Below, piece by piece: positions 1 through 64,000 of a stretch of DNA of 64,000 nt; the first letter of the stretch is position 1; each line of letters begins with the position of its first letter. The DNA is taken from the NCBI RefSeq assembly GCF_024171925.1, contig NZ_JAMTCO010000005.1:372001-436000 (forward strand). Direction: 5' to 3'. The notes under the pieces were generated by a model. That model was not told the DNA's origin. It searched no databases and saw only the letters and a list, made by a program, of their open reading frames with translations. The position numbers and the translations under genes are program-made. The DNA comes from Actinokineospora diospyrosa. GTDB taxonomy: Bacteria > Actinomycetota > Actinomycetes > Mycobacteriales > Pseudonocardiaceae.

Positions 1-21
1 ATCCCCGACGATGCCCGACCG

Positions 22-128
22 GCTCATAGAGCGGACTCGTCTCACGCGGGGCAGCAACACCCGTAGCGCTGTACGCGGACAGGCCATGCTTTCGGCTTTG
101 CTCTGGTGGGTCCGACGCGGCCCCACCA
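22..128 (+). repeat. decayed copy of the 145-bp palindromic element
   Basis: This stretch follows the same order of blocks as the intact element that starts 10 bases further on: a GCTCATAGAGCGGACT-like left end, then CACCCGTAGCG, GCGGACAGGCC, TTTCGGC and a GGTCC block. Many substitutions and small gaps are present and the right arm is mostly lost, so it can no longer fold as a full hairpin. It is read as an old tandem duplicate. The right boundary is approximate. Confidence 0.5.
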
Positions 129-137
129 CCCCCCTCT

Positions 138-282
138 GCTCGATGGGGCGGACTTGTTTTGCGTGGGGGGACGGCACCCGTAGCGTTTCCTCGCGGCAGG
201 GCCAGTCTTTTCGGCCCCTGCTTTGCGGACCTGCCACGGGTGTCGTAGGGGCCCCGCGCAAAACAAGTTCGCCCCATCGAGC
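138..282 (+). repeat. intact 145-bp palindromic element, copy A
   Basis: The ends are GCTCGATGGGG and CCCCATCGAGC. The whole element folds as one long hairpin in three nested stems. The outer arm runs through GGACTTGTTTTGCG and its complement, the middle stem pairs ACGGCACCCGT with ACGGGTGTCGT, and the tip pairs GCAGGGCC with GGCCCCTGC around AGTCTTTTC. A second copy of the same length lies at 62967-63111 in the opposite orientation. By hand alignment 127 of 145 bases match, and three outer-stem base pairs have changed on both sides. No coding function is supported. It could be a mobile MITE/REP-like element or a structured RNA or DNA site. Confidence 0.88.
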
Positions 283-308
283 CCACCGCACTCCCCGCCA
301 CCCGCGGC

Positions 309-431
309 CACACGGGATACCCGCCCCGCCGAGCCACACGCACTCCCAGCCCAGCGCGGACACACGGATACCTCGCCCCGCCGAGCCAACCGCACTGCCA
401 ACCTGCACCGCGGGATACGCCTCGACAAGCC
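309..431. repeat. degenerate tandem repeat, units of about 45-52 bp
   Basis: Three decaying units begin at 309, 361 and 406. They share CACACGGGATACC, CGCCCCGCCGAGCCA and CCGCACT-type blocks. The array lies between palindromic copy A and the 3' end of the crotonase gene. No gene is seen between position 1 and 440; the remainder is G/C-rich spacer. Confidence 0.6.
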
Positions 432-440
432 ACTTAAAGC

Positions 441-1208
441 TCAGGGCACCCAGCGCGGCTTGCGCTTCTGCGCGAACGCCGTGATGCCCTCCTGGCCTTC
501 CTCACTCGCGAAGAACCCCGCCGACAGCTCCAGCATCCGCGCGAAGTCGGTCGCCATGTCGGCGGGGCGCTCGCGGCGCAGCACCGCCTTGGTGGCCGCC
601 AATGCGATGGGGCCGCCGAGGGCGAGCATCGAGGTGTAGCGGGTGACCTCGGCGTCGAGGTCGGCGCCGGGGACCGCGGAGTTGAGCAGGCCGATCTGGA
701 CCGCTCGGGCCGCGTCGAACTGCTCGCCGGTGAGGAACAGTTCGTGCGCGGCCCTGGGCAGCAGCCGGGGCAGCATGGTGACCGAGATGATCGCCGGGAC
801 CACGCCGATGCGGACCTCGGTCAGCGCGAACGTCGCGGTGTCGGCGGCGACGGCGATGTCGGCCGCGGCGACGATGCCGACGCCACCGGCGCGGGCCGGG
901 CCCGCCAGCTTGGCCACCACGGGCTTGGGGCTGTCCCAGATCTGCTGCAGGATCGCCGGGAACTCCTGGACCCCCTGGGCGGCCGACGACGCGCCGCCTG
1001 CCTCCTTGAGGTCCATGCCCGCGCAGAACACCGGCCCGGTGTGGTCGAGCACGATGACCCGGACGGCGTCGTCGCCGGTCGCGGTGCTCAAGTGCTCGCG
1101 CAGCTCCCGCCGCAGTTGCGCCGACAGCGCGTTGCGGTTGCCGGGGGAGTCCAGGGTGATCGTCGCGACGCCCGCCTCGACCGCGTAGTGCACCAGCTCG
1201 TCTGCCAT
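441..1208 (-). CDS. enoyl-CoA hydratase/isomerase family protein
   Basis: This is a crotonase-fold protein of 255 residues from the ATG at 1208; a GTG at 1217 is an alternative. The N-terminal strand (VATITLDSPGNRNAL), the CAGMDL oxyanion-hole segment and the GPARAGGVGI segment are in their usual order. The Glu in TEVRIG matches one classical catalytic glutamate. The other usual Glu, normally within the GG-x-x-E stretch, is replaced by a hydrophobic residue. Simple hydratase activity is therefore uncertain; an isomerase, lyase or other CoA reaction is possible. Length fits the family. It is not linked to other fatty-acid genes here, so the substrate cannot be named. Confidence 0.85.
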   Translation of the reverse strand: MADELVHYAVEAGVATITLDSPGNRNALSAQLRRELREHLSTATGDDAVRVIVLDHTGPVFCAGMDLKEAGGASSAAQGVQEFPAILQQIWDSPKPVVAKLAGPARAGGVGIVAAADIAVAADTATFALTEVRIGVVPAIISVTMLPRLLPRAAHELFLTGEQFDAARAVQIGLLNSAVPGADLDAEVTRYTSMLALGGPIALAATKAVLRRERPADMATDFARMLELSAGFFASEEGQEGITAFAQKRKPRWVP

Positions 1209-1227
1209 GGCGCCCACCCTAACGGCG

Positions 1228-1683
1228 TCAGTGGTGGTGGTAGGAGTGCACGACGGCGTGACCCTTGCCCCTGCCGATGAGCCACTTGTTCACCGGCACG
1301 GTCAGCGCGAAGGCCACCACCAGCGAGAACGCCAGTGCCAACCAGAACAGCGCGCTGGTCAAGCCCGCGTCCATCGCGCCGGGTACGACGAGCATCACGG
1401 TGTTGTCCAGGACCTCCATCACCGCGATCGACACGGTGTCGGCGGCGAGCGCGATCCGCAGCGCGCGGGCGGCCGGGACGCCCGCGCGCAGGACCGGGCC
1501 GATGGTCAGGGCGTAGCCGAAGCCGAAGGCCAGCGCGATCGCCAGCACGACCGTGGGCAGGGTCGACCAGCCGAGCGCGGTGCCGATCACCATCCCCAGC
1601 ACCTCGCCGATCGCGCAGCCGGTCAAGCAGTGCAGTGTCGCGCTGATCGCCTGCCGCCAGGGGTGCGCCGATGCGTGTTCCAT
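1228..1683 (-). CDS. DUF4396 family membrane protein, probably copper-linked
   Basis: The 151-residue protein has about four hydrophobic segments and ends in a short His-rich tail (HSYHHH). The GCAIGEVLGMVIGTALGW motif and the later DNTVMLVVPGAMDAG and PVNKW stretches are what I recognise as the DUF4396 layout. The function of the family is not established; members are often near copper genes. The start ATG is only 10 bases downstream of a palindrome of the CsoR type, and no ribosome binding site is visible. A leaderless or very short-leader, metal-derepressed transcript is therefore likely. The His-rich tail could bind metal. The family call is by memory of the motif, not by search. Confidence 0.75.
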   Translation of the reverse strand: MEHASAHPWRQAISATLHCLTGCAIGEVLGMVIGTALGWSTLPTVVLAIALAFGFGYALTIGPVLRAGVPAARALRIALAADTVSIAVMEVLDNTVMLVVPGAMDAGLTSALFWLALAFSLVVAFALTVPVNKWLIGRGKGHAVVHSYHHH

Positions 1684-1693
1684 GCAGGCGACT

Positions 1694-1710
1694 ATACCCC
1701 TGGGGGGTAT
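1694..1710 (-). promoter_or_regulatory. CsoR-like operator upstream of the DUF4396 gene
   Basis: The sequence ATACCCCTGGGGGGTAT is a near-perfect inverted repeat with a C-run and G-run centre and AT-rich tips. This is the pattern of CsoR/RcnR-family (copper-sensing) operators in actinobacteria. It ends about 10 bases before the start codon at 1683, where bound repressor would block transcription. No csoR gene is in the window, so the regulator would act in trans. Confidence 0.65.
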
Positions 1711-1774
1711 GTGAACCGCAGGACGCCGGGCAGGCGTCCTGCGGTCTCGGTCACACGGTCAAGCGGTCACCCGG

Positions 1775-2389
1775 CTAGACGACGGTGGTCGTGGTGATCG
1801 CCGGGTTCGGGCTCGGGTAGCAGGACGCGGGCACGTTCACGTTGCCCAGCAGCGGAACCCGCACCACACCGGTCGCGGTGAGCCCGGGGTTGGCGAAGCT
1901 CGTGCCGTACAAGGTGGTCTGGATCGTGCCCGGCGCGCCCGCGGTGAGGTTGAGCGTGATCGTCGGCAGTTCGAACGTGCCGCCGCCGGGGATCGACCCG
2001 GTCGTGGCGAGCGTGGCGACCCCGCCGGACACGGTCAGGGTGGGCGTGCCGACCCCGGAACCACCCGACAGCGAGCTGGACACGTAGGTCGAGTTCGCGG
2101 GCACCGGGACCTTGAACGTCAGGTTCTGCACCGCCACCAGCGTGAACGACCCCACCGTGGACGGGAGCGTGGCCGTCTGGGGGTCGTACACCACGCTGAG
2201 CGAGCCGCCCGAGGCGACGCTCGCGGGCGTGCTCACGTCCAGCGGCTGGGTGAGGGTGGCGGGGTAGGTCGAGCCGAGGGCGGTGGCCTGGCAGGCGTAG
2301 TTCACGGTCACCGGGACGGCGGACGCGGGTGGGGCGAGCGCCACCAGCGGGAGTGCGACGAGGGCGACGACGGACAGGGCGCGCTTCAT
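1775..2389 (-). CDS. secreted hypothetical protein
   Basis: The 204-residue product starts with a clear Sec signal peptide (MKRALSVV, a hydrophobic stretch, then ASA|VPV). The mature part is Ser/Thr/Val-rich with beta-strand-like alternation and only two cysteines, near its two ends (YAC and ASCYPS), which may pair. It ends in a Thr-rich ITTTTVV tail. It resembles actinobacterial cell-surface or secreted proteins of unknown role with an immunoglobulin-like fold, but I cannot name a family. It stands alone: the upstream gene on this strand is about 270 bases away and the downstream one starts beyond a short spacer. Confidence 0.7.
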   Translation of the reverse strand: MKRALSVVALVALPLVALAPPASAVPVTVNYACQATALGSTYPATLTQPLDVSTPASVASGGSLSVVYDPQTATLPSTVGSFTLVAVQNLTFKVPVPANSTYVSSSLSGGSGVGTPTLTVSGGVATLATTGSIPGGGTFELPTITLNLTAGAPGTIQTTLYGTSFANPGLTATGVVRVPLLGNVNVPASCYPSPNPAITTTTVV

Positions 2390-2657
2390 CTGAGCACCTC
2401 AACTTGGCGTGTTGGGAAGGATTCGGCCGCGCGGCCCACTCATCGTTGCGCTGTTCGGCCGAATCGGCAAATGCCCACGCACGTATTCGGTTCAAGGGTG
2501 CTTGTTCACCGCGACGCGGTGGTGGCTCGCCCGTCCATGCGGGCGACCCCCAGCTCGACACATCCGCTCATGGGCCCACCCACACGGTCCAAGCCCGGGA
2601 CCCCCAGCGCGACCGGACCGGCCGCACGGGTGGAAAACCCGCGCCCGTAAGGCAGCG

Positions 2658-3389
2658 CTACGCCGTGCGCTGGGCGGTGGTGGTGACCTCGTCGTAGCGC
2701 TCCAGCACGACAGCGGCCACCGACGCCCCGAGCGGCTCGGCGACCGCGGCGTCCCCGGCCATCGCCCGGACCCGGTCCGGCAGCAGCCCCGGCGCCAAGA
2801 AGTACGACGCGACCGCGATCCGCCGGGCACCCCTGGCCCGCAACGCGGCCGCGGCGGCGGCGACGTCAGGCGTCGCCGCGGACGCGAACGCCGCCCGCAC
2901 CCCGGACCACCCCTGGGTGTGCGCCCACCGCTCCGCGATCTCCACGACCCGCGCGTTGGCCGGTGCGTGGGAGGACCCGGTAGCCGCTAGAACGACTCCC
3001 AGCTCGGGATCCCCCGGCAGCGCCCCGACTTCCGCCAACCGACCCAGCAGAGCCGTTTCCAGCCTGGGATCCGGGCCCAACACGTCGCTCACCGTCGTCG
3101 ACAGGTGAGGCATCCGCCCACGAGCTTCTTCAAGCAGCCCAGGCAGGTCTACCCGCGCGTGGAACGCCCGCCCGAGCAGCAACGGCACTACGACAACCGA
3201 GCGATGCCCTTCGGCATAGAGGCCGGAGAGCACTTCGAGCACCGGCGGCGTCGACAGGTCCAAGAACGCGCCGCGGACGTCCAGCTCGGGACGCAGGGCG
3301 CGAACGGAGTCGATCAGCTCGCCCACGGCGACCGCGGACCTGGGGTCGCGGCTGCCGTGGGCGACACCGACAAGGGGGATCGAGTGCAC
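2658..3389 (-). CDS. sirohydrochlorin chelatase (CbiX/SirB type)
   Basis: The 243-residue protein opens with the chelatase signature LVGVAHGSRDPRS, in which His is the metal-insertion residue. A second GSSHAPAN segment starts the duplicated half, so both CbiX-like domains are present. The family inserts Fe(II) into sirohydrochlorin to make siroheme. It is the last gene of the sulfur operon, six bases after the permease gene, and siroheme is the cofactor of the sulfite reductase encoded at the operon front. This argues for SirB rather than cobalt insertion for B12. The start is GTG at 3389. Confidence 0.88.
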   Translation of the reverse strand: MHSIPLVGVAHGSRDPRSAVAVGELIDSVRALRPELDVRGAFLDLSTPPVLEVLSGLYAEGHRSVVVVPLLLGRAFHARVDLPGLLEEARGRMPHLSTTVSDVLGPDPRLETALLGRLAEVGALPGDPELGVVLAATGSSHAPANARVVEIAERWAHTQGWSGVRAAFASAATPDVAAAAAALRARGARRIAVASYFLAPGLLPDRVRAMAGDAAVAEPLGASVAAVVLERYDEVTTTAQRTA

Positions 3390-3395
3390 TGGTAC

Positions 3396-4307
3396 CTAGC
3401 TCTTCCGGAGCCCGCGGGCGTTGAGCGTGACCTTCTCCAGCGGTGCGAAGACCACCAGTTCGATGCCGACCCCGACGATCAGGATCAGCAGGATGCCGGT
3501 GATCACCATCGGCATGTCGAACAGCGACATGCCGTTGTGCAGGAACTGGCCGAGCCCGTCACCGAGCTCCGGCGACGAGGCGATCAGCTCGGCGGCCATC
3601 AGCGACCGCCAGGAGAACGCCCAGCCCTGCTTCATGCCCGCCAGGTAACCGGGCAGCGCGGCGGGCAGCAGGATGTGCCGCGCGTTGGCGAGCGTGCCCG
3701 CCCCCATCACCTTGCCCACCCGGGGCAGGATCGGCGGGATCTGGTCGATCCCCGCCACCAGGCCGTTGGCGATCGAGGGCACCGCGCCCAGCAGCACCAC
3801 CATGTAGATCGTGGTGTCGGTGAGGCCGAACCAGATCACCGCGGCGGGCACCCAGGCCACCGACGGCAGGCTCTGCAGACCCGACACCAGCGGGCCGATC
3901 GCCGCGCGGACCAGCTTGACCCTGGCCAGCAGCAGCCCGAGCGGGGTCGCGATGCCCAGCGCGATGACGAACCCGATCACCGCCCGGTGCACCGAGGTCC
4001 ACAGGAACTCCCAGACCTGGCCGGTCTCGACCAGGCCCCAGAACACGTCGAACACCGTCGACGGCGACGGCAGCTGGTGCTCGGGCAGCCACGCGGTCGC
4101 CCACACCGCCTGCCACACCACGACGAACAGCACCGCGGCCCCGATCGGCGGCAGCAGCGCCGCGCTGATCCGGCGGGCCCGCGACCGCTGCGGGCCCGAG
4201 GTGGGCGCGTCGAGCGCGTCGAGGCCGCCGATCGCGCCGTCGACCTCCGCGGCGGAGGCCTCCGCCGTCACCTTCTCGTTCTGCGTGGTCTCGTCAAGCC
4301 GCGGCAT
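3396..4307 (-). CDS. ssuC: ABC transporter permease, aliphatic sulfonate/taurine type
   Basis: This inner-membrane permease has 303 residues, about six membrane segments after a polar 50-residue N-terminus, and a BPD_transp_1 domain. The cytoplasmic coupling (EAA) loop is visible around LPAALPGYLAGMKQGWAFSW. It follows the ATPase gene with a 14-base overlap, so the two are translationally coupled. The SsuC/TauC assignment rests on domain layout and on the sulfur-assimilation context; nitrate- or thiamine-precursor-type permeases share the fold. Confidence 0.87.
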   Translation of the reverse strand: MPRLDETTQNEKVTAEASAAEVDGAIGGLDALDAPTSGPQRSRARRISAALLPPIGAAVLFVVVWQAVWATAWLPEHQLPSPSTVFDVFWGLVETGQVWEFLWTSVHRAVIGFVIALGIATPLGLLLARVKLVRAAIGPLVSGLQSLPSVAWVPAAVIWFGLTDTTIYMVVLLGAVPSIANGLVAGIDQIPPILPRVGKVMGAGTLANARHILLPAALPGYLAGMKQGWAFSWRSLMAAELIASSPELGDGLGQFLHNGMSLFDMPMVITGILLILIVGVGIELVVFAPLEKVTLNARGLRKS

Positions 4308-5082
4308 GGGAGCTGATCACCTCCCGCAGCTTGGCGGCGATCGTGTCGACCGCCGCCAGCTCGTCGGACCCGGTGAGCCCGTCGACGTCCCACTGGTCCA
4401 CGACCCGACCGGGCCGCGAGGACAGCAGCACCACGCGCTGGCCCAGCCGGACCGCCTCGCGGACGTCGTGGGTGACGAACACGACCGCGGTCCCGGTCGC
4501 CCGCCACACCCGCAGCAGCTCGGCCTGCAGCAGGTCGCGGGTGATCGCGTCGAGCGCGGAGAACGGCTCGTCCATCAGCATCAGCGCGTGCTTGCCGTCC
4601 GCGGAGCCCTGGATCGCCGAGGCCAGCGAGCGGGCCAGCGCGACCCGCTGGCGCATGCCGCCGGAGAGCTCGTGCGGGCGCTTGCGCCCCGTGCCCTCCA
4701 GCCGCACCAGGCTCAGCAGCTCCTCGACCTTGGCGGCGCGCTCGGCGCGCCCCACCCCGGCCAGGCGCAGCGGCAGTTCGATGTTGCGTTGCACGGTGAG
4801 CCAGGGCATCAGCGCGTGCTCCTGGAACATCACCGCGGGGCGCGAGGTGGTGAGCGTGATCTTGCCCGACGTCGGCTGCTCCAGCCCGGCGATCAGGTTG
4901 AGCAGCGTGGTCTTGCCGCACCCGGAGGCGCCGACCAGGCACACGAACTCCCCTGGTCGCACCGCCAGGTCGATGCCGTCCAACGCGACCACCGCTTGTC
5001 GGCCGGTGCCGAAGACCTTGTGCAGGTCGGCCAACCGGACGGCGACGTCGGTCTCGACCGGCTTCTCCAGTGCGACTGCCAT
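4294..5082 (-). CDS. ssuB: ABC transporter ATP-binding protein, sulfonate/taurine type
   Basis: This is a 262-residue ATPase with Walker A GASGCGKTT, Q-loop MFQEHALMPW, signature LSGGMRQRVA, Walker B ALMLMDEP and the FVTHD switch. These are the complete set for an active ABC ATPase. The ATG at 5082 is preferred over an upstream in-frame start because a GAGGAGAGG ribosome site precedes it. It sits between the substrate-binding lipoprotein gene and the permease gene and energises sulfonate import as a sulfur source. Confidence 0.88.
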   Translation of the reverse strand: MAVALEKPVETDVAVRLADLHKVFGTGRQAVVALDGIDLAVRPGEFVCLVGASGCGKTTLLNLIAGLEQPTSGKITLTTSRPAVMFQEHALMPWLTVQRNIELPLRLAGVGRAERAAKVEELLSLVRLEGTGRKRPHELSGGMRQRVALARSLASAIQGSADGKHALMLMDEPFSALDAITRDLLQAELLRVWRATGTAVVFVTHDVREAVRLGQRVVLLSSRPGRVVDQWDVDGLTGSDELAAVDTIAAKLREVISSHAAA

Positions 5083-5110
5083 CTCGCGCCCCTCTCCTCG
5101 CGCCCGCGTC

Positions 5111-6196
5111 CTACTTCTTGTCCAGGTTCGCCGCGTCAACCGGGGGCTGACCCGCGGCGGCCAGCACCTCGTTGAGCAGCTTCAGGTCCAGGAAGCCCTT
5201 CACGTCGGTTTCCTTCTGGGCGACCTTGGCGGTGACCGCGTCCTTGCTCAGCTGCGGCAGCAGCGCGGCGTACGGGTCGAGGGTGAAGTTGAGGTTGGTG
5301 AACGCGCGGTCGATGGTCGGCGCGCTGAGGTCCTTGCCGGTCAGCGCCTTGAGCTGCGCGTTGACCGCGGTCTTGGCGCCCGCCACGTCCTTCTTGGTGA
5401 CGTCGACGCTGGCCACCAGGCCCTTGAGCAGCGCCTTGACGGTGTCCGGGTGGTCGGCGAGGAAGGTGGTGGACACGATCAGCACGGTGGTCGGGAACTC
5501 GCCGCCGGGCCACAGGTCCTTCTCGTCGAGCAGGACCTTGGCGCCCGCCTCGAGCACCAGCCGCGACGACCACGGCTCGGGCAGCCAGGCCGCCTGCACG
5601 CTGCCCTTCTTGAACTCCTCCAGCGCCAGCGCGTTCTCGGTGTTCTGCACCTTGACCTTGTCGGTCAGCTGCTTGTCGGCGAGCCACTTCTTCAGCGCGA
5701 TGTCCTGGGTGTTGCCCAGCTGCGGGGTCACCACCGTCTTGCCGACCAGGTCCTGCTCGGAGTTGATCTCCGGCTTGACCACCAGCTGCGCGCCGCGCGA
5801 TGCGGTGCCCGCCACCAGCCGCACGGCCTTGCCGTCGGACTTGCCGTAGGCGTTGAGCGAGGGGCCCGAGCCGATGAAGGTCGCGTCGAGCGAGCCGCCG
5901 TAGAGCGCGTTGACGGCGTCGCCACCGGCGTTGAACTTGGTCGGCACCAGCTTGGTGCTGCCCAGCTCCTTGGTGAACAGGCCCTGCTCCAGGCCGATCA
6001 GCGCCGGGGCGTGGGTCACGTTGGGGAAGTACCCCAACCGAAGTTCGGCCGCGGGGCCCTTGCCCGCGCTCTGGGTGCCGCTGCTGGGGGCAGCGGAGCC
6101 GGCATCGCCCGACTCCGCCGCTCGGGAGCAGCCCGCCAGGACGCTGGCGAGGGACAGGGCTACAGCGGCTGCGGCTAAGACGCGGGATCGCTTCAC
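5111..6196 (-). CDS. ssuA: ABC transporter substrate-binding lipoprotein, sulfonate type
   Basis: The 361-residue protein has a lipoprotein signal peptide with lipobox LAGC. The mature protein starts with an NMT1/SsuA-like fold: LRLGYFPNVTHAPALIG, GGDAVNALYGGSLDATFIGSGP and a hinge near PWSSRLVL. The family binds organic sulfonates or related small anions outside the membrane and hands them to the permease. It lies 33 bases after cysN and begins the transporter part of the operon. The exact ligand cannot be read from sequence. Confidence 0.87.
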   Translation of the reverse strand: MKRSRVLAAAAVALSLASVLAGCSRAAESGDAGSAAPSSGTQSAGKGPAAELRLGYFPNVTHAPALIGLEQGLFTKELGSTKLVPTKFNAGGDAVNALYGGSLDATFIGSGPSLNAYGKSDGKAVRLVAGTASRGAQLVVKPEINSEQDLVGKTVVTPQLGNTQDIALKKWLADKQLTDKVKVQNTENALALEEFKKGSVQAAWLPEPWSSRLVLEAGAKVLLDEKDLWPGGEFPTTVLIVSTTFLADHPDTVKALLKGLVASVDVTKKDVAGAKTAVNAQLKALTGKDLSAPTIDRAFTNLNFTLDPYAALLPQLSKDAVTAKVAQKETDVKGFLDLKLLNEVLAAAGQPPVDAANLDKK

Positions 6197-6229
6197 TTCG
6201 GTGGGGCCTTTCCAGGGGGGGAACGGGTG

Positions 6230-7561
6230 TTACGGGCCAGGGGAGACGAGGTCGCCCGAGGTTGTGGGGGTACCGGGGCCGGACAGCGCGGGCAGACCCG
6301 CGCCGACCAGTCCCGCGGCCAACGTGGATCCGTCGGCAGCGTCGATCACGAGGAAGGCGCCGGTGCGCCGGTTGATCGCGTAGTCGTCGACCGGCAGCGG
6401 CTCGGCCGTGCGCACCAGCACCCGGCCGATCTCGTTGAGCGCCAACGACTCCGGGTCGGGGACGGAGGTGAGCTTCTGCTCGTCGAAGCGGGCGTTGAGC
6501 TCGCCGACGATCGCCTGCACCGTCCGGGCGCCGTGCTTGACCAGCACCCGGGCGCCCGCGCGCAGCGGCTTGTCCGACAGCCACGCCAGGGTCGCCTCGA
6601 ACTCCTCCACCGCGACCGGCGCCGCGGCGGCCGCGGCGATCAGGTCACCGCGGGAGATGTCGATGTTGTCGGCGAGCACCAGGGTCACCGAACGGCCCGC
6701 CTCGGCCTCGGCGAGCTCGCCGTCGGCCGTGTCGACCCGGGCGACCGTGGTGCGCAGCCCCGAGGGGAGCACGACCACCTCGTCACCCGGGCGGACGGTG
6801 CCCGCGGCGACCTGGCCCGCGTAACCGCGGTAGTCGGTGTGCTCGGCGGTGTTGGTGCGGATGACGTACTGCACCGGGAAGCGCAGCGGCGCGTCGTGCG
6901 GGTCCGGCTCGACCGGGACCGTCTCCAGGTGCTCGAGCAGCGTCGGACCGGTGTACCAGGGGGTGTGCGCGGAGCGGTCCACCACGTTGTCGCCGACCAG
7001 CGCCGAGACCGGGATGGACAGCACCGAGCCGATCGGGTAGCCCAGCGCGCCCGCGTGGTCGGTGAACTCCTTGGCGATCACCTCGAAGGTGGCCTCGTCG
7101 TAGTCGACCAGGTCGACCTTGTTGACCGCGAGCACCAGCCGGGGCACGCCCAGCAGCGCCAGCACCGCGGCGTGCCTGCGGGTCTGCTCCAGCACCCCCT
7201 TGCGCGCGTCGACCAGCAGCACGGCCAGCTGCGCGGTGGAGGCGCCGGTGACGGTGTTGCGGGTGTACTGCACGTGCCCGGGGGTGTCGGCGAGCACGAA
7301 CGAGCGCTTGGGCGTGGCGAAGTAGCGGTAGGCCACGTCGATGGTGATGCCCTGCTCGCGCTCGGAGCGCAGCCCGTCGACCAGCAGCGACAAGTCCGGA
7401 GTGGACAGTCCCTTGTCCACGCTGGCCCTGTGCACCGCGTCGAGGGTGTCGGCCAGCACGGACTTGGTGTCGTAGAGCAGGCGCCCGACGAGGGTGGACT
7501 TCCCGTCGTCGACGCTGCCCGCGGTGGCCAGGCGAAGCAGGTCCTGGGTGGTGTGTCCCAT
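6230..7561 (-). CDS. cysN: sulfate adenylyltransferase large subunit (GTPase)
   Basis: CysN has 443 residues. The G1 motif GSVDDGKST, G3 DTPGH and G4 NKVD are intact near the N-terminus, followed by EF-Tu-like beta-barrel domains 2 and 3. It couples GTP hydrolysis to formation of adenosine 5'-phosphosulfate by CysD. No fused APS kinase (CysC) domain is present and no separate cysC is seen, which fits direct use of APS by the reductase encoded upstream. The ATG overlaps the cysD stop codon by one base (TAATG). Confidence 0.95.
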   Translation of the reverse strand: MGHTTQDLLRLATAGSVDDGKSTLVGRLLYDTKSVLADTLDAVHRASVDKGLSTPDLSLLVDGLRSEREQGITIDVAYRYFATPKRSFVLADTPGHVQYTRNTVTGASTAQLAVLLVDARKGVLEQTRRHAAVLALLGVPRLVLAVNKVDLVDYDEATFEVIAKEFTDHAGALGYPIGSVLSIPVSALVGDNVVDRSAHTPWYTGPTLLEHLETVPVEPDPHDAPLRFPVQYVIRTNTAEHTDYRGYAGQVAAGTVRPGDEVVVLPSGLRTTVARVDTADGELAEAEAGRSVTLVLADNIDISRGDLIAAAAAAPVAVEEFEATLAWLSDKPLRAGARVLVKHGARTVQAIVGELNARFDEQKLTSVPDPESLALNEIGRVLVRTAEPLPVDDYAINRRTGAFLVIDAADGSTLAAGLVGAGLPALSGPGTPTTSGDLVSPGP

Positions 7562-8484
7562 TAGAAGTAGCCCTCCCGCTTGCGGTCCTCCATGGCGGCC
7601 TCGGAGAGCCGGTCATCGGCGCGGGTGGCCCCGCGCTCGGTGAGCCTGCTCGCCGAGACCTCGGCGATCACCTCGTCGAGGTCGGCCGCCTCGGAACGCA
7701 CGGCACCGGTGCACGACCCGTCGCCGACGGTCCGGTAGCGGACGGTCAGCTCCTCGACGGGCTCGTCGGCACGCGGGCCGAACCACGGACCGGCCGTCAA
7801 CCACATACCGTCGCGCTGGAACACCGCTCGGGTGTGCGCGAAGTAGATGGACGGCAGCTCGATCGCCTCGCGCTTGATGTAGCGCCAGACGTCGAGTTCG
7901 GTCCAGTTGGACAGCGGGAACACACGAACGTGTTCGCCCGCGCGGTGCCTGCCGTTATACAAGTTCCACAGTTCGGGACGCTGACGCCGCGGCTCCCACT
8001 GGCCGAAGGAATTGCGTAGGCTGAAAATTCTTTCTTTCGCCCGGGCGCGCTCCTCGTCGCGGCGCCCACCCCCGAAAACGGCGTCGAACTTGTTGGCGGT
8101 GATGCCGTCCAACAAGGGGACTGTCTGCAAAGGATTTCGCGTTCCGTCCGGGCGCTCCTGCAGCCGACCGTCATCGATGTAGTCCTGCACGCTGGCCACG
8201 ACGAGGCGTAAGCCGTACCGGGCGACCGTCCGGTCGCGAAAGTCGATGACCTCGTCCAGGTTGTGCCCGGTGTCCACGTGCAGTAGCGGGAATGGGACGG
8301 GTGCGGGCCAGAACGCCTTGACCGCCAAGTGAAGTAGTACTGTGGAGTCCTTGCCGCCGGAGAACAGGATCACCGGTCGGTCGAACTCACCCGCCACCTC
8401 CCGGAAGATGTGGATGGCCTCGGATTCCAGGCGCGCCAACGCGTCCAGCGGCGGTTGGGCCCGGTCTGTCTGCTGTGTCGTCAT
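7561..8484 (-). CDS. cysD: sulfate adenylyltransferase small subunit
   Basis: CysD has 307 residues and the PP-loop motif FSGGKDSTVLLHLA that binds ATP. The FGGGRRDEERARAKER and WTELDVW segments of the ATP-sulfurylase PAPS-reductase family follow. It catalyses the adenylyl transfer from ATP to sulfate, with CysN as partner. It lies 13 bases after cysH and overlaps cysN, so the order cysH-cysD-cysN is one transcript. Confidence 0.95.
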   Translation of the reverse strand: MTTQQTDRAQPPLDALARLESEAIHIFREVAGEFDRPVILFSGGKDSTVLLHLAVKAFWPAPVPFPLLHVDTGHNLDEVIDFRDRTVARYGLRLVVASVQDYIDDGRLQERPDGTRNPLQTVPLLDGITANKFDAVFGGGRRDEERARAKERIFSLRNSFGQWEPRRQRPELWNLYNGRHRAGEHVRVFPLSNWTELDVWRYIKREAIELPSIYFAHTRAVFQRDGMWLTAGPWFGPRADEPVEELTVRYRTVGDGSCTGAVRSEAADLDEVIAEVSASRLTERGATRADDRLSEAAMEDRKREGYF

Positions 8485-8497
8485 GTTCCCGTCGCCC

Positions 8498-9184
8498 TCA
8501 GCCGTGCAATCCGCACTCGGTCTTGCCCGTACCCGCCCAGCGCCCGCTGCGGGCGTCCTGCCCCGGCAGCGGCTTGGCCGTGCACGGCGCGCACCCGATG
8601 GACGGGTAACCGGCCTGCACCAACGGGTTCTCCAGCACGCCGTGGTCGGCGATGTAGCGGGTGAACTCCTCGTCGCTCCACGGCGCGATCGGGTTGACCT
8701 TCACCAATCCGTTGCGGTCGTCCCACTGCACGATCGGGGTCGTGGCCCGGGTCGGCGCGTCGACCCGGCGCACCCCGGTGACCCACGCCGAGTAGCGCGA
8801 CAGGGTTTGCCGCAATGGCACCACTTTGCGCAGGAAGCAGCACTGCGTCGGGTTCGTCTGGTTCAGCAACCCGAACTCGGCCTCCTGGTCGGCGACGGAC
8901 TGCTCGGCCTCGGCGTTGACGATGCGCACCTCCGGGTAGACCACAGCGACCGCGTCGCGGGTGCCGATGGTCTCCGCGAAGTGGTAGCCGGTCTCCAGGA
9001 ACAGCACGTCGATGTCGCGCTTGGCCTGGTAGGCCAGGTCGATCAGCACCGCGTCCTGCATGTTCGACGCGACGATGAAGTCGTCGCCGAAGGTCGCCGC
9101 CGTCCAGGCCAGCGCCTCGGCCGCGCTCGCCCCGGCCAGCTCCAGTTCCGCCCGCTCGGCCAGGTCCTGGTGTGTGGTGGTCAC
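8498..9184 (-). CDS. cysH: APS/PAPS reductase, iron-sulfur type
   Basis: The 228-residue reductase starts at GTG 9184, behind GGGGGAGG; an upstream in-frame ATG would add 25 unlikely residues. The nucleotide-binding GDDFIVASNMQD region, the paired cysteines in QCCFLRK, the CAPC pair and the C-terminal ECGLH motif are all present. The CC plus CxxC set ligates a [4Fe-4S] cluster and marks enzymes that reduce adenosine phosphosulfate directly; ECGLH carries the catalytic cysteine. Product is sulfite for the neighbouring sulfite reductase. The start overlaps the stop of the zinc-ribbon gene (GTGA). Confidence 0.93.
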   Translation of the reverse strand: MTTTHQDLAERAELELAGASAAEALAWTAATFGDDFIVASNMQDAVLIDLAYQAKRDIDVLFLETGYHFAETIGTRDAVAVVYPEVRIVNAEAEQSVADQEAEFGLLNQTNPTQCCFLRKVVPLRQTLSRYSAWVTGVRRVDAPTRATTPIVQWDDRNGLVKVNPIAPWSDEEFTRYIADHGVLENPLVQAGYPSIGCAPCTAKPLPGQDARSGRWAGTGKTECGLHG

Positions 9185-9339
9185 TTCGCTGCCTCCCCCG
9201 AGAGATTCAGTCCGACGAACTTGACCGTGAAGACCCGCCTGCACCCGGCGCACAGCCACGCCGCGTGCGGTTCCTCCTGCGGCCGCAGGTCCTCGTCGCC
9301 GCAGTACGGGCAGTAGAAGGGCGTCGCCCGCTCGCTCAT
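9181..9339 (-). CDS. small zinc-ribbon protein of the sulfite-reduction operon
   Basis: This 52-residue protein has two CxxC pairs (CPYC near residue 10 and CAGC near residue 31), the spacing of a small zinc ribbon. Its start ATG overlaps the sir stop (ATGA) and its stop overlaps the cysH start (GTGA), so it is translated with both. Small proteins at this position between sir and cysH recur in actinobacteria. The role is unknown; an electron-transfer or assembly partner of sulfite or APS reductase is a reasonable guess. Two overlaps make it a real gene despite its length. Confidence 0.85.
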   Translation of the reverse strand: MSERATPFYCPYCGDEDLRPQEEPHAAWLCAGCRRVFTVKFVGLNLSGEAAK

Positions 9340-11039
9340 CGCAGGTCGTCCTCGTCGGCGCGCACGACCCACTGGGCGAAGCGCTCGTCGGCTTCCCGCT
9401 TGGCGACGTAGTTGCGCACCACCCGCTCCACGTAGTCGGGCAGCTCCGCGCCGGTCACCTTGTGCCCGCGCAGCTTGCGGCCGAACCCGGCGTCCAGGCC
9501 GAGGCCGCCGCCCAGGTGCACCTGGAAGCCCTCCACCTGGTTGCCCGCGTCGTCGGTGACGATCTGGCCCTTGAGCCCGATGTCGGCGGTCTGGATCCGG
9601 GCGCAGGAGTTCGGGCAGCCGTTGATGTGCACCGCGATCGGCGCGGTGACCCCGTCGGTGATGTCGGCCAGCCGGGTCTCCAGCGCCGCCACCAGCTCGT
9701 GCGCGCGACCCTTCGTCTCGACGATGGCCAGCTTGCAGAACTCGATGCCGGTGCACGCCATGACGCCGCGCCGCCACGGCGACGGGGTGCTCTGCAGCCC
9801 CAGCTTGGCCAGGTCCGCCTGCAGCGCGGCCACCTCGGCCTCGGGCACGTCGAGCACGACCAGCTTCTGCAGCGGGGTGAACCGCACCCGGTTCGACCCG
9901 GCCCGCTCGGCCGCCTTGGCGACCTCGACCAGCACCGACCCCGACACCCGGCCCGCGATCGGGGCCGCGCCCACGTAGAACAGGCCGTCCTTCTGCTGGT
10001 GCACGCCGATGTGGTCGATCGGCACCGCGGGGACCTCCGGCGCGGGGCCGTCGATCAGCTTGCGGTGCAGGTACTCGTCCTCGACCACCGCGCGGAACTT
10101 GGCCGCGCCCCAGTCCTTGACCAGGAACTTGATCCGGGCCCGGTGCCGCAGGCGGCGGTAGCCGTAGTCGCGGAAGACCCCGATCACCGCGCCGTAGACG
10201 TCGGCGACCTCCTCCAGCGGCACCCAGGCGCCCAGCCGCTGGCCGATCATCGGGTTGGTGGACAGGCCACCACCGACCCACACGTCGAAGCCGGGGCCGT
10301 GCTCGGGGTGCACCACGCCGACGAAGGCGATGTCGTGGATCTCGTGGGCGATGTCGGGCAGACCGGACACCGCGGACTTGAACTTGCGCGGCAGGTTCGA
10401 GTACGCCGGGTCGCCGATGAACCGGCGCTTGATCTCCTCGATCGCCGGTGTGCCGTCGATGACCTCGTCGCGCGAGATGCCCGCGACCGGCGACCCGAGG
10501 ATCACCCGGGGACTGTCGCCACATGCCTCCATCGTGGTCATCCCAGCGCCCTCCAGCTTCTGCCAGATGGTGGGCATGTCCTCGACCCGGATCCAGTGGT
10601 ACTGGATGTTCTGCCGGTCGGTGATGTCGGCGGTGTCGCGCGCGTAGGTCTGCGACACCTCGCCGAGCACCGCGAGCTGCTCGGTGGTGACCGCGCCGCC
10701 GTCGGTGCGCACCCGCAGCATGAAGTACGAGTCGTCGAGCTCCTCGGGCTCCAGGGTCGCGGTCCGGCCGCCGTCGATCCCGGGCTTGCGCTGGGTGTAG
10801 AGGCCGTACCAGCGGAAGCGGCCGCGCAGGTCACCGGGGTCGATGCTGTCGAACCCGCCGTGGGCGTAGATGTTCTCGATCCGGGCGCGGACGTTGAGCG
10901 GGTTGTCGTCCTTCTTCGACCGCTCGTTGGGATTCAGCGGCTCGCGGTAGCCGAGCGCCCACTGACCCTCGCCCCGCGGCTTGCGGGCAGCCGGGGGCTT
11001 GGTGGGGGAAACCGGGGTGGGGGGTGTGGTGGGGGACAC
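9336..11039 (-). CDS. sir: assimilatory sulfite reductase (ferredoxin-dependent)
   Basis: The enzyme has 567 residues from GTG 11039, which follows GGAGGA at good spacing; the ATG at 11078 is an alternative. From GEGQWALGYREPLN onward it matches the mycobacterial SirA pattern. Duplicated NiR/SiR half domains are visible. The four cysteines CTGIEFC and CPNSC ligate the coupled siroheme and [4Fe-4S] centre. It reduces sulfite to sulfide with electrons from ferredoxin. It is the first full gene of the operon, behind a leader peptide, and its siroheme is supplied by the chelatase at the operon end. A nitrite-reductase role is less likely in this context. Confidence 0.93.
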   Translation of the reverse strand: MSPTTPPTPVSPTKPPAARKPRGEGQWALGYREPLNPNERSKKDDNPLNVRARIENIYAHGGFDSIDPGDLRGRFRWYGLYTQRKPGIDGGRTATLEPEELDDSYFMLRVRTDGGAVTTEQLAVLGEVSQTYARDTADITDRQNIQYHWIRVEDMPTIWQKLEGAGMTTMEACGDSPRVILGSPVAGISRDEVIDGTPAIEEIKRRFIGDPAYSNLPRKFKSAVSGLPDIAHEIHDIAFVGVVHPEHGPGFDVWVGGGLSTNPMIGQRLGAWVPLEEVADVYGAVIGVFRDYGYRRLRHRARIKFLVKDWGAAKFRAVVEDEYLHRKLIDGPAPEVPAVPIDHIGVHQQKDGLFYVGAAPIAGRVSGSVLVEVAKAAERAGSNRVRFTPLQKLVVLDVPEAEVAALQADLAKLGLQSTPSPWRRGVMACTGIEFCKLAIVETKGRAHELVAALETRLADITDGVTAPIAVHINGCPNSCARIQTADIGLKGQIVTDDAGNQVEGFQVHLGGGLGLDAGFGRKLRGHKVTGAELPDYVERVVRNYVAKREADERFAQWVVRADEDDLR

Positions 11040-11110
11040 CGGTGGTTCCTCCGGGATCGGGGCGCTCGTGCGCGCCACGACGACCCCAGGCGGCGGTGCG
11101 GGGGATCACT

Positions 11111-11134
11111 CAGCGGCGCACCCGACGCCTGCTG
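11111..11134 (-). promoter_or_regulatory. hairpin between leader peptide and sir
   Basis: On the minus strand CAGC-A-GGCG pairs with CGCC-GCTG around a seven-base loop, giving an eight-pair stem with one bulge. It lies just after the stop of the leader peptide and about 70 bases before the sir start. That is where a transcription attenuator or ribosome-controlled structure would sit. No U-tract follows, so the mechanism is open. Confidence 0.4.
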
Positions 11135-11156
11135 AATGCGAGGTAGGCGCGGCGGG

Positions 11157-11243
11157 TCAGCTGGGCTGACGGCACATCGCGCTGGACACGCGCTGGAAGT
11201 CCACGTGGCGGCGGGCCACCAGGAAGACCTCAGTCGCGGACAT
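11157..11243 (-). CDS. cysteine-containing leader peptide of the sulfur operon
   Basis: This 28-codon reading frame encodes a peptide with the core RRHVDFQRVSSAMCR. I recognise it as the short leader-peptide pattern that precedes sulfur-assimilation genes in many actinobacteria. A single Cys lies near the end. No strong ribosome site precedes the ATG, so it may be translated from a leaderless transcript. It is placed 118 bases upstream of sir and followed by a hairpin, the arrangement expected for control by translation of the leader. Mechanism and signal are inferred. Confidence 0.7.
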   Translation of the reverse strand: MSATEVFLVARRHVDFQRVSSAMCRQPS

Positions 11244-11364
11244 GGGGGTCAGCGTGCCACGCGTCCACGGTGTGGTCCACCGCCATCCGCATGCTGGGAC
11301 GCAGGTCACGGACCTCGGACCGGCTGACCTGGGCCGCCCGGGTGGACCTGGGAAGATGGCAACC

Positions 11365-12579
11365 ATGGCCGCAGCTGCTCCTGAGGGTGACCCCGCGCCC
11401 ACCGACGGTTCCCTGCCCCCCGGCGCGCTGCGCGGGCTCGGCGACCGGCCGTTCGGGGTGTACGTGCACGTCCCGTTCTGCGCGACCCGGTGCGGTTACT
11501 GCGATTTCAACACCTACACCGCCGGTGAGCTGGGCTCCTCTGCCTCGCCGCAATCCTGGCTCGCGGGTTTGCGGCAGGAACTCGACCTCGCCGCCCGGGT
11601 TCTGGGAACGGCGCCCGCCGCTGACACCGTGTTCGTCGGCGGTGGCACACCGTCACTGCTGGGCGCCGACGGGTTGTCCCAGGTGTTGGACGCGGTGCGC
11701 GGGGTGTTCGGGTTGACCGAGGGCGCCGAGGTCACCACGGAGTCGAACCCGGAGTCGACCTCGCCGGGGTTCTTCGCCGGGATCGCCGACGCCGGGTACA
11801 CCCGGGTGTCGCTGGGCATGCAGTCCGCGGCCCGGCACGTGCTCGCCGTCCTCGACCGCACCCACACCCCGGGCCGGGCGGTCGCCGCCGCCCGGGAGGC
11901 CAAGGCGGCGGGCATCGGGCACGTGAACCTGGACCTGATCTACGGGACCCCGGGCGAACGGCCGAGCGACCTGGCGGCATCCCTGGACGCCGTCCTGGAG
12001 GCAGGCGTCGACCACGTCTCGGCGTACTCCCTGATCGTCGAGGATGGCACTGCCCTGGCCCGGCGAGTCCGCCGCGGCGAGTTGCCGATGCCGGACGACG
12101 ATGTGCTCGCCGACCGGTACGAGCAGGTGGACGCGGCCCTGGTCGCCGCGGGCCTGCACTGGTACGAGGTGTCGAACTGGGCCTCCGACGAGGCCGCCCG
12201 CTGCAGGCACAACCTCGGCTACTGGCTCGGCGGCGACTGGTGGGGCGCGGGCCCCGGCGCCCACAGCCACGTCGGCGGCATCCGCTGGTGGAACGTCAAG
12301 CACCCGGCCCGCTACACCGAACTGCTGGCCAACGGCGCCTCCCCGGCCGCAGGCCGCGAACGGCTCACCGAGGACGACCAGCGCTTGGAACGGGTCTTGC
12401 TGGAACTCCGCTTGGCCGAAGGACTCCCGATCGACGCTCTTACCCCTACCGCCTTGGCCGAGGCCAAGTCCGCCGCCAATGACGGCCTCCTAGACCCAAC
12501 AGCCCTCACCTCCGGCCGCTGCGTCCTCACCGCCCGCGGCCGCCTCCTCGCCGACGCCGTGGTGCGCCGCCTGACCTAG
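11365..12579 (+). CDS. hemW: radical SAM heme chaperone/coproporphyrinogen III oxidase-like protein
   Basis: The 404-residue radical SAM protein has cluster cysteines C39, C43 and C46 (CATRCGYC) and the downstream VFVGGGTPSLL and ETTS-like ESNPES segments of the HemN/HemW family. The extra HemN cysteine after the CxxxCxxC set is absent: the motif continues with DF, which is typical of HemW. HemW binds heme and delivers it to respiratory proteins rather than oxidising coproporphyrinogen. The ATG at 11365 is chosen because GGGAAG lies nine bases upstream; 11356 is possible. The start region is divergent from the sulfur operon leader, with about 120 bases between them. Confidence 0.9.
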   Translation: MAAAAPEGDPAPTDGSLPPGALRGLGDRPFGVYVHVPFCATRCGYCDFNTYTAGELGSSASPQSWLAGLRQELDLAARVLGTAPAADTVFVGGGTPSLLGADGLSQVLDAVRGVFGLTEGAEVTTESNPESTSPGFFAGIADAGYTRVSLGMQSAARHVLAVLDRTHTPGRAVAAAREAKAAGIGHVNLDLIYGTPGERPSDLAASLDAVLEAGVDHVSAYSLIVEDGTALARRVRRGELPMPDDDVLADRYEQVDAALVAAGLHWYEVSNWASDEAARCRHNLGYWLGGDWWGAGPGAHSHVGGIRWWNVKHPARYTELLANGASPAAGRERLTEDDQRLERVLLELRLAEGLPIDALTPTALAEAKSAANDGLLDPTALTSGRCVLTARGRLLADAVVRRLT

Positions 12580-12585
12580 GTCGGC

Positions 12586-13065
12586 TCACGAGGTCGGGAT
12601 CGGATAACGCGGTGTGCACGGATCCGCCTGGACGTCCTCGACCCCGATGAGGTCGGCCCGCAACCGCTGGGCCAACTCTTGGCGATCGGTCCCCGGCCGC
12701 ACCACGACGTAGAGCGAAGCGGGCATCGCCTCCACACGGGCGAGCCGACTTATGTCGGGCTGGTTCTCGAACATGTACCGGAACCTCTCCAGGGCCTGCT
12801 GCCGGGTTTCGGTACCGATCCGGACCGTGGCCGGGTTCGCCTGGATCACGTCCTTGCCCTTGAGCATGGACTCGTCGTCGTCGAACAAGACGTCCACGCG
12901 TTCCGAGTAGGTGGCGCACACGGACTCCGGCGCACGCCACGGCTGGGTCGCCGTCGGTTCGGTCGTCGGCCCGGCCTCCTGCCGTTCGGCGGTCGTACAT
13001 CCCACCAGCAGCGCCGCCGCGCTCACCACCGCAGCGCACCGCGGCCCCCAGTTCGCCATGCCCAC
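12586..13065 (-). CDS. lipoprotein with FtsX extracellular-domain-like fold
   Basis: The 159-residue product has a lipobox (LLVGC, Cys23) and a low-complexity linker. After that comes a domain from about residue 55 that reads like the extracellular loop of FtsX: VDVLFDDD, then ERFRYMFENQPDI and a MPASLYVVV strand, ending with a QELAQRL helix. FtsX itself is a four-helix membrane protein; here the loop domain is freestanding and lipid-anchored. In FtsX this domain activates cell-wall hydrolases, so a periplasmic regulatory role is possible but unproven. It is convergent with hemW and only seven bases separate the stops. Confidence 0.75.
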   Translation of the reverse strand: MGMANWGPRCAAVVSAAALLVGCTTAERQEAGPTTEPTATQPWRAPESVCATYSERVDVLFDDDESMLKGKDVIQANPATVRIGTETRQQALERFRYMFENQPDISRLARVEAMPASLYVVVRPGTDRQELAQRLRADLIGVEDVQADPCTPRYPIPTS

Positions 13066-13218
13066 AGTGTCCTCGGTCGTCGATCAACGGTCGGCGTCGC
13101 GTCGTGGTGCCGTCTGGTTCGGGACCTTGGACCCGGATTCGTCGTGTGGCGTATCTGGTACGGGCGGGTGACCTCCTTGTCGGCAGCAGAACTGTGTCCA
13201 GGTGAAGGGGTCCCAGCG

Positions 13219-13500
13219 ATGGCGGTCACCATCCAGCACGTCCGGCAGCGGCTCTCCGGGGCCGAGGTCGACTACGAGTACGCCGCCGAGCTCGGCGACG
13301 ACGCCTTACCCCACCTGGCCGAACTCGCCACCCGGGCGGACACGGTGCTCGCCTGCAAGGCGCTGTACCTGGCCAGCCTGATCGGCGGACCGCGGTCCAC
13401 GGAGATCATCGCCGCCGCCGCCGACCACGAGGACCCGATCATCCGGATCGCCGCGTCGGCGGCGTTGCGCAACCTGCGGCAGGCGGGCAGGACCCGCTAA
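13219..13500 (+). CDS. small HEAT-repeat-like protein
   Basis: This 93-residue protein is made of alternating helices with the pattern of HEAT/armadillo repeats: DDALPHLAELATRADTVLACKALYLASL and DHEDPIIRIAASAALRNL (quoted as separate helices 28-55 and 69-87). AAGGGG lies nine bases before the ATG. Such proteins are scaffolds for protein contacts. The neighbours give no clear partner; the hrcA gene begins 70 bases downstream on the same strand. Confidence 0.7.
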   Translation: MAVTIQHVRQRLSGAEVDYEYAAELGDDALPHLAELATRADTVLACKALYLASLIGGPRSTEIIAAAADHEDPIIRIAASAALRNLRQAGRTR

Positions 13501-13569
13501 CCGCCGCCGCCGGGGCGCGCTCCGTAAACTTGGTCCGGGGCCCGCGCACACGGACGAGGGAGGTGGCCC

Positions 13570-14592
13570 GTGGTCAGTTCCGACGAGCGGCGCTTCGAGG
13601 TGCTGCGCGCGATCGTCGCCGACTACGTGCGCGACCACGAACCGGTGGCGTCCAAGGCGATCGTCGAGCGGCACAACCTCGGCGTCTCCAGCGCCACCGT
13701 GCGCAACGACATGGCCTCGCTGGAGGAGGACGGCTACATCACCCAGCCGCACACCAGCGCGGGCCGCATCCCCACCGACAAGGGCTACCGGCTCTTCGTC
13801 GACCGGCTCAGCGAGGTCAAGCCGCTCTCGACCGCCGAGCGCCGGGCCATCCAGAGCTTCCTCGGCGGCGCCATCGACCTCGACGACGTGATGCGCCGCA
13901 GCGTGCGGCTGCTGGCCCAGCTGACCCGGCAGGTCGCGGTGATCCAGTACCCGACGCTGACCACCTCCACCGTGCGCCACGTCGAGCTGGTGAACATCAC
14001 CCCGGCCCGGCTGATGCTGGTGCTGATCACCGACACCGGCCGGGTCGACCAGCGGATGGTCGACCTCGGCGACGTGGTCACCGACGAGGACACCGCGCGG
14101 CTGCGCACCATGCTCAACACCACCCTGGCTGGCAAGCGCCTCGCCGACGCCGCGGCCAGCGTCGCCGAGATGCCCGAGAGCGCGCCCGGCGAGCTGCGCG
14201 AGGTGGTCACCACGCTGGCCACCGTGCTGGTCGAGTCGCTCGTCGAGCACCCCGAGGAGCGGCTGGTGCTCGGCGGCACGGCGAACCTGACCCGCAACGT
14301 CGCCGACTTCCCGAACTCGCTGCGCCAGGTCCTCGAGGCGCTCGAGGAGCAGGTCGTGGTGCTGAAGCTGCTCGCGGCGACCGCCGACCCGGGCACCATC
14401 ACGGTGCGCATCGGCGGCGAGAACGAGGCCGAGGAGATGCGTTCCACCTCGGTGGTGTCCATCGGCTACGGCACCCGTGCCACCCTGTTGGGCGGGATGG
14501 GCGTCGTCGGGCCGACCAGGATGGACTACCCCACGAACATCGCCGCGGTCCGCGCGGTGGCGAACTACGTCGGCGAGATCCTCGGTCGGTAG
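13570..14592 (+). CDS. hrcA: heat-inducible transcription repressor HrcA
   Basis: HrcA has 340 residues from GTG 13570 behind GGGAGG. The N-terminal winged helix ([27 protein letters not shown]) and the [15 protein letters not shown] segment are family marks. A GAF-like dimerisation region follows and the C-terminus has [16 protein letters not shown]. HrcA represses groE and, in many bacteria, dnaK/dnaJ operons by binding CIRCE elements, and needs GroEL for folding. No CIRCE inverted repeat (TTAGCACTC type) is visible upstream in this window, so autoregulation is not shown. Confidence 0.96.
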
Positions 14593-14615
14593 AGGGTCGA
14601 CACAGGTATCAACGG

Positions 14616-14634
14616 GCCCCGGCATGCCCGGGGC
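14616..14634 (+). terminator. hairpin between hrcA and dnaJ
   Basis: GCCCCGG pairs with CCGGGGC around the loop CATGC. The right arm ends directly at the AGGAGG ribosome site of dnaJ. No T-run follows. It may be a weak terminator or attenuator, or a structure that limits access to the dnaJ ribosome site. Confidence 0.4.
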
Positions 14635-14649
14635 AGGAGGACTGGACAG

Positions 14650-15804
14650 GTGGCGAGGGATTACTACGGCACGCTCGGGGTGCGTCAGGACGCGACCTCC
14701 GAGGAGATCAAGCGCGCCTACCGCAAGCTCGCGCGTGAGCTGCACCCCGACGTCAACCCGGACGAGGCGGCGCAAACCCGCTTCCGCGAGGTCACCGCGG
14801 CCTACGAGGTCCTGTCCGACCCGCAGAAGCGCAAGATCGTCGACATGGGCGGTGACCCGCTCGGCAACGGCGGCGGCGGGGGCGGCGGTGGTCGCGACCC
14901 GTTCGGCGGGTTCGGCCTCGGCGACATCATGGACGCGTTCTTCGGCGCGGCGGGCGGCGGCGGTGGCGGGCGCGGCCCGCGCAGCCGGGTGCAGCCTGGC
15001 TCGGACGCGCTGCTGCGCATCCAGATGACCCTGGAGGAGTGCGCGAGCGGGATCAGCCGCGAGATCGCGGTGGAGACCGCGATCCTGTGCGACCTGTGCC
15101 GCGGCTCCGGGTGCGCCGACGGCAGCAGCCCGATCACCTGCGACACCTGCGGTGGCCGCGGCGAGGTCCAGTCGGTGCAGCGCTCGTTCCTCGGCCAGGT
15201 CGTCACCGCGCGCGCCTGCCCCACGTGCCGCGGTCTCGGCGAGGTCATCCCCGACCCGTGCCGCCAGTGCGCGGGCGAGGGCCGGGTCCGGGCGCGGCGC
15301 ACGATCACCGCGAAGATCCCGCCCGGTGTCGCGGACGGTATGCGGGTAAGGCTTTCCGGCCAAGGCGAGGTAGGCCCCGGCGGTGGCCCTGCCGGTGACC
15401 TCTACATAGAGGTTGAGGAGTTGCAGCACAGCACCTTTGAGCGTGAAGGTGCGGACCTGCACTGCACTTTGCGCGTCCCGATGACGACCGCGGTGCTGGG
15501 TGCTGTCGTGCCGCTGGAAGCCATCGACGGGCGCATCGAACTGGAACTCGAACCGGGCACCCAGCCCGAGGCCGAGTTGGTGCTGACCGGTCGCGGCCTG
15601 CCGCGGCTGCGCTCCACCGGCCGGGTCGACGGGCGCGGCGACCTGCACGTGCACATCGAGGTCGAGATCCCGACCCGGCTCGACGCCAGGCAAACCGAAC
15701 TGCTGCGCGAACTTGCCACCCTGCGCGGGGAGGAACAGCACACCCTGGCGAACGCCACCGGCCGCACCGGCGGCCTGTTCTCCCGCCTGCGCTCCCGCCG
15801 ATGA
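14650..15804 (+). CDS. dnaJ: chaperone protein DnaJ
   Basis: Type I DnaJ with 384 residues. The J domain carries the HPD motif (ELHPDVNPD). A Gly-rich linker follows, then four CxxCxGxG zinc-binding repeats ([32 protein letters not shown]) and the C-terminal substrate-binding domains. It stimulates DnaK ATPase and delivers unfolded clients. It lies behind hrcA, as in the second dnaJ locus (dnaJ2) of actinobacteria, with dnaK elsewhere. The start is GTG 14650 with AGGAGG upstream. Its stop overlaps the rsmE start. Confidence 0.96.
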
Positions 15805-16535
15805 CCCTGGCGCAGTTCCTGGTCGACGCCCTGCCCCCGGGCGAGTCGTTCACGTTGGACGGCCCCGAGGGCAGGCACGCGGCGGCCGTGCGGCGACTGC
15901 GCGCGGGGGAGCGGCTGCTCGTCGGCGACGGTCGCGGAACCGTCGCCGAGTGCGTGGTTGCCGTGGCGGGCAAGGACTTCCTCGACCTGACGGTAGACCG
16001 GCGCTGGACCGAACCGCAGCCCTCGTTGCGGGTGGTTCTGGCGCAGGCGTTGGTGAAGGGCGACCGCGGCGAACTCGCCGTCGAACTCGCCACCGAGGCG
16101 GGCGTCGACGCGGTCGTCCCGTGGCGCGCCAGCCGCAGCGTCGCCAAGTGGGAAGACGGTCCGCGCGGCGAGAAGGCGTTGTCCCGCTGGCGGAGCACCG
16201 CGCGCGAGGCCGCCAAACAGGCCCGACGGCCCTGGGTGCCGCAGGTCCTCGACCCGGTCGGCCTGCCAGGGCTGCTCGACCTGGCCGGGGCGAGCGCCAC
16301 GACCCTCGTGCTCGAGGCCAACCTGGCCACCCGATTGGCCGACCTGGCGCTACCCGAATCGGGTGATCTTGTGCTGGTGGTCGGGCCGGAGGGCGGCATC
16401 GCCCCCGCCGAGCTCACCGCCCTTGAGCAGGTAGGAGCGCTCCCAGTCCGGCTCGGACCCGCCGTGCTGCGGACTTCCACCGCCGCCGCGGTCGCTCTAG
16501 GGGCCCTCGGCGCCTTGACCGCCCGCTGGCGCTAG
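15801..16535 (+). CDS. rsmE: 16S rRNA (uracil-1498-N3)-methyltransferase
   Basis: The 244-residue SPOUT-class methyltransferase has the RsmE layout: an N-terminal PUA-like barrel ([14 protein letters not shown]), then the knotted domain with [35 protein letters not shown] and the SAM-binding [13 protein letters not shown] and [12 protein letters not shown]. It methylates U1498 of 16S rRNA. The ATG overlaps the dnaJ stop (ATGA), so it is cotranslated. Confidence 0.94.
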
Positions 16536-16741
16536 CAAGGCCCAGGGTTTACCCTTTATCCGCAAAGCGTTTCAGTTATTCCGAAGCGCATTCACCTGAC
16601 TACCGCCGGACACCTCCCCCCTCGGTCCGGCGGCGCCGCGCGGGGCGGTGGAGCGACCCCCAGGCTTCACCGCCCGCGCGGCTTCCCTCAGCCTGTTCGG
16701 GAGTGAACTCCCTTCCCGGTTGCGCCGCGCGGATGTCATAC

Positions 16742-16761
16742 CCGGGGGCCCGAGCCCCCGG
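16742..16761. terminator. hairpin in the rsmE-HIT spacer
   Basis: CCGGGGGC pairs perfectly with GCCCCCGG around the loop CCGA. It lies about 205 bases after rsmE. No T-tract follows on either side. A factor-independent terminator of the GC-rich actinobacterial kind is possible. Confidence 0.4.
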
Positions 16762-16829
16762 ACCCCCACGGTGCGGCAGGCGCCGGAACCAGCGGGGTTC
16801 GCTCGACCTTCGGTCATCGCATCAAGGTA

Positions 16830-16961
16830 TGTAACCAATGGGGCTGTCGCCCACGGTGCGATCACTCTCGACCCAGCGTGGGATCGCTCGGGCCTACCGG
16901 CCCGTTGCGTCGAGTGTGACCGATGGGGTTGTAGCCCACGGTGCGGTTGCTCTCGACCCAG
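16830..16961. repeat. two-copy 47-bp direct repeat in intergenic DNA
   Basis: Copies at 16830-16876 and 16915-16961 match at 40 of 47 positions by hand count and share CCCACGGTGCG and CTCTCGACCCAG. The 489-base gap between rsmE and the HIT gene otherwise holds only the hairpin described separately and no credible gene. The second copy lies about 60 bases before the HIT start. Confidence 0.7.
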
Positions 16962-17024
16962 TCACTCGACCTTCACTGTGCGGTCACGTTCGCTGTGCGG
17001 TGAGGCTTGGGTAGGTTGGGGGGT

Positions 17025-17366
17025 ATGAGTGGGTGTTTGTTTTGTGGGATTTTGGGTGGGGAGATTCCGTCGTCGGTTGTGTATGAGGACGACGATGTGT
17101 ACGCGTTCCGGGACATCAGTCCGCAAGCGCGGGTGCACGTGTTGGTGGTGCCGCGCGAGCACCACGAGGACGCTGCGGCGTTGTCGGGCAAACCCGAGTT
17201 GTTGGCGGCTGTTCTCTCCGCAGGGGTTGCGGTCGCCGAGATCGAGGGGATCGCGGAATCCGGGTACCGCTTTGTGTTCAACACCGGCGATGACGCTTGC
17301 CGCACCGTCTTCCACGCCCACCTGCACGTCCTCGGCGGCGAACAGCTCGCCGGGTTTGGGCGGTAG
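17025..17366 (+). CDS. HIT family (histidine triad) protein
   Basis: The 113-residue protein carries the histidine-triad motif FHAHLHVLGG near its C-terminus, an N-terminal CLFCGI segment and the YAFRDISPQARVHVLVVPREH core. HIT proteins of this size (Hint branch) hydrolyse nucleoside phosphoramidates. It sits in front of phoH and ybeY, the usual actinobacterial order. The first 30 codons are T-rich at third positions and less G/C-biased than the rest, which may help initiation. Confidence 0.92.
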   Translation: MSGCLFCGILGGEIPSSVVYEDDDVYAFRDISPQARVHVLVVPREHHEDAAALSGKPELLAAVLSAGVAVAEIEGIAESGYRFVFNTGDDACRTVFHAHLHVLGGEQLAGFGR

Positions 17367-17460
17367 GGCTTTTTTCGGTGCGGTGGGGTGGGGTGGGGAC
17401 TAGCATCGAGGGGGTCGGATACGGAGAGCGCGTGGGCGCAGAAGGCGGGACAGAGAGCAC

Positions 17461-18528
17461 GTGACGGGTACCGCACCTGGGGGAGACCCCCGTCCTACCG
17501 CCGCCCACGACGCGCAGTCGAGGTTCGCGATACCGGAGGGGGCCGTGCTGGCCCTGCTCGGCTCCCGCGACGAGAACCTCCGCCTCGCCGAAGAACTCCT
17601 CGTCGCCGACGTGCACGTGCGCGGCAACGAGGTGACGCTGTCGGGCGACCCGGCCGACGTCGCCTTCGCCGAGCGCGTCTTCACCGAACTCACCACCCTG
17701 GCCGCCCGCGGCCAGCAGGTCGGGCCGGACACCGTCCGGCGCACCGTGGCGATGCTGTCGGCCAACTCCGCCGAATCGCCAGCCGAGGTCCTCAGCCTCG
17801 ACATCCTCTCCAGGCGCGGGCGCACCATCCGCCCCAAGACCCTCAACCAGAAGCACTACGTCGACGCCATCGACGCCAACACGATCGTCTTCGGCATCGG
17901 CCCGGCGGGCACCGGCAAGACGTACCTGGCGATGGCGAAGGCCGTGCAGGCGCTGCAGGCCAAGCAGGTCAGCCGGATCATCCTCACCCGGCCCGCGGTC
18001 GAGGCGGGCGAGCGGCTGGGCTTCCTGCCAGGCACGCTGTTCGAGAAGATCGACCCGTACCTGCGCCCGCTCTACGACGCGCTGCACGACATGATCGACC
18101 CCGAGTCGATCCCGCGGCTGATGCAGGCGGGCACCATCGAGGTCGCCCCGCTGGCCTACATGCGCGGCCGCACCCTCAACGACGCGTTCATCATCCTCGA
18201 CGAGGCGCAGAACACCACGCCCGAGCAGATGAAGATGTTCCTCACCCGGCTCGGCTTCGGCTCCAAGATCGTGGTCACCGGCGACACCACCCAGATCGAC
18301 CTGCCCGGTGGGCAGCGCTCGGGCCTCAAGGTGGTCAAGGACATCCTCGACGGCGTGGACGACGTGCACTTCGCCCAGCTCAGCAGCGCCGACGTGGTCC
18401 GCCACCGGCTCGTCGGCGACATCGTCGACGCCTACGAGCGCTGGCAGGTCGCCCAGGACGCGGCCGACAACGAGGTCGCCGCCCAGCGCGGCCCGGTCCG
18501 CGCCGGGGGCAGGCGCGGCGGCCGGTAG
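17461..18528 (+). CDS. phoH: PhoH family ATPase
   Basis: The 355-residue protein starts at GTG 17461. After an N-terminal KH-like region comes the PhoH P-loop ([12 protein letters not shown]), the [15 protein letters not shown] segment, a Walker B at IILDEAQN and the [10 protein letters not shown] segment. PhoH proteins are RNA-associated NTPases, and their genes lie next to ybeY in many bacteria, as here. This points to a role in RNA or ribosome maturation. ybeY starts 22 bases later. Confidence 0.93.
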
Positions 18529-18550
18529 GGCGTGCGGGGACAATGACCCG

Positions 18551-19090
18551 GTGAGTATCGAGATCGCCAACGAGTCCGGGGTGGCGGTCGACGAGGCGTC
18601 CATCGTCGCGGCGGCCCGCTTCGCCCTGGACCGGATGAACGTCAGCAAGCTCGCCGAGCTCTCGGTGCTGCTTGTCGAGCTGGACGTCATGGCCGACCTG
18701 CACGAGCGGTGGATGGACCTGCCCGGTCCCACCGACGTGATGGCCTTCCCGATGGACGAGCTGGACTCCGCGCGCCGACCGGACGCCTCGGAGTCCGGCC
18801 CGGCGCTGCTGGGCGACATCGTGCTGTGCCCGGCCTTCGCCAAGGACCAGGCGCGCACCGCGGGCCACAGCCTCATCGACGAGCTGCACCTGCTGACCGT
18901 GCACGGTGTGCTGCACCTGCTCGGCTACGACCACGCCGAACCGGCCGAGGAGCGCGAGATGTTCGCGCTGCAGAAGCGGATCCTCGCCGACTTCCGCACC
19001 GCGGCCGCCGACGCCAAGCGCCGCGCCGCGCAGCGGGTCGAGGACGACAAGCTCCTCGGCGCCGTCGGCCTCACCGAAGCGGAGGACTGA
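18551..19090 (+). CDS. ybeY: endoribonuclease YbeY
   Basis: YbeY has 179 residues and the zinc-binding [11 protein letters not shown] motif (three His) plus the substrate-loop [10 protein letters not shown]. It acts in 16S rRNA 3'-end maturation and ribosome quality control. The start is GTG 18551. A C-terminal extension of about 35 residues, rich in Ala, Arg and Lys, follows the catalytic motif. It lies between phoH and the CorC/HlyC-type gene. Confidence 0.95.
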
Positions 19091-19096
19091 CCCGAG

Positions 19097-20452
19097 GTGT
19101 CCGCCGACTCGGCCGGTCTGCTGGTCATCGCCGTCCTGCTCATCCTCGCCGCGGGGTGCTTCGCCGCGGCCGACGCGTCGCTCTCCGCGGTGTCCACCGC
19201 GCGCGTCGAGGGCTTGGTGCGCTCGGGCCGGGCCGGGGCGAAGCAGTTGCTCGCCGTGGTCGCCGAACGGCCGCGGCACATCAACCTGCTGCTCCTGCTG
19301 CGGCTGGGCTGCGAACTGGCCGCGACGGTGATGGTCACCTTCGTCTGCGCCCGCTCGATCAGCCCCGCCTGGGTCGCCGGGCTCGTCGCCGCGGTCGGCA
19401 TGATCGTCGTGTCCTATGTGCTCGTCGGCGTCGGACCGCGCACCATCGGCCGCCAACACCCCTACGGCGTCGGGCTGATCGCCGCCGGACCGGTGCGCGT
19501 GCTCGGGTCGGTCCTCGGCCCGCTCTCCCGGTTCCTGATCCTCGTCGGCAACGCCATCACCCCCGGCAAGGGTTTCCGCGAGGGCCCGTTCTCGTCCGAA
19601 GTGGAACTGCGCGAGCTGGTCGACATGGCCCAGGAGCGCGGCGTCGTGGACGCCGACGAGCGCGAGATGATCCACTCGGTGTTCGAGCTGCGCGGCACGA
19701 TCGCCCGCGAGGTCATGGTCCCGCGCACCGAGATGGTGTGGATCGAGCAGACCAAGACCGCGCGCCAGGCGCTCGCGCTGTCGCTGCGCACCGGCTACAC
19801 CCGCATCCCGGTCATCGGCGAGAGCGTCGACGACGTGGTGGGCGTGGTCAACCTCAAGGACCTGGTGCGCGCGACCCTGGAGGCGGGGGACCGGCTGGTC
19901 CCGGTCGCCGCGGTGATGGGCGCGGCGGTGTTCGTGCCCGACACCAAGCGGCTCGACGACCTGCTGCGCGAGATGCAGGTGTCGAAGAACCACATCGCCA
20001 TCGCCGTCGACGAGTACGGCGGCACCGCGGGCCTGCTCACCATCGAGGACATCCTGGAGGAGATCGTCGGCGAGATCACCGACGAGTCCGACACCGACGA
20101 CCGGCCCCCGGTCGAGCACCTCGAGGACGGCGCGGTGCGGGTCAGCTCCCGGCTGCCGGTCGAGGACCTCGGCGCGCTGTTCGGGCTGCGGCTGGAGGAC
20201 CAGGACGTGGAGACCGTCGGCGGTCTGCTCGCCCAGCGGTTGGGACGTGTGCCACTTCCCGGCGCCGAGGCGGAGATCACCGGACTACGGTTGCGGGCCG
20301 AGGGCGGCAAGGACAACCGCGGCCGGGTGCGGATCACCTCGGTCGTGGTGCGCCCGGTCGAGCGGCCCCGCGACGACGGGGCCGAGGACGACCCCGTCGA
20401 CACCACCCCGGCCGACGAGCAGCAGTGGGAGAGGAGCGGTGAGCGTGGCTGA
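19097..20452 (+). CDS. hemolysin/CNNM-CorC family membrane protein
   Basis: The 451-residue protein has a DUF21-type membrane domain with about four hydrophobic segments, then two CBS domains (VMVPRTEMVWI, GYTRIPVIGES, VFVPDTKRLDDLL) and a CorC_HlyC C-terminal domain (VSSRLPVEDLGALFG). The family is linked to magnesium/cobalt export; the hemolysin name is historical. The GTG start is six bases after ybeY. The gene overlaps the next start by 14 bases. Confidence 0.92.
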   Translation: MSADSAGLLVIAVLLILAAGCFAAADASLSAVSTARVEGLVRSGRAGAKQLLAVVAERPRHINLLLLLRLGCELAATVMVTFVCARSISPAWVAGLVAAVGMIVVSYVLVGVGPRTIGRQHPYGVGLIAAGPVRVLGSVLGPLSRFLILVGNAITPGKGFREGPFSSEVELRELVDMAQERGVVDADEREMIHSVFELRGTIAREVMVPRTEMVWIEQTKTARQALALSLRTGYTRIPVIGESVDDVVGVVNLKDLVRATLEAGDRLVPVAAVMGAAVFVPDTKRLDDLLREMQVSKNHIAIAVDEYGGTAGLLTIEDILEEIVGEITDESDTDDRPPVEHLEDGAVRVSSRLPVEDLGALFGLRLEDQDVETVGGLLAQRLGRVPLPGAEAEITGLRLRAEGGKDNRGRVRITSVVVRPVERPRDDGAEDDPVDTTPADEQQWERSGERG

Positions 20453-20780
20453 GCTCGACCAGGAGGACGCCAAGATCGTCACCCTCGCCCGGTCCAGCCG
20501 GGCCCGCACGGGTGCCGCCGAGGGGGCCGCTGTGCGCGACACCGACGGCCGCACCTACGCCGCCGCGACGGTCGCGCTGCCCTCGCTGCGCCTCACCGCC
20601 CTGCAGGCCGCCGTGGCCGCCGCCGTGTCCAGCGGCGCCGAGGGCCTCGAAGCCGCCGCCGTGGTGACCGACGCGGGCGAGGTCGACGCCGCCTCGCTCG
20701 CCGCCGTCCGCGACCTCACCGCCGACGCCCCGGTCCTGCGCGCCGACGCCTCGGGCACCGTCGTCGACGTCCTCACGTGA
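20439..20780 (+). CDS. cytidine-deaminase-like protein lacking catalytic residues
   Basis: The 113-residue product resembles the small CDA-fold proteins found between the CorC-like gene and era in actinobacteria (RARTGAAEGAAVRDTDGRTYAAATVALPS as the strand-rich core, positions about 22-50). The HAE and PCxxC zinc motifs of real cytidine deaminases are absent, and the protein has no Cys in that region, so it is probably not an active deaminase. The GTG start at 20439 is behind GAGAGGAG and inside the preceding gene. The stop overlaps the next start (GTGA). Confidence 0.75.
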   Translation: MSVAELDQEDAKIVTLARSSRARTGAAEGAAVRDTDGRTYAAATVALPSLRLTALQAAVAAAVSSGAEGLEAAAVVTDAGEVDAASLAAVRDLTADAPVLRADASGTVVDVLT

Positions 20781-21106
20781 GCGTCCTCGTCACGGTCTGC
20801 CGGGATTGCTGCTGCGGAACCGTCCGCAAACACCCCACCGTCGACCACGGCCGCCAGCTGGCCCGCCTGCGCGACATCGCCGCCCGCCACGGCGGGGCGA
20901 TCCGCGTCTCCGAGTGCCTGGACACCTGCGAGACCTCGAACGTCGTTGTGGTGCAGGCGAAAGGCACCAAACCCATCTGGCTCGGCTTCGTCCTGGACGA
21001 CGCCGTCCTCGACGACATAGACACCTGGCTCACCAACGGCGGCCCCGCCACCGACCTCCCCGCCACCCTCACCCTCAACCGCGTCAGCCCACCCCGCGGC
21101 AAGTAG
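20777..21106 (+). CDS. thioredoxin-like [2Fe-2S] ferredoxin-domain protein
   Basis: This 109-residue protein has cysteines in CRDCCC near the start and SECLDTCET around residue 48, the arrangement of a thioredoxin-fold [2Fe-2S] ferredoxin or a (2Fe-2S) ferredoxin-like subunit. It is translated by GTGA overlap with the previous gene and is the last gene of the phoH-ybeY run before the RiPP locus. Its redox partner is not apparent. Confidence 0.75.
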   Translation: MSVLVTVCRDCCCGTVRKHPTVDHGRQLARLRDIAARHGGAIRVSECLDTCETSNVVVVQAKGTKPIWLGFVLDDAVLDDIDTWLTNGGPATDLPATLTLNRVSPPRGK

Positions 21107-21464
21107 CCCACGCCAGGGACACACCACGGGGTGTGGACGGCCGACGACAGGTGACGGGCGGCGGGTGGACCAGGGCACCCGCGCTCCGCCGGACGTCCGG
21201 GGTGGGTCCGCACTTGTGGGAAATCCCGTACTCGTCAGGCCGATGCGCTCAGTCTTGTGCACTAGTGGCAGGCATTCCGCGCTCACTCGCAGCCCACAAT
21301 CGTTGGTGGACAACGTGCCTGGCTGGCCCCTGTTCGGAAAATCCTTGGAGTGCAATATTTCCTGGGTGCTCATGACTGGTGAGAGCGCCTAGTCGGTCGC
21401 CGTCGCCCGCGTGCCGGAGCGGTGGTCAGCACGCTGTCCTCGGCGCCCGGAGAGAGGAACCAAG
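21107..21464 (+). other. intergenic region ahead of the RiPP precursor
   Basis: These 358 bases separate the 2Fe-2S gene from the precursor gene and are clearly less G/C-rich from about 21230 on. GGAAA and TTTCC form a short inverted repeat at 21336-21362 around an AT-rich CAATATTT segment that could be a promoter -10 region. No strong terminator and no convincing gene were found, so the locus probably has its own promoter here. Confidence 0.45.
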
Positions 21465-21692
21465 ATGACCGATCCCCAGCACCCGCGCGGTGCGTCGACG
21501 GTGCGCAAGGCGGTGACGGTCGTGCTCGCCGCGGGCGCACTGGCCGTCGGTGGGGCCGCGACCGCGACGGCGGACACCGGTTCGCCGCAGGCCTCGCAGG
21601 TCCTGCTCAACGTGACCCCGGACGGCGACGCGTCCGCCCCGCTGGGCGACAACAACGGGTGCACGATCAACAACAACGGGTGCTCCGGCTGA
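21465..21692 (+). CDS. putative RiPP precursor peptide with C-terminal NNGC motifs
   Basis: A 75-residue peptide gene with the ribosome site GAGAGGAA seven bases before ATG 21465. Residues 12-36 read like a Sec signal peptide (basic VRKA, hydrophobic stretch, ATA just before Asp37). Residues 37-61 are polar. The last 14 residues are GDNNGCTINNNGCSG-like, with Cys66 and Cys73 each preceded by Asn-Asn-Gly. No other cysteines and no aromatic residues are present in the core, so Cys- or Asn-based chemistry is more likely than aromatic cross-linking. It lies 75 bases before a radical SAM/SPASM gene on the same strand. No homolog is known to me. Confidence 0.75.
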   Translation: MTDPQHPRGASTVRKAVTVVLAAGALAVGGAATATADTGSPQASQVLLNVTPDGDASAPLGDNNGCTINNNGCSG

Positions 21693-21767
21693 CAGTGGTC
21701 CTGATCGGCCAACCGGCCGGGGACGCGGTCCGCCGTGTCCCCGGCCACCGTACGAAGGGAGCGTCCC

Positions 21768-23105
21768 ATGCGGATCAGCCAGTTCCTGGTGCCCTCGGAC
21801 TCGGTCCTGCTCGACGCCGGGGGCACCGCGGTCCGAGTGGTGCTGCAGTCGGCCACCGGGCAGGTGTACGTGCTCGCCGACGAGGTGCTGCGCGCTGTCG
21901 TCGACTGCCCGGAAGACCTCGACACGGCTACCGCCGCGCAGTTGGCCGAGGCGGGCATCCTGGTCGACGACGACGCGGACGAGTTCGCCGAGGTGGTCGC
22001 GGAGAACATCAGGGCGTCCCGGGACACCCGGAAGCGGACGTTCGTGCTCATGCCGTCGTCCTATTGCAACATGGGGTGCGGCTACTGCGGGCAGAAGCAC
22101 GTGAAGGGCGCGCAGAGCGCCGGGCACCGGGCCGCGGTGATCTCCCGGATCCGGCACGCGACCACCGCTGCGGGCGTCGAGCAGGTGCGCGTGTCCTGGT
22201 TCGGCGGCGAGCCGATGTTGGGGTACGCGCAGATCCTCGACATCTCCGCCGCGGTGACCGCGACCTGTGACCAGGCCGGGGTCCGGTTCGACGCGTCGAT
22301 GACCACCAACGGGTCCCTGCTCACCGTCGACAAGATCCGCAGGCTGCACCAGGAGTGCCGGGTCGGCTCGTTCGAGATCACCCTGGACGGCGTCGCCGAC
22401 ACCCACGACCGGCAGCGTCCGCTCAGCGGCGGCAGGCGCAGCTTCGACCGCATCGTGCACACCCTCGCGAGCGCGTGCGCCGACGAGTCGATGCCCGGGG
22501 TGCGCTTCTCGATCCGCACCAACGTCAGCCGGGCCAACCAGGAGGAGCACGCCGCGTTCGCCAAGGCCGTCGCCGACGGTGGGCTGGCGCACCCCCGGGT
22601 CGCGTTCTACACGGCGCTGGTCCGGTCGTGGGGCAACGACGTCAGCGACTTCGCCATCCACGGCGACGACACCGCCGAGGTGGATCGGCGCTGGATCGCC
22701 GCCTACCGCGACCACGGCCTCACCACGGCACTGCTCCCGTTGGCCCGCAAACCCGTCGTGTGCGTCGCCGTCACCCGTTCCGCCGAGGTCATCGACCCGG
22801 CGGGCAAGGTGCACTCGTGCACCGAGCAGCCGCTGGTACCGGGGCGCGAGCACACCGCGCTGGGCAGGGTGACCGACCTCCAGACCCCGGCCATCCGCCC
22901 GTCCGGCGCCTACGACGGCTGGTACGAGGACCTGCGGGGCGGCTCCAGCGGCGCCTACTGCCCGTCTTGCGCGATCTTCCCCATCTGCGGTGGCGGGTGC
23001 CCGCTGGTGTGGCACGAGGGGCGGCCCGCCTGCCCCACCATCAAGACGACCCTGCCCGCGCGGCTGACCACCTACGGCACGTCCTTGGGCTTGGTGCGGG
23101 GGTGA
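21768..23105 (+). CDS. radical SAM/SPASM peptide-modifying enzyme
   Basis: The 445-residue protein starts at ATG 21768 behind AAGGGAG. Its N-terminal ~80 residues look like the leader-handling domain of peptide maturases. The radical SAM cluster cysteines are C100, C104 and C107 (CNMGCGYC). Next come WFGGEPML and the SMTTNGSLL segment. The C-terminus fits the SPASM rule exactly: a C-x13-G-x4-C pair, then CPSC-x5-C-x3-C and a last Cys, enough for two further [4Fe-4S] clusters. Enzymes of this type form thioether or carbon cross-links in ribosomal peptides. The adjacent small Cys peptide is the likely substrate. An anaerobic sulfatase-maturase role is less likely, as no sulfatase is near. Confidence 0.88.
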   Translation: MRISQFLVPSDSVLLDAGGTAVRVVLQSATGQVYVLADEVLRAVVDCPEDLDTATAAQLAEAGILVDDDADEFAEVVAENIRASRDTRKRTFVLMPSSYCNMGCGYCGQKHVKGAQSAGHRAAVISRIRHATTAAGVEQVRVSWFGGEPMLGYAQILDISAAVTATCDQAGVRFDASMTTNGSLLTVDKIRRLHQECRVGSFEITLDGVADTHDRQRPLSGGRRSFDRIVHTLASACADESMPGVRFSIRTNVSRANQEEHAAFAKAVADGGLAHPRVAFYTALVRSWGNDVSDFAIHGDDTAEVDRRWIAAYRDHGLTTALLPLARKPVVCVAVTRSAEVIDPAGKVHSCTEQPLVPGREHTALGRVTDLQTPAIRPSGAYDGWYEDLRGGSSGAYCPSCAIFPICGGGCPLVWHEGRPACPTIKTTLPARLTTYGTSLGLVRG

Positions 23106-23232
23106 GTCGCGCCGGGACCCAGGTCGCGGATCGACCCGTCACCAGGTCCGTCGCGGTCGGCCCACGGGTGCCACGTCACCCTCGGGCCGCACCGCGTCAG
23201 CCTCTTGGGGACGGCAAGGGCACAATGACTTG

Positions 23233-24141
23233 GTGACAAGCACCGCCCAGGGCCATCGTTCCGGTTTCGCCTGTTTCGTCGGCAGGCCCAACGCGGGCAA
23301 GTCGACATTGACCAACGCGCTGGTCGGCACCAAGGTCGCCATCACCTCCAGCAAGCCGCAGACCACCCGGCACGCCATCCGCGGCATCGTGCACCGCGAC
23401 GACGCGCAGCTGGTGATCGTCGACACCCCCGGCCTGCACCGGCCGCGGACGCTGCTCGGCCAGCGGCTCAACGACATCGTCCGGGAGACCTGGTCGGAGG
23501 TTGACGTGGTCGGCTTCTGCGTGCCCGCCGACCAGAAGGTGGGGCCCGGCGACCGGTTCATCGCCGCCGAGCTGACCAAGGTCGCCAAGCGCACGCCGGT
23601 GATCGGGATCGTCACCAAGACCGACCTGGTCTCGCCGGACCAGGTCGGCGAGCAGCTGCTGGCGCTGCAGGAGGTCATGGAGTTCGCCGAGCTGGTCCCG
23701 GTCTCGGCCGTCGACGGCTTCCAGGTGAGCACCCTGGCCGACCTGCTGGTCGACCGGATGCCCGAGGGCCCGCAGCTCTACCCGGGCGGCGAGCTGACCG
23801 ACGAGCCGGAGACCACCCTGGTCGCCGAGCTGATCCGCGAGGCGGCCCTGGAGGGCGTGCGCGACGAGCTGCCGCACTCCATCGCGGTCACCATCGAGGA
23901 GATGACCCCGCGCGAGGGCCGCGACGACATGATCGACGTGCACGCGCTGCTGTACGTGGAGCGGGCCAGCCAGAAGGGCATCGTGCTCGGCCACCGCGGC
24001 GAGCGGCTCAAGCACGTCGGCTCGACCGCGCGCCGCCAGATCGAGGTCCTGCTCGGTACCCGGGTGTACCTGGACCTGCACGTCAAGGTCGCCAAGGACT
24101 GGCAGCGCGACCCCAAGCAGCTGCGCCGCCTCGGGTTCTGA
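23233..24141 (+). CDS. era: GTPase Era
   Basis: Era has 302 residues from GTG 23233. The G domain shows G1 GRPNAGKST, the G2 region with TTRHAI, G3 DTPG and G4 TKTD. A C-terminal KH domain carries GHRGERLKHVGSTARRQIE. It binds the 3' end of 16S rRNA and helps 30S assembly. In related genomes era follows the CorC/CDA-like genes directly; here the RiPP locus has been placed between them. A TTG one codon upstream is possible. Confidence 0.95.
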   Translation: MTSTAQGHRSGFACFVGRPNAGKSTLTNALVGTKVAITSSKPQTTRHAIRGIVHRDDAQLVIVDTPGLHRPRTLLGQRLNDIVRETWSEVDVVGFCVPADQKVGPGDRFIAAELTKVAKRTPVIGIVTKTDLVSPDQVGEQLLALQEVMEFAELVPVSAVDGFQVSTLADLLVDRMPEGPQLYPGGELTDEPETTLVAELIREAALEGVRDELPHSIAVTIEEMTPREGRDDMIDVHALLYVERASQKGIVLGHRGERLKHVGSTARRQIEVLLGTRVYLDLHVKVAKDWQRDPKQLRRLGF

Positions 24142-24142
24142 G

Positions 24143-24427
24143 GTGGCCTGGCCGGTCTGCCCGATCAAGGCGCTGACCGGCCTGTGCTGCCCCGGCTGCG
24201 GCGGCACCCGCATGGTGCTCAGCCTGCTCGACGGCCGCCTCGCCGACGCCGCGCACTACAACGCGGTGGCGCTGCTGTTCGTGGCGCTGTTCGGGTGGGT
24301 GGCCGTGGCCAAGCTCGTCCGCGCGCGCAGCTGGCTGGACTGGCGCTGGACGCGGATCGCGGCCCTGGTCGTGCTGTGCCTGTGGTTCGTGGTGCGCAAC
24401 GTGCCGGGCACCGGGTTGTACGTGTGA
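24143..24427 (+). CDS. DUF2752 membrane protein
   Basis: The 94-residue protein has the CPIKALTGLCCPGCGGTRM motif typical of DUF2752, then two membrane helices. The Cys-rich segment near the N-terminus may bind metal or form disulfides; function is unknown. The GTG start lies one base after the era stop, so it is cotranscribed with era and recO. Confidence 0.88.
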   Translation: MAWPVCPIKALTGLCCPGCGGTRMVLSLLDGRLADAAHYNAVALLFVALFGWVAVAKLVRARSWLDWRWTRIAALVVLCLWFVVRNVPGTGLYV

Positions 24428-24437
24428 GAATGTGCTG

Positions 24438-25190
24438 GTGAGCCTGTACCGCGACACCGGGGTAGTGCTGCGCGTGCAGAAGCTCGGCGAGGCGGACCGG
24501 ATCATCACGCTGATCACCCAGAAGCACGGCAAGGTCCGCGCCGTGGCCAAGGGCGTGCGCCGCACGACCTCCCGCCTCGGTGCCCGCGTCGAGCCGTTCG
24601 CCCACGTCGACGTGCAGTTCTACACCGGCCGCACGCTGGACGTGATCACCCAGGTGCAGACCATCGACGCCTTCGGCGCGGGCATCGTCGGCGACTACCA
24701 GCGCTACACCGCCGCGTGCGCGGTGCTGGAGACCGCCGACCGGATGTCCGCCGAGGAGGGCGAGCCGGTGCTGCGGCTGTACCTGCTCGTCGCTGGCGCG
24801 CTGCGGGCGCTGGCCGACGGGCAGCGCGACGCCTCCCTGGTGCTCGACGCGTTCCTGTTGCGCGCCCTGGCCTTCGCGGGCTGGTCACCGGCCATCGCCG
24901 AGTGCGCCCGCTGCGGCGAACCCGGCCCGCACCGCGCGTTCAACGTCCACGCCGGGGGGTCGGTCTGCCCCGGGTGCAAACCGCCGGGTTCGGCCAGCCC
25001 GCCTTTCGAGGTCCTCGACCTCATGGACGCGCTGGCCAACGGCCGCTGGGACGCCGCGGAGGAGTCCACCGACTCCGCCCGCCGCGAGGCGAGCGGCCTG
25101 GTGGCGGCGCTGCTGCAGTGGCACCTGGAACGCCAACTGCGCTCCCTGCCCCTGGTCGAGCGCCGCCCCCACAGCCCTAGATCGCCGTGA
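24438..25190 (+). CDS. recO: DNA repair protein RecO
   Basis: RecO has 250 residues from GTG 24438 (an in-frame GTG at 24432 is an alternative). The N-terminal OB-fold starts SLYRDTGVVLR and GEADRIITL. The zinc-finger cysteines CARCGEPG and CPGCK lie near residue 160-180. It helps load RecA in the RecFOR pathway. Its 3' end overlaps the 3' end of the convergent Ig-domain gene by 14 bases. Confidence 0.93.
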   Translation: MSLYRDTGVVLRVQKLGEADRIITLITQKHGKVRAVAKGVRRTTSRLGARVEPFAHVDVQFYTGRTLDVITQVQTIDAFGAGIVGDYQRYTAACAVLETADRMSAEEGEPVLRLYLLVAGALRALADGQRDASLVLDAFLLRALAFAGWSPAIAECARCGEPGPHRAFNVHAGGSVCPGCKPPGSASPPFEVLDLMDALANGRWDAAEESTDSARREASGLVAALLQWHLERQLRSLPLVERRPHSPRSP

Positions 25191-26421
25191 CGGTCAGCGT
25201 GGCGGTGTAGGTCCCCGCCACCGTGAAAGTCGGCACCACGAGCGAAAGATCGGCCACGAGCCGAGCTGTTCCGTTGCCCCCCGACGCCGCGGCGACGGCC
25301 AAGGTCCGTGCCGCCGCGAGCCCCTGCCCAGGCAGCGGCGACGCCCCTGGCGCGATGGCGTCCGCGGTAGGCACAGCGGACCCCGGCGACACGGTCTGCG
25401 CCGCGGACTTGTCGAGCAGCCGGGGCGACCAGCCGAGGTTGGCGCCGTTGATCCGGTGCACCCCGAACACGAAGTCGCTCACCTGCCCGGCGACGTTCCA
25501 GCCCGGGTTGCCCGCGCGGGTGTCGGTGACGGTCACCGGGTTGAGCACCCCGGCCGTGACCAGCCGCGCACCGTCCGCGGTCATCACCGGTGACGGCAGG
25601 ACGACCTCCCGGTTGTCCACACTGATCAACAACTCGCCGGGCAGGACGGTCGTGGTGATGTTCGCCGAGGCACCCCCCGCGCCGGAAACCTCGTGCGGGA
25701 CCGGAGGCGACGCAGAGCTCACGTAGCGCGCGGGGTCGCCGACGAACGCCGCCACGATGCTCAGCGGCCCGACTGGCAACGAAGAGGTGGTCAGCTCCGC
25801 CCGACCACCGACCAGTGGTGCGGCTCCCAACACCGTGGCGCCGCTGTGGAAGGTGACCACGCCGATCGCGTTCGCGGGGGAGACCGAGGCGGTCAACGTC
25901 ACCGGGGTCCCGTGGGCGCTGTGCCCAGCGGGGGAGACCGACAACGCGGTCGTCGTGGTCTCCACGGGAAGAATGGTGTAGTCGGTGGGTGTGGTGAAGG
26001 CGAAGTTCAGGACGAACACGCCGAGCACCGCGCCGGTGAACGAGTCGCGGCAGGAGAGCGCCGTGCGGTAGCCGCCCGGCTGGACGGTGGTGTTGTGCGC
26101 CGCCGCGATCTCGCGGAACGACAGGTTCTGCTGGGCCGGGAACGGGCCCGTTGTCGACAGGCCGAAGTCGTTCGGTTCGGTGGCGCGCAAGCCGGTGCTG
26201 AACCCGCCCGGGCCGAAGATGTCCAGGCTCCAAGAATCGGTCCCGGCGGGGCATCCGTACTGCGTGGTGTAGATCGGGGTTGTGGTGTCTGTCCCGGTGC
26301 TCCGGTTCGTGGACAAGCTACCCAGCGCGGATCCCGGTGCTTGAGCTTGTGCGGGAACGGATCCCAGTGTGACCGCCGCCAACGCGGCGACCACGACCGA
26401 GCAGATGGTGCGAATGCGCAT
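25177..26421 (-). CDS. secreted protein with a bacterial Ig-like domain
   Basis: The 414-residue protein starts at ATG 26421 behind GAGAAGGGG; further upstream starts lack such a site. The signal peptide ends at QAQA|PGS. A first domain of about 110 residues has two cysteines. An Ig-like (Big_5/Big_3 type) repeat follows ([21 protein letters not shown]). The C-terminal half is beta-rich with no cysteine. It is probably attached to or released from the cell surface and could be an adhesin-like or structural protein. Function is unknown. Confidence 0.75.
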
Positions 26422-26704
26422 CTTCTTTGAGCCCCTTCTCCCGTTCAGTGACCCGCCCGCCGCCACCGTCCCGGCCTACCGCCGCTTCGACGGGCGAGAC
26501 AAGCCGAACGCGCGTGCCGGGTGCTCCTCTGTGCGGTCCTCACCTGGGAAGTCGGGGACGAGGTGTATCGCGGCGCACGCGGAGGTGAGCGGCGGACGAA
26601 TGTTGATCCTTTGTGGACGCACCCGGTCGGCGGGGGCCCCGCCCGGGTGCCCCGGTAGCATTTCCGTTCGGCTTGGTCCGATCCCGGTGGAGGTGTGTAC
26701 AGCG

Positions 26705-27553
26705 ATGCTGCGACGGCGGCGGAGCAGCAGGCGCGAGGCCGGGCGGCCGGTCGTGCCGCCGGAGCCGCACCCCTCGGGTGCCCGGCCGCCGGAGATCCCG
26801 CTGGAGTTCGTGCCCAAGCACGTGGCGATCGTGATGGACGGCAACGGCAGGTGGGCCAACCAGCGCGGCCTCACCCGGGTGGAGGGGCACAAGCGCGGCG
26901 AGGCCCAGGTCGTCGAGGTCGCCCGCGGCTGCATCGAGATCGGCGTGCGGTGGCTCTCGCTCTACGCCTTCTCCACCGAGAACTGGCGGCGCAGCCCCGA
27001 GGAGGTCCGCTTCCTGATGGGCTTCACCCGCGAGGTGATCCGCGACCGCACCGACTCCCTCGACGACATGGGGGTGCGGGTGCGCTGGGCCGGGCGCAGG
27101 CCGCGGCTGTGGCAGAGCGTCATCAAGGAGCTCGAGGTCGCCGAGGAGCGCACCAAGGACAACACGGTGCTCAACCTGGCGATGTGCATCAACTACGGCG
27201 GCCGCGCGGAGATCGGCGACGCCGCCCGCGAGATCGCCAGGCTCGCCGCCGCAGGCAAGATCAACCCGGACAAGGTCGACGAGCGGACCCTCGCCAAGTA
27301 CCTGTACCAGCCCGAGATGCCCGACGTGGACCTGTTCATCCGGCCCTCGGGCGAGCAGCGCACATCCAACTTCATGCTCTGGCAGTCCGCCTACGCGGAG
27401 CTGGTCTTCCAGGACCACCTGTGGCCCGACTTCGACCGGCTGCACCTGTGGGAGGCCGTGGAGACCTTCGCCAGGCGCGACCGCCGCTTCGGTGCCGCGG
27501 CCGACTCCGCCGAGGTCACCGCCAAACTCGCCGATGGGAAGGGAACCGCATGA
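26705..27553 (+). CDS. uppS: isoprenyl (undecaprenyl) diphosphate synthase
   Basis: This cis-prenyltransferase has 282 residues. The catalytic MDGNGRWA motif lies near residue 45. The [12 protein letters not shown] and [10 protein letters not shown] motifs bind isopentenyl diphosphate. It makes the long-chain polyprenyl carrier for cell-wall synthesis. GGTGGAGG precedes the start. It stands downstream of recO in the usual actinobacterial order, but an Ig-domain gene on the other strand lies between. Confidence 0.94.
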
Positions 27554-27987
27554 GCTCCGAGGCCGCCGACCTGATCGGCCAGGCCCGCGCGGCACTGGAG
27601 AGCTACCACGACGTGCACGCCGACGACGACGGCGCGCTGACCTTCCGCCACGGCGACGTGCCGTGCGCGGTGCAGGCCATGCAGCTCGCCGAGGGTCTCA
27701 CCGTGCTCAGCCTCACCTGCGTGGTCGCCTGGGACCTGCCAGAGGACCCGAACCTGGCGGTGTCCGCCGCCGAGCGCGCCGGGCAGGGCCTGTTCGGCAC
27801 CCTCGGTGTCGTGCACACCGAACGCGGGATGGACGTGACGCTGCGTTACGCCTTCCCGGCGGGCGGGCTCGCGCTGGCCGCGCTGGGCACCCTGCTCATG
27901 CTGGTCGTCTCCACCGCTTCCCAGTTGCGCGGAGAACTGCTGGGAAAAGCCGCTGAACACAGTTCAACCCCGGGTGCTGGCAACTGA
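27550..27987 (+). CDS. hypothetical protein with one C-terminal membrane segment
   Basis: The 145-residue protein overlaps uppS by ATGA. It has a soluble domain ([28 protein letters not shown]) that looks like a YbjN/type III chaperone-like fold and a hydrophobic segment near residues 105-125. I do not recognise it with certainty. Coupled translation suggests a role with uppS or the cell envelope. Confidence 0.7.
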
Positions 27988-28161
27988 TCGTTTAGCCGGC
28001 ATCATTCCGCGGGTGAGACAACCGCCGGAGTCCGGACGCGCGCACCCGCGGTCACCGCGCGTCGCTGTCGCCCGGCTGGCTGATTCCGGGCGCCCGCGCC
28101 CCACGGCCGCGGCGATCTGTGGCTTGATGGACCTCCCACCGCTCGCCGGGGGAGGAGCGCG

Positions 28162-29196
28162 ATGAGCACCCAGGTCGAGGCGCAGCCGGAGCCCGAGGAG
28201 GCCGGGCCCGAGGTCAAACCCGAGCCCAAGCGCCGGGTGACCTCGCTCGAGGTCCTGTGCGCGGTGCTGGTCGTCGCCCTGCTCGCCCAGGGGCGGCTGG
28301 TCGACTGGCTGGACGTGCCCGCCATCCAGACCGGGGCGACGATCTTCGTCGCGGTCTGCGTGCAGGCGCTGCCGTTCCTGGTCCTCGGGGTGCTGATCAG
28401 CGGGGCCATCGCGGCCTTCGTGCCCGCCTCCGTGCTCAACCGGCTGCTGCCCAAGCGCGAGTCGCTCGCGGTTCCGGTCGCGGGGATGGCCGGAGTAGCG
28501 CTACCGACCTGCGAGTGCGCCGCTGTCCCGGTAGCGCGGCGGTTGATGCAGCAAGGTGTGCCCACCTCGGTCGCCTTGGCCTTCTTGCTCGCCGCGCCCG
28601 CCGTGAACCCGGTGGTGCTCGTGGCCACCAACGTCGCCTTCCCGAACAGCCCCGGCATGGTCGCCGCGCGGCTGGTCGGCTCGCTGGCCACGGCGATCGT
28701 CATGGGCTGGCTGTGGGCCAGGTTCGGCAAGGCCGAGTGGATCATCGAGCGGGCGCTGCGCAGGCTGCCCGAGCCCGACGGGCGCTCCCGGTGGCGGCTG
28801 TTCTTCGAGACCTCCCGGGCCGACCTGGTCGACGCGGGCGGGTTCCTGGTGCTGGGCGGGCTCACCGCCGCGGTGCTCAACGTGGTCATCCCGCGCTCGT
28901 GGGTGGACACCCTGGGCGAGCAGATCGTCGTCGGCGTGATCGTGATGGCGCTGCTGGCCGTGGTGCTGGCCCTGTGCAGCGAGGCGGACGCGTTCGTCGC
29001 GGCCTCGATCTCGGGGATGCCGCTGCTGCCGAAGCTGGTCTTCCTGGTGGTCGGTCCGGCCATCGACGTCAAGCTGTTCGCCCTGCAGGCGGGCACCTTC
29101 GGCCGGGCGTTCGCGATCCGGTTCGGCCCGGCGACGCTGGTCGTGGCCACCGCGTGCGCCGTGCTGTCCGGCCTGATCTTCCTCGGGGGCGCGTGA
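28162..29196 (+). CDS. predicted permease (UPF0718/ArsP_1 type)
   Basis: The 344-residue membrane protein has about eight to nine hydrophobic segments and the family motif PTCECAAVPVARRL plus the later CSEADAFVAA segment. Members are linked to efflux of organoarsenicals or, when paired with a TIGR03943 protein, to a metal-associated complex. GGGGAGGAG lies before the start. The next gene, a TIGR03943 protein, overlaps by one base (TGATG), and divergent or convergent metal regulators (Zur, SmtB) follow. The substrate is not shown; zinc or a zinc-dependent function is favoured by context. Confidence 0.88.
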   Translation: MSTQVEAQPEPEEAGPEVKPEPKRRVTSLEVLCAVLVVALLAQGRLVDWLDVPAIQTGATIFVAVCVQALPFLVLGVLISGAIAAFVPASVLNRLLPKRESLAVPVAGMAGVALPTCECAAVPVARRLMQQGVPTSVALAFLLAAPAVNPVVLVATNVAFPNSPGMVAARLVGSLATAIVMGWLWARFGKAEWIIERALRRLPEPDGRSRWRLFFETSRADLVDAGGFLVLGGLTAAVLNVVIPRSWVDTLGEQIVVGVIVMALLAVVLALCSEADAFVAASISGMPLLPKLVFLVVGPAIDVKLFALQAGTFGRAFAIRFGPATLVVATACAVLSGLIFLGGA

Positions 29197-30044
29197 TGCG
29201 GCGGGAAACCCAGAACATCCTGCTCGTGCTGGTCGGCGGCGCACTGCTCAAGATCAGCTTCACCGGCGCCTACCTGCAGTACGTCAAGCCGTCGCACCAG
29301 ATCTGGCTCATCGGCGGCGGCGCGGTGATGGTGGCGCTCGCGGTGGTCTCCATCGGCCGCGACGTGTTCCGCCGCGCGCCCGCCGAGCACGCCCACGTCG
29401 CCGACGAGCACAGCGAAGACGTGCACAGCGCCGCTGCCCCCGGTGCGGATGCGCACAGCGCCGACGTGCACAGCGCCGACGTGCACGGTGCTGATGACCA
29501 CGGTGCTGACGGGCACGGCGCCGGTGAGCACCACCACCCGGCCCGCAGCGCCTGGCTGCTGCTCCTGCCGGTGCTGGCGATCTTCCTCATCGCCCCGCCC
29601 GCGCTCGGTGCCGACTCGGTCATGCGCGGCGACAACCGGGCCGCCGCCAGCCGCGCCTCGGGCGCGGACGGCATGGTCGCGTTCTCCCCGCTGCCCGCGG
29701 GCAGCCCGGTCCCGGTCTCGATGAGCGACTTCGCCGCCCGCGCGGCCTGGGACAACCTGAACTCGCTCAACGACCGCGACGTCCAGCTCTCCGGGTTCGT
29801 CGTCGCCCAGGCCGAGGACGTCTACCTGGCCCGGTTGTCGATCGCCTGCTGCGCGGCCGACGCGTTCCCGGTGAAGGTGCGGCTCGTCGGCCAGGGCACG
29901 GCGGGGCTGGCGAACGACACGTGGCTCGAGGTCGTGGGCAGGCTCGAACCGGGGTCGGCCACGAAGGAGAACGACTACATCCCGACGCTGGCGGTGTCCT
30001 CGACCACGCAGATCCCGCAGCCCGAGAATCCGTACGAGGGTTAG
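29196..30044 (+). CDS. TIGR03943-type membrane protein with His-rich repeat
   Basis: The 282-residue partner of the permease has two N-terminal membrane helices and then a tract of about 50 residues rich in His, Asp and Ala with repeated HSADVH/HGADDHGADGHG-type units. A third helix and a C-terminal extracytoplasmic domain (FSGFV-like QLSGFVVAQAEDVYLARL, with a CC pair) follow. The His/Asp tract is a likely metal sponge or sensor. The family is known next to UPF0718 permeases. The gene is convergent with zur and overlaps it by four bases. Confidence 0.82.
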   Translation: MRRETQNILLVLVGGALLKISFTGAYLQYVKPSHQIWLIGGGAVMVALAVVSIGRDVFRRAPAEHAHVADEHSEDVHSAAAPGADAHSADVHSADVHGADDHGADGHGAGEHHHPARSAWLLLLPVLAIFLIAPPALGADSVMRGDNRAAASRASGADGMVAFSPLPAGSPVPVSMSDFAARAAWDNLNSLNDRDVQLSGFVVAQAEDVYLARLSIACCAADAFPVKVRLVGQGTAGLANDTWLEVVGRLEPGSATKENDYIPTLAVSSTTQIPQPENPYEG

Positions 30045-30454
30045 GGGACGCAGGTGGCGCAGGTGCCGAAGATCTCCACGGTGTGGCTGACCTGGGAGAA
30101 CCCGTTCTCCGCGGCCACCTTCTCTGCCCACCGCTCGACGGCGGGACCCTCGACCTCGACCGTGTGCCCGCACGCGCGGCAGACCAGGTGATGGTGGTGG
30201 TGGCTGGAGCAGCGCCGGTAGATGGCCTCACCGGAGTCGGTGCGCAGGACGTCGATCTCGCCCGCGTCGGCCAGCGACTGCAGCGTCCGGTAGACCGTGG
30301 TCAACCCGATGCCCTCGCCGCGCTTGCGCAGCTCCTCGTGCAGCTCCTGGGCGGAGCGGAAGTCGTCCAGCTGGTCGAGTAGTTGGGCGACGGCCGTGCG
30401 TTGGCGGGTCGAGCGCCTGCCTGGCACGGTCGCCGATGTTCGATCCGTCGTCAC
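30041..30454 (-). CDS. zur: zinc uptake regulator (Fur family)
   Basis: The 137-residue Fur-family repressor has the winged helix (STRQRTAVAQLLDQL, TVYRTLQSLADAGEI), a HHHHHLVCRACG metal site and a C-terminal CATC that completes the structural zinc site. It lies directly downstream of the SmtB/ArsR gene with ATGA overlap, the same pair order as the mycobacterial smtB-zur (Rv2358-furB) operon. It would repress zinc uptake genes when Zn(II) is bound. The neighbouring permease operon is a candidate target, though I see no clear Zur box. Confidence 0.9.
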   Translation of the reverse strand: MTTDRTSATVPGRRSTRQRTAVAQLLDQLDDFRSAQELHEELRKRGEGIGLTTVYRTLQSLADAGEIDVLRTDSGEAIYRRCSSHHHHHLVCRACGHTVEVEGPAVERWAEKVAAENGFSQVSHTVEIFGTCATCVP

Positions 30455-30843
30455 CGGTCGCCTTCCTCCACATGGGCAACTGCGTCAACGACGATATGCG
30501 AAAGGTGCTCGTCCACAAGGCGGTAGACGACTTCCCTGCCGTGGCGCTCCCCGTAGACGACACCGGCCGACTTGAGCACCCGCAGGTGCTGGCTGATCAG
30601 CGGCTGCGCCACCCCGAGGGCGTCGACGAGTTCGTGCACGCAGCGGTCGGCGGCCCGCAGCTCCAGCACGATGGCGATGCGCACCGGCGCGGCCAGCGCG
30701 CGTAGTAGGTCCCCGGCGGCGCCGAGGATGACCGCGGGGCGGCGGTGCGCCGGATCCACCGCGGGCCGGTCGGGTGAGTGGTCGTGCTGCTCGGCGGTTG
30801 CCCGCAGCGCGTGCGACGCGGTTTCCGAAGTCACGGTCGACAT
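30451..30843 (-). CDS. ArsR/SmtB family metal-responsive regulator
   Basis: The 130-residue regulator has a helix-turn-helix (VHELVDALGVAQPLISQHLRVLK) and a polar N-terminal extension. An alpha-5 DEHLSHIVVDAVAHVEE segment holds the Asp/His pair of the zinc-sensing site found in SmtB/CzrA. Zinc would release it from DNA, which derepresses the downstream zur. AGGAGAGG precedes the ATG. The order and overlap with zur match the mycobacterial pair. Confidence 0.88.
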   Translation of the reverse strand: MSTVTSETASHALRATAEQHDHSPDRPAVDPAHRRPAVILGAAGDLLRALAAPVRIAIVLELRAADRCVHELVDALGVAQPLISQHLRVLKSAGVVYGERHGREVVYRLVDEHLSHIVVDAVAHVEEGDR

Positions 30844-30934
30844 CGGTCCTCTCCTCTTCCCGGAGGCAGGCGGCCCGACGGGGTGATGGTTACCGTGTTC
30901 ATCTTAGGCGCTCTTAGCCCTGTTAGCGGCCGTC

Positions 30935-31207
30935 TCACAGCACCGATACCGCGATAACCACCACCAACGCCAGCACCAGTACCCGCCCGAGCCGCTGGGC
31001 GGGCGACAAGACCCGCCAGGTGGCCGCCAGCAGCACCACGACCCCGGCCGCGATCAGCCCGAGCAGCGCGGCGCCGAGTAGCCCCTTGGTCAGCACACCC
31101 CCGACGAACAGGCCGACGACCAGCAGGAACACCACCGCCGGTGGAACCCTCGCCAAGGGGCCATTTCCGGCAAGCAATGGCGCCTTCAAAGAACGTGGCC
31201 GCCCCAC
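30935..31207 (-). CDS. small membrane protein (DUF6703 type)
   Basis: The 90-residue protein has two or three hydrophobic segments separated by a short Arg-rich loop. The length and the PPAVVFLLVVGLFVGGVLTKG pattern (about residue 21-42) fit the DUF6703 actinobacterial family, whose function is unknown. It stands between the zur/smtB pair and the oppositely oriented monooxygenase-domain gene. Confidence 0.65.
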   Translation of the reverse strand: MGRPRSLKAPLLAGNGPLARVPPAVVFLLVVGLFVGGVLTKGLLGAALLGLIAAGVVVLLAATWRVLSPAQRLGRVLVLALVVVIAVSVL

Positions 31208-31341
31208 AACGCCTCCCGATCAGCTGGTCTCAGGGCCAGCATCCTCGCACCGATCACCGGCACACGCTCCCGGTGTCTCTATCCTCCGGTTCGCTCAACC
31301 ATTTCTCCCGCCACGCCGATTCCCCGGGGAAGGTCCTGCCC

Positions 31342-31716
31342 GTGCTGCTGATCGCCAAGTTCACGACCGCCGACGCAGAGCCCTTCACCGCAAGGGCCAA
31401 GCAGGCCCTCGAACTCCTCTTGGCCCAGCCCGGCTGTCTACGCGGCCTGCTCGCCCGCTCAACCGACACCGCCGACCTCTGGATCCTGACGGTCGAGTTC
31501 GCCTCGGTCTCCGCCTATCGCCGGGCGTTGTCGCCCTTCGACGTGCGCACCCACGTGATCCCGCTACTGGCCGAGGCCGACACCACCGAACCCGCCGCCT
31601 ACGAGATCGTCCTCGAAGCCCAGCCCGGCGAACTGCGCCACCACACCAGCCTCCTGGCCGCCGACGCCGACACCGTGCGCCTCGGTGAGGCCGCGGGCCC
31701 CGCCACCGCCCGCTGA
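31342..31716 (+). CDS. antibiotic biosynthesis monooxygenase (ABM)-type domain protein
   Basis: The 124-residue protein starts at GTG 31342 behind GGGGAAGG; longer upstream starts have no good ribosome site. It has the dimeric ABM/ferredoxin-like fold pattern (LLIAKFTTADAEPFTARAKQALELLL, then LWILTVEFASVSAYRRAL). Members act as small monooxygenases or as heme-degrading or signalling proteins. No cofactor residues are diagnostic. It lies 130 bases upstream of glyS on the same strand. Confidence 0.72.
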   Translation: MLLIAKFTTADAEPFTARAKQALELLLAQPGCLRGLLARSTDTADLWILTVEFASVSAYRRALSPFDVRTHVIPLLAEADTTEPAAYEIVLEAQPGELRHHTSLLAADADTVRLGEAAGPATAR

Positions 31717-31847
31717 GGCCCCGGCCACGCTGCGTCGACGACCCGGTCACCGCGCGCTGAGCTCGCGTCCCCGTCCCCCGGACGGCGCGGACGGGCGTGC
31801 GGACTACCCTGGATGCCTCGCCCTTTGAGTTCCAGCCAGGAGGGGTC

Positions 31848-33233
<1,386 letters not shown>

Positions 33234-33419
33234 CCCCCGGCCCTCCTGCCGCACGGTGGAACTAGCACCGAGCACCGCCGCGACTCCCAGCCACACAACT
33301 CGGCGGACAGCAACACCAAGCGACACCCCAGCGGCATCGCTTGGTGCCGCGCCCTAGTACCTCGCCACTGCGCGGCAGTTGCACTCCATGCTGTGTTCCG
33401 CACCCGCGTGATGCCTGTG

Positions 33420-33466
33420 CGCCCGCTGTCCGTAGGGCGACGCCCCCGCCCTACGGACAGCGGGCG
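33420..33466 (+). terminator. 20-bp perfect inverted repeat after glyS
   Basis: Arms of 20 bases (33420-33439 and 33447-33466; core CCCGCTGTCCGTAGGGC) are perfectly complementary around a seven-base loop. It lies about 190 bases after the glyS stop. No T-run follows, but the stem is far stronger than chance and could end glyS transcription. It may also be a regulatory or recombination palindrome in the odd tract around it. Confidence 0.65.
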
Positions 33467-33524
33467 ACTGCGCGTCGTGCCGCCAGGAGTTCCAGCAGTG
33501 CGGCCGTCGCATCGTGGTGCGCCG

Positions 33525-33771
33525 CTGACTGCGTTGCGCTGTCCCAACAGACCGTGTCGTGCCACGCGCACTGGCCTGCGCGACACTGCGCTGCTGCCCC
33601 ACGTCGCGGCGAGTGCACTGCCCCCTGCGTTGGCCTGTGTCGCGTTGCATCGCTGCATCGCATCGTTGCGCGAAGCCGACTGCGCTTCGCCGTCCTGCAG
33701 GCTGTGTTGCGCCCGGCGCACCGGCCCGCGCGACTTTGTGCTGCCGTCTCTCGTCGCGGCGAGCGGAGTGC
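33525..33771. repeat. diverged direct repeats in an 820-bp gene-free tract
   Basis: Two related segments of about 95 bases (33525-33618 and 33676-33771) share blocks such as GACTGCG, GCGCGAC and TCGCGGCGAG. The tract 33234-34053 between glyS and the next gene is rich in TGC/GCA triplets and in repeated CACCGCCGTGCCG blocks near 33810-33860. All frames across it are Cys/Arg/Ala-rich and lack the third-position G/C pattern of the neighbouring genes, so I call no gene. It may be a remnant. Confidence 0.55.
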
Positions 33772-34053
33772 ACCGAAGCGGCGCCTCATGCTGCGCCCCG
33801 TTGCACCACCGCCGTGCCGTACCACCGCCGTGCCGCACCACCGCTGCGTTGCGCCACCGCTGCGGTGGTGCAGCGCGGCATCGGGCGGGTCGGGGCGTGT
33901 CGGGTTGCTGGGCGGTGTGCTGTGTACGGCGTTGGCTGCTGTTCTGTGCTCCCTCCTCGATCGGACTCTCGATCGAACATCTGTGGCCGCTGTACGGCAG
34001 GTCAGGTTGCCGCGGTCAGCTGGGCGCGTCGCCCGCTTCGCCGAGTTGGTGGG

Positions 34054-34866
34054 CTAGGCCATCACCACCTCTGGGCGGGGGCGGGCGGCGGCCAGGCGGT
34101 AGGCGCCGCGGAGTTCGTCGATGACGGTCTGTTGGTCGGCTCGGACTCGGAGGGGGTCTGTGTGCAGCGGCACGATGCCCACCGCCGTCAGGCGGGCGGC
34201 GCGGGCCAGGGCCGGGGTGCCCGCGCGCGGCGCCCACGGCTGGTGCAGGTCGCAGTCCCAGGCCAGCGCGATCTCGTCCCACCACGCGTCCACCACCGCC
34301 AGGTGGACGTCGGTCACCGTCCGCAGGCGCGCTGTCCACATCGGGGGCGGTAACCCCGCTCGGTCCACCAACTCCGCCGCCGCTCGCGCTGACACCGCCC
34401 GTACTCCTCGGTCGATCTCGGCCAGCGTTCGCCGCAACAGGGTCGTCCCCCGAGCCGGCGCGTGCACCAGCTCGGCGTGCAGCTCGCCCATCGGAACTCC
34501 ACCCCGGTGTATCGCGGCGCCGACCAGCTGCTTGACCTGTTCGGTCGTCGGGGCCCGGCGGCACGCGTCGACTGTGGCCCTGGCCGGGGGAGCGGTCGGG
34601 AAACCCCGTCGCCACAGCGGGTCTGGCATGTGCGGTGTGCGCTCCACGGTCACCGTCCCGTCGGCGCGGGCTGGGCGTTTGAGCGGCACCACCATGTGCA
34701 CCGTGCCCACTGGCGGGACCGCGATGCCGTTGAGCCACAACGCTTCTCGGCCGGTGACGACGGCGTCCGGGTGGGCGACCCGCAAGGCGGCGCGCAGTCG
34801 GCGCAGTCGACCGGGGCCGGATTCGGTGAGTTGGATGATCTCCGGGCTCGCATGGTTCGTTCGCAT
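34054..34866 (-). CDS. AbiEi-antitoxin/DUF559-superfamily-like protein
   Basis: The 270-residue protein has the layout of actinobacterial proteins of the AbiEi/DUF559 group: an N-terminal helix-turn-helix-like region, the VTGREALWLNGI segment, then RATVDACRRAP, and a C-terminal Vsr/PD-(D/E)XK-like domain (LPPPMWTARL, then DAWWDEIALAWDCDLHQ). In that domain the acidic residues needed for cleavage are only partly kept. Family members are often orphan. No toxin gene is near. Function is not assigned. Confidence 0.65.
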   Translation of the reverse strand: MRTNHASPEIIQLTESGPGRLRRLRAALRVAHPDAVVTGREALWLNGIAVPPVGTVHMVVPLKRPARADGTVTVERTPHMPDPLWRRGFPTAPPARATVDACRRAPTTEQVKQLVGAAIHRGGVPMGELHAELVHAPARGTTLLRRTLAEIDRGVRAVSARAAAELVDRAGLPPPMWTARLRTVTDVHLAVVDAWWDEIALAWDCDLHQPWAPRAGTPALARAARLTAVGIVPLHTDPLRVRADQQTVIDELRGAYRLAAARPRPEVVMA

Positions 34867-35045
34867 GCTGTCGAGGTAACCCCGGGGTGGGCGGGTGGCG
34901 AAAGGGGGCGTCGCGAGTTGGGGACAACTCGACGCGTTGTGGATAACTCGGCCGCGGCAACCCCGTGACCGGTGTGAACGTCTGACACAGCGCCTGGCGG
35001 CCCCGTGCCGGGGCGCCGTACACCCGTTCTGGAAGGATGCCGCAC

Positions 35046-35693
35046 GTGCCTCCCCACCCCCACCCGGTCCGCAGGTTCCTGCGCAGGCTGCTGGTCGGCT
35101 TCGTGCTCATGGGGTTCCTCGTCGTGGGCGGGACGGCCTTTCGCGTGTGGCAGGTCGCCCGCGTCGACGACCGCGACCGCGCCGACGTCGTGGTCGTCCT
35201 CGGTGCCGCCCAGTACGCGGGCAAACCGTCGAAGGTCCTCGAGGCGCGGCTGCGCCAGGCGAAGTCGCTCTACGAGCAAGGCGTGGCCGAGTACATCGTC
35301 ACCGGTGGCGGACGCCGCGCGGGCGACCGGTTCACCGAGGCCGAGGCCGGTCGCCGCTGGCTGGTCGACCGGGGCGTGCCCGAGGACCGCGTGATCACCG
35401 TTGGCGAGGGCAACGACACCCTCGGCACCCTCAAGGCGGTCGCCATCGAGGTCAAGGACCGCGGCTGGGAGACCGCCGTGATCGTCAGCGACCCCTGGCA
35501 CTCCCTGCGCGCCAGGACCATGGCCAAGGACGCGGGCCTGGACGCCTGGACCTCCCCGACGCACTCCGGTCCGATCGTGCAGACCCGCGAGACCCAGGCC
35601 CGCTACATCCTGCGCGAGACGGCCGCGTTGCTCTACTACCGCGCGACCAACGCCTCCGCCGACGGCATCGCCATCGACCAGGAAGTGGGCTGA
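35046..35693 (+). CDS. ElyC/SanA/YdcF (DUF218) family membrane protein
   Basis: The 215-residue protein has one N-terminal membrane helix (LLVGFVLMGFLVVGGTAF) and the DUF218 domain outside: VVVLGAAQYAGKPSKVLEARL, VTGGG and NDTLGTL plus SDPWHSLRA. The family takes part in cell-envelope polymer or vancomycin-sensitivity functions. GTG 35046 is chosen since GGAAGG lies nine bases upstream; the ATG at 35037 would abut that site. It lies 18 bases before dgt, so it may be cotranscribed. Confidence 0.85.
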   Translation: MPPHPHPVRRFLRRLLVGFVLMGFLVVGGTAFRVWQVARVDDRDRADVVVVLGAAQYAGKPSKVLEARLRQAKSLYEQGVAEYIVTGGGRRAGDRFTEAEAGRRWLVDRGVPEDRVITVGEGNDTLGTLKAVAIEVKDRGWETAVIVSDPWHSLRARTMAKDAGLDAWTSPTHSGPIVQTRETQARYILRETAALLYYRATNASADGIAIDQEVG

Positions 35694-35711
35694 CGGACGT
35701 AGTCTTGGTCC

Positions 35712-36995
35712 GTGGGTTACACCGAACAGGACAGTGAACGCCTCTTCCCCGAACCGGCCAAGGGCGCGGTGTGGGGTGGTTCCCTGCCCGCGACTCGGAG
35801 TCCGTTCAGCCGCGACCGCGCACGGGTGCTGCACTCGGCCGCCCTGCGCAGGCTCGCGGGCAAGACCCAGGTCGTCGGCCCACACGAGGGGTCCGAGGTC
35901 CACGGCATTCCGCGCACCCGGCTGACTCACTCGTTGGAAGTCGCCCAGATCGGGCGCGGGATCGCCGACGAGCTCGGTTGTGACCCGGACATCGTCGACA
36001 CGGCCGGGTTGGCGCACGACATCGGGCATCCCCCGTTCGGGCACAACGGTGAACAGGCATTGGACGCGGTCGCGCAGCCGTGCGGCGGGTTCGAGGGCAA
36101 CGCGCAGACCCTGCGCATCCTCACGCGGCTCGAACCCAAGGTCCTCGGCGACGACGGCACCCCGCACGGGTTGAACCTCGCTCGCGCGTCTATAGATGCG
36201 GCGACGAAGTACCCCTGGCCGCGTCGTCCCGGGCAAGTGAAGTTCGGTGCTTACGACGACGACTTGCCCGTCTTCCTATGGGCACGGGTAGGGGCGCCCG
36301 GCGATCGGCAGTGCCTAGAGGCTCAGGTGATGGACTGGGCAGATGACGTCGCTTACTCCGTGCACGATGTCGAAGACGGCGTCCGGTCCGGCCGGATTTC
36401 CTTGGTAGCACTGGCAGATCCAACCGACCGTGCTGTGGTTGCTGAACTGGCCGCTAAGCACTTTTCTTCAGAGCCACTGTCTTTACTGGAAGAGGCTGCC
36501 GTCGGGCTGTTGGCGCTACCGGTCGTGGCGGACCTTGTTGGGCACGAGTACGACGGTTCCCTTGGCGCGCAAGTAGCACTGAAGCGATTGACCAGCGAGC
36601 TGGTCGGCAGGTTCGCCGCCGCTGCGGTGACGGGTACCAGAGCCGTCTACGGCCAAGGTCAGCTGACCCGATACAAAGCGGATCTTGTCGTGCCGCCGCT
36701 GGTCGCCGCCGAGGTCGCCCTGCTCAAGGCGATGGCGGTGATCTACGTGATGCGCGACCCGAGCCGGTTGGCGCTCCAGGCCCGCCAGCGCGACGTGGTC
36801 ACCGAGCTGGTCTCGGTGCTCACCGATCGGGCCCCGGCGGCCCTGGAACCCGCCTTCCAGCCCGCCTGGCACGCCGCCGAGGACGACTCCCGGCGGCTGC
36901 GGGTGGTCATCGACCAGGTCGCCTCGCTGACCGATGCCCAAGCAGGCGGCTGGCACACCGCAATAGCGGGGTCAAGGCCTGTGGACAACTTCTGA
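35712..36995 (+). CDS. dgt: deoxyguanosinetriphosphate triphosphohydrolase
   Basis: The 427-residue HD-domain protein shows [12 protein letters not shown], then [13 protein letters not shown] with the metal-binding His-Asp pair, and later [17 protein letters not shown]. These are hallmarks of dGTPase. It cleaves dGTP to deoxyguanosine and triphosphate. The start is GTG 35712. Codons in the middle third (36190-36560) are visibly less G/C-biased than the ends, so that part may be more recently recombined or simply variable. Confidence 0.93.
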
Positions 36996-37081
36996 GCCGA
37001 CCGCCGCTGAGCCGGCACACTCGGTGCGAACGGCTGAAACGACACCAGACCAAGCCACGAACACCGAGTCGGGAGAACGCA

Positions 37082-38161
37082 GTGTCGCACCTGGATTTCA
37101 CCCTCGCCCTGCACCGGGCCCTGGCCCCGGACCAGACCGAGCAAGTGTGCTGGTCGCCGTTCTCGGCGGCGAGCGCGCTGGCGCTGCTGGCCGAGGGCGC
37201 GGGCGGTCAGACCCGCGCCGAGCTGACCGCGCTGCTCGGCGACCTGGCCGAGCTGGGCGCCGCGCTGCGCTCGGCCAGCGCACTGGACCAGGTGTGGGAG
37301 GGGCAGCCGGAGCCGGTCATCGCCTCCGTCGACACGCTGTGGGCCGACGCGGTGATCGGGATCGAGCCCGCCTTCGCCGACCGGCTCGCCGACACCGGCG
37401 GCTCGGTGCGCAACGCCCCGTTCCAAGCCGAACCCGCCAAGGCCCGTGACCAGATCAACTCCGATGTCGCGGAGACCACCAGGGGCCTGATCCCGGAACT
37501 GCTGCCCCCGGATGCCATCCGCGCCGACACAGTGTCCATTTTGGTCAATGCGCTCTACCTGAAGACCTCGTGGGACGGGGAGTTCGTCGCCGACGAGGAA
37601 CCCGGTCGCTTCACCGGCGCCGGGGGAGTCGTCGACGTGCCGACGATGTTCGTGGACAAGCAGTTGCTCTACGCCGCGCGCGACGGCTGGCAGGTCGTCG
37701 GGTTGCCCGCGCTCGGCGGTGTGCAGGCCGTGGTCCTGTTGCCGGACGGTGATCTCGCCGCCGCCGAGTCGGCGCTCACCGGGCAGTCGCTCGCCGGGTT
37801 GCTCGACGGGATGGACTGGATCCAGGTCGGTGTGCGGTTGCCGAAGCTGGACGTGTCCACCCAGGTCGACCTCACCCAGGCGCTGCTCGACCTCGGTGTG
37901 TCCACCGTGTTCACCGACCAGGCGGACCTGTCCGGGATCAGCCCCGACCCCCTCTACGCCCAGTCCGTCTTACACGAGTCGGTCCTGCGGGTCGACGAGA
38001 AGGGGCTGGAGGGCGCGGCGGCCACCGCGATCGCCTTGGCCCTCGCCGCCCTGCCCGCGGAACGGGTGGACGTCACCGTCGACCGGCCGTTCCTCTTGCT
38101 GGTGCGACACCGCGAGACGGGGGTGGTGTACTTCGTGGCCCGCGTTACGGACCCGTCCTGA
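37082..38161 (+). CDS. serpin family protease inhibitor
   Basis: The 359-residue serpin covers the full fold: VSILVNALYLKTSWDGEF in the shutter region and the hinge of the reactive-centre loop DEKGLEGAAATAIALAL, rich in small residues as in inhibitory serpins. A C-terminal DRPFLLLVRHRETGVVYF strand follows. The scissile bond lies after the hinge in the LAALPAERVDV segment; P1 cannot be set from sequence. No signal peptide is seen, so it is probably cytoplasmic. Serpins are known but scattered in bacteria. The GTG start is 86 bases after dgt. Confidence 0.9.
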   Translation: MSHLDFTLALHRALAPDQTEQVCWSPFSAASALALLAEGAGGQTRAELTALLGDLAELGAALRSASALDQVWEGQPEPVIASVDTLWADAVIGIEPAFADRLADTGGSVRNAPFQAEPAKARDQINSDVAETTRGLIPELLPPDAIRADTVSILVNALYLKTSWDGEFVADEEPGRFTGAGGVVDVPTMFVDKQLLYAARDGWQVVGLPALGGVQAVVLLPDGDLAAAESALTGQSLAGLLDGMDWIQVGVRLPKLDVSTQVDLTQALLDLGVSTVFTDQADLSGISPDPLYAQSVLHESVLRVDEKGLEGAAATAIALALAALPAERVDVTVDRPFLLLVRHRETGVVYFVARVTDPS

Positions 38162-38361
38162 CCGCGCCCTGTGCGGGCGCTGCGGATCCCGGCGGCACCA
38201 TCGTCCTAGGGCGCGGCGCAGTCTCGGGTGACAGTGCCATTCCGGATGGTCTGTCACCGCTGACGGGGCTGTGATCCCTGATGGCACGGTGATCCCTGGT
38301 GGTGCTGAGTTCCAGTGCTACTGGTACTGGCCCAGGGCTGCGCTGTGATCTCGGATGGCGC

Positions 38362-38388
38362 TGTCACACCACGCGGCGCTGTCCCGTC
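38362..38388 (+). promoter_or_regulatory. ECF41-type promoter of the CMD-family gene
   Basis: TGTCACA at 38362-38368 is followed, after exactly 16 bases, by CGTC at 38385-38388, 50 bases before the ATG at 38438. This is the reported -35/-10 pair for ECF41 sigma factors. The only ECF41-like sigma gene in the window lies immediately downstream in the opposite orientation. The 276 bases before it also contain degenerate GTGATCCCTGATGG-like units. Confidence 0.8.
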
Positions 38389-38437
38389 CTCCCCGTGAAC
38401 GCCCCCCGACCGGGGGCGGCGAGCGGAGGAGGCAGCC

Positions 38438-39004
38438 ATGTCCCGGATCCCCGGTGTCAGCACCCGTGAGGCGGGCCCGGTGCTGCGCGTCATGTACTGG
38501 TTCGCCAAGCGGCGCTTCGGCGCGGTGCCCGAGCCGTTCACCGTCCTGGCGCACCACCGGAAGGTGATGCTGGCCTCGGCCCGGCACGAACTGGCGGTCG
38601 AGCGGGCTTCGCGCCACCTGCCCGCCAGCGTCCGCGAGGTGGCGGTGTACCGGGTGGCCCAGCAGGTGGGCTGCTCGTGGTGCGTCGACTTCGGCACCAT
38701 GCTGCAACGGTTGGGCGGCTTGGACATCGAGCGGCTCAAGCGCATCGACGAGTACGTGACGTCACCGGCGTTCTCGGCCGAGGAGCGGCTCGCCATCGCT
38801 TACGCGGACGCGATGACGAGCACCCCGATGGCGGTGACCGACGAGCAGGTCGAGCGGTTGCGCGCGACCTTCGGCGAGAAAGGAGTTGTCGAACTGACCT
38901 ACCAGATCGCGTTGGAGAACCAGCGCGCCAGGGCGAACCACGCTCTCGGCATCACCGACCAGGGCTTCACCTCGGGCGACGCCTGCCGGGTGCCGCAACC
39001 CTGA
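38438..39004 (+). CDS. carboxymuconolactone decarboxylase family protein
   Basis: The 188-residue protein has the CMD/AhpD fold and a redox CxxC (CSWC) in VGCSWCVDFG, with flanking VYRVAQQ and helix-rich segments. AhpD-like members reduce peroxides or act as oxidoreductases; true muconolactone decarboxylases lack the CxxC. ECF41 sigma factors are regularly linked to genes of this family. Here the sigma gene is convergent, 145 bases downstream, and a matching promoter lies upstream. It is therefore the probable target of that sigma factor. Confidence 0.9.
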   Translation: MSRIPGVSTREAGPVLRVMYWFAKRRFGAVPEPFTVLAHHRKVMLASARHELAVERASRHLPASVREVAVYRVAQQVGCSWCVDFGTMLQRLGGLDIERLKRIDEYVTSPAFSAEERLAIAYADAMTSTPMAVTDEQVERLRATFGEKGVVELTYQIALENQRARANHALGITDQGFTSGDACRVPQP

Positions 39005-39055
39005 CCGGCCGCTGTGCTCGGCTTGCCACCGAGGGCTGGCCCTGACCGTGATCTT

Positions 39056-39145
39056 CTGGGCTGGGCTGGGCTGGGCTGGGCTGGGCTGGGCTGGGCTGGG
39101 CTGGGCTGGGCTGGGCTGAGAAGGGCTGAGAAGGGCTGAGAAGGG
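39056..39145. repeat. CTGGG pentamer array plus 10-bp units
   Basis: Twelve exact CTGGG units (39056-39115) are followed by three CTGAGAAGGG-like units (39116-39145). The array fills the space between the convergent CMD gene and the sigma factor gene and ends three bases from the sigma stop codon. It is a variable-number tandem repeat candidate. It may act as a bidirectional transcription end or simply be a slippage site. Confidence 0.9.
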
Positions 39146-39148
39146 GCG

Positions 39149-40075
39149 TCAGTCGGCGGGCAGGTCGGGGACCGCGGTCAGCTTGTCCGGGTTGACGATG
39201 TCGTAGACGGCGGCGATGCGGCCGTCGCGCACGGCGAAGGTGGTGACCCGGCGGTCGCGGCCCCGGTTCGTCGCGCCCGCCGCGATCGGCGGGAGGAGCA
39301 CGCCGAGGTCGCCGTTGACCAGGACCGTGGTGCCGGACAGGGCCGCCGTCCCGTACTGGCGGATCAGGCCGAGGAAGAAGCGGCCGATCTTGTCCGGGCC
39401 GAGGATGAGCTGGCGGGCCGTGCGCGCCTTGCCGCCGCCGTCGCCGACCAGGACGGCCGTGGGGTGCAGGAGCGTGACGACCTGCGAGAGGTCGCCCTCG
39501 GACAGGGCGGTGACGAAGCGCTCGATGAGCGAGCGCTGCTCGTCGAGGGTCGCCCGCCCCGGCGGGTCGGCCTTGGCGACGGCCTTGCGGGCGCGGGTGG
39601 CGTGCTGGCGGGCGGTGGCCTCGGTGCAGCCGAGCGTGGCCGCGATGTCGGCGAACGGCAGGTCGAACGCGTCGTGCAGCACCAGGGCCACGCGTTGTTC
39701 CGGGCTGAGCTTGTCCAGCACCAGCAACGCCGCCAGGCGCACGCCGTCGTCGCGCACCGCGACCTCGAGCGGGTCCTCGCTGCTCGGCGCGCCGAGCGGG
39801 GTCACCACCGGCTCCGGCAGCCACGGGCCGACGTAGCGCTCGCGGCGGGCGGTGGCCGAGCGCAGCCGGTCCAGGCAGAGCCTGCCGACCACTGTGGTCA
39901 GCCAGGCGCGCAGGTCGCGGATCTCCGATTCCTCCACAGTGGACAGTCGGAGCCAGGCCTCCTGCAGCGCGTCCTCGGCGTCGGCGCGGGTGCCCGTCAG
40001 GCGGTAGGCCACACCCATGAGGTGGTCGCGGTGCGCGGAGAACCGCTGGGCCAAGGCGTCGTCGCTGACGGTCAC
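39149..40075 (-). CDS. sigJ: RNA polymerase sigma factor, ECF41 (SigJ-like) group
   Basis: The 308-residue ECF sigma factor has sigma-2 (HLMGVAYRLTGTRADAEDALQEAW, ~residues 17-40) and sigma-4 with LPFADIAATLGCTEATARQHATRARKA. A fused SnoaL-like C-terminal domain of about 100 residues follows. The ECF41 signatures are present: WLPEP in the linker, DGGGK in the C-terminal domain and NPDKL near the end. In this group the fused domain acts as both repressor and activator, and no separate anti-sigma factor exists. The target promoter is at 38362-38388. The start is GTG 40075. Confidence 0.92.
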   Translation of the reverse strand: MTVSDDALAQRFSAHRDHLMGVAYRLTGTRADAEDALQEAWLRLSTVEESEIRDLRAWLTTVVGRLCLDRLRSATARRERYVGPWLPEPVVTPLGAPSSEDPLEVAVRDDGVRLAALLVLDKLSPEQRVALVLHDAFDLPFADIAATLGCTEATARQHATRARKAVAKADPPGRATLDEQRSLIERFVTALSEGDLSQVVTLLHPTAVLVGDGGGKARTARQLILGPDKIGRFFLGLIRQYGTAALSGTTVLVNGDLGVLLPPIAAGATNRGRDRRVTTFAVRDGRIAAVYDIVNPDKLTAVPDLPAD

Positions 40076-40154
40076 CCGGTCATCGTAGTGACGTCGAACC
40101 GCACGTCAGGGTGACCTGCGACGCACAGCGGGGGCGCGCATAGACTCGACGACC

Positions 40155-42053
40155 GTGGCGGGACGCATCCGGGAGAGCGACATAGCGCAGGTTCGCGAGC
40201 GCAGCCGGATCGACGACGTGGTTGGCGAGTACGTCCAGCTCCGCCGGGCCGGGGGCGGCGCGCTCAAGGGGCTGTGCCCGTTCCACGACGAGAAGACGCC
40301 CTCGTTCAACGTGCGCTCCACGCACGGCACCTTCCACTGCTTCGGCTGCGGCGAGGGCGGCGACGTCATCGCCTTCGTGATGAAGATCGACCACCTGACC
40401 TTCGTCGAGGCCGTCGAGCGCCTCGCCGAGCGGGTCGGCCTGCAGCTGACCTACGAGGGCGGCGGCACCAGCGTCCAGCGCGACCGGGGCACCCGCTCGC
40501 GCCTGGTCGACGCGCACAAGGCCGCGCAGGAGTTCTACGCCGAACTGCTGCGCACCCCCGAGGCGCTCAAGGCCCGCGAGTTCCTCGCCGAGCGCGGGTT
40601 CGACGAGGCCGCGGCGAACACCTTCGGCTGCGGGTTCGCCCCGGCGGGCTGGGACAAGCTGACCAAATACCTGCTCGGCCGCGGCTTCGAGGTCGCCGAG
40701 CTGATCAAGGGCGGCCTGGTCAAGGAGGGCAGGCAGGGCCCGATCGACCAGTTCCACCGCAGGCTGCTGTGGCCGATCCGCGACATCGGTGGCGAGGTGG
40801 TCGGCTTCGGCGCGCGGCGCATCTTCGACGACGACCAGATCCAGGCCAAGTACCTCAACACCCGGGAAACCCCGATCTACAAGAAGACCCAGGTCCTCTT
40901 CGGCCTCGACATGGCCAAGCGCGAGATCGCCAAGCGCCACCAGGTCGTCGTCGTCGAGGGCTACACCGACGTGATGGCCATGCACGCGGCCGGGGTGCCC
41001 ACCGCGGTCGCCTCCTGCGGCACCGCGTTCGGCGTCGAGCACATCAAGGTCCTGCGCAGGCTACTGATGGACGACGCCTCCTTCCGCGGCGAGGTGATCT
41101 TCACCTTCGACGGCGACGAGGCCGGGCAGAAGGCCGCCCGCAAGGCCTTCGACGACGGCGACCAGGAGTTCACCGCGCAGACCTTCATCGCCGTGGCCCC
41201 CGACGGCATGGACCCCTGCGACCTGCGCCAGGTCAAGGGCGACGTCGCGGTCAAGGACCTGGTCGCCAGGCGCAGGCCGCTGTTCACCTTCGCCATCCAC
41301 GCCGAGCTGGCCGAGTTCGACCTGGACACCGCCGAGGGCCGGGTCGAGGCGCTGCGCCGCACGGTGCCGCTGGTCGCCCGGATCAAGGACCACTCCCTGC
41401 GCGACGAGTACGCCCGCCAGCTCGCCGGGTGGGTCGGCTGGGACGACCCGCAGACCGTGGTCCGCCGGGTCCGCGAGACCGCCGGGGTCACCCCGGCGCG
41501 GCGCGCCCGCGCCGCCAACCCGAACCAGGGCGCGCTCGCCGTCGAGGTCGACGGTCCGCCCCGGCCCAACCCGACCGACCCCGAGCTCGAGGCCCAGCGC
41601 GAGGTGCTCAAGCTGGCCCTGCAGGAGCCCGCGCTGGCCGGGCCGGTGTACGACTCGATGCCGCTCTCGGCGTTCACCCACCCCGCGTACACCACCGTGC
41701 ACACCGCGGTGCTCGACGCGGGCGGCACCGCCAGTGGCCTCACCGGCGCCGAGTTACTGGAGGTGGTCAGCAAGAACCTCCCCCCGACCGTGCGCAGGCT
41801 GGTCAGCGAACTCGCCGTCGAGCCGATGCCGCTGCCCAGGAAGAACGCCGCCGCCGAGCGCTACGCCCTGGCCATCCTCGCCGCGCTGCAGAAGGAGCAG
41901 GTGGGCCGACAGGTCGCCGACATCAAGTCCCGGTTGCAGCGGCTCTCACCGCTGGAGCACGCCGAGGAGGTCCGGGAGTTGTGGGGGGATCTGGTAGCAA
42001 TGGAGGAGTGGCACAAGGCTTTGGGCAAGCAGGCGCAAGGCAGCATGGAGTGA
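40155..42053 (+). CDS. dnaG: DNA primase
   Basis: DnaG with 632 residues and GTG start 40155. The CHC2 zinc ribbon (CPFHDEKTPSF, then HCFGCGEGGD) is near residues 40-65. The TOPRIM domain carries VVVEGYTDVMAMH and FTFDGDEAGQKAA with the metal-binding acidic residues. A C-terminal DnaB-binding domain follows. It makes RNA primers for the replisome. The next gene starts four bases after the stop. Confidence 0.97.
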   Translation: MAGRIRESDIAQVRERSRIDDVVGEYVQLRRAGGGALKGLCPFHDEKTPSFNVRSTHGTFHCFGCGEGGDVIAFVMKIDHLTFVEAVERLAERVGLQLTYEGGGTSVQRDRGTRSRLVDAHKAAQEFYAELLRTPEALKAREFLAERGFDEAAANTFGCGFAPAGWDKLTKYLLGRGFEVAELIKGGLVKEGRQGPIDQFHRRLLWPIRDIGGEVVGFGARRIFDDDQIQAKYLNTRETPIYKKTQVLFGLDMAKREIAKRHQVVVVEGYTDVMAMHAAGVPTAVASCGTAFGVEHIKVLRRLLMDDASFRGEVIFTFDGDEAGQKAARKAFDDGDQEFTAQTFIAVAPDGMDPCDLRQVKGDVAVKDLVARRRPLFTFAIHAELAEFDLDTAEGRVEALRRTVPLVARIKDHSLRDEYARQLAGWVGWDDPQTVVRRVRETAGVTPARRARAANPNQGALAVEVDGPPRPNPTDPELEAQREVLKLALQEPALAGPVYDSMPLSAFTHPAYTTVHTAVLDAGGTASGLTGAELLEVVSKNLPPTVRRLVSELAVEPMPLPRKNAAAERYALAILAALQKEQVGRQVADIKSRLQRLSPLEHAEEVRELWGDLVAMEEWHKALGKQAQGSME

Positions 42054-42057
42054 GGTC

Positions 42058-42585
42058 GTGAGCGGACTGCTGGGCAGGCTCTTCGGCGGCGCCCCCAAGG
42101 GCTTCACCGGCACGTTGGAGCGCGAGGAGGCCGTGGCCGCCTGGGCGCCCGAACGCGGCGGTGGCGTGCTCGTGGCGACCTCGCTGGGCCTGTGGGTGCC
42201 CACCGACGACGGCCCGCGCCGGATCGGCTGGCACCTGGTGTCCAAGGCGACCTGGGCCGCGGGTGTCTTCGTGATCACCGAGGCCGACGAGGTCGAGCAC
42301 GCCGGGGACGCGGTGCTGCTCGCCGACCGCGCACCGCTGCGGTTCGTGGTCGAGCAGCCCGGCAAGCTCCCGAAGGCCGTGCACAGCAGGGTGACCAGCT
42401 CGATCCGCACCCGGCACCGCCGCGACCTGCCCGACGGGGGAGCGTGGTTCGTCCAGCGCAAGGTCCCCGGCCGCGACGGGACCGTGCTGCAGGTCCGCCC
42501 CGACCCGGGCACCGACGTCGCCCTCGTCCGCGAGATCGCCCAAGAGGTCGCCCAGCGGATGGGTGAAGGGCTCGCGGACGGCTGA
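42058..42585 (+). CDS. hypothetical protein linked to dnaG
   Basis: The 175-residue protein starts at GTG 42058, four bases after dnaG, and is likely cotranscribed. It has a beta-rich core (VLVATSLGLWVPTDDGPRRIGW) with the strand-turn pattern of a PH-like fold and an acidic C-terminal helix (DVALVREIAQEVAQRM). There are no catalytic signatures and no membrane segments. Conserved neighbours of actinobacterial dnaG include such proteins, function unknown. Confidence 0.78.
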   Translation: MSGLLGRLFGGAPKGFTGTLEREEAVAAWAPERGGGVLVATSLGLWVPTDDGPRRIGWHLVSKATWAAGVFVITEADEVEHAGDAVLLADRAPLRFVVEQPGKLPKAVHSRVTSSIRTRHRRDLPDGGAWFVQRKVPGRDGTVLQVRPDPGTDVALVREIAQEVAQRMGEGLADG

Positions 42586-42602
42586 GCGACGCGCTACTCT
42601 GG

Positions 42603-42626
42603 TAAACAGTACGTACGTACGGTTTA
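42603..42626. promoter_or_regulatory. 24-bp palindromic operator
   Basis: TAAAC-A-GTACGTACGTAC-G-GTTTA is a palindrome broken only at one symmetric pair. It lies 15 bases upstream of the ATG at 42641 and just before the GGGAGG ribosome site. Its length and the ACGTACGT core are typical of operators bound by TetR-family dimers. No regulator gene is adjacent, so the repressor would act in trans. Confidence 0.65.
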
Positions 42627-42640
42627 TTTGGGAGGCGTCG

Positions 42641-43405
42641 ATGTGGGACCCCGCGAAGTACCTGAGTTTCAGCGACCACCGGGCCCGCCCCTTCTTCGAC
42701 CTGCTGGCCAGGGTGCGCGCGGAGAGCCCCCGCGCGGTGGTCGACCTGGGCTGCGGGCCGGGCAACCTGACCGTCACCATGGCCCAGCGCTGGCCCAACG
42801 CCCGGCTGACCGCCATCGACACCTCGGCCGAGATGGTCGCGGTCGCCCAGTCGCGCGGGGTCGAGGCGAGCCAGTCGGACCTGCGCGACTGGGCGCCGGA
42901 CGAGCAGACCGACGTGGTGATCAGCAACGCCGCGCTGCAGTGGGTCCCGGAACACCCCGCGCTGCTGTCCAAGTGGGCGGGCGCGCTGCCGCCAGGCGCC
43001 TGGCTCGGCGTGCAGGTCCCCGGCAACTTCGCCGCGCCGTCGCACGAGCTGATCCGCGAACTGGTGGCTGAACCGGCGTGGCACCAGCGCTTGGAGCCGG
43101 TGCGGCTGCGCGAGGAGGACGCCACCCTCAACCCCGACGGCTACGCCGAACTCCTCTGCGCCGCGGGCTGCGACGTCGACGCCTGGGAGACCAGCTACCT
43201 GCAGCGCCTCGACGGGGAGAACGCCGTCCTCGAGTGGATCAGCGGCACCGCGCTGCGCCCCATCCGCGCCGAACTCACCGACGACGAGTGGCAGGCCTTC
43301 CGCGCCGAACTCGCCCCGCGATTGGCCGAGGCCTATCCGCGTAGGCCGGACGGGACCACGTGGTTCCCGTTCCGCCGGGTCTTCTTCGTCGCCCGGGTTC
43401 GCTGA
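42641..43405 (+). CDS. class I SAM-dependent methyltransferase, trans-aconitate methyltransferase-like
   Basis: The 254-residue protein starts at ATG 42641 behind GGGAGG. It has the SAM-binding motif VVDLGCGPGNLTVTMAQRWP, motif II AIDTSAEMV, and SDLRDWAP and NAALQWVPEH segments as in Tam (trans-aconitate 2-methyltransferase). Tam esterifies trans-aconitate, an inhibitor of the citric acid cycle. The substrate cannot be fixed by sequence. A 24-bp palindrome overlaps the promoter region, so expression is probably repressed until a ligand is present. Confidence 0.85.
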   Translation: MWDPAKYLSFSDHRARPFFDLLARVRAESPRAVVDLGCGPGNLTVTMAQRWPNARLTAIDTSAEMVAVAQSRGVEASQSDLRDWAPDEQTDVVISNAALQWVPEHPALLSKWAGALPPGAWLGVQVPGNFAAPSHELIRELVAEPAWHQRLEPVRLREEDATLNPDGYAELLCAAGCDVDAWETSYLQRLDGENAVLEWISGTALRPIRAELTDDEWQAFRAELAPRLAEAYPRRPDGTTWFPFRRVFFVARVR

Positions 43406-43458
43406 CGCGGTGCGGGTTCCGGTGATCCCCCGTCCGGGGGTCACCGGACCAGGTGGAC

Positions 43459-43623
43459 CTAGCGGCGGAGATCTTCGATCTTCGCCCGGGCGATTCCCGC
43501 CGCCCCCTGCACGGCCGGGTGGTCGGCGATCCGCCGGTACGCGCGCACGATCTGCTCGTACCGACCCCGTCCCGCCTTGGCGCCCAGGACGTAGCCAACC
43601 GCAGCGCCCACGAGGAACCTCAC
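43459..43623 (-). CDS. small conserved protein with one membrane segment
   Basis: The 54-residue protein starts at GTG 43623, seven bases after GGGAGG. It has a short hydrophobic stretch (FLVGAAVGYVLG) followed by AKAGRGRYEQI and a helical C-terminus (GIARAKIEDLRR). The YtxH-like Gly-x-x-Gly-Tyr pattern is common in actinobacterial proteins of this size. Function is unknown. It lies 100 bases downstream of a tRNA gene on the same strand. Confidence 0.7.
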   Translation of the reverse strand: MRFLVGAAVGYVLGAKAGRGRYEQIVRAYRRIADHPAVQGAAGIARAKIEDLRR

Positions 43624-43722
43624 CACCGCGCCTCCCGAGGATGTCGTCGTCGGTCCATCCTGCCCCACGGGGGTCCGCCGTGCCGCGCCGCCATGGGGTT
43701 ACCCCGCGGTTCCGGGCCCGAC

Positions 43723-43799
43723 TGGTGGGGCGGGTGGGGCTCGAACCCACGGCCAAGGGATTATGAGTCCCCTGCTCTGACCAACTGAGCTACCGCCCC
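43723..43799 (-). tRNA. tRNA with CAT anticodon (tRNA-Met, or Ile2)
   Basis: The 77-base gene folds as a full cloverleaf: acceptor GGGGCGG with CCGCCCC, D-stem GCTC/GAGC, anticodon loop CTCATAA, T-stem GTGGG/CCCAC and T-loop TTCGAGC. The 3' CCA is encoded. CAT reads AUG as elongator Met; an Ile2 tRNA with modified C34 has the same anticodon and cannot be excluded by eye. Confidence 0.93.
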
Positions 43800-43889
43800 C
43801 AGCGCGTTGGATCTTACCCACCGTGTCCGTGTACCGGACACTCCAGGGATTCTCTTGATCAACTTTGGTCGGGAAGCCGCCAGACGAAG

Positions 43890-43918
43890 ACAACCCCAGG
43901 TCGTTGACCTGGGGTTGT
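43890..43918 (-). terminator. strong hairpin after the tRNA-Asn gene
   Basis: ACAACCCCAGGTC pairs perfectly with GACCTGGGGTTGT around a three-base loop. It begins six bases after the 3' end of the tRNA-Asn gene on the minus strand, which is the expected place for a tRNA terminator. Confidence 0.85.
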
Positions 43919-43923
43919 GCGGG

Positions 43924-43999
43924 TGGCTCCTCCAGCTGGACTCGAACCAGCAACCCTTCGATTAACAGTCGAATGCTCTGCCAATTGAGCTATGGAGGA
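43924..43999 (-). tRNA. tRNA-Asn (GTT)
   Basis: The 76-base gene has acceptor TCCTCCA with TGGAGGA, anticodon loop CTGTTAA (anticodon GTT), D-stem GCTC/GAGC, T-loop TTCGAGT and discriminator G with encoded CCA. A strong terminator follows at once. It lies upstream of the CAT-anticodon tRNA on the same strand. Confidence 0.96.
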
Positions 44000-44125
44000 T
44001 CGCGCTGTCGGACCGGGGCCCAACGAGGGGTAACTGTAGCGCATCCCCGCCACCGGTTTGAGCGGGGTACCCCCCGTCGTGGCGCGGTCGTCCGTGCCCC
44101 CGGGAATGGGGGCACGGCGCCGGGC

Positions 44126-44539
44126 TCAGGTTTGCGGCTGGGTGATGTTGATCAACCAGTTGATGCCGAAGCGGTCGCTGAAGGCGCCGAACTCGTCGCC
44201 CCACATCTGCTTCTCCAGCGGGGTGTCGACGGTGCCTTCGGCGGTCAATTCGTCCCAATAGCCGCGCAGGGTGTCGGCGTCCTCGCCGCTGAGGCTGAGG
44301 GTGATGTTGTTGCCCGGGGTGTTCGGCATTCCGGGCGGGAAGTCCGCCGCCATGATCGTGTAGCCCTGGTCGGTCTCCAGCTGACCGTGCATGATCTTGT
44401 CGGCCAGGTCGGGGTCGGGGGCGCCGAACTCGCCGAAGGTGTTGACGCGCAGGGTGCCGCCGAAGACGCCGTGGTAGAACTCCAGCGCCGCGCGGGCCGT
44501 GCCGGGGAAGTTCAGGTAGGGGTTGAGCCGAGAACTCAT
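44126..44539 (-). CDS. VOC family (PhnB/glyoxalase-like) protein
   Basis: The 137-residue protein starts MSSRLNPYLNFPGTARAALEF and has HGVFGGTL, NITLSLSGED and the C-terminal FGINWLINI segment. This is the PhnB-like VOC layout with paired beta-alpha-beta-beta-beta units. Some VOC metal ligands are missing in PhnB-like proteins, so enzymatic activity is not assured. The gene stands alone between tRNA-Asn and the divergent chitinase. Confidence 0.88.
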   Translation of the reverse strand: MSSRLNPYLNFPGTARAALEFYHGVFGGTLRVNTFGEFGAPDPDLADKIMHGQLETDQGYTIMAADFPPGMPNTPGNNITLSLSGEDADTLRGYWDELTAEGTVDTPLEKQMWGDEFGAFSDRFGINWLINITQPQT

Positions 44540-44823
44540 CGCTGTCCTCCATTCGGACTACCGGTCACGCGGATCCTCGCAGATCAGCCCCGGTGCGACA
44601 ACGCGGGAACCACCACCGGGGCGCTACCCGCCGGTACGGGCACCACCGGTCACTCCCAGTCCACACAGGAATGGCAATGGCGGCGATTTGACGGCTACCG
44701 GCCCGTTCTGTCAAGTGTCTACTTGAGACTGTGAATTCCCATTGGCGGAACAGGGGAAATGCCCGCTTGGTGGGTATTGGCGCGGGATGTGCCGAAATGG
44801 TTCGACCACCCGGCGCACCGCTC

Positions 44824-44848
44824 TTGACATCTAGTTTGGTCTAGTCCA
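44824..44848 (+). promoter_or_regulatory. DasR-like operator and promoter of the chitinase gene
   Basis: TTGACA (44824-44829) reads as a -35 box. TGGTCTAGTCCA (44837-44848) follows within the spacer and differs by one base from the TGGTCTAGACCA core of DasR-response elements that control chitinase genes in actinomycetes. Bound repressor would block the promoter until a chitin-derived signal is present. It is about 75 bases before the chitinase ATG. The remainder of the 384-base gap 44540-44923 holds no gene. Confidence 0.8.
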
Positions 44849-44923
44849 ATTTTGGAGGGCACCGAGCGCGGCTGGGGTTGTCCACCCTTCCCGCGTCCCC
44901 CACCCTGCACTGGAGCGCAAACC

Positions 44924-47041
44924 ATGCGGCTGTCCAGACCACTCACCGCCCTGCTCGCCACCGCGGCCGCGGCGGCGTCCGTCGTCGGGATCTCCCTGGC
45001 GACCAACTCGGCGCAGGCGGCGCCGTCGCCGACCGCCGTCGCGGCGAAACCGTTGCCGCCCAGGGTCTTCGCGCCCTACTTCGAGGCGTGGACCGGCGAG
45101 AACCCCGCCACCCTCTCGGCGGCCTCCGGCGCCAAGTACCTGACCATGGCCTTCCTGCAGACCGCCAGCCCCGGCTCGTGCACCGCGCTGTGGAACGGCG
45201 ACACCAGCATGCCGATCGGGCAGGCCACCTTCGGCGCCCAGATCAAGCAGATCCAGGCCGCGGGCGGTGACGTCATCCCGTCCTTCGGCGGCTACACCGC
45301 CGACACCACCGGCACCGAGCTCGCCGACAGCTGCACCGACGTCAACAAGATCGCTGCGGAGTACCAGCGGCTGATCACCACCTACGACATCAGCCGCATC
45401 GACCTCGACATCGAGATCGACGCGCTGGACAACACCGCGGGTGTCGACCGGCGCAACAAGGCCGTCAAGCTCACCAAGGACTGGGCCAAGGCCAACGGCA
45501 GGCAGATCCAGTTCTCCTACACCCTGCCCACCACCACGACCGGGCTGGCGCAGAACGGCGTCGCACTGCTGCGCAACGCGGTGCAGAACAACGCCGAGGT
45601 CGACGTCGTCAACATCATGACGTTCGACTACTACGACAACGCGGGCACGCACAACATGGCCGAGGACACCAAGACCGCGGCCCAGGGCCTGGTCAACACC
45701 CTCGCCCAGCTGTACCCGGCCAAGACCCAGGCGCAGTTGTGGGGCATGGTCGGCGTCACCGAGATGATCGGTGTCGACGACTTCGGCCCCGCCGAGACCT
45801 TCACCACGGCCAACGCGGTGACCGTCTACAACTGGGCGCTGCAGAAGGGCATCAACACCCTGTCGTTCTGGGCGTTGCAGCGCGACAACGGCAACTGCCC
45901 CGGTGGCGCCGCTCGTGACGACTGCTCCGGCATCGCGCAGGACCTGTACTACTTCAGCAAGACCTTCGCGCCGTTCACCGGTGGCACCCAGAACCCGTCT
46001 GACGACTTCTCGCTGTCGGTGAACCCTTCCGCAGTCAGCCTGGACCCGGGTAAGACCGCGACCTCCACCGTCAGCACCGCTGTCACCACCGGTGCCGCGC
46101 AGACCGTCACGCTGTCCGCCGGTTCGGCGCAGGGTGGCGTCTCCGCCGCGGTCAACCCCGGCAGCGTCACCTCGGGTGGCTCGGCCACGGTTACCTTTAC
46201 TGCCAACGCGAACGCGACCCCGGGCACCTACCAGTTCACGGTTACCGGTAGCGCCGCTTCCGGCAGCCACAGCGCCACCGTCGCGGTCACCGTCAACGGG
46301 ACCCAGCCCGCCAACGACTTCAGCCTCGCGGTCAACCCGTCCACGGTCACCGTCGACCGCGGCAAGACCGCGACTGCCACGTTGAACACCACGGCGATCG
46401 GCACCGCGCAGACCATCACGCTGAGCGCCACCAAGCCGCAGAGCGGTGTCAGCGTCACCCTCAACCCGACCTCGGTGACCGCGGGCAACAACGCCACGAT
46501 CACCGTCACCGCGCTCGCAGGTGCCACCCCCGGCAACTACGAGTTCTGGATCGGTGGCTCGGCCGCGTCCGGCAAGCACAGCACCAGCTTCACGGTGACG
46601 GTCAACACCGGCACCCCGCCGACCGGCCCGATCGTCAACGGTGACTTCGAGACCGGCTCGCTGGCGCCGTGGACCGCGCTCTCGGGCACCTCGGTCGTCG
46701 GCTCCGGCGCCCACGGCGGCACCTACGCGCTCTCGGTCGCCGCGACCAACTCCAGCACCGGTGAGGCGTCGCAGGCGCTGACCCTGCAGCCCAACACCGC
46801 CTACACCCTGCGCGCCTGGGTCAAGGGCACCTACGCCTTCATCGGTGTCCGCGGTGGTGCCACCGGCAGCACCTGGGCCTCCCCGGCCGACTGGCAGGAG
46901 GTGTCGCTGCCGTTCACCACGGGCGCCAGCGGTGCCGTGACCGTGTACGTCCACGGCTGGTACGGGCTCGGCACCGTGTTCGCCGATGACGTCACCGTCA
47001 GCCCCGGCAGTGTCGCGCGCGCCATCACCAAGCGGCGCTAG
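44924..47041 (+). CDS. secreted GH18 chitinase with Ig-like repeats and a carbohydrate-binding domain
   Basis: The 705-residue protein has a signal peptide ending at SAQA|AP. Residues about 45-345 form the GH18 barrel with the catalytic RIDLDIEID (DxDxE) motif; Glu is the acid. The first Asp of the usual DxxDxDxE is replaced by Ser. Two Ig-like repeats follow, each opening with DFSLxVNPS (about 360 and 460). A C-terminal jelly-roll domain begins IVNGDFETGSLAPW, as in CBM4/9-like carbohydrate-binding modules. It degrades extracellular chitin. GGAGCG precedes the ATG and a DasR-like site lies upstream. Confidence 0.93.
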   Translation: MRLSRPLTALLATAAAAASVVGISLATNSAQAAPSPTAVAAKPLPPRVFAPYFEAWTGENPATLSAASGAKYLTMAFLQTASPGSCTALWNGDTSMPIGQATFGAQIKQIQAAGGDVIPSFGGYTADTTGTELADSCTDVNKIAAEYQRLITTYDISRIDLDIEIDALDNTAGVDRRNKAVKLTKDWAKANGRQIQFSYTLPTTTTGLAQNGVALLRNAVQNNAEVDVVNIMTFDYYDNAGTHNMAEDTKTAAQGLVNTLAQLYPAKTQAQLWGMVGVTEMIGVDDFGPAETFTTANAVTVYNWALQKGINTLSFWALQRDNGNCPGGAARDDCSGIAQDLYYFSKTFAPFTGGTQNPSDDFSLSVNPSAVSLDPGKTATSTVSTAVTTGAAQTVTLSAGSAQGGVSAAVNPGSVTSGGSATVTFTANANATPGTYQFTVTGSAASGSHSATVAVTVNGTQPANDFSLAVNPSTVTVDRGKTATATLNTTAIGTAQTITLSATKPQSGVSVTLNPTSVTAGNNATITVTALAGATPGNYEFWIGGSAASGKHSTSFTVTVNTGTPPTGPIVNGDFETGSLAPWTALSGTSVVGSGAHGGTYALSVAATNSSTGEASQALTLQPNTAYTLRAWVKGTYAFIGVRGGATGSTWASPADWQEVSLPFTTGASGAVTVYVHGWYGLGTVFADDVTVSPGSVARAITKRR

Positions 47042-47084
47042 TCGACGGTTTTAGTACGACAGCTCCAATACGACAAGGCTGATC

Positions 47085-47112
47085 GCGGCGGGCACCTCCG
47101 GGTGTCCGCCGC
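47085..47112. terminator. bidirectional terminator between chitinase and COG0523 genes
   Basis: GCGGCGGGCACC and GGTGTCCGCCGC form a 12-pair stem with one G-T pair and a four-base loop. It lies 44 bases after the chitinase stop and eight bases past the convergent GTPase stop, so it can end both transcripts. Confidence 0.75.
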
Positions 47113-47119
47113 GGTCGCG

Positions 47120-48091
47120 TCAGCGGCTCTGGTAGCGGGTGATCGAGAGCAGGTCCAGCGGGTCGACGGTGTCGTCCGCGGTGACCACCGCGTCGTCGAG
47201 CTGGGCGGTGATGGCCCGGGCGTCCAACCCGGCGCCGATCATGACCAACTCGGTGCGCCGCGCGGCATCGGGGGCCGGGGTCACCCAGACCGAGGAGCCC
47301 ACCGTCTGCACGCCAAGCGGTTCGTCGGCGCCCTCGAACCAGGCGAAGCCCTTCATCCGGTACAGCCCGGCGGGGCGCTCGGTGAGGAACCGGGCGAAGC
47401 GGCGCGGGTGCAGCGGGGTCTCGTGCCCGAACTCGACGCTGGCGTAACCTGCGTGCAGGTGCTGCTCGTGCTCGACGAGGTCTTCGAACGACAGTTGCCG
47501 CTCCACCGGGTCAGGCCGGTCGACCGGGTCGAACAAGAGCGCCGGGTCGACCCTGCCGTACTCAGTTGGCACTACCGGCGTTCCTTCGGCCAGTTCGCGC
47601 ACTAGGTCGAGGACGCCGGGTTCCGCGCGGTCGGCTTTGTTGAGCAGGATCAGGTCCGCTTGCCGCAGGTGCAGGTCCAGCCTCGGGTGGGTCTGCCGGG
47701 TCTCGGTGAACTCGGCGGCGTCAACGACCTCGACGAGCCCGCCGTAGCGGATGTGCGGGTTCGCGCTGGCCAGGACCATCTTGACCATCGCGGGCGGTTC
47801 GGCGAGGCCGCTCGCCTCGATCACGATGACGTCGACCGGCCCGTCCGGCCGCGCGAGCCGCTGCAGCATCTCGTCCAGGTCCTCCGGGTCGACCGCGCAG
47901 CACAGGCAGCCGTTGCCCAGCGACACCAGGGAGTCGACCTGCGCCGCGACGGTCAGCGCGTCGATGTTGACCTTGCCGAAGTCGTTGACGATCACGCCGA
48001 CGCGCAGGTCGGACGTGTGCAGGAGGTGGTTGAGCAGGGTGGTCTTGCCCGCGCCGAGGAAGCCGGCGACCACGAGAACCGGGATGTCCAC
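47120..48091 (-). CDS. COG0523 GTPase, putative zinc metallochaperone
   Basis: The 323-residue protein has P-loop GFLGAGKTTLLNHLL, the CxCC metal motif GCLCC, a switch segment IVIEASGLAEP, and NKAD as G4. This is the CobW/ZNG1 pattern. The CxCC motif binds zinc (or another metal), and GTP hydrolysis drives transfer to client enzymes. Some members support growth in zinc shortage and are Zur-regulated; zur is in this window, but I see no clear Zur box here. The C-terminal domain ends RYQSR. Confidence 0.9.
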   Translation of the reverse strand: MDIPVLVVAGFLGAGKTTLLNHLLHTSDLRVGVIVNDFGKVNIDALTVAAQVDSLVSLGNGCLCCAVDPEDLDEMLQRLARPDGPVDVIVIEASGLAEPPAMVKMVLASANPHIRYGGLVEVVDAAEFTETRQTHPRLDLHLRQADLILLNKADRAEPGVLDLVRELAEGTPVVPTEYGRVDPALLFDPVDRPDPVERQLSFEDLVEHEQHLHAGYASVEFGHETPLHPRRFARFLTERPAGLYRMKGFAWFEGADEPLGVQTVGSSVWVTPAPDAARRTELVMIGAGLDARAITAQLDDAVVTADDTVDPLDLLSITRYQSR

Positions 48092-48265
48092 CGGGCGAGG
48101 GTAACCCCCGCCGAGCGGTGCCCGGCGGGGGCCATCTCCCCCAGTGCGGTCGTCCCCCTCGACCTATAGGCAACGGTAGCCAGGCGCTCACTGTGGGTCG
48201 TCCGGCTTCGGGAGGACATGCGGGTCCGACCTAAGAGGGACCTCGCGGACTTAGTCCACTGTGGT

Positions 48266-48745
48266 CTAAACTCGGCTGAAGTAGGCCTTTACCACCTTGG
48301 TGTGTAAGGGGAACGCCAGGGTGGCGGGGGAGTGGATTAGCTCCCAGCCGGTTGTCTCGTTGGTCGGTGCAGACGGCGGTAGGGCTGCCTTGGTTGTGGC
48401 TGGCGCTAAGCCGAAGACGAGCAGGGTCCCGTCCGGTGCGCTTAGCGCGTCGAATAAGGTGATCCTGTCTGCGTCGACGCTGACCCCGGCTTCTTCCTTC
48501 GCCTCTCGGGCTGCAGCTGCTTGCCACGACTCACCGTGGTCGACGAAACCGCCCGGCAGCGCCAACTCCTTCGGCTCGATGTCGCGGCGTACGACTAAGA
48601 GGCCGTCGTCCACCGGCAGCAGTAGGACGGCTACCGGGACGGGGTTGAGGTATGAAGTTTGTTCACAGCTGGCGCACCGGCGGGGCCAGGCGAGACCATC
48701 GGGGTAGCGGGTGCCGCAGAACGAGCAGTGCGAGTTCCTGGTCAT
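48266..48745 (-). CDS. Nudix hydrolase with N-terminal zinc ribbon
   Basis: The 159-residue protein has two Cys pairs (CSFCG and CASC) making a small zinc ribbon, and then the Nudix box GGFVDHGESWQAAAAREAKEEAG (GX5EX7REUXEEXGU, complete, residues ~67-89). Zinc-ribbon Nudix proteins are often NADH-pyrophosphatase-like or NrtR-type; here the fold is short, so an ADP-ribose- or nucleotide-cleaving enzyme is likely. The ATG overlaps the stop of the OsmC-like gene, so both are cotranslated. A TTAG-N-CCAC-N-GTGG-N-CTAA inverted repeat overlaps its 3' end. Confidence 0.9.
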   Translation of the reverse strand: MTRNSHCSFCGTRYPDGLAWPRRCASCEQTSYLNPVPVAVLLLPVDDGLLVVRRDIEPKELALPGGFVDHGESWQAAAAREAKEEAGVSVDADRITLFDALSAPDGTLLVFGLAPATTKAALPPSAPTNETTGWELIHSPATLAFPLHTKVVKAYFSRV

Positions 48746-49131
48746 GCCACATCCATCTCGATAGCCGTCGACCGCTTGAGGGTCCGGGTCACCGTGCAGA
48801 GCGCGTCGACGGCGCGGTTGACCACGGTGACCAGCTCCGCGCGGGTCGCCTCGTCCAGCTCACCCAGGTCGACCCCGATCCGCACGCCGTCGAGCTCGTG
48901 CGCCCCGGCTGGCCGGACGTCGGTGGCGCTGACCCTGGGCGCCGCCCCCGTCCGCCGCGCGACCAACTCCTCGGCCGTGATCCCGACGCAGGTCGCCGCG
49001 GCCGCGAGCAGCAGCTCGACCGGGCTGAACACCCCGTCCTGCCCGGCCCGGCCGACCTCGACCGAGGCACCCCGGTCGTTGGTCGCGGTGAACACGTGCA
49101 CCCCGGTGCGCTCGGTGCGGATCGTTGTCAC
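48742..49131 (-). CDS. OsmC family protein
   Basis: The 129-residue protein starts at GTG 49131 behind GAGGGG. The pattern SPVELLLAAAATCVGITAEEL and the later CTVTRTLKR carry the two cysteines of the OsmC/Ohr fold at the right distance. These reduce organic peroxides with a reactive Cys pair. The gene lies directly upstream of the Nudix gene with ATGA overlap, so the pair may protect against oxidised nucleotides or peroxides. Confidence 0.85.
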   Translation of the reverse strand: MTTIRTERTGVHVFTATNDRGASVEVGRAGQDGVFSPVELLLAAAATCVGITAEELVARRTGAAPRVSATDVRPAGAHELDGVRIGVDLGELDEATRAELVTVVNRAVDALCTVTRTLKRSTAIEMDVA

Positions 49132-49518
49132 AGGTCCCCTCCCACGCCACGGCCCAAGATCATCCAATGGGCCCCCGGATTCCACAGTATGGGGAGGTGA
49201 GCTGGGGGAACAAGGCGGGTCGGGGGAGTGTGGACGGTCGGCGGGGTTGTGGACAACCGGGCGGGGGCGGGTCGCTGAGGGCAGGCGGCTGGGGTGGACA
49301 GGCTGGGCGGACCGCTGGGGCCGGGCCGAGCTGGCCGGGGCGTGGGGCGCGGGGTTGGGCCGCTGAGTTGAGCAGGCCGGGCTGGGCAGGCTGGGGCGTG
49401 GGGTGGGGCGGGCTGGGTTGGGTAAGAGGTGCCGAGCGGGCGGGTGAGGGCAGGTGAGCTGGGTCGAGCGGGTGGGGGGCGGTGAGGTCAGGCGAGTGGG
49501 TCGGGCAGTGGCTGGGCT

Positions 49519-49562
49519 GGGTGGGTGGGGTGAGTGGGCTGAGCCGGGTGGGTGGGGTGAGT
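49519..49562. repeat. 27-bp-period G-rich repeat in a 460-base spacer
   Basis: The 17-base unit GGGTGGGTGGGGTGAGT occurs exactly at 49519-49535 and 49546-49562. The whole 49132-49592 region between the OsmC and CutC genes is G/T-rich on the plus strand with many GGGCTGGG and GGGTGGG runs. It could form G-quadruplexes. No convincing gene is seen. Confidence 0.7.
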
Positions 49563-49592
49563 GAGTTGGGCGGGTGGTGGGTTCGGCGGGGG

Positions 49593-50300
49593 TCAGGCGT
49601 CGAGGAGGGTGCGGAGGGCTTCGACGCGGGTGACCTCGACGGGGCTGTCCCAGCTGTCGCGGACCAGGCCGCCCGCGTGGATGGCGTTGACGCCGATGGA
49701 GCGCAGGCCGGGGACGTGGGCGTGCTTGAGGCCACCGCCCGCGAGTAGGCGCACCCCCGCGGCCTGCCAGTCGTCGCGGGCGGCGAGGCGGGGGAGGCCG
49801 TGCTCGAGGCCCTTGGCCGAGCCCGCGGTCAGCACCGTGTCGAGGCCGGGGAGGCCGCGCAGGGCGGCCCAGGCCTGCTGGGCGTCGGCGGCGTGGTCGA
49901 CGGCGCGGTGGAAGGTCCACGGGCTGCCGCCGATGGCCTCGACGACGGCGCGGGTGGCCGCCAGGTCGACCTGCCCGTCCTGGGTGAGGAAGCCGAGCAC
50001 GAACTCCTGCGCGCCCGCCTGGCGCAGCTGGCCGACCGTGTCCAGCAGCCGGTCGAGCTCGGCCTCGTCGGCGGTGAAGCCGTCGGTGCCGCGCACCATG
50101 ACCCGCAGCGGGAGGTCGACCGCCGCCCGCATCTCGGCGACCAGCGCCGGGTCGGGGGTCAGCCCGTCCCGGTCCATCTGGGCGACGACCTCGATCCGGT
50201 CGGCGCCGCCCTGTTGGGCGGCGACCGCGTCGGGGACGGTCAAGGCGATGATCTCCAGCAAACCGCGCTGTGGCGAGGAAACGGTCACGGCGACCATCAT
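49593..50300 (-). CDS. cutC: CutC family protein
   Basis: The 235-residue TIM-barrel protein has LLEIIALTVPDAVAAQQGGADRIEV at its start and TFHRAVDHAAD in the middle, followed by VLTAGSA and LLAGGGLKHAHV. These are CutC hallmarks. The copper-homeostasis name is doubtful for bacterial members. Two identical 18-base palindromes of the GntR/DasR operator type lie 84 and 196 bases upstream. That suggests control by a sugar-responsive regulator rather than by copper. ATG 50300 and 50297 are both possible starts. Confidence 0.9.
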   Translation of the reverse strand: MMVAVTVSSPQRGLLEIIALTVPDAVAAQQGGADRIEVVAQMDRDGLTPDPALVAEMRAAVDLPLRVMVRGTDGFTADEAELDRLLDTVGQLRQAGAQEFVLGFLTQDGQVDLAATRAVVEAIGGSPWTFHRAVDHAADAQQAWAALRGLPGLDTVLTAGSAKGLEHGLPRLAARDDWQAAGVRLLAGGGLKHAHVPGLRSIGVNAIHAGGLVRDSWDSPVEVTRVEALRTLLDA

Positions 50301-50383
50301 CCGGTCTCGCCGTCGATTTGTAATGCCCCGGGTTCCACATTCGCTGGATTCGCCCAGGTTGACCCGCGCCAGCGGCCGGGTAA

Positions 50384-50513
50384 AGTGGTCCAGACCACAT
50401 ACTTGGTGGTCTTCTCTTGTGTACTGGCCACAACTTCACCCGCCGAGCGGTCGCTGTGGACGACCGCTGACCGGGTTCGGCCAATGGTGGTGAATAGTGG
50501 TCCAGACCACATA
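50384..50513 (-). promoter_or_regulatory. two identical GTGGTCCAGACCAC operator-like palindromes upstream of cutC
   Basis: AGTGGTCCAGACCACATA occurs exactly at 50384-50401 and 50496-50513, 112 bases apart in the same orientation. The core GGTCCAGACC is an inverted repeat like the GGTCTAGACC core of DasR-type sites. Both lie upstream of cutC in the 338-base gap 50301-50638, which has no other gene. Confidence 0.7.
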
Positions 50514-50594
50514 GGTGTTAGCGATCGTGAACCGATTGGCGTCCGTTTTCCGAACGATCAACCCGGTTTACCCGGTTAACCGGGCCCGGACGCG

Positions 50595-50632
50595 CCGATG
50601 CCCCCGATGGTCTGGACCATCGGGGGCATCGG
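50595..50632 (-). terminator. 18-pair hairpin after the VOC gene
   Basis: CCGATGCCCCCGATGGTC and GACCATCGGGGGCATCGG pair perfectly around a two-base loop. It starts seven bases after the stop of the VOC gene on the minus strand, a good terminator position. Its tip contains TGGTCTGGACCA, the same core as the two upstream operator-like sites. Confidence 0.8.
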
Positions 50633-50638
50633 GGTGGG

Positions 50639-51010
50639 TCAGGCGCGTTCGGCCGCGCTGCGCAGCACGCAGAACTCGTTGCCCTCCGGGTCGGCCAGCA
50701 CCGCCCACCCGGTGCCGTCGGGCTGGCGCCGGTCGTCGACCAGACTGGCCCCGGCCGCCAGCAGCCGGTCCACCTCCTGCTCGCGCGCCTCGTCCGGGCG
50801 CAGGCACAGGTGGACCCGGTTCTTCACCGCCTTCGTCTCGGGGACCCGGTTGAAGAACAGCGTCGGGCCGCCCGGGACGGAGATCCAGGCCTCCTCCTCG
50901 CCGTCGACGCACTCGGGGTCGACCGGGTGCCCCACGACCTGGGACCACCACTGGGCCAGGGCGTAGTTGTCGTTAGCGTCGAAAGCGATGTTCACGATGG
51001 TCGAAGGCAT
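50639..51010 (-). CDS. VOC/glyoxalase family protein
   Basis: The 123-residue protein has the IVNIAFDANDNYALAQWW start, VHLCLRPDE in the middle and ADPEGNEFCVL at the end, as in glyoxalase/bleomycin-resistance-like VOC proteins. The ATG is one base after the stop of the upstream BNR-repeat gene, so the two form an operon. A strong terminator follows. Substrate unknown. Confidence 0.85.
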   Translation of the reverse strand: MPSTIVNIAFDANDNYALAQWWSQVVGHPVDPECVDGEEEAWISVPGGPTLFFNRVPETKAVKNRVHLCLRPDEAREQEVDRLLAAGASLVDDRRQPDGTGWAVLADPEGNEFCVLRSAAERA

Positions 51011-51011
51011 G

Positions 51012-52082
51012 TCAGAACACTAAGCGCAGGGTCGCGACCCGGCCCTTCTCGCCGGCCGCCCAGCACGCGCCGTCGGACGCGCAGTCCACGGTGTCGAAAC
51101 TGCCGCTGTCGAAGGCGCGCCAGTCGCGGCCCTCGTTGAGCGTGATGTCGCTGCCGGTAGGCCCAACAGCGATCGCGACCGACGGGAGGAACGGGTGCCA
51201 GGTCACGCCTGAGCGGTAGCCCTTGGGCGCGGAAGACGGCTTGCGCCAGGTGCGGCCACCGTCGCGGGTAGTGCCAAGAGCGTCGACAGCACCATCGGGC
51301 TTGGCGTAGTCGCCGCCAACGGCGATGCCATGCGAACGGTCGCGGAAGGCAGTCGCGAAGACCCCGGCGCTAGCGTTGCTCGCCAGCACGGTGTCGCTAA
51401 CAGTCCAGGTTCGACCCCGGTCGGACGAGTGCAAGACCCGTGCCTTCGCACCGCCGCCGGTCGCGATCCACGCGTCCCGAGAGCCCGACGTGGTCACGCA
51501 CTGCCCGCTCGCGGCGAAGGCGAACTCGCCGTCCAACGCGGGCGGGACGCCGTCGCTAGGCACTACCGACCAGGTGCGCCCGCCGTCGTCGGTCGACAGA
51601 AGCCGGAACTTGCCGTCGACCGGGTCGCTTAGCGCAAGACCGCGCCGGTGATCGAAGAACGCAAGGCAGTCATAGAACGCGTTGGCCTCGCCGTTGCGGA
51701 ACGTCTCGGTCCAGTTCGCGCCGCCATCGGTCGTGCGGAAGATCCGCGACTGGTCGCCGGGGCCGATGCTCAGCGCCACAGCGGTGCGCGCGTCGAACGC
51801 CTCGATGTCGCGCAGTTCCAGGGCCGCGGTGCCCGGCGGGGACGTGCGCGACCAGGTGCGGCCGCCGTCGGTGGTGCGCAGCACGGTGCCGCCGCTGCCG
51901 CTGGCCCACGCGACCTTCGCGCTGACCGCCGAGAGCCCGCGCAGCCGCGCGTCCGATCCAGTGGGGGACAACCGCCAGGTCAGGGTGGGACCGTGGCCGG
52001 TCGTTGGGGTCGCCGTGGCCGGTGTGGCCAGGACACCCGCCGCGAGCACGACGAGCGCGCCGAGGATGAGGGGTCGCTTCAT
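51012..52082 (-). CDS. secreted BNR/Asp-box beta-propeller protein
   Basis: The 356-residue protein has a signal peptide (MKRPLILG... ATPATA) and at least five Asp-box motifs (TTDGGRTW, TTDGGANW, TDDGGRTW, SDRGRTW, TRDGGRTW) at regular spacing, which indicates a seven-bladed or similar propeller of the Ycf48/sortilin-like kind. A Cys pair (CASDGACW) lies near the end. It is probably extracellular; enzymatic activity is not evident. It is cotranscribed with the VOC gene downstream. Confidence 0.85.
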   Translation of the reverse strand: MKRPLILGALVVLAAGVLATPATATPTTGHGPTLTWRLSPTGSDARLRGLSAVSAKVAWASGSGGTVLRTTDGGRTWSRTSPPGTAALELRDIEAFDARTAVALSIGPGDQSRIFRTTDGGANWTETFRNGEANAFYDCLAFFDHRRGLALSDPVDGKFRLLSTDDGGRTWSVVPSDGVPPALDGEFAFAASGQCVTTSGSRDAWIATGGGAKARVLHSSDRGRTWTVSDTVLASNASAGVFATAFRDRSHGIAVGGDYAKPDGAVDALGTTRDGGRTWRKPSSAPKGYRSGVTWHPFLPSVAIAVGPTGSDITLNEGRDWRAFDSGSFDTVDCASDGACWAAGEKGRVATLRLVF

Positions 52083-52139
52083 GTCGCGGAAACTAGACCA
52101 GCGGTGCGCGCCGCAGACAGGTCCAAACGTCGTACCCGG

Positions 52140-52793
52140 TTACCTGGTGACCAGCCCGGCGTCGTAGGCGAGCAGCCCGGCCTGGGTGCGGTTGGCGCAC
52201 TCCAGCTTCACCAGCATCCGCGACACGTAGCTCTTGACCGTCGCCTCGCTCAACGACAACCGGTCGGCGATCTGCGCGTTCGACAGCCCCGCGCCCAGCC
52301 CGGCCAGCACCTCGGCCTCCCGCTCGGTCAGCTCCCGCACCAGCCGCACCGCCCGCTCCCTGGCCGCCTGCTCACCGACCCCCGCGGCCACCAGCCGACG
52401 GGTCGCCGCGGGCGAGAGCACGGTGTGCCCGTCCGCCGCGACCCGCACCAGGCTGATCAGGTCCTCCGGTGGGGTCGTCTTCACCAGGAACCCGGCCGCG
52501 CCAGCGCGCAGCGCCCGGATCACGTACTGGTCGGCGTCGAAGGTCGTCAGCGCCACGACCGCGGGCGGCCCCGGCAGCCGGGCGATCCGCTCGATCGCGG
52601 TCAACCCGTCCACGCCCGGCATCCGCAGGTCCATCAGCACCACGTGCGGCCGGTGGCGCACCACCGCCTCCACCGCCGCCGCCCCGTCCTGCGCGGTGTC
52701 GACGACGTCGATGTCGGACGCCGTGCCCAGGATCGTGCGCAGGTGGGCGCACACCATCGGCTCGTCGTCCACGAGGACCACCCGGATGACCAT
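52140..52793 (-). CDS. LuxR-family (NarL/FixJ) response regulator
   Basis: The 217-residue regulator has a receiver domain (VVLVDDEPMVCAHLR, phospho-acceptor Asp in VVLMDLRMPG) and a C-terminal LuxR helix-turn-helix (LTEREAEVLAGLGAGLSNAQIADRL). It is activated by the adjacent histidine kinase, whose stop codon lies directly next to its start. The regulon cannot be read. Confidence 0.93.
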   Translation of the reverse strand: MVIRVVLVDDEPMVCAHLRTILGTASDIDVVDTAQDGAAAVEAVVRHRPHVVLMDLRMPGVDGLTAIERIARLPGPPAVVALTTFDADQYVIRALRAGAAGFLVKTTPPEDLISLVRVAADGHTVLSPAATRRLVAAGVGEQAARERAVRLVRELTEREAEVLAGLGAGLSNAQIADRLSLSEATVKSYVSRMLVKLECANRTQAGLLAYDAGLVTR

Positions 52794-54008
52794 CTACCCG
52801 CTCTCCGGGGCGGGCACGTACGCGGGCAGCACGGCGTCGACCTCGAAACCCCCGCCCGGCACCGGCCCCGCGGTGAGCGTCCCGCCGACGAGCTCGACCC
52901 GCTGGCGCAGGCCCGCGAGACCGGCACCGGACCCGGACTCCGACAGTCCACTGTCGACCGACCGGGTCGCGGTGGCGTTGCGGATGGTCAACCGGACCCG
53001 GTCGCCGCCGTAGCGGACCCGCACCCTGGTCGGCGCGCCCGGCGCGTGCTTGCGGATGTTGGTCAGCGACTCCTGCACCACCCGGTACGCGGTGCGCCCC
53101 ACCGCCGCCGAGGTCAGCGCCGGGTTGCCGTCGAGCCGCAGGTCCACCGGAACCCCGACCGACTCCGACTCCGCGACCAGCGTCGACAGGTCCGGCACCG
53201 CGCCCGGTTCGTCGCGCTCTTCCCGGGGCTGGTGGTCGTTGCTCTCGTTGCGCAGCACCCCGACCAGCTCGCGCAGTTCGTTGAGCGCCTCGCACCCGGC
53301 GACCCGCAGCCCCTCCGCCGCGGTCCGGGTGTGCTCGTCGGGACCGGTCACCGCCAGCGCCCCGGCGTGCAGCACCATCAGACTGACCCGGTGCGTGACC
53401 ACGTCGTGCATCTCCTCGGCCAGCCGCACCCGCTCGTCGGCGCGCGCTTGCTCGGCCAGTAGGTGCTGCTCGCGTTCCGCGCGCTCGGCCCGGTCGGTCA
53501 GCGCCTGCACCAGGGTGCGGTGCGCGCGCACGTACAACCCGATCAGCGCGGGTAGCACCACCAGCAGCACCGTGCCCAGCACCAGTTCGGTCGAGGTGTC
53601 CCACGGCCGCGAGACCAGACCGATCAGCGCGAGCACCAGGACCGGGCCGAGCAGGACACCGGCGTAGACCATCGCGCTGTAGACGTACACCGGCGCCGAC
53701 AGCATCATCCACGGGTCGGTGTCCTTGAAGCCGGGGCGCCAGGTGCCCTGGGCGAACTGCTGCATCAGCAGGTAGCCCGCGCACACCGCCAGGGTCACCG
53801 CCATCAGCAGTTCCGGGTACCACTTGCGCACCACGAGCAGCCCGGCCATGGCGAAGGTGATCGCGCCGTCGAGCAGGCCGAACGCGCTGGCCCGGGTGTC
53901 GTCGAAGAACATGCCGCCCACCTGCAGCAGCACCACCACCGCGATGGGCAGCAGGTAGAAGAACGCCTCACGCCTCGACTGCCACAGTGGCTCCCGCACA
54001 CCGAGCAC
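52794..54008 (-). CDS. sensor histidine kinase (HisKA_3 type)
   Basis: About 404 residues from GTG 54008; GTG 53999 is an alternative and no strong ribosome site helps choose. Four to five membrane segments (residues ~10-160) are followed by the HisKA_3 helix EMHDVVTHRVSLM with the phospho-accepting His and an HATPase domain (NIRKHAPGAPTRV, GAGLAGLRQRVELVGG). It phosphorylates the response regulator encoded next. The signal is unknown; no periplasmic sensor domain is evident. Confidence 0.9.
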   Translation of the reverse strand: MLGVREPLWQSRREAFFYLLPIAVVVLLQVGGMFFDDTRASAFGLLDGAITFAMAGLLVVRKWYPELLMAVTLAVCAGYLLMQQFAQGTWRPGFKDTDPWMMLSAPVYVYSAMVYAGVLLGPVLVLALIGLVSRPWDTSTELVLGTVLLVVLPALIGLYVRAHRTLVQALTDRAERAEREQHLLAEQARADERVRLAEEMHDVVTHRVSLMVLHAGALAVTGPDEHTRTAAEGLRVAGCEALNELRELVGVLRNESNDHQPREERDEPGAVPDLSTLVAESESVGVPVDLRLDGNPALTSAAVGRTAYRVVQESLTNIRKHAPGAPTRVRVRYGGDRVRLTIRNATATRSVDSGLSESGSGAGLAGLRQRVELVGGTLTAGPVPGGGFEVDAVLPAYVPAPESG

Positions 54009-54098
54009 GCTACCCAGCGCGGTCCGCCGCCGAGCCCGATCGCCACCTTTCGGGTAGTCGCGCCCGCAACGAAAGTTGCTGGTTAGCATGGCCGCACC

Positions 54099-54860
54099 AT
54101 GAACGCCTACACCAGCATGGTCGCCGTGGGCGACTCCTTCACCGAGGGCATGTCCGACTTCCGCCCCGACGGCACCTGCCGCGGCTGGGCCGACCTCGTC
54201 GCCGAGCGGCTCGCCGCCGACACCCCCGGCTTCGCCTACGCCAACCTCGCCATCCGCGGCAAACTCATCCGCCAGATCGTCGACGAACAGGTCGACACCG
54301 CCGCCGCGATGCGCCCCGACCTGGTCACCTTCGCGGGCGGCATGAACGACGTCATGCGCCCCGCCTGCGACATGGACGCGCTGACCGCCCGGGTCCGCTA
54401 CGCGATCCGCACCCTCGCGGGCACCGCCCGGACCGTGGTCCTGTTCCGCGTGATCGACCCGACCAGGCGCATGCGCGGCGCCACCCGCCTGCTGCCCAGG
54501 ATCACCCGCCTGCTCGCCCTGGTCGACGAACTGGCCGTCGAGCACGACGCCGTGGTGGTCGACCTGTTCTCCTCCCGCGTGTTCGACTCACCCGGCCTGT
54601 GGGCGCCGGACCGGATCCACCTCAACACCGAGGGCCACCGCCGGGTCGCGGAAGCCACCCTCCGCGCCCTGGGCGTCCCGCCCGCCTTCGACTGGGACAC
54701 GCCTCTTCCCGCCGACACGATCCGCCGCCGCGACCGAGCTGCTGCGGACCTGCGTTGGGCTCGGGCACACGCTGGGCCGTGGATCGCGCGACGGTTGACC
54801 GGCCAGTCTTCGGGCGACGGCCGGGTGCCGAAGCGACCAGAGTTGGACCCGTTCGGCTGA
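54099..54860 (+). CDS. SGNH/GDSL hydrolase
   Basis: The 253-residue protein has the GDS motif (AVGDSFTEGM) with the nucleophilic Ser, a GGMNDVMR block, and DRIHLNTEGH with the Asp-His pair. It is an esterase/lipase of the SGNH class. No signal peptide is seen. The gene is divergent from the histidine kinase with about 90 bases between starts. Confidence 0.92.
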   Translation: MNAYTSMVAVGDSFTEGMSDFRPDGTCRGWADLVAERLAADTPGFAYANLAIRGKLIRQIVDEQVDTAAAMRPDLVTFAGGMNDVMRPACDMDALTARVRYAIRTLAGTARTVVLFRVIDPTRRMRGATRLLPRITRLLALVDELAVEHDAVVVDLFSSRVFDSPGLWAPDRIHLNTEGHRRVAEATLRALGVPPAFDWDTPLPADTIRRRDRAAADLRWARAHAGPWIARRLTGQSSGDGRVPKRPELDPFG

Positions 54861-55092
54861 ACCGCGCCTGCCGGGTCTCCCCGACCTGGGCCTCGAGTTA
54901 TCCACAACCCCCCTGCTTGTCCACCGGTTGCCGCGACCCCTTCCCGCGCAGGTCAGAGGCGGTAGAATGGCATCGGGGCCGCCCCCCGGGACAGGGTGGG
55001 GGCTGCGCCCCCGTCGCGCGTGCGTGAAGGGCGGGGCGGTGGGGGAGTCGGGGGTGGGGGCACGGTGGGCTCTTAGCGGGGGAGTGCTGGGA

Positions 55093-55293
55093 ATGAGCAC
55101 CGAGACGTTTGTGCTGCCGGTGCTGACGTACACGGTGCCCGAGGCCGCCCGCGACGCGCTGCGCGTTCAGCGGGGCTGGGGGGAGTGCGGGCTTGAGCTG
55201 GGGCGGCGCTGGGAGTTGAACGTTCAGTGGGGCTTTTGGGTGGCGTGGTCTTGGGATGGAGTGGGGGCTGGCGGGTCTAGGGCGCGCTGCTGA
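55093..55293 (+). CDS. short hypothetical reading frame, possibly decayed
   Basis: A 66-codon frame has GGGGAG nine bases before the ATG. Its first 26 codons have normal actinobacterial codon bias (start MSTETFVLPVLTYTVPEA). The remainder loses the bias and is Trp/Gly-rich. This could be the remnant of a longer gene. The surrounding 54861-55528 region is otherwise gene-free and holds only a TTATCCACA site at 54898 and C/G-rich spacer. Confidence 0.3.
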   Translation: MSTETFVLPVLTYTVPEAARDALRVQRGWGECGLELGRRWELNVQWGFWVAWSWDGVGAGGSRARC

Positions 55294-55528
55294 GTGACGG
55301 CAGTCCGCGGCCCGGGGTGCTTAGTGCCAGGGGACAGGCGTTGAGCGGGTGCTGCTGAGCGAGGGTGCGGGCGGTGTCTTAGAGCGTTCGGCCAGGCATT
55401 GAGGTGGGGATGCCTCTGTCTGCACGGTGTTGGGGATGTGAAGGCAGACCGGGTCGCGTGTGGACACAGCGAAAGAGTGTGCGCCGCAAAGCGAGGAGTG
55501 TCGAGGACGGAGTCCGGGCGAGAAGCGG

Positions 55529-56560
55529 CTATGCGGCGACGGGGGCTAGGTGGCGGCGTAGGGCGGTGACGGCGGCTCGGCCTGCTCGGTTGGCGCCGAT
55601 CGTGCTGGCGGAGGGGCCGTAGCCGACCAGGTGGATTCTGGGGTCGGCGGTGACCTGGGTGCCGGTCATCTGGATGCCGCCGCCGGGGGTGCGGAGGTGG
55701 AGGGGGGTCAGGTGGTCCAGGGCGTGCCGGAAGCCGGTGGCCCAGAGGATCGTGTCGGCTTCGACCTCGTGGCCGTCGGGCCAGGTGGCGCCGGTGGGGG
55801 TGAGGTGGTCGAACATCGGGTGGCGGTCGAGCAGGCCCCTGGCGCGGGCGGACTTGATCTCGTCGGTGAGCATCAGGCCGGTGACGCTGACGACGCTCTC
55901 GGGGACACGGCCCGCTTCGACGGCGGCGGCGACCTTGGCGACCACCTCGCGGCCGTACTCGGGGGTGAACGGCTCGTCGCGCCACACCGGTGGTCGGCGG
56001 GTGACCCAGGTCGTGCCTGCCGCGACCTCGGCGATCTCCAGCAGCGACTGCACGCCGGAAGCACCCCCGCCGACGACGATGACCCGCTGGCCCGCGAACT
56101 CCTCCGGACCGCGGTAGTCGGCCGTGTGCAGCTGCCGACCGTCGAACCGGCCCGGGTAGTGCGGCCAGAACGGCTTGTCCCAGGTCCCGGTCGCGTTGAT
56201 CAACGCGCGCGTGGTCCAGGTACCCGAGTCGGTCTCGACGACGAAGCCGGTGCCGTCCGCCCGGACCGCGCGCACCGCCACCGGCCGCACCACCGGCAGG
56301 TCGAACTCGCGCTCGTAGGCCCCGAAGTACTCCGCCACCACCTCCGACGCCGGGCGGCTCGCGTCGGCGTGCGGCAGCGCCATGCCGGGCAGGTCGTGGA
56401 TGCCGTGCACCTTCCCCAGCCGCAGGCTCGGCCACCGGTGCCGCCACGCCCCACCCGGCCCCGGGTTCGCGTCGAGCACCACGAACTCCAAGCCCGACCG
56501 CCGCAAGAAGTACGCGGCCGACAGCCCCGCCTGCCCGGCCCCGATCACCACCACGTCCAT
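55529..56560 (-). CDS. FAD-dependent NAD(P)H monooxygenase-like oxidoreductase
   Basis: The 343-residue protein has an FAD-binding GAGQAGLSAAYFL motif near the start, an NAD(P)H-binding VVGGGASGVQS near residue 160 and the ATG-like ALINATGTWDKPF segment. This is the flavin-containing monooxygenase/pyridine-nucleotide-disulfide type of two-Rossmann enzyme. It would oxidise a small substrate with O2 and NADPH. It lies next to, but not overlapping, the GNAT/AraC pair on the same strand. Confidence 0.88.
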   Translation of the reverse strand: MDVVVIGAGQAGLSAAYFLRRSGLEFVVLDANPGPGGAWRHRWPSLRLGKVHGIHDLPGMALPHADASRPASEVVAEYFGAYEREFDLPVVRPVAVRAVRADGTGFVVETDSGTWTTRALINATGTWDKPFWPHYPGRFDGRQLHTADYRGPEEFAGQRVIVVGGGASGVQSLLEIAEVAAGTTWVTRRPPVWRDEPFTPEYGREVVAKVAAAVEAGRVPESVVSVTGLMLTDEIKSARARGLLDRHPMFDHLTPTGATWPDGHEVEADTILWATGFRHALDHLTPLHLRTPGGGIQMTGTQVTADPRIHLVGYGPSASTIGANRAGRAAVTALRRHLAPVAA

Positions 56561-56610
56561 AGCCGGTTCAACGCTTAAGCGCCCCGGCTCCTTCCGTCGC
56601 CCGGGTCACA

Positions 56611-57024
56611 CTAGAAGCCGCCCGGGCGCTCCATGTACATCGAGTTCGGCACTGTGAAACCGAAGGACTCGTAGAGCGTGTGCGCGTCGCGGGTGTGCAG
56701 CATCCAGCGGAACCCCGCGCCCGGCCCCTCCTCGATCATGGCGCGCACCAGCGCCTTGCCCAGGCCCTGGCCGCGGGCGGACTCCAGCACGAACACGTCG
56801 GCGAGGTAGGCCGTGCCCACCCCGTCGGACAGCGCGCGGGCGAAGCCGACCTGGGCGCCGGTGCCGCGGTGGTAGACCCCGACCACCCGCCACGCCGCGG
56901 CGAGTTGGGCCTCGAAGTCCGCGCGGGTGCGCTTGCGACCCCAGTACGCGTCGGTGGACAGGTAGGCCCAGACCGCGTCCACGTCGATCCGATCAGGAGT
57001 GTCGTCGAACTCGTACTCACTCAT
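56611..57024 (-). CDS. GNAT family N-acetyltransferase
   Basis: The 137-residue protein has the acetyl-CoA-binding motif A (ADVFVLESARGQGLGKALV, with RGQGLG) and the motif B region (MLHTRDAHTLYESFGF). It acetylates an amine, unknown which. Its ATG overlaps the stop of the AraC-type regulator gene (ATGA), so it may be under the control of, or act with, that regulator. Confidence 0.9.
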   Translation of the reverse strand: MSEYEFDDTPDRIDVDAVWAYLSTDAYWGRKRTRADFEAQLAAAWRVVGVYHRGTGAQVGFARALSDGVGTAYLADVFVLESARGQGLGKALVRAMIEEGPGAGFRWMLHTRDAHTLYESFGFTVPNSMYMERPGGF

Positions 57025-57794
57025 GACCGCAACCTATAGCGACCGGGCGACATCCCGATCGCGGCCGTGAACTCCCGGGTGAAGTGCGCCTGGTCGCTGT
57101 AGCCGAGCTCGGTGGCCAGCGCCGCCCAGTCGACCGGGCCGCCCGCGTCCGCGCGCGCCGCGGCCTCGTGCATGCGGTGCCGCCGGATCACCCACTTCGG
57201 CCCGACCCCCACGTAGTCGTTGAACAGCCGCTGCAGGGCGCGCACCGACAGCCCGGACACCGCGGCCAACTGGTCCACCCTGGTCAGCGCCAAGTCGCCG
57301 AGGACGAGCCCGACCAGCTCCCGCACCCGCTCGACCACCGGGTCCGGCTCGGGCAGCCGGGGCAGCAGCACCGACTCCGCCTCGGCGACCATCGCCGCGT
57401 CGTCGGCCGCGTCCACCACCGGCTTCTCGGTGCCCGCGTCGCCCCACCAGTCCGACACCGACAGCGTCCGGTCGGTGATGTCGGCGACCCGCCCGCCCAG
57501 CCACGGCCGGAACCCGCCCGGGTGGAACCGCACCCCCAGCACCTGCCCGCGGCCCACCAGCCGCCGGGTGAAGCGGCCGCGCATCACCCCGTGCACCAGC
57601 GCGCCCTCGTCGGCGAACACCAGGTGCACGTTGGGGTGCGGCACGACCTGCTGGGTGAACGGCTCGGTCAGGTCCCAGGAGACGATCCAGTGGTACTCCA
57701 CGAACGGCGCCAGGTCGGCCGAGGGCGCGTGGGTGCGCAGCCGGAACTTGGTCCGACCGGTCTCTTCGTCCAAGACGCCCCGCGTACCCACCAC
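57021..57794 (-). CDS. AraC-family transcriptional regulator
   Basis: The 257-residue protein has an N-terminal sensor domain of the DUF6597 kind (LRTHAPSADLAPFVEYHW) and two C-terminal helix-turn-helix units (LAAVSGLSVRALQRLFNDYVG and ATELGYSDQAHFTREF). It binds a small ligand and controls nearby genes. It is translated together with the GNAT gene. Confidence 0.9.
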   Translation of the reverse strand: MVGTRGVLDEETGRTKFRLRTHAPSADLAPFVEYHWIVSWDLTEPFTQQVVPHPNVHLVFADEGALVHGVMRGRFTRRLVGRGQVLGVRFHPGGFRPWLGGRVADITDRTLSVSDWWGDAGTEKPVVDAADDAAMVAEAESVLLPRLPEPDPVVERVRELVGLVLGDLALTRVDQLAAVSGLSVRALQRLFNDYVGVGPKWVIRRHRMHEAAARADAGGPVDWAALATELGYSDQAHFTREFTAAIGMSPGRYRLRS

Positions 57795-57862
57795 GTCACG
57801 GTAACCCTGCCGCGTCGCGTTTGTTCAAGAGCTCGCACCCGGACCGTGGCAGGGTGCCGCGC

Positions 57863-58438
57863 ATGAGCGAGAGCCTGATGGCGCGGGCCACCGCGAGCGT
57901 GGTCGCCGTCGCCGAAACCGTGACCCCCGAGCAGTTCGACCGGCCGACCCCCTGTCCCGAGTGGACGGTGCGGGACCTGGTCAACCACCTCACCCTGTGG
58001 AGCGGCATCGTCGCCGAGCGCGTCGCCCGCAGGCTGCCCGCGCCGGACGACGGGTCCGAGGACCAGGGGGCCGACCGCGCCGACCAGTGGCCCGGCCGGT
58101 TCGTCGACGGCGCGAAGCGGGCCGCCCTGGCGTGGGACCAGCCGGGCGCGCTGGAGGGCGAGACCTCGATGCTCGGCGGCCCGCAACCGGCCAAGTACTT
58201 CCACGACATGCTGCTGGGCGAGTTGGTCCTGCACGGTTGGGACCTCGCCGCCGCGACCGGGCAGCCCTTCGACGTCGACCCCGAACTCGCCGCCTACGCG
58301 CGCGACGGGGCCGCGGGCATCGCCGAGCAGGCCCGCGAGTACCAGGTGTTCGGCCCGGAGGTCGCTGTCCCCGCCGACGCCCCCTTGTTGGACCAGGCGC
58401 TCGCGGTCAGCGGCCGCGACCCCGGCTGGCGGCCGTAA
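57863..58438 (+). CDS. TIGR03086/maleylpyruvate-isomerase-like metal-binding protein
   Basis: The 191-residue protein has an MDMPI_N/DinB-like fold: PTPCPEWTVRDLVNHL near residue 34 with His and later GELVLHGWDLAAATG with the second and third His. The family binds a divalent metal and transfers thiols. ATG 57863 is chosen; longer starts are unlikely. Substrate unknown. Confidence 0.87.
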   Translation: MSESLMARATASVVAVAETVTPEQFDRPTPCPEWTVRDLVNHLTLWSGIVAERVARRLPAPDDGSEDQGADRADQWPGRFVDGAKRAALAWDQPGALEGETSMLGGPQPAKYFHDMLLGELVLHGWDLAAATGQPFDVDPELAAYARDGAAGIAEQAREYQVFGPEVAVPADAPLLDQALAVSGRDPGWRP

Positions 58439-58448
58439 CCTGGCGCCC

Positions 58449-59495
58449 ATGACGAGGGAGACGGCCGTGGCTTGGGACGTAGTGGTGGTCGGGGGCGGTA
58501 TCGCGGGGATCTCGGTCGCGGCGGAGCTCGCTGAGCACCGGTCGGTGCTGCTGGTCGAGGCCGAACCGGAACTGGCCAGGCACTCGACCGGCCGCTCGGC
58601 CGCGCTCTACGCCCCCAGCTACGGCGGCCCCGTCGTGCGCGCGCTGACCGCCGCGAGCCGACCGCTGTTCCCCGACGGGGTGCTCACCGCGCGCCCCATG
58701 CTGTGGGTCGGCGACGTGTCCGGGATCCTCGCCACCGGCGCGGCCGACGAGGTCACCGCCGACGAGGCGCTGCGGATCTGCCCGGTCCTGCGCCGGGTCG
58801 AGCGCGCCGCGCTGGACTCCGGGACGACCGACATCGACGTCATGGGCGTGCACCAGCACTACGTCCAGCGGCTGCGGGCCGCGGGCGGCGAGATCCGCCG
58901 GGGCGCGCCGGTCACCGCGCTGCGCCGCGACGGGTCCGGCTGGGTGGTCACCCTCGGCACCGAGGAGGTCCACGCGGGCGTCGTCGTCAACGCCGCCGGG
59001 GCCTGGACCGACCGCGTCGCGGCCCTGGCAGGCGTGCCCACCCTCGGCCTGCGCCCGCTGCGCCGCACCATCGCGATCGCGACCGGCACCGCGCCGGTCG
59101 ACCCGGGGTGGCCGCTGGTCGCCGACGTCGAGGACACCTTCTACTTCCGGCCCGAGGGCCCCGGTGTCCTCGTCTCCCCGGCCGACGAGACCCCCGTCGA
59201 ACCCGGCGACGCCAAGCCGGACGACCTCGACATCGCGCTCGCCCTGGACCGGGTCAACGAGGCCACCACCCTCGGGCTGCGCTCGGTGCGCACCGCCTGG
59301 GCCGGGCTGCGCACCTTCGCCGCCGACCGCGAACCCGTGGTCGGCGAACTGCCCGGTCACCCCGGTTTCACCTTCTTCGCGGGCCAGGGCGGGTACGGCA
59401 TCCAGATGGCCCCGGCGCTGGCCGTCGTCGCCGCCAAGATCGTTCTGGGCGAGCCGACGGAGTTCACCGACCTCGTGTCCCCTGCCCGGCTGTAG
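58449..59495 (+). CDS. FAD-dependent oxidoreductase (DAO/glycine oxidase family)
   Basis: The 348-residue enzyme has the dinucleotide-binding VVVVGGGIAGISVAAEL and the GRSAALYAPSYGGP region, then NAAGAWTDRVAAL and a C-terminal GQGGYGIQMAPAL. DAO-family members oxidise D-amino acids, sarcosine or related amines with O2. It starts 11 bases after the TIGR03086 gene and is followed by a glycolate-oxidase-like gene and a TPP enzyme, so it belongs to a catabolic operon. Confidence 0.87.
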   Translation: MTRETAVAWDVVVVGGGIAGISVAAELAEHRSVLLVEAEPELARHSTGRSAALYAPSYGGPVVRALTAASRPLFPDGVLTARPMLWVGDVSGILATGAADEVTADEALRICPVLRRVERAALDSGTTDIDVMGVHQHYVQRLRAAGGEIRRGAPVTALRRDGSGWVVTLGTEEVHAGVVVNAAGAWTDRVAALAGVPTLGLRPLRRTIAIATGTAPVDPGWPLVADVEDTFYFRPEGPGVLVSPADETPVEPGDAKPDDLDIALALDRVNEATTLGLRSVRTAWAGLRTFAADREPVVGELPGHPGFTFFAGQGGYGIQMAPALAVVAAKIVLGEPTEFTDLVSPARL

Positions 59496-59541
59496 CCCGA
59501 TTCGCACTATCGTGGGCTCCCTCAGCGGCGGAGGGAGTGCC

Positions 59542-60972
59542 ATGGCGGACATCGGGGCCAGACTCGCGGGGATCGTCGAGGACGTGCTGACCGGGGCCGG
59601 GGCCGCCGAGGAGTACGGGCACGACGAGGCGTTGAGCACGACCCTGGTCCGCCCGGCGCACGTCGTGCGGCCGCGCACCGCCGAGGAGGTCGCGGCCGTG
59701 CTGCGGCTGGCCTCCGCCGAAGGCGTGCCGGTGACCGCGCGCGGTTCCGGCAGCGGCCTGTCCGGCGCCGCGATCCCCAGCCCGGACGGCATCGTGGTGT
59801 CGTTCGAGCGGATGAACGCGATCCTGGAGGTCGACACCGACAACCACGTCGCCGTCGTCCAGCCCGGTGTCACCTTGCGCGAACTCGACGACCGCACTGC
59901 CGAAGCCGGGCTGGTCTACCCGGTCTACCCGGGGGAGTTGAGCGCAAGTCTCGGCGGCAACGTCGCCACCAACGCGGGCGGCATGCGCGCGGTGAAGTAC
60001 GGCGTCACCCGCCACCACGTGCTCGGCCTGCAGGCAGTGCTACCGACCGGCGAGATCCTGCGCACGGGCGGTAGGTACGTCAAAGCCAGCACCGGGTACG
60101 ACCTCACCCAACTCATCGTCGGCTCCGAAGGCACGCTCGCCTTGGTCACCGAGGCGACCCTCAAGCTGCAGCCCCGCATTAAGCACACGGCGACCGTCCT
60201 AGCGCCGTTCCGCGACCTCGCCCAAGTGACCGCCGCCGTACCGAAGGTCGTCGCGTCCGGGCTGGCGCCGCTGATCCTCGAGTACATAGACGGCCTGACC
60301 ATGGGCGCTATCACTTACACCGCCGACCTGCAGTTGGGCATACCGGACGAGGTCCGCGACAGTGCGCAGGCATACCTGGTGGTGATGCTGGAGAACCGCG
60401 ATCAGGACCGACTCGACGCCGACGTGGAAACCGCCGGGCAACTGCTGTCCGACCTAGGTGCCATCGACGTCTACGTGCTACCCGGCGGCTCGGCGCGCAA
60501 GCTGATCGAGGCGCGCGAGCGGGCCTTCCACACCGCGAAGGCCGCGGGCGCCGACGACGTGATCGACACCGTGGTGCCGCGCGCGGCGCTGCCCGGGTTC
60601 ATGGCCCAGGTCACCGGGATCGCCCAGGCGAACGAGACGTTCATCGTCGGCTGCGGGCACGCGGGCGACGGCAACGTCCACCTAGCACTGTTCCAGAAGG
60701 ATGCCGACAAGCGCGCCACGGTGCTCAAGGCGTTGTTCGCCGCCGCCATGGCACTCGGTGGCGCGATCTCCGGTGAGCACGGCCTCGGCCGGACCAAGCA
60801 GCGGTACTTCCTCGACCTGGAGGACCCGGCCAAGATCGCCCTGATGCGCCGGATCAAGCAGGCGTTCGACCCCGCCGGGGTCCTCAACCCCGGTGTCCTG
60901 CTCGACGCCGCCCAACAAGACGCTGGTCGACAAGACTTCGCCCAACAAGATCAAGATGGAGCGCAGGCATGA
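59542..60972 (+). CDS. FAD-linked oxidase, glycolate/lactate dehydrogenase (GlcD) type
   Basis: The 476-residue protein starts at ATG 59542 behind GGAGGGAG. It has the PCMH-type FAD domain (RPRTAEEVAAVLRLA, VTARGSGSGLSGAA, LGGNVATNAGGMRAVKYG) and the C-terminal FAD-oxidase domain with GHAGDGNVHLALF and GEHGLGRTK. The order fits GlcD and D-2-hydroxyacid dehydrogenases. It oxidises an alpha-hydroxy acid. It overlaps the following TPP-enzyme gene by ATGA. Confidence 0.92.
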   Translation: MADIGARLAGIVEDVLTGAGAAEEYGHDEALSTTLVRPAHVVRPRTAEEVAAVLRLASAEGVPVTARGSGSGLSGAAIPSPDGIVVSFERMNAILEVDTDNHVAVVQPGVTLRELDDRTAEAGLVYPVYPGELSASLGGNVATNAGGMRAVKYGVTRHHVLGLQAVLPTGEILRTGGRYVKASTGYDLTQLIVGSEGTLALVTEATLKLQPRIKHTATVLAPFRDLAQVTAAVPKVVASGLAPLILEYIDGLTMGAITYTADLQLGIPDEVRDSAQAYLVVMLENRDQDRLDADVETAGQLLSDLGAIDVYVLPGGSARKLIEARERAFHTAKAAGADDVIDTVVPRAALPGFMAQVTGIAQANETFIVGCGHAGDGNVHLALFQKDADKRATVLKALFAAAMALGGAISGEHGLGRTKQRYFLDLEDPAKIALMRRIKQAFDPAGVLNPGVLLDAAQQDAGRQDFAQQDQDGAQA

Positions 60973-62516
60973 ACGGCGCGCAGGCACTCATCCGCACCCT
61001 CGCCGACTCCGGGGTCGAGGTGTGCTTCGCCAACCCCGGCACCTCGGAGATGCACTTCGTCGCCGCCCTGGACACCGTGCCCGAGGTGCGCGGCGTGCTG
61101 GCGCTGTTCGAGGGCGTGGTCACCGGCGCGGCCGACGGGTACGCCCGGATGGCCGACCGCCCGGCGGCGACGCTGCTGCACCTGGGGCCCGGCATGGTCA
61201 ACGGCTTGGCCAACCTGCACAACGCCCGCCGCGCGCACACCCCCGTGGTCAACGTGATCGGCGACCACGCGACGCACCACAAGACCGTGGACGCGCCGCT
61301 GGAGTCCGACATCGACGCGCTCACCGGCTGGACCGGCGGCTGGACCCGCACCAGCACCGCCGCCGCGAGCGTGGGTGCCGACGCGGCAGAGGCCGTCGCG
61401 GCCGCGGCCGGGGGACGGATCGCCAACCTGGTGCTGCCCGCCGATGTCTCTTGGGGCGAGGGCGGGGTCGCGGCGCAGCCGATTCCGGTTCAGCCACGAT
61501 CCACTGTGGAGGATTCGGTACTCGCCGAGATCGCCGAAGTGCTCCGCTCCGGAGAGTCCACTGTGGTGCTCCTGGGCGGCGGCGCCACCCGGGAACGCGG
61601 ACTGCGCGCGGCCAGCCGGATCGCGGCGGCGACCGGGGTGAAGCTGTTCGCCGAGACGTTCCCGGCGCGGATCGAGCGCGGCGCCGGACTGCCCGCCGTC
61701 GACCGGCTCGGATACCTGGCCGAGCAGGTGCAGTGGCAACTCACCGACGTCCGCCACCTCGTCCTCGCCGGCGCCAAGGCACCCGTGTCGTTCTTCGCCT
61801 ACCCCGGCAAGGCGAGCGAACTGACCCCCGACGGTTGTGCCGCGCACACCCTCGCCGAGGTCGGCTCCGACGTCGTCGACGCACTGGAGCGACTGGCCGA
61901 CCTGGTCGCCAAGGGCGTGGAACCGTTGCTGCAGGCCGAGTCCCGGCCCGCACTGCCGTCCGGCCCGCTGACCCCGCAGAACTGGACCGAGGTGATCGGC
62001 GCACTGCTGCCCGAAGGCGCCATCATCTCCGACGAGGCCAACACCTCCGGCCTGATGATCCCGATGACCACCGCAGGCGCCCCCCGCCACGACGTGCTAA
62101 CCCTCACCGGCGGCGCGATCGGCCAAGGCCTACCGGTCGCGGTCGGCGCCGCGGTCGCCTGCCCCGACCGCCCAGTCATCTGCCTACAAGCCGACGGCAG
62201 CGCGATGTACACGATCTCCGCCCTGTGGACAATGGCCCGCGAAAACCTCAACGTCACCACGGTGATCCTGAACAACCGCGCTTACGCAATCCTTCGTATG
62301 GAGCTCACCCGCGTGGGTGCGGAGGCTGCCGGGCCTAAGGCGAAGGCGTTGCTGGATCTTGCGCAGCCTGACCTGGACTTCGTTCAGATAGCGCGGGGAA
62401 TGGGGGTTTCGGCGACTCGGGCTACTACGGCGGAGGAGCTGGCGGAGCAGTTTGCTGCGGCGTTGGAGCGGCCGGGACCCCATCTGATCGATGCGATTGT
62501 GCCGTCGTTGATCTGA
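60969..62516 (+). CDS. thiamine-diphosphate enzyme, acetolactate synthase/benzoylformate decarboxylase family
   Basis: The 515-residue protein has the activating Glu in ALFEGVVTGAADGYARM, a central FAD-fold-like domain and the TPP motif (QADGSAMYTISALWTMARENL, then NNRAYAI). Such enzymes decarboxylate 2-oxo acids. The operon order (hydroxy-acid oxidase, then TPP enzyme) suggests conversion of a hydroxy acid to an oxo acid and on to an aldehyde. It lacks a clear acetolactate-synthase regulatory partner. Annotation as IlvB-like is common but may mislead. Confidence 0.88.
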   Translation: MNGAQALIRTLADSGVEVCFANPGTSEMHFVAALDTVPEVRGVLALFEGVVTGAADGYARMADRPAATLLHLGPGMVNGLANLHNARRAHTPVVNVIGDHATHHKTVDAPLESDIDALTGWTGGWTRTSTAAASVGADAAEAVAAAAGGRIANLVLPADVSWGEGGVAAQPIPVQPRSTVEDSVLAEIAEVLRSGESTVVLLGGGATRERGLRAASRIAAATGVKLFAETFPARIERGAGLPAVDRLGYLAEQVQWQLTDVRHLVLAGAKAPVSFFAYPGKASELTPDGCAAHTLAEVGSDVVDALERLADLVAKGVEPLLQAESRPALPSGPLTPQNWTEVIGALLPEGAIISDEANTSGLMIPMTTAGAPRHDVLTLTGGAIGQGLPVAVGAAVACPDRPVICLQADGSAMYTISALWTMARENLNVTTVILNNRAYAILRMELTRVGAEAAGPKAKALLDLAQPDLDFVQIARGMGVSATRATTAEELAEQFAAALERPGPHLIDAIVPSLI

Positions 62517-62570
62517 GGTGTGGTCGGCTCGCCTGCGGCGGGGTGTTGAGCTGTTGTTTACGGCGGGTGG

Positions 62571-62822
62571 TTGTCCACAAGGTCTGCCGCTGTCCACAGG
62601 GTGTGGTCGCTGGGCTCTTTTTGTCGGTGTGCTCTCGTAGGCTGTATATCGGGGGCTCTTGTGGCGGATGATCTTGTTGGGGTGCGCGCAGGGGGTAGTT
62701 GTTTGTCCACAACGGTTCTGGTTGTCCACAGGCTGCTGCTTGGTGCTGCCGTTGCGTCGGTGTTGCTCGGTAGGCTGTGTATTTGGGGGCTTTCGATCAG
62801 GTTGATCTTGGCGTAGGCCGGG
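62571..62822. repeat. tandem duplication with four DnaA-box-like sites
   Basis: Two diverged units (62571-62702 and 62703-62822) share a leading TTGTCCACA, a second xTGTCCACAG about 20 bases on, a GTAGGCTGTxTAT block, and a GATCTTG block. The four DnaA-box-like nonamers are at 62571, 62590, 62703 and 62722, all in the same orientation. No gene is seen here. Not a replication origin: dnaA, dnaN, gyr and oriC-type AT-rich DNA are absent. Confidence 0.65.
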
Positions 62823-62966
62823 GTTGGGGATGCGGGGCAAGGGATTCGGGCCTCCGCCTTCGGCTCCGGTGGACGGCCTCGTCGCCTGGCGGCGACCTCG
62901 GCCACCGGATCGGACGCCTCGTTGCCTGGCGGCAACATCGGGCCCGATCCGCGATTTCCGAGCTCT

Positions 62967-63111
62967 GCTCGATGGGGTGGACCTGTTTTGTGCGGGGCCC
63001 CTACGACACCCGTGGCAGGACCGCACAGCAGGGGCCGAAAAGACTGGCCCTGTCCGCTACCGACGCTACGGGTGCCGTCCCCCCACACAAAACAGGTCCA
63101 CCCCATCGAGC
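62967..63111 (-). repeat. intact 145-bp palindromic element, copy B (inverted)
   Basis: The reverse complement has the same ends, length and nested stems as copy A at 138-282. In the outer stem three base pairs differ from copy A, and the partner base has changed in each case, so pairing is kept. Most remaining differences fall in an unpaired block between the middle and inner stems. The element stands alone in non-coding DNA after the TPP-enzyme gene. Confidence 0.88.
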
Positions 63112-63360
63112 CGGCCTGGCACCAGCGAGTCCGACTGTCCAGGTGCTGGGTAGGTGGGCTGGGGCGGACCTGACGGGGGGCGAGTTGGCACCGCAGGGTC
63201 CGAGTGTCCATGTGCTGGGTTGGCAGGGCAGCCAAGAGCGGGCTGGGCTGACACCGGACCTTCCGGTGTCCACGGCTGATCAGGTGGGTTGGGGCGGACC
63301 TGACGGCAGCCCGGATGGGGGAGTGGCACCTGCGGGTTCCGAATGTCCAAAGGGTGTCGG
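63112..63360. repeat. degenerate tandem repeat of about 69-bp units
   Basis: Units share GGCACC, a GTGTCCA-like block, GTGGGTTGGGGCGGACCTGACGG (present at about 63154 and 63284 with one or two changes; only the first 20 bases are quoted as GTGGGTTGGGGCGGACCTGA), and GGGCTGG blocks. They lie between palindrome copy B and a terminator hairpin. No gene. Confidence 0.55.
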
Positions 63361-63381
63361 GCTGGAGGTGGGTGGGGACGG

Positions 63382-63421
63382 CACAAGGGCCACCAACCGG
63401 GGGTGGTTGGTGGCCCTTGTG
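63382..63421 (-). terminator. 17-pair terminator hairpin
   Basis: CACAAGGGCCACCAACC and GGTTGGTGGCCCTTGTG pair perfectly around six bases. It begins about 17 bases after the stop codon of the minus-strand gene that enters from the right edge, and clearly serves as its terminator. Confidence 0.88.
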
Positions 63422-63437
63422 GTGAGGCTCGGGGTGG

Positions 63438-64000
63438 TTACCGGGTCTCGGTGTTCGTGGTCTCCGACTCGTTGGTGTCGGAGTTGGTGAGGTTGTCGGT
63501 CACCGTGTTCAGCGTGTCGGTCACGGTGCTGGTGACGTCGGTCGCGGTGTCGGTCGCGGTCGAGACCGGCGCGGTCGCGGTGGTGTCCGAGTCGGTGCCG
63601 GTGCTGTGGGTGTGGCGGCCGCCGAGGTCGATGTTCAGGTCGGCGAGCAGGTCGATGTTCAGCAGGTCGCCATCGCCGAGGTCGAGCAGGTCGCCGTGGC
63701 CGAGCAGGTCGTCGAGCAGGTCGCTGTCGAGGACGTCGTCGAGGTCGAGGCCGTCGAGCAGGTCACCGTCGAGCAGGTCGAGGTCGAGGTCGAGCAGGTC
63801 GCCGTCGAGCAGGTCGTCGAGCAGGTCGCCGATCCCGTCGAGGTCGATGTCGAGGTCGAGCAGGCCGTCGTCGAGCAGGTCCTCCGACAGCAGCCACAGC
63901 GCCTGGGTGGGCGTGATGTCCAGGTCCGTCGCCCACTCCTGGGCCAGCGCGACCAGCGCCTGCAGCTCGGCGACCGAGTCCGCGTCGGAGAGGTCGTCGA
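63438..64000 (-). CDS. Asp/Leu-repeat low-complexity protein, 3' part (5' end beyond window)
   Basis: The minus-strand frame is open from the window edge to TAA at 63438-63440, about 187 codons. The N-terminal visible part is ordinary helical sequence (ELQALVALAQEWATDLDI and ALWLLSEDLL). From there about 90 residues are almost only Leu, Asp and Gly, in LLDGDLLDLD-type units. A GGRHTH segment follows and the last ~65 residues are Thr/Asp/Ser-rich. It is strongly acidic. No signal peptide can be judged because the start is missing. A terminator follows. I do not recognise a family. Confidence 0.8.
   Translation of the reverse strand, partial: DDLSDADSVAELQALVALAQEWATDLDITPTQALWLLSEDLLDDGLLDLDIDLDGIGDLLDDLLDGDLLDLDLDLLDGDLLDGLDLDDVLDSDLLDDLLGHGDLLDLGDGDLLNIDLLADLNIDLGGRHTHSTGTDSDTTATAPVSTATDTATDVTSTVTDTLNTVTDNLTNSDTNESETTNTETR

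Follow-up and report, generated by a model that had tools for sequence, protein, structure and literature searches.

The streptococcal NxxC RaS-RiPPs, in which a precursor (NxxcA) with an Asn-x-x-Cys core is encoded beside a radical SAM enzyme (NxxcB) together with an Rgg/SHP regulator, are among the described systems closest to the locus reported here. According to the accessible text of PMC8326336 and PMC13361665, NxxcB of Streptococcus orisratti links Cys23 to the beta-carbon of Asn20 in NxxcA. Two further systems offer a comparison. For the CteB/SCIFF system (thermocellin), the accessible descriptions give precursors with six Cys in 45 residues and links to Thr. PapB joins Cys to the C-beta of Asp in PapA (freyrasin), and the available part of PMC9413430 gives the order as Cys-X3-Asp and reports no product on the transposed DSANCA peptide. 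With regard to export, the accessible portion of PMC12452194 describes Sec signals as rare among bacterial RiPPs and Sec export in the natural host as shown only for the bufferins, which are RiPPs modified by an enzyme of the MNIO class and carry a Sec signal peptide on the precursor.

Here we analyzed a 64,000-nt stretch of DNA from Actinokineospora diospyrosa (the window), in which a preliminary description had proposed that a precursor and a radical SAM/SPASM enzyme form a two-gene RiPP locus, with a core that matched no described family. The latter part is not supported, as N-x-x-C already defines the streptococcal NxxC RiPPs. The window locus resembles these in having Asn-x-x-Cys beside a radical SAM enzyme, in the order and spacing of the two residues, and in the predicted Asn(i)-Cys(i+3) beta-thioether. 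By contrast to the streptococcal systems, the locus is actinobacterial, has two core units and a signal-peptide-like leader, and includes no third gene; in addition, Asp replaces Asn in some of its actinobacterial relatives. An alignment search did not recover NxxcB; those of its hits that bear a name were non-streptococcal, and most were unnamed. The literature searches revealed no actinobacterial family of this kind in print, including in the accessible parts of PMC10885120 and PMC12710340; subscription papers were thinly covered and, thus, a prior description is possible.

Results

A precursor gene and a radical SAM/SPASM gene are paired in the window

Translation bore out the preliminary reading of a 75-residue peptide with two NNGC motifs at its end, followed by an enzyme with radical SAM ligands C100/C104/C107 and a complete SPASM set (Table 1). 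The tail of the peptide is DNNGCTINNNGCSG, with Cys66 and Cys73. Phe, Trp and Tyr are absent from the precursor, which supports the earlier view that a thioether is likelier than an aromatic cross-link. The open-reading-frame list starts both frames earlier, at GTG 21411 (precursor) and GTG 21735 (enzyme); the ATG starts used here are each preceded by purine-rich, ribosome-site-like bases. The precursor had no match in Pfam and a single, chance-level match in NCBIfam, and no second copy was found in the host genome (next match E 0.167).

Table 1. Positions and basis of the features of the locus (window coordinates).
Feature	Position	Strand	Basis
Ferredoxin-like gene	20777-21106		name from sequence reading; no Pfam match
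Inserted cassette, ferredoxin-like gene to era, bounded by GCCCACGC / GCCCACGG	21106..23167	.	blastn boundary versus one relative (L092)
Precursor peptide, 75 aa	21465..21692	+	translation; homologous precursors adjoin homologous enzymes; purine-rich bases 5' of ATG
Putative signal peptide of the Sec type (residues 1-36), with signal peptidase I predicted to cut at A36/D37	21465..21572	+	crude composition rule; clade layout
V46-P52, VL-x-N-[V/I]-T-P segment after signal peptide, candidate RRE-binding strand	21600..21620	+	alignment of six precursors; role inferred
N63-N-G-C66, first [N/D]-x-x-C unit, predicted Asn63-Cys66 thioether	21651..21662	+	motif statistics; bond inferred
N70-N-G-C73, second [N/D]-x-x-C unit, predicted Asn70-Cys73 thioether	21672..21683	+	motif statistics; bond inferred
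14-bp hairpin in the gap between the two genes, possibly an attenuator or a processing stem	21715..21746	+	fold z -3.74
Radical SAM/SPASM maturase, 445 aa	21768..23105	+	translation from ATG 21768; profiles; structural model
RRE-like domain, N-terminal (about residues 1-70)	21768..21977	+	
CxxxCxxC radical SAM cluster site (C100, C104, C107)	22065..22088	+	translation; alignment
SPASM domain cysteines C332 to C422	22761..23033	+	translation; alignment
era	23230-24141		

The enzyme has the architecture of a RiPP maturase and lies outside the named families

The structural model of the enzyme displays an RRE, a radical SAM and a SPASM domain, and its N-terminal part adopts the PqqD-like winged-helix fold by which RRE-containing RiPP enzymes are recognized. 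CteB, which shares this architecture, was the closest full-length structural match, and SkfB was also among the matches. All 34 enzymes of the alignment, one of which is the window's, have the C100/C104/C107 ligands, and the seven SPASM cysteines (332, 351, 398, 401, 407, 411 and 422) are present in at least 31 of them.

The top curated profiles for the enzyme were all peptide maturases, and every one scored far under its cut-off. TIGR04463 (radical SAM/SPASM RiPP maturase, 'vs C-rich'), which is not named in the literature searched, was the highest-scoring named profile at 170.5 bits (cut-off 525), a score that rules out membership; the geopeptide profile reached 131 bits (cut-off 400) and the CefB profile 127 bits (cut-off 600). 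The PapB family was likewise ruled out (NF047865, 84.3 bits, cut-off 340), with Asx placed before Cys in the window precursor as opposed to CX3D, and so was the SCIFF maturase of the CteB type (TIGR03974, 53.6 bits, cut-off 425), the window precursor having two Cys as opposed to six. An anaerobic sulfatase maturase, a close match to which would have spoken against the original proposal, was also excluded (TIGR03942, 48.6 bits, cut-off 349.45).

Related enzymes are preceded by peptides with an [N/D]-x-x-C core

Seven loci with homologous enzymes, from Amycolatopsis, Actinomadura, Actinophytocola and Actinoplanes/Winogradskya, were found to have small peptide genes upstream. Their tails (NGIC, NVSC, NFGC, NWGC, NDSC, NAGC and NGGC) differ, yet Asn is always three residues N-terminal to Cys. 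NNGC was therefore rejected as the conserved unit in favor of N-x-x-C or D-x-x-C.

For a broader survey, six overlapping sets of genomes were searched, with enzyme matches in 27 of 250 genomes of the Winogradskya family (at 1e-30), 3 of 65 of the genus Actinomadura (at 1e-40), 1 of 80 of the genus Amycolatopsis, 2 of 394 of the class (at 1e-40), 11 of 200 of the Actinomadura family and 7 of 249 of the window's own family. Together with L107, from a TIGR04463 search, these gave 49 distinct actinobacterial enzyme loci, once the duplicates L001-L007 (= L039-L045), L108 and L115 (both = G402, L038) and L120 (= L040) had been dropped. Matches weaker than the E cut-offs were left out of the precursor survey (ORFs of L009, L010 and L011 were listed and not counted). 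Metagenomic proteins, which come without context, were left out of the locus counts, and P0060-P0062 entered only the core-shuffle and signal-peptide-rule sets. A candidate ORF was required to have its stop within 1000-1560 of the oriented locus, SD-like bases at its start, a Cys in its last 12 residues, and GC3 >= GC2. This rule was written after the first 35 loci had been inspected, and the two later sets served as hold-outs.

By this approach, a rule-passing Cys-tailed ORF was found directly upstream of the enzyme in 38 of the 49 loci, 36 of which carry [N/D]-x-x-C: 28 of 35 loci in the first set, 8 of 9 in the first hold-out (where all 10 rule-passing ORFs have the motif) and 0 of 5 in the second hold-out, with no convincing candidate within 8 kb on either side in this last set. 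The motif itself first drew attention to three of the loci (L056, L062 and L063), all of which nevertheless pass the rule. The rule-passing upstream ORFs of L064 and L123 are without the motif and were taken for chance ORFs. Four further loci (L064, L065, L068 and L114) have a motif precursor within about 8 kb, one on the other strand and one downstream; they were selected in knowledge of the motif, on the strength of a common D-[V/L]-[E/Q]-G-H leader or a good core, and so carry less weight as evidence than the adjacent precursors.

The motif was compared to background in two ways. Of 35 rule-passing upstream ORFs, 30 had it in the last 15 residues, one of these 30 (L041 1003-1089) being probably spurious, with the real precursor next to it; ORFs from other parts of the loci had it in 13 of 239 cases (Fisher p about 9e-25, a guide only because related loci are not independent). 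In 25 non-redundant cores, some of them from precursors selected in knowledge of the motif, [N/D]-x-x-C was observed in all 25 compared to a mean of 7.0 and a maximum of 14 in 5000 shuffles; 17 of the 52 Cys in this set have no Asx at -3. With the motif above background, and with related precursors beside related enzymes in other genera, as the preliminary description had suggested looking for, the pairing is more than chance and the proposal of a two-gene RiPP locus is supported. The same description had held that enzyme homologs regularly lying without a Cys-tailed peptide would argue against it. This situation was encountered in part, in side clades, with no precursor found in 9 of the 49 loci (L066, L067, L069, L070 and L121-L125), and did not occur in the window's own clade (5 loci).

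Several other ORFs and loci were noted in these scans. Motif-bearing ORFs in the 8-kb scans of L073 (one), L075, L089 and L090 were taken for chance, as were a second one in L119, where by eye only the accepted ORF has an Asx-x-x-Cys tail near its end, and one in L128, the counterparts of which in L127, L129 and L130 have no motif. Likely precursors with D-[V/L]-[E/Q]-G-H were observed some kb from the enzyme in L071, L072, L075 and L119; one of these is encoded on the opposite strand and another lies downstream. In L126-L130 (G1133, G1067, G1117, G1163 and G1148; one genus), the enzyme lies near 8001 after orientation and is 38-41% identical; no convincing precursor was found within about 8 kb of it, and the substrate may be encoded elsewhere in the genome.

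The gene pair was probably inserted between a ferredoxin-like gene and era

The cassette spans about 2.05 kb, enough for two genes. Its flanking genes, the ferredoxin-like gene and era, follow one another across a gap of 14-77 nt in 15 of 15 same-genus relatives, where the gene pair is absent, which identifies the cassette as an insertion; loss from the 15 other genomes would account for this pattern less simply. The radical SAM matches returned by genome-wide searches of the same-genus relatives were all weaker, reaching 58 bits at most. At the cassette ends, GCCCACGC and GCCCACGG are identical at 7 of 8 nt, a direct repeat that may be due to chance since visual inspection showed no terminal inverted repeat. 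When the gap between precursor and enzyme genes was folded for four clade relatives, stems of other sequence than the window hairpin were obtained (z -1.9 to -3.9). Consensus scans detected no promoter-like or terminator-like sites in 21000-23400. Elsewhere in the window, a secreted-looking long protein of about 430 aa is encoded on the minus strand (25177-26466) between recO and an undecaprenyl diphosphate synthase gene.

Neighbors of the enzyme were clustered for 28 loci (6-8 kb on each side), with Pfam run on one copy of each neighbor type. An MFS-type transporter of one cluster was near the enzyme in 8 loci, an HTH regulator on the other strand in 9 and an S8 protease in 5. The S8 protease, a GAF-domain protein and a cyclase/AAA protein (5, 4 and 5 of the 28 loci) are repeatedly found as a group in the vicinity of the enzyme, in different clades, at 2099-6661 of L087 and 8669-13221 of L005, L006 and L007 (Pfam on the L087 copies only); a role as regulators or leader protease is possible.

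The precursor leader resembles a Sec signal peptide

The N-terminal half of the precursor, of which the preliminary description gave no such reading, is a putative Sec signal peptide by a crude composition rule: K/R is followed by an uncharged run (residues 16-36) that ends in A-x-A. The VL-x-N-[V/I]-T-P segment or a near variant follows the signal peptide in the clade precursors, with the final Pro absent in one of six. On the enzyme tree, the signal-peptide label was set by eye for 14 loci; the crude rule backs 8 of these and not the six of the L052 type (L052-L055, L057 and L058), in which the run has no positive charge (K/R) before it, and the remaining loci have neither feature.

This stretch could instead be a mere RiPP leader or membrane anchor, the product leaving by another route, as is suggested by other clades that keep the core motif without any signal peptide and by the nearby MFS-type transporter described above. 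We regard this as unlikely: a charged n-region, a hydrophobic run and A-x-A are found together, by the crude rule, in 6 of 6 precursors of the window's clade loci, and two homologs bear UniRef names that indicate secretion ('Secreted protein' and 'Small secreted domain...').

Asn and Asp exchange at the motif position

Asp was found at the motif position in the adjacent precursors of L046, L107, L116-L118, L049 and L059, and L038 has two peptides, one of the Asn type and one of the Asp type. On the enzyme tree the Asp label requires at least three changes, with L049 and L059 nested in otherwise Asn clades. Asn and Asp both have a CH2 beside the carbonyl, and their exchange is the main reason why the beta-carbon is favored as the site of the predicted bond. 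Among the enzyme residues that differ with Asp versus Asn, none was common to L049, L059 and the Asp clade against the Asn enzymes; the differences follow the distant Asp clade, and nothing was concluded from them.

Alternatively, the same enzyme would form the alpha-thioethers of a sactipeptide, with sulfur joined to the alpha-carbon of Asn or a neighboring residue. CteB was deposited under a sactipeptide title, SkfB is among the structural matches, and in one side clade (L060 and L109-L113) the leader scores 46-69 bits (cut-off 30) against the NCBI 'aroma-sacti' domain in each of the three peptides tested, a domain name suggestive of alpha-thioether sactipeptides. The likeness to StsA-related/aroma-sacti precursors is confined to this leader domain: the core of the side clade still ends in N-x-x-C, the StsA-type profile matched two side-clade peptides, at 24 and 27 bits (cut-off 75), and the window precursor was unmatched. 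Leaders may have been exchanged between thioether systems. The sactipeptide alternative appears improbable, as C-alpha chemistry does not require the limit to Asn/Asp at -3 seen in 36 of the 38 rule-passing loci, and the known enzyme acting on N-x-x-C forms a beta bond in the accessible reports. Even less probable is that the enzyme performs other chemistry on Asx-x-x-Cys (epimerization, C-C bond formation or Cys oxidation), with Cys later disulfide-joined or metal-binding outside the cell, since 11 of the 25 non-redundant cores contain a single Cys within their last 28 residues, so that disulfide pairing within the peptide cannot be a shared purpose, and the sulfatase-maturase profile is far below its cut-off.

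Discussion

Taken together, these results lead us to propose, with a probability of roughly two in three, that the gene pair is a two-gene cassette for a Sec-exported beta-thioether (ranthipeptide-like) RiPP, the bond and the export being predicted. In this model, the precursor would consist of a signal peptide, an RRE-binding strand, a spacer, and a core with two [Asn/Asp]-x-x-Cys units. The N-terminal RRE of the enzyme would bind part of the leader in the cytoplasm, the SAM cluster would take a hydrogen from the beta-carbon of each motif Asn (Asn63 and Asn70), and the Cys66 and Cys73 thiols would then close two four-residue beta-thioether rings that are lanthionine-like with a carboxamide. 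Modification is likely to precede export, as iron-sulfur clusters need a reducing place. The modified peptide would subsequently be exported by Sec and released by signal peptidase I, a route by which a dedicated transporter or protease gene would be unneeded. The 39-residue product predicted to begin at Asp37 would have a monoisotopic mass of 3772.654 if unmodified and of 3768.623 with 4 H lost.

With regard to class, a radical SAM/SPASM enzyme is encoded beside a Cys-bearing precursor, an arrangement expected of ranthipeptides, the thioethers of which join Cys to a beta- or gamma-carbon, and the precursor core has the N-x-x-C of the NxxC family; the Rgg/SHP regulator and streptococcal host of that family are absent from this two-gene actinobacterial cassette, and we therefore file the system as working like a ranthipeptide rather than placing it in the streptococcal NxxC group, with caution in view of the side clades in which no precursor was found nearby and of the aroma-sacti leader in one side clade. 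A broader interpretation is offered tentatively: a family of actinobacterial enzymes distinct from NxxcB may join Asn or Asp to the Cys three residues on and generate, by radical chemistry, lanthionine-like rings that bear a carboxamide or carboxyl group, with a cleavable Sec leader in the window's clade, such that two genes and general secretion suffice.

Products of this type usually have antimicrobial or signaling roles. The predicted ring is equal in span to ring B of nisin, a Thr-x-x-Cys ring, and differs from it in chemistry. The question of whether modification precedes export has been raised for MNIO peptides (accessible part of PMC12452194), and a Sec-exported radical SAM RiPP would make this order directly testable, with the two-gene size favoring heterologous expression. 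If the proposal is true, the N-x-x-C beta-thioether would be a recurrent actinobacterial ring, found beyond the streptococci, and its natural Asn and Asp versions would allow the choice of acceptor to be studied.
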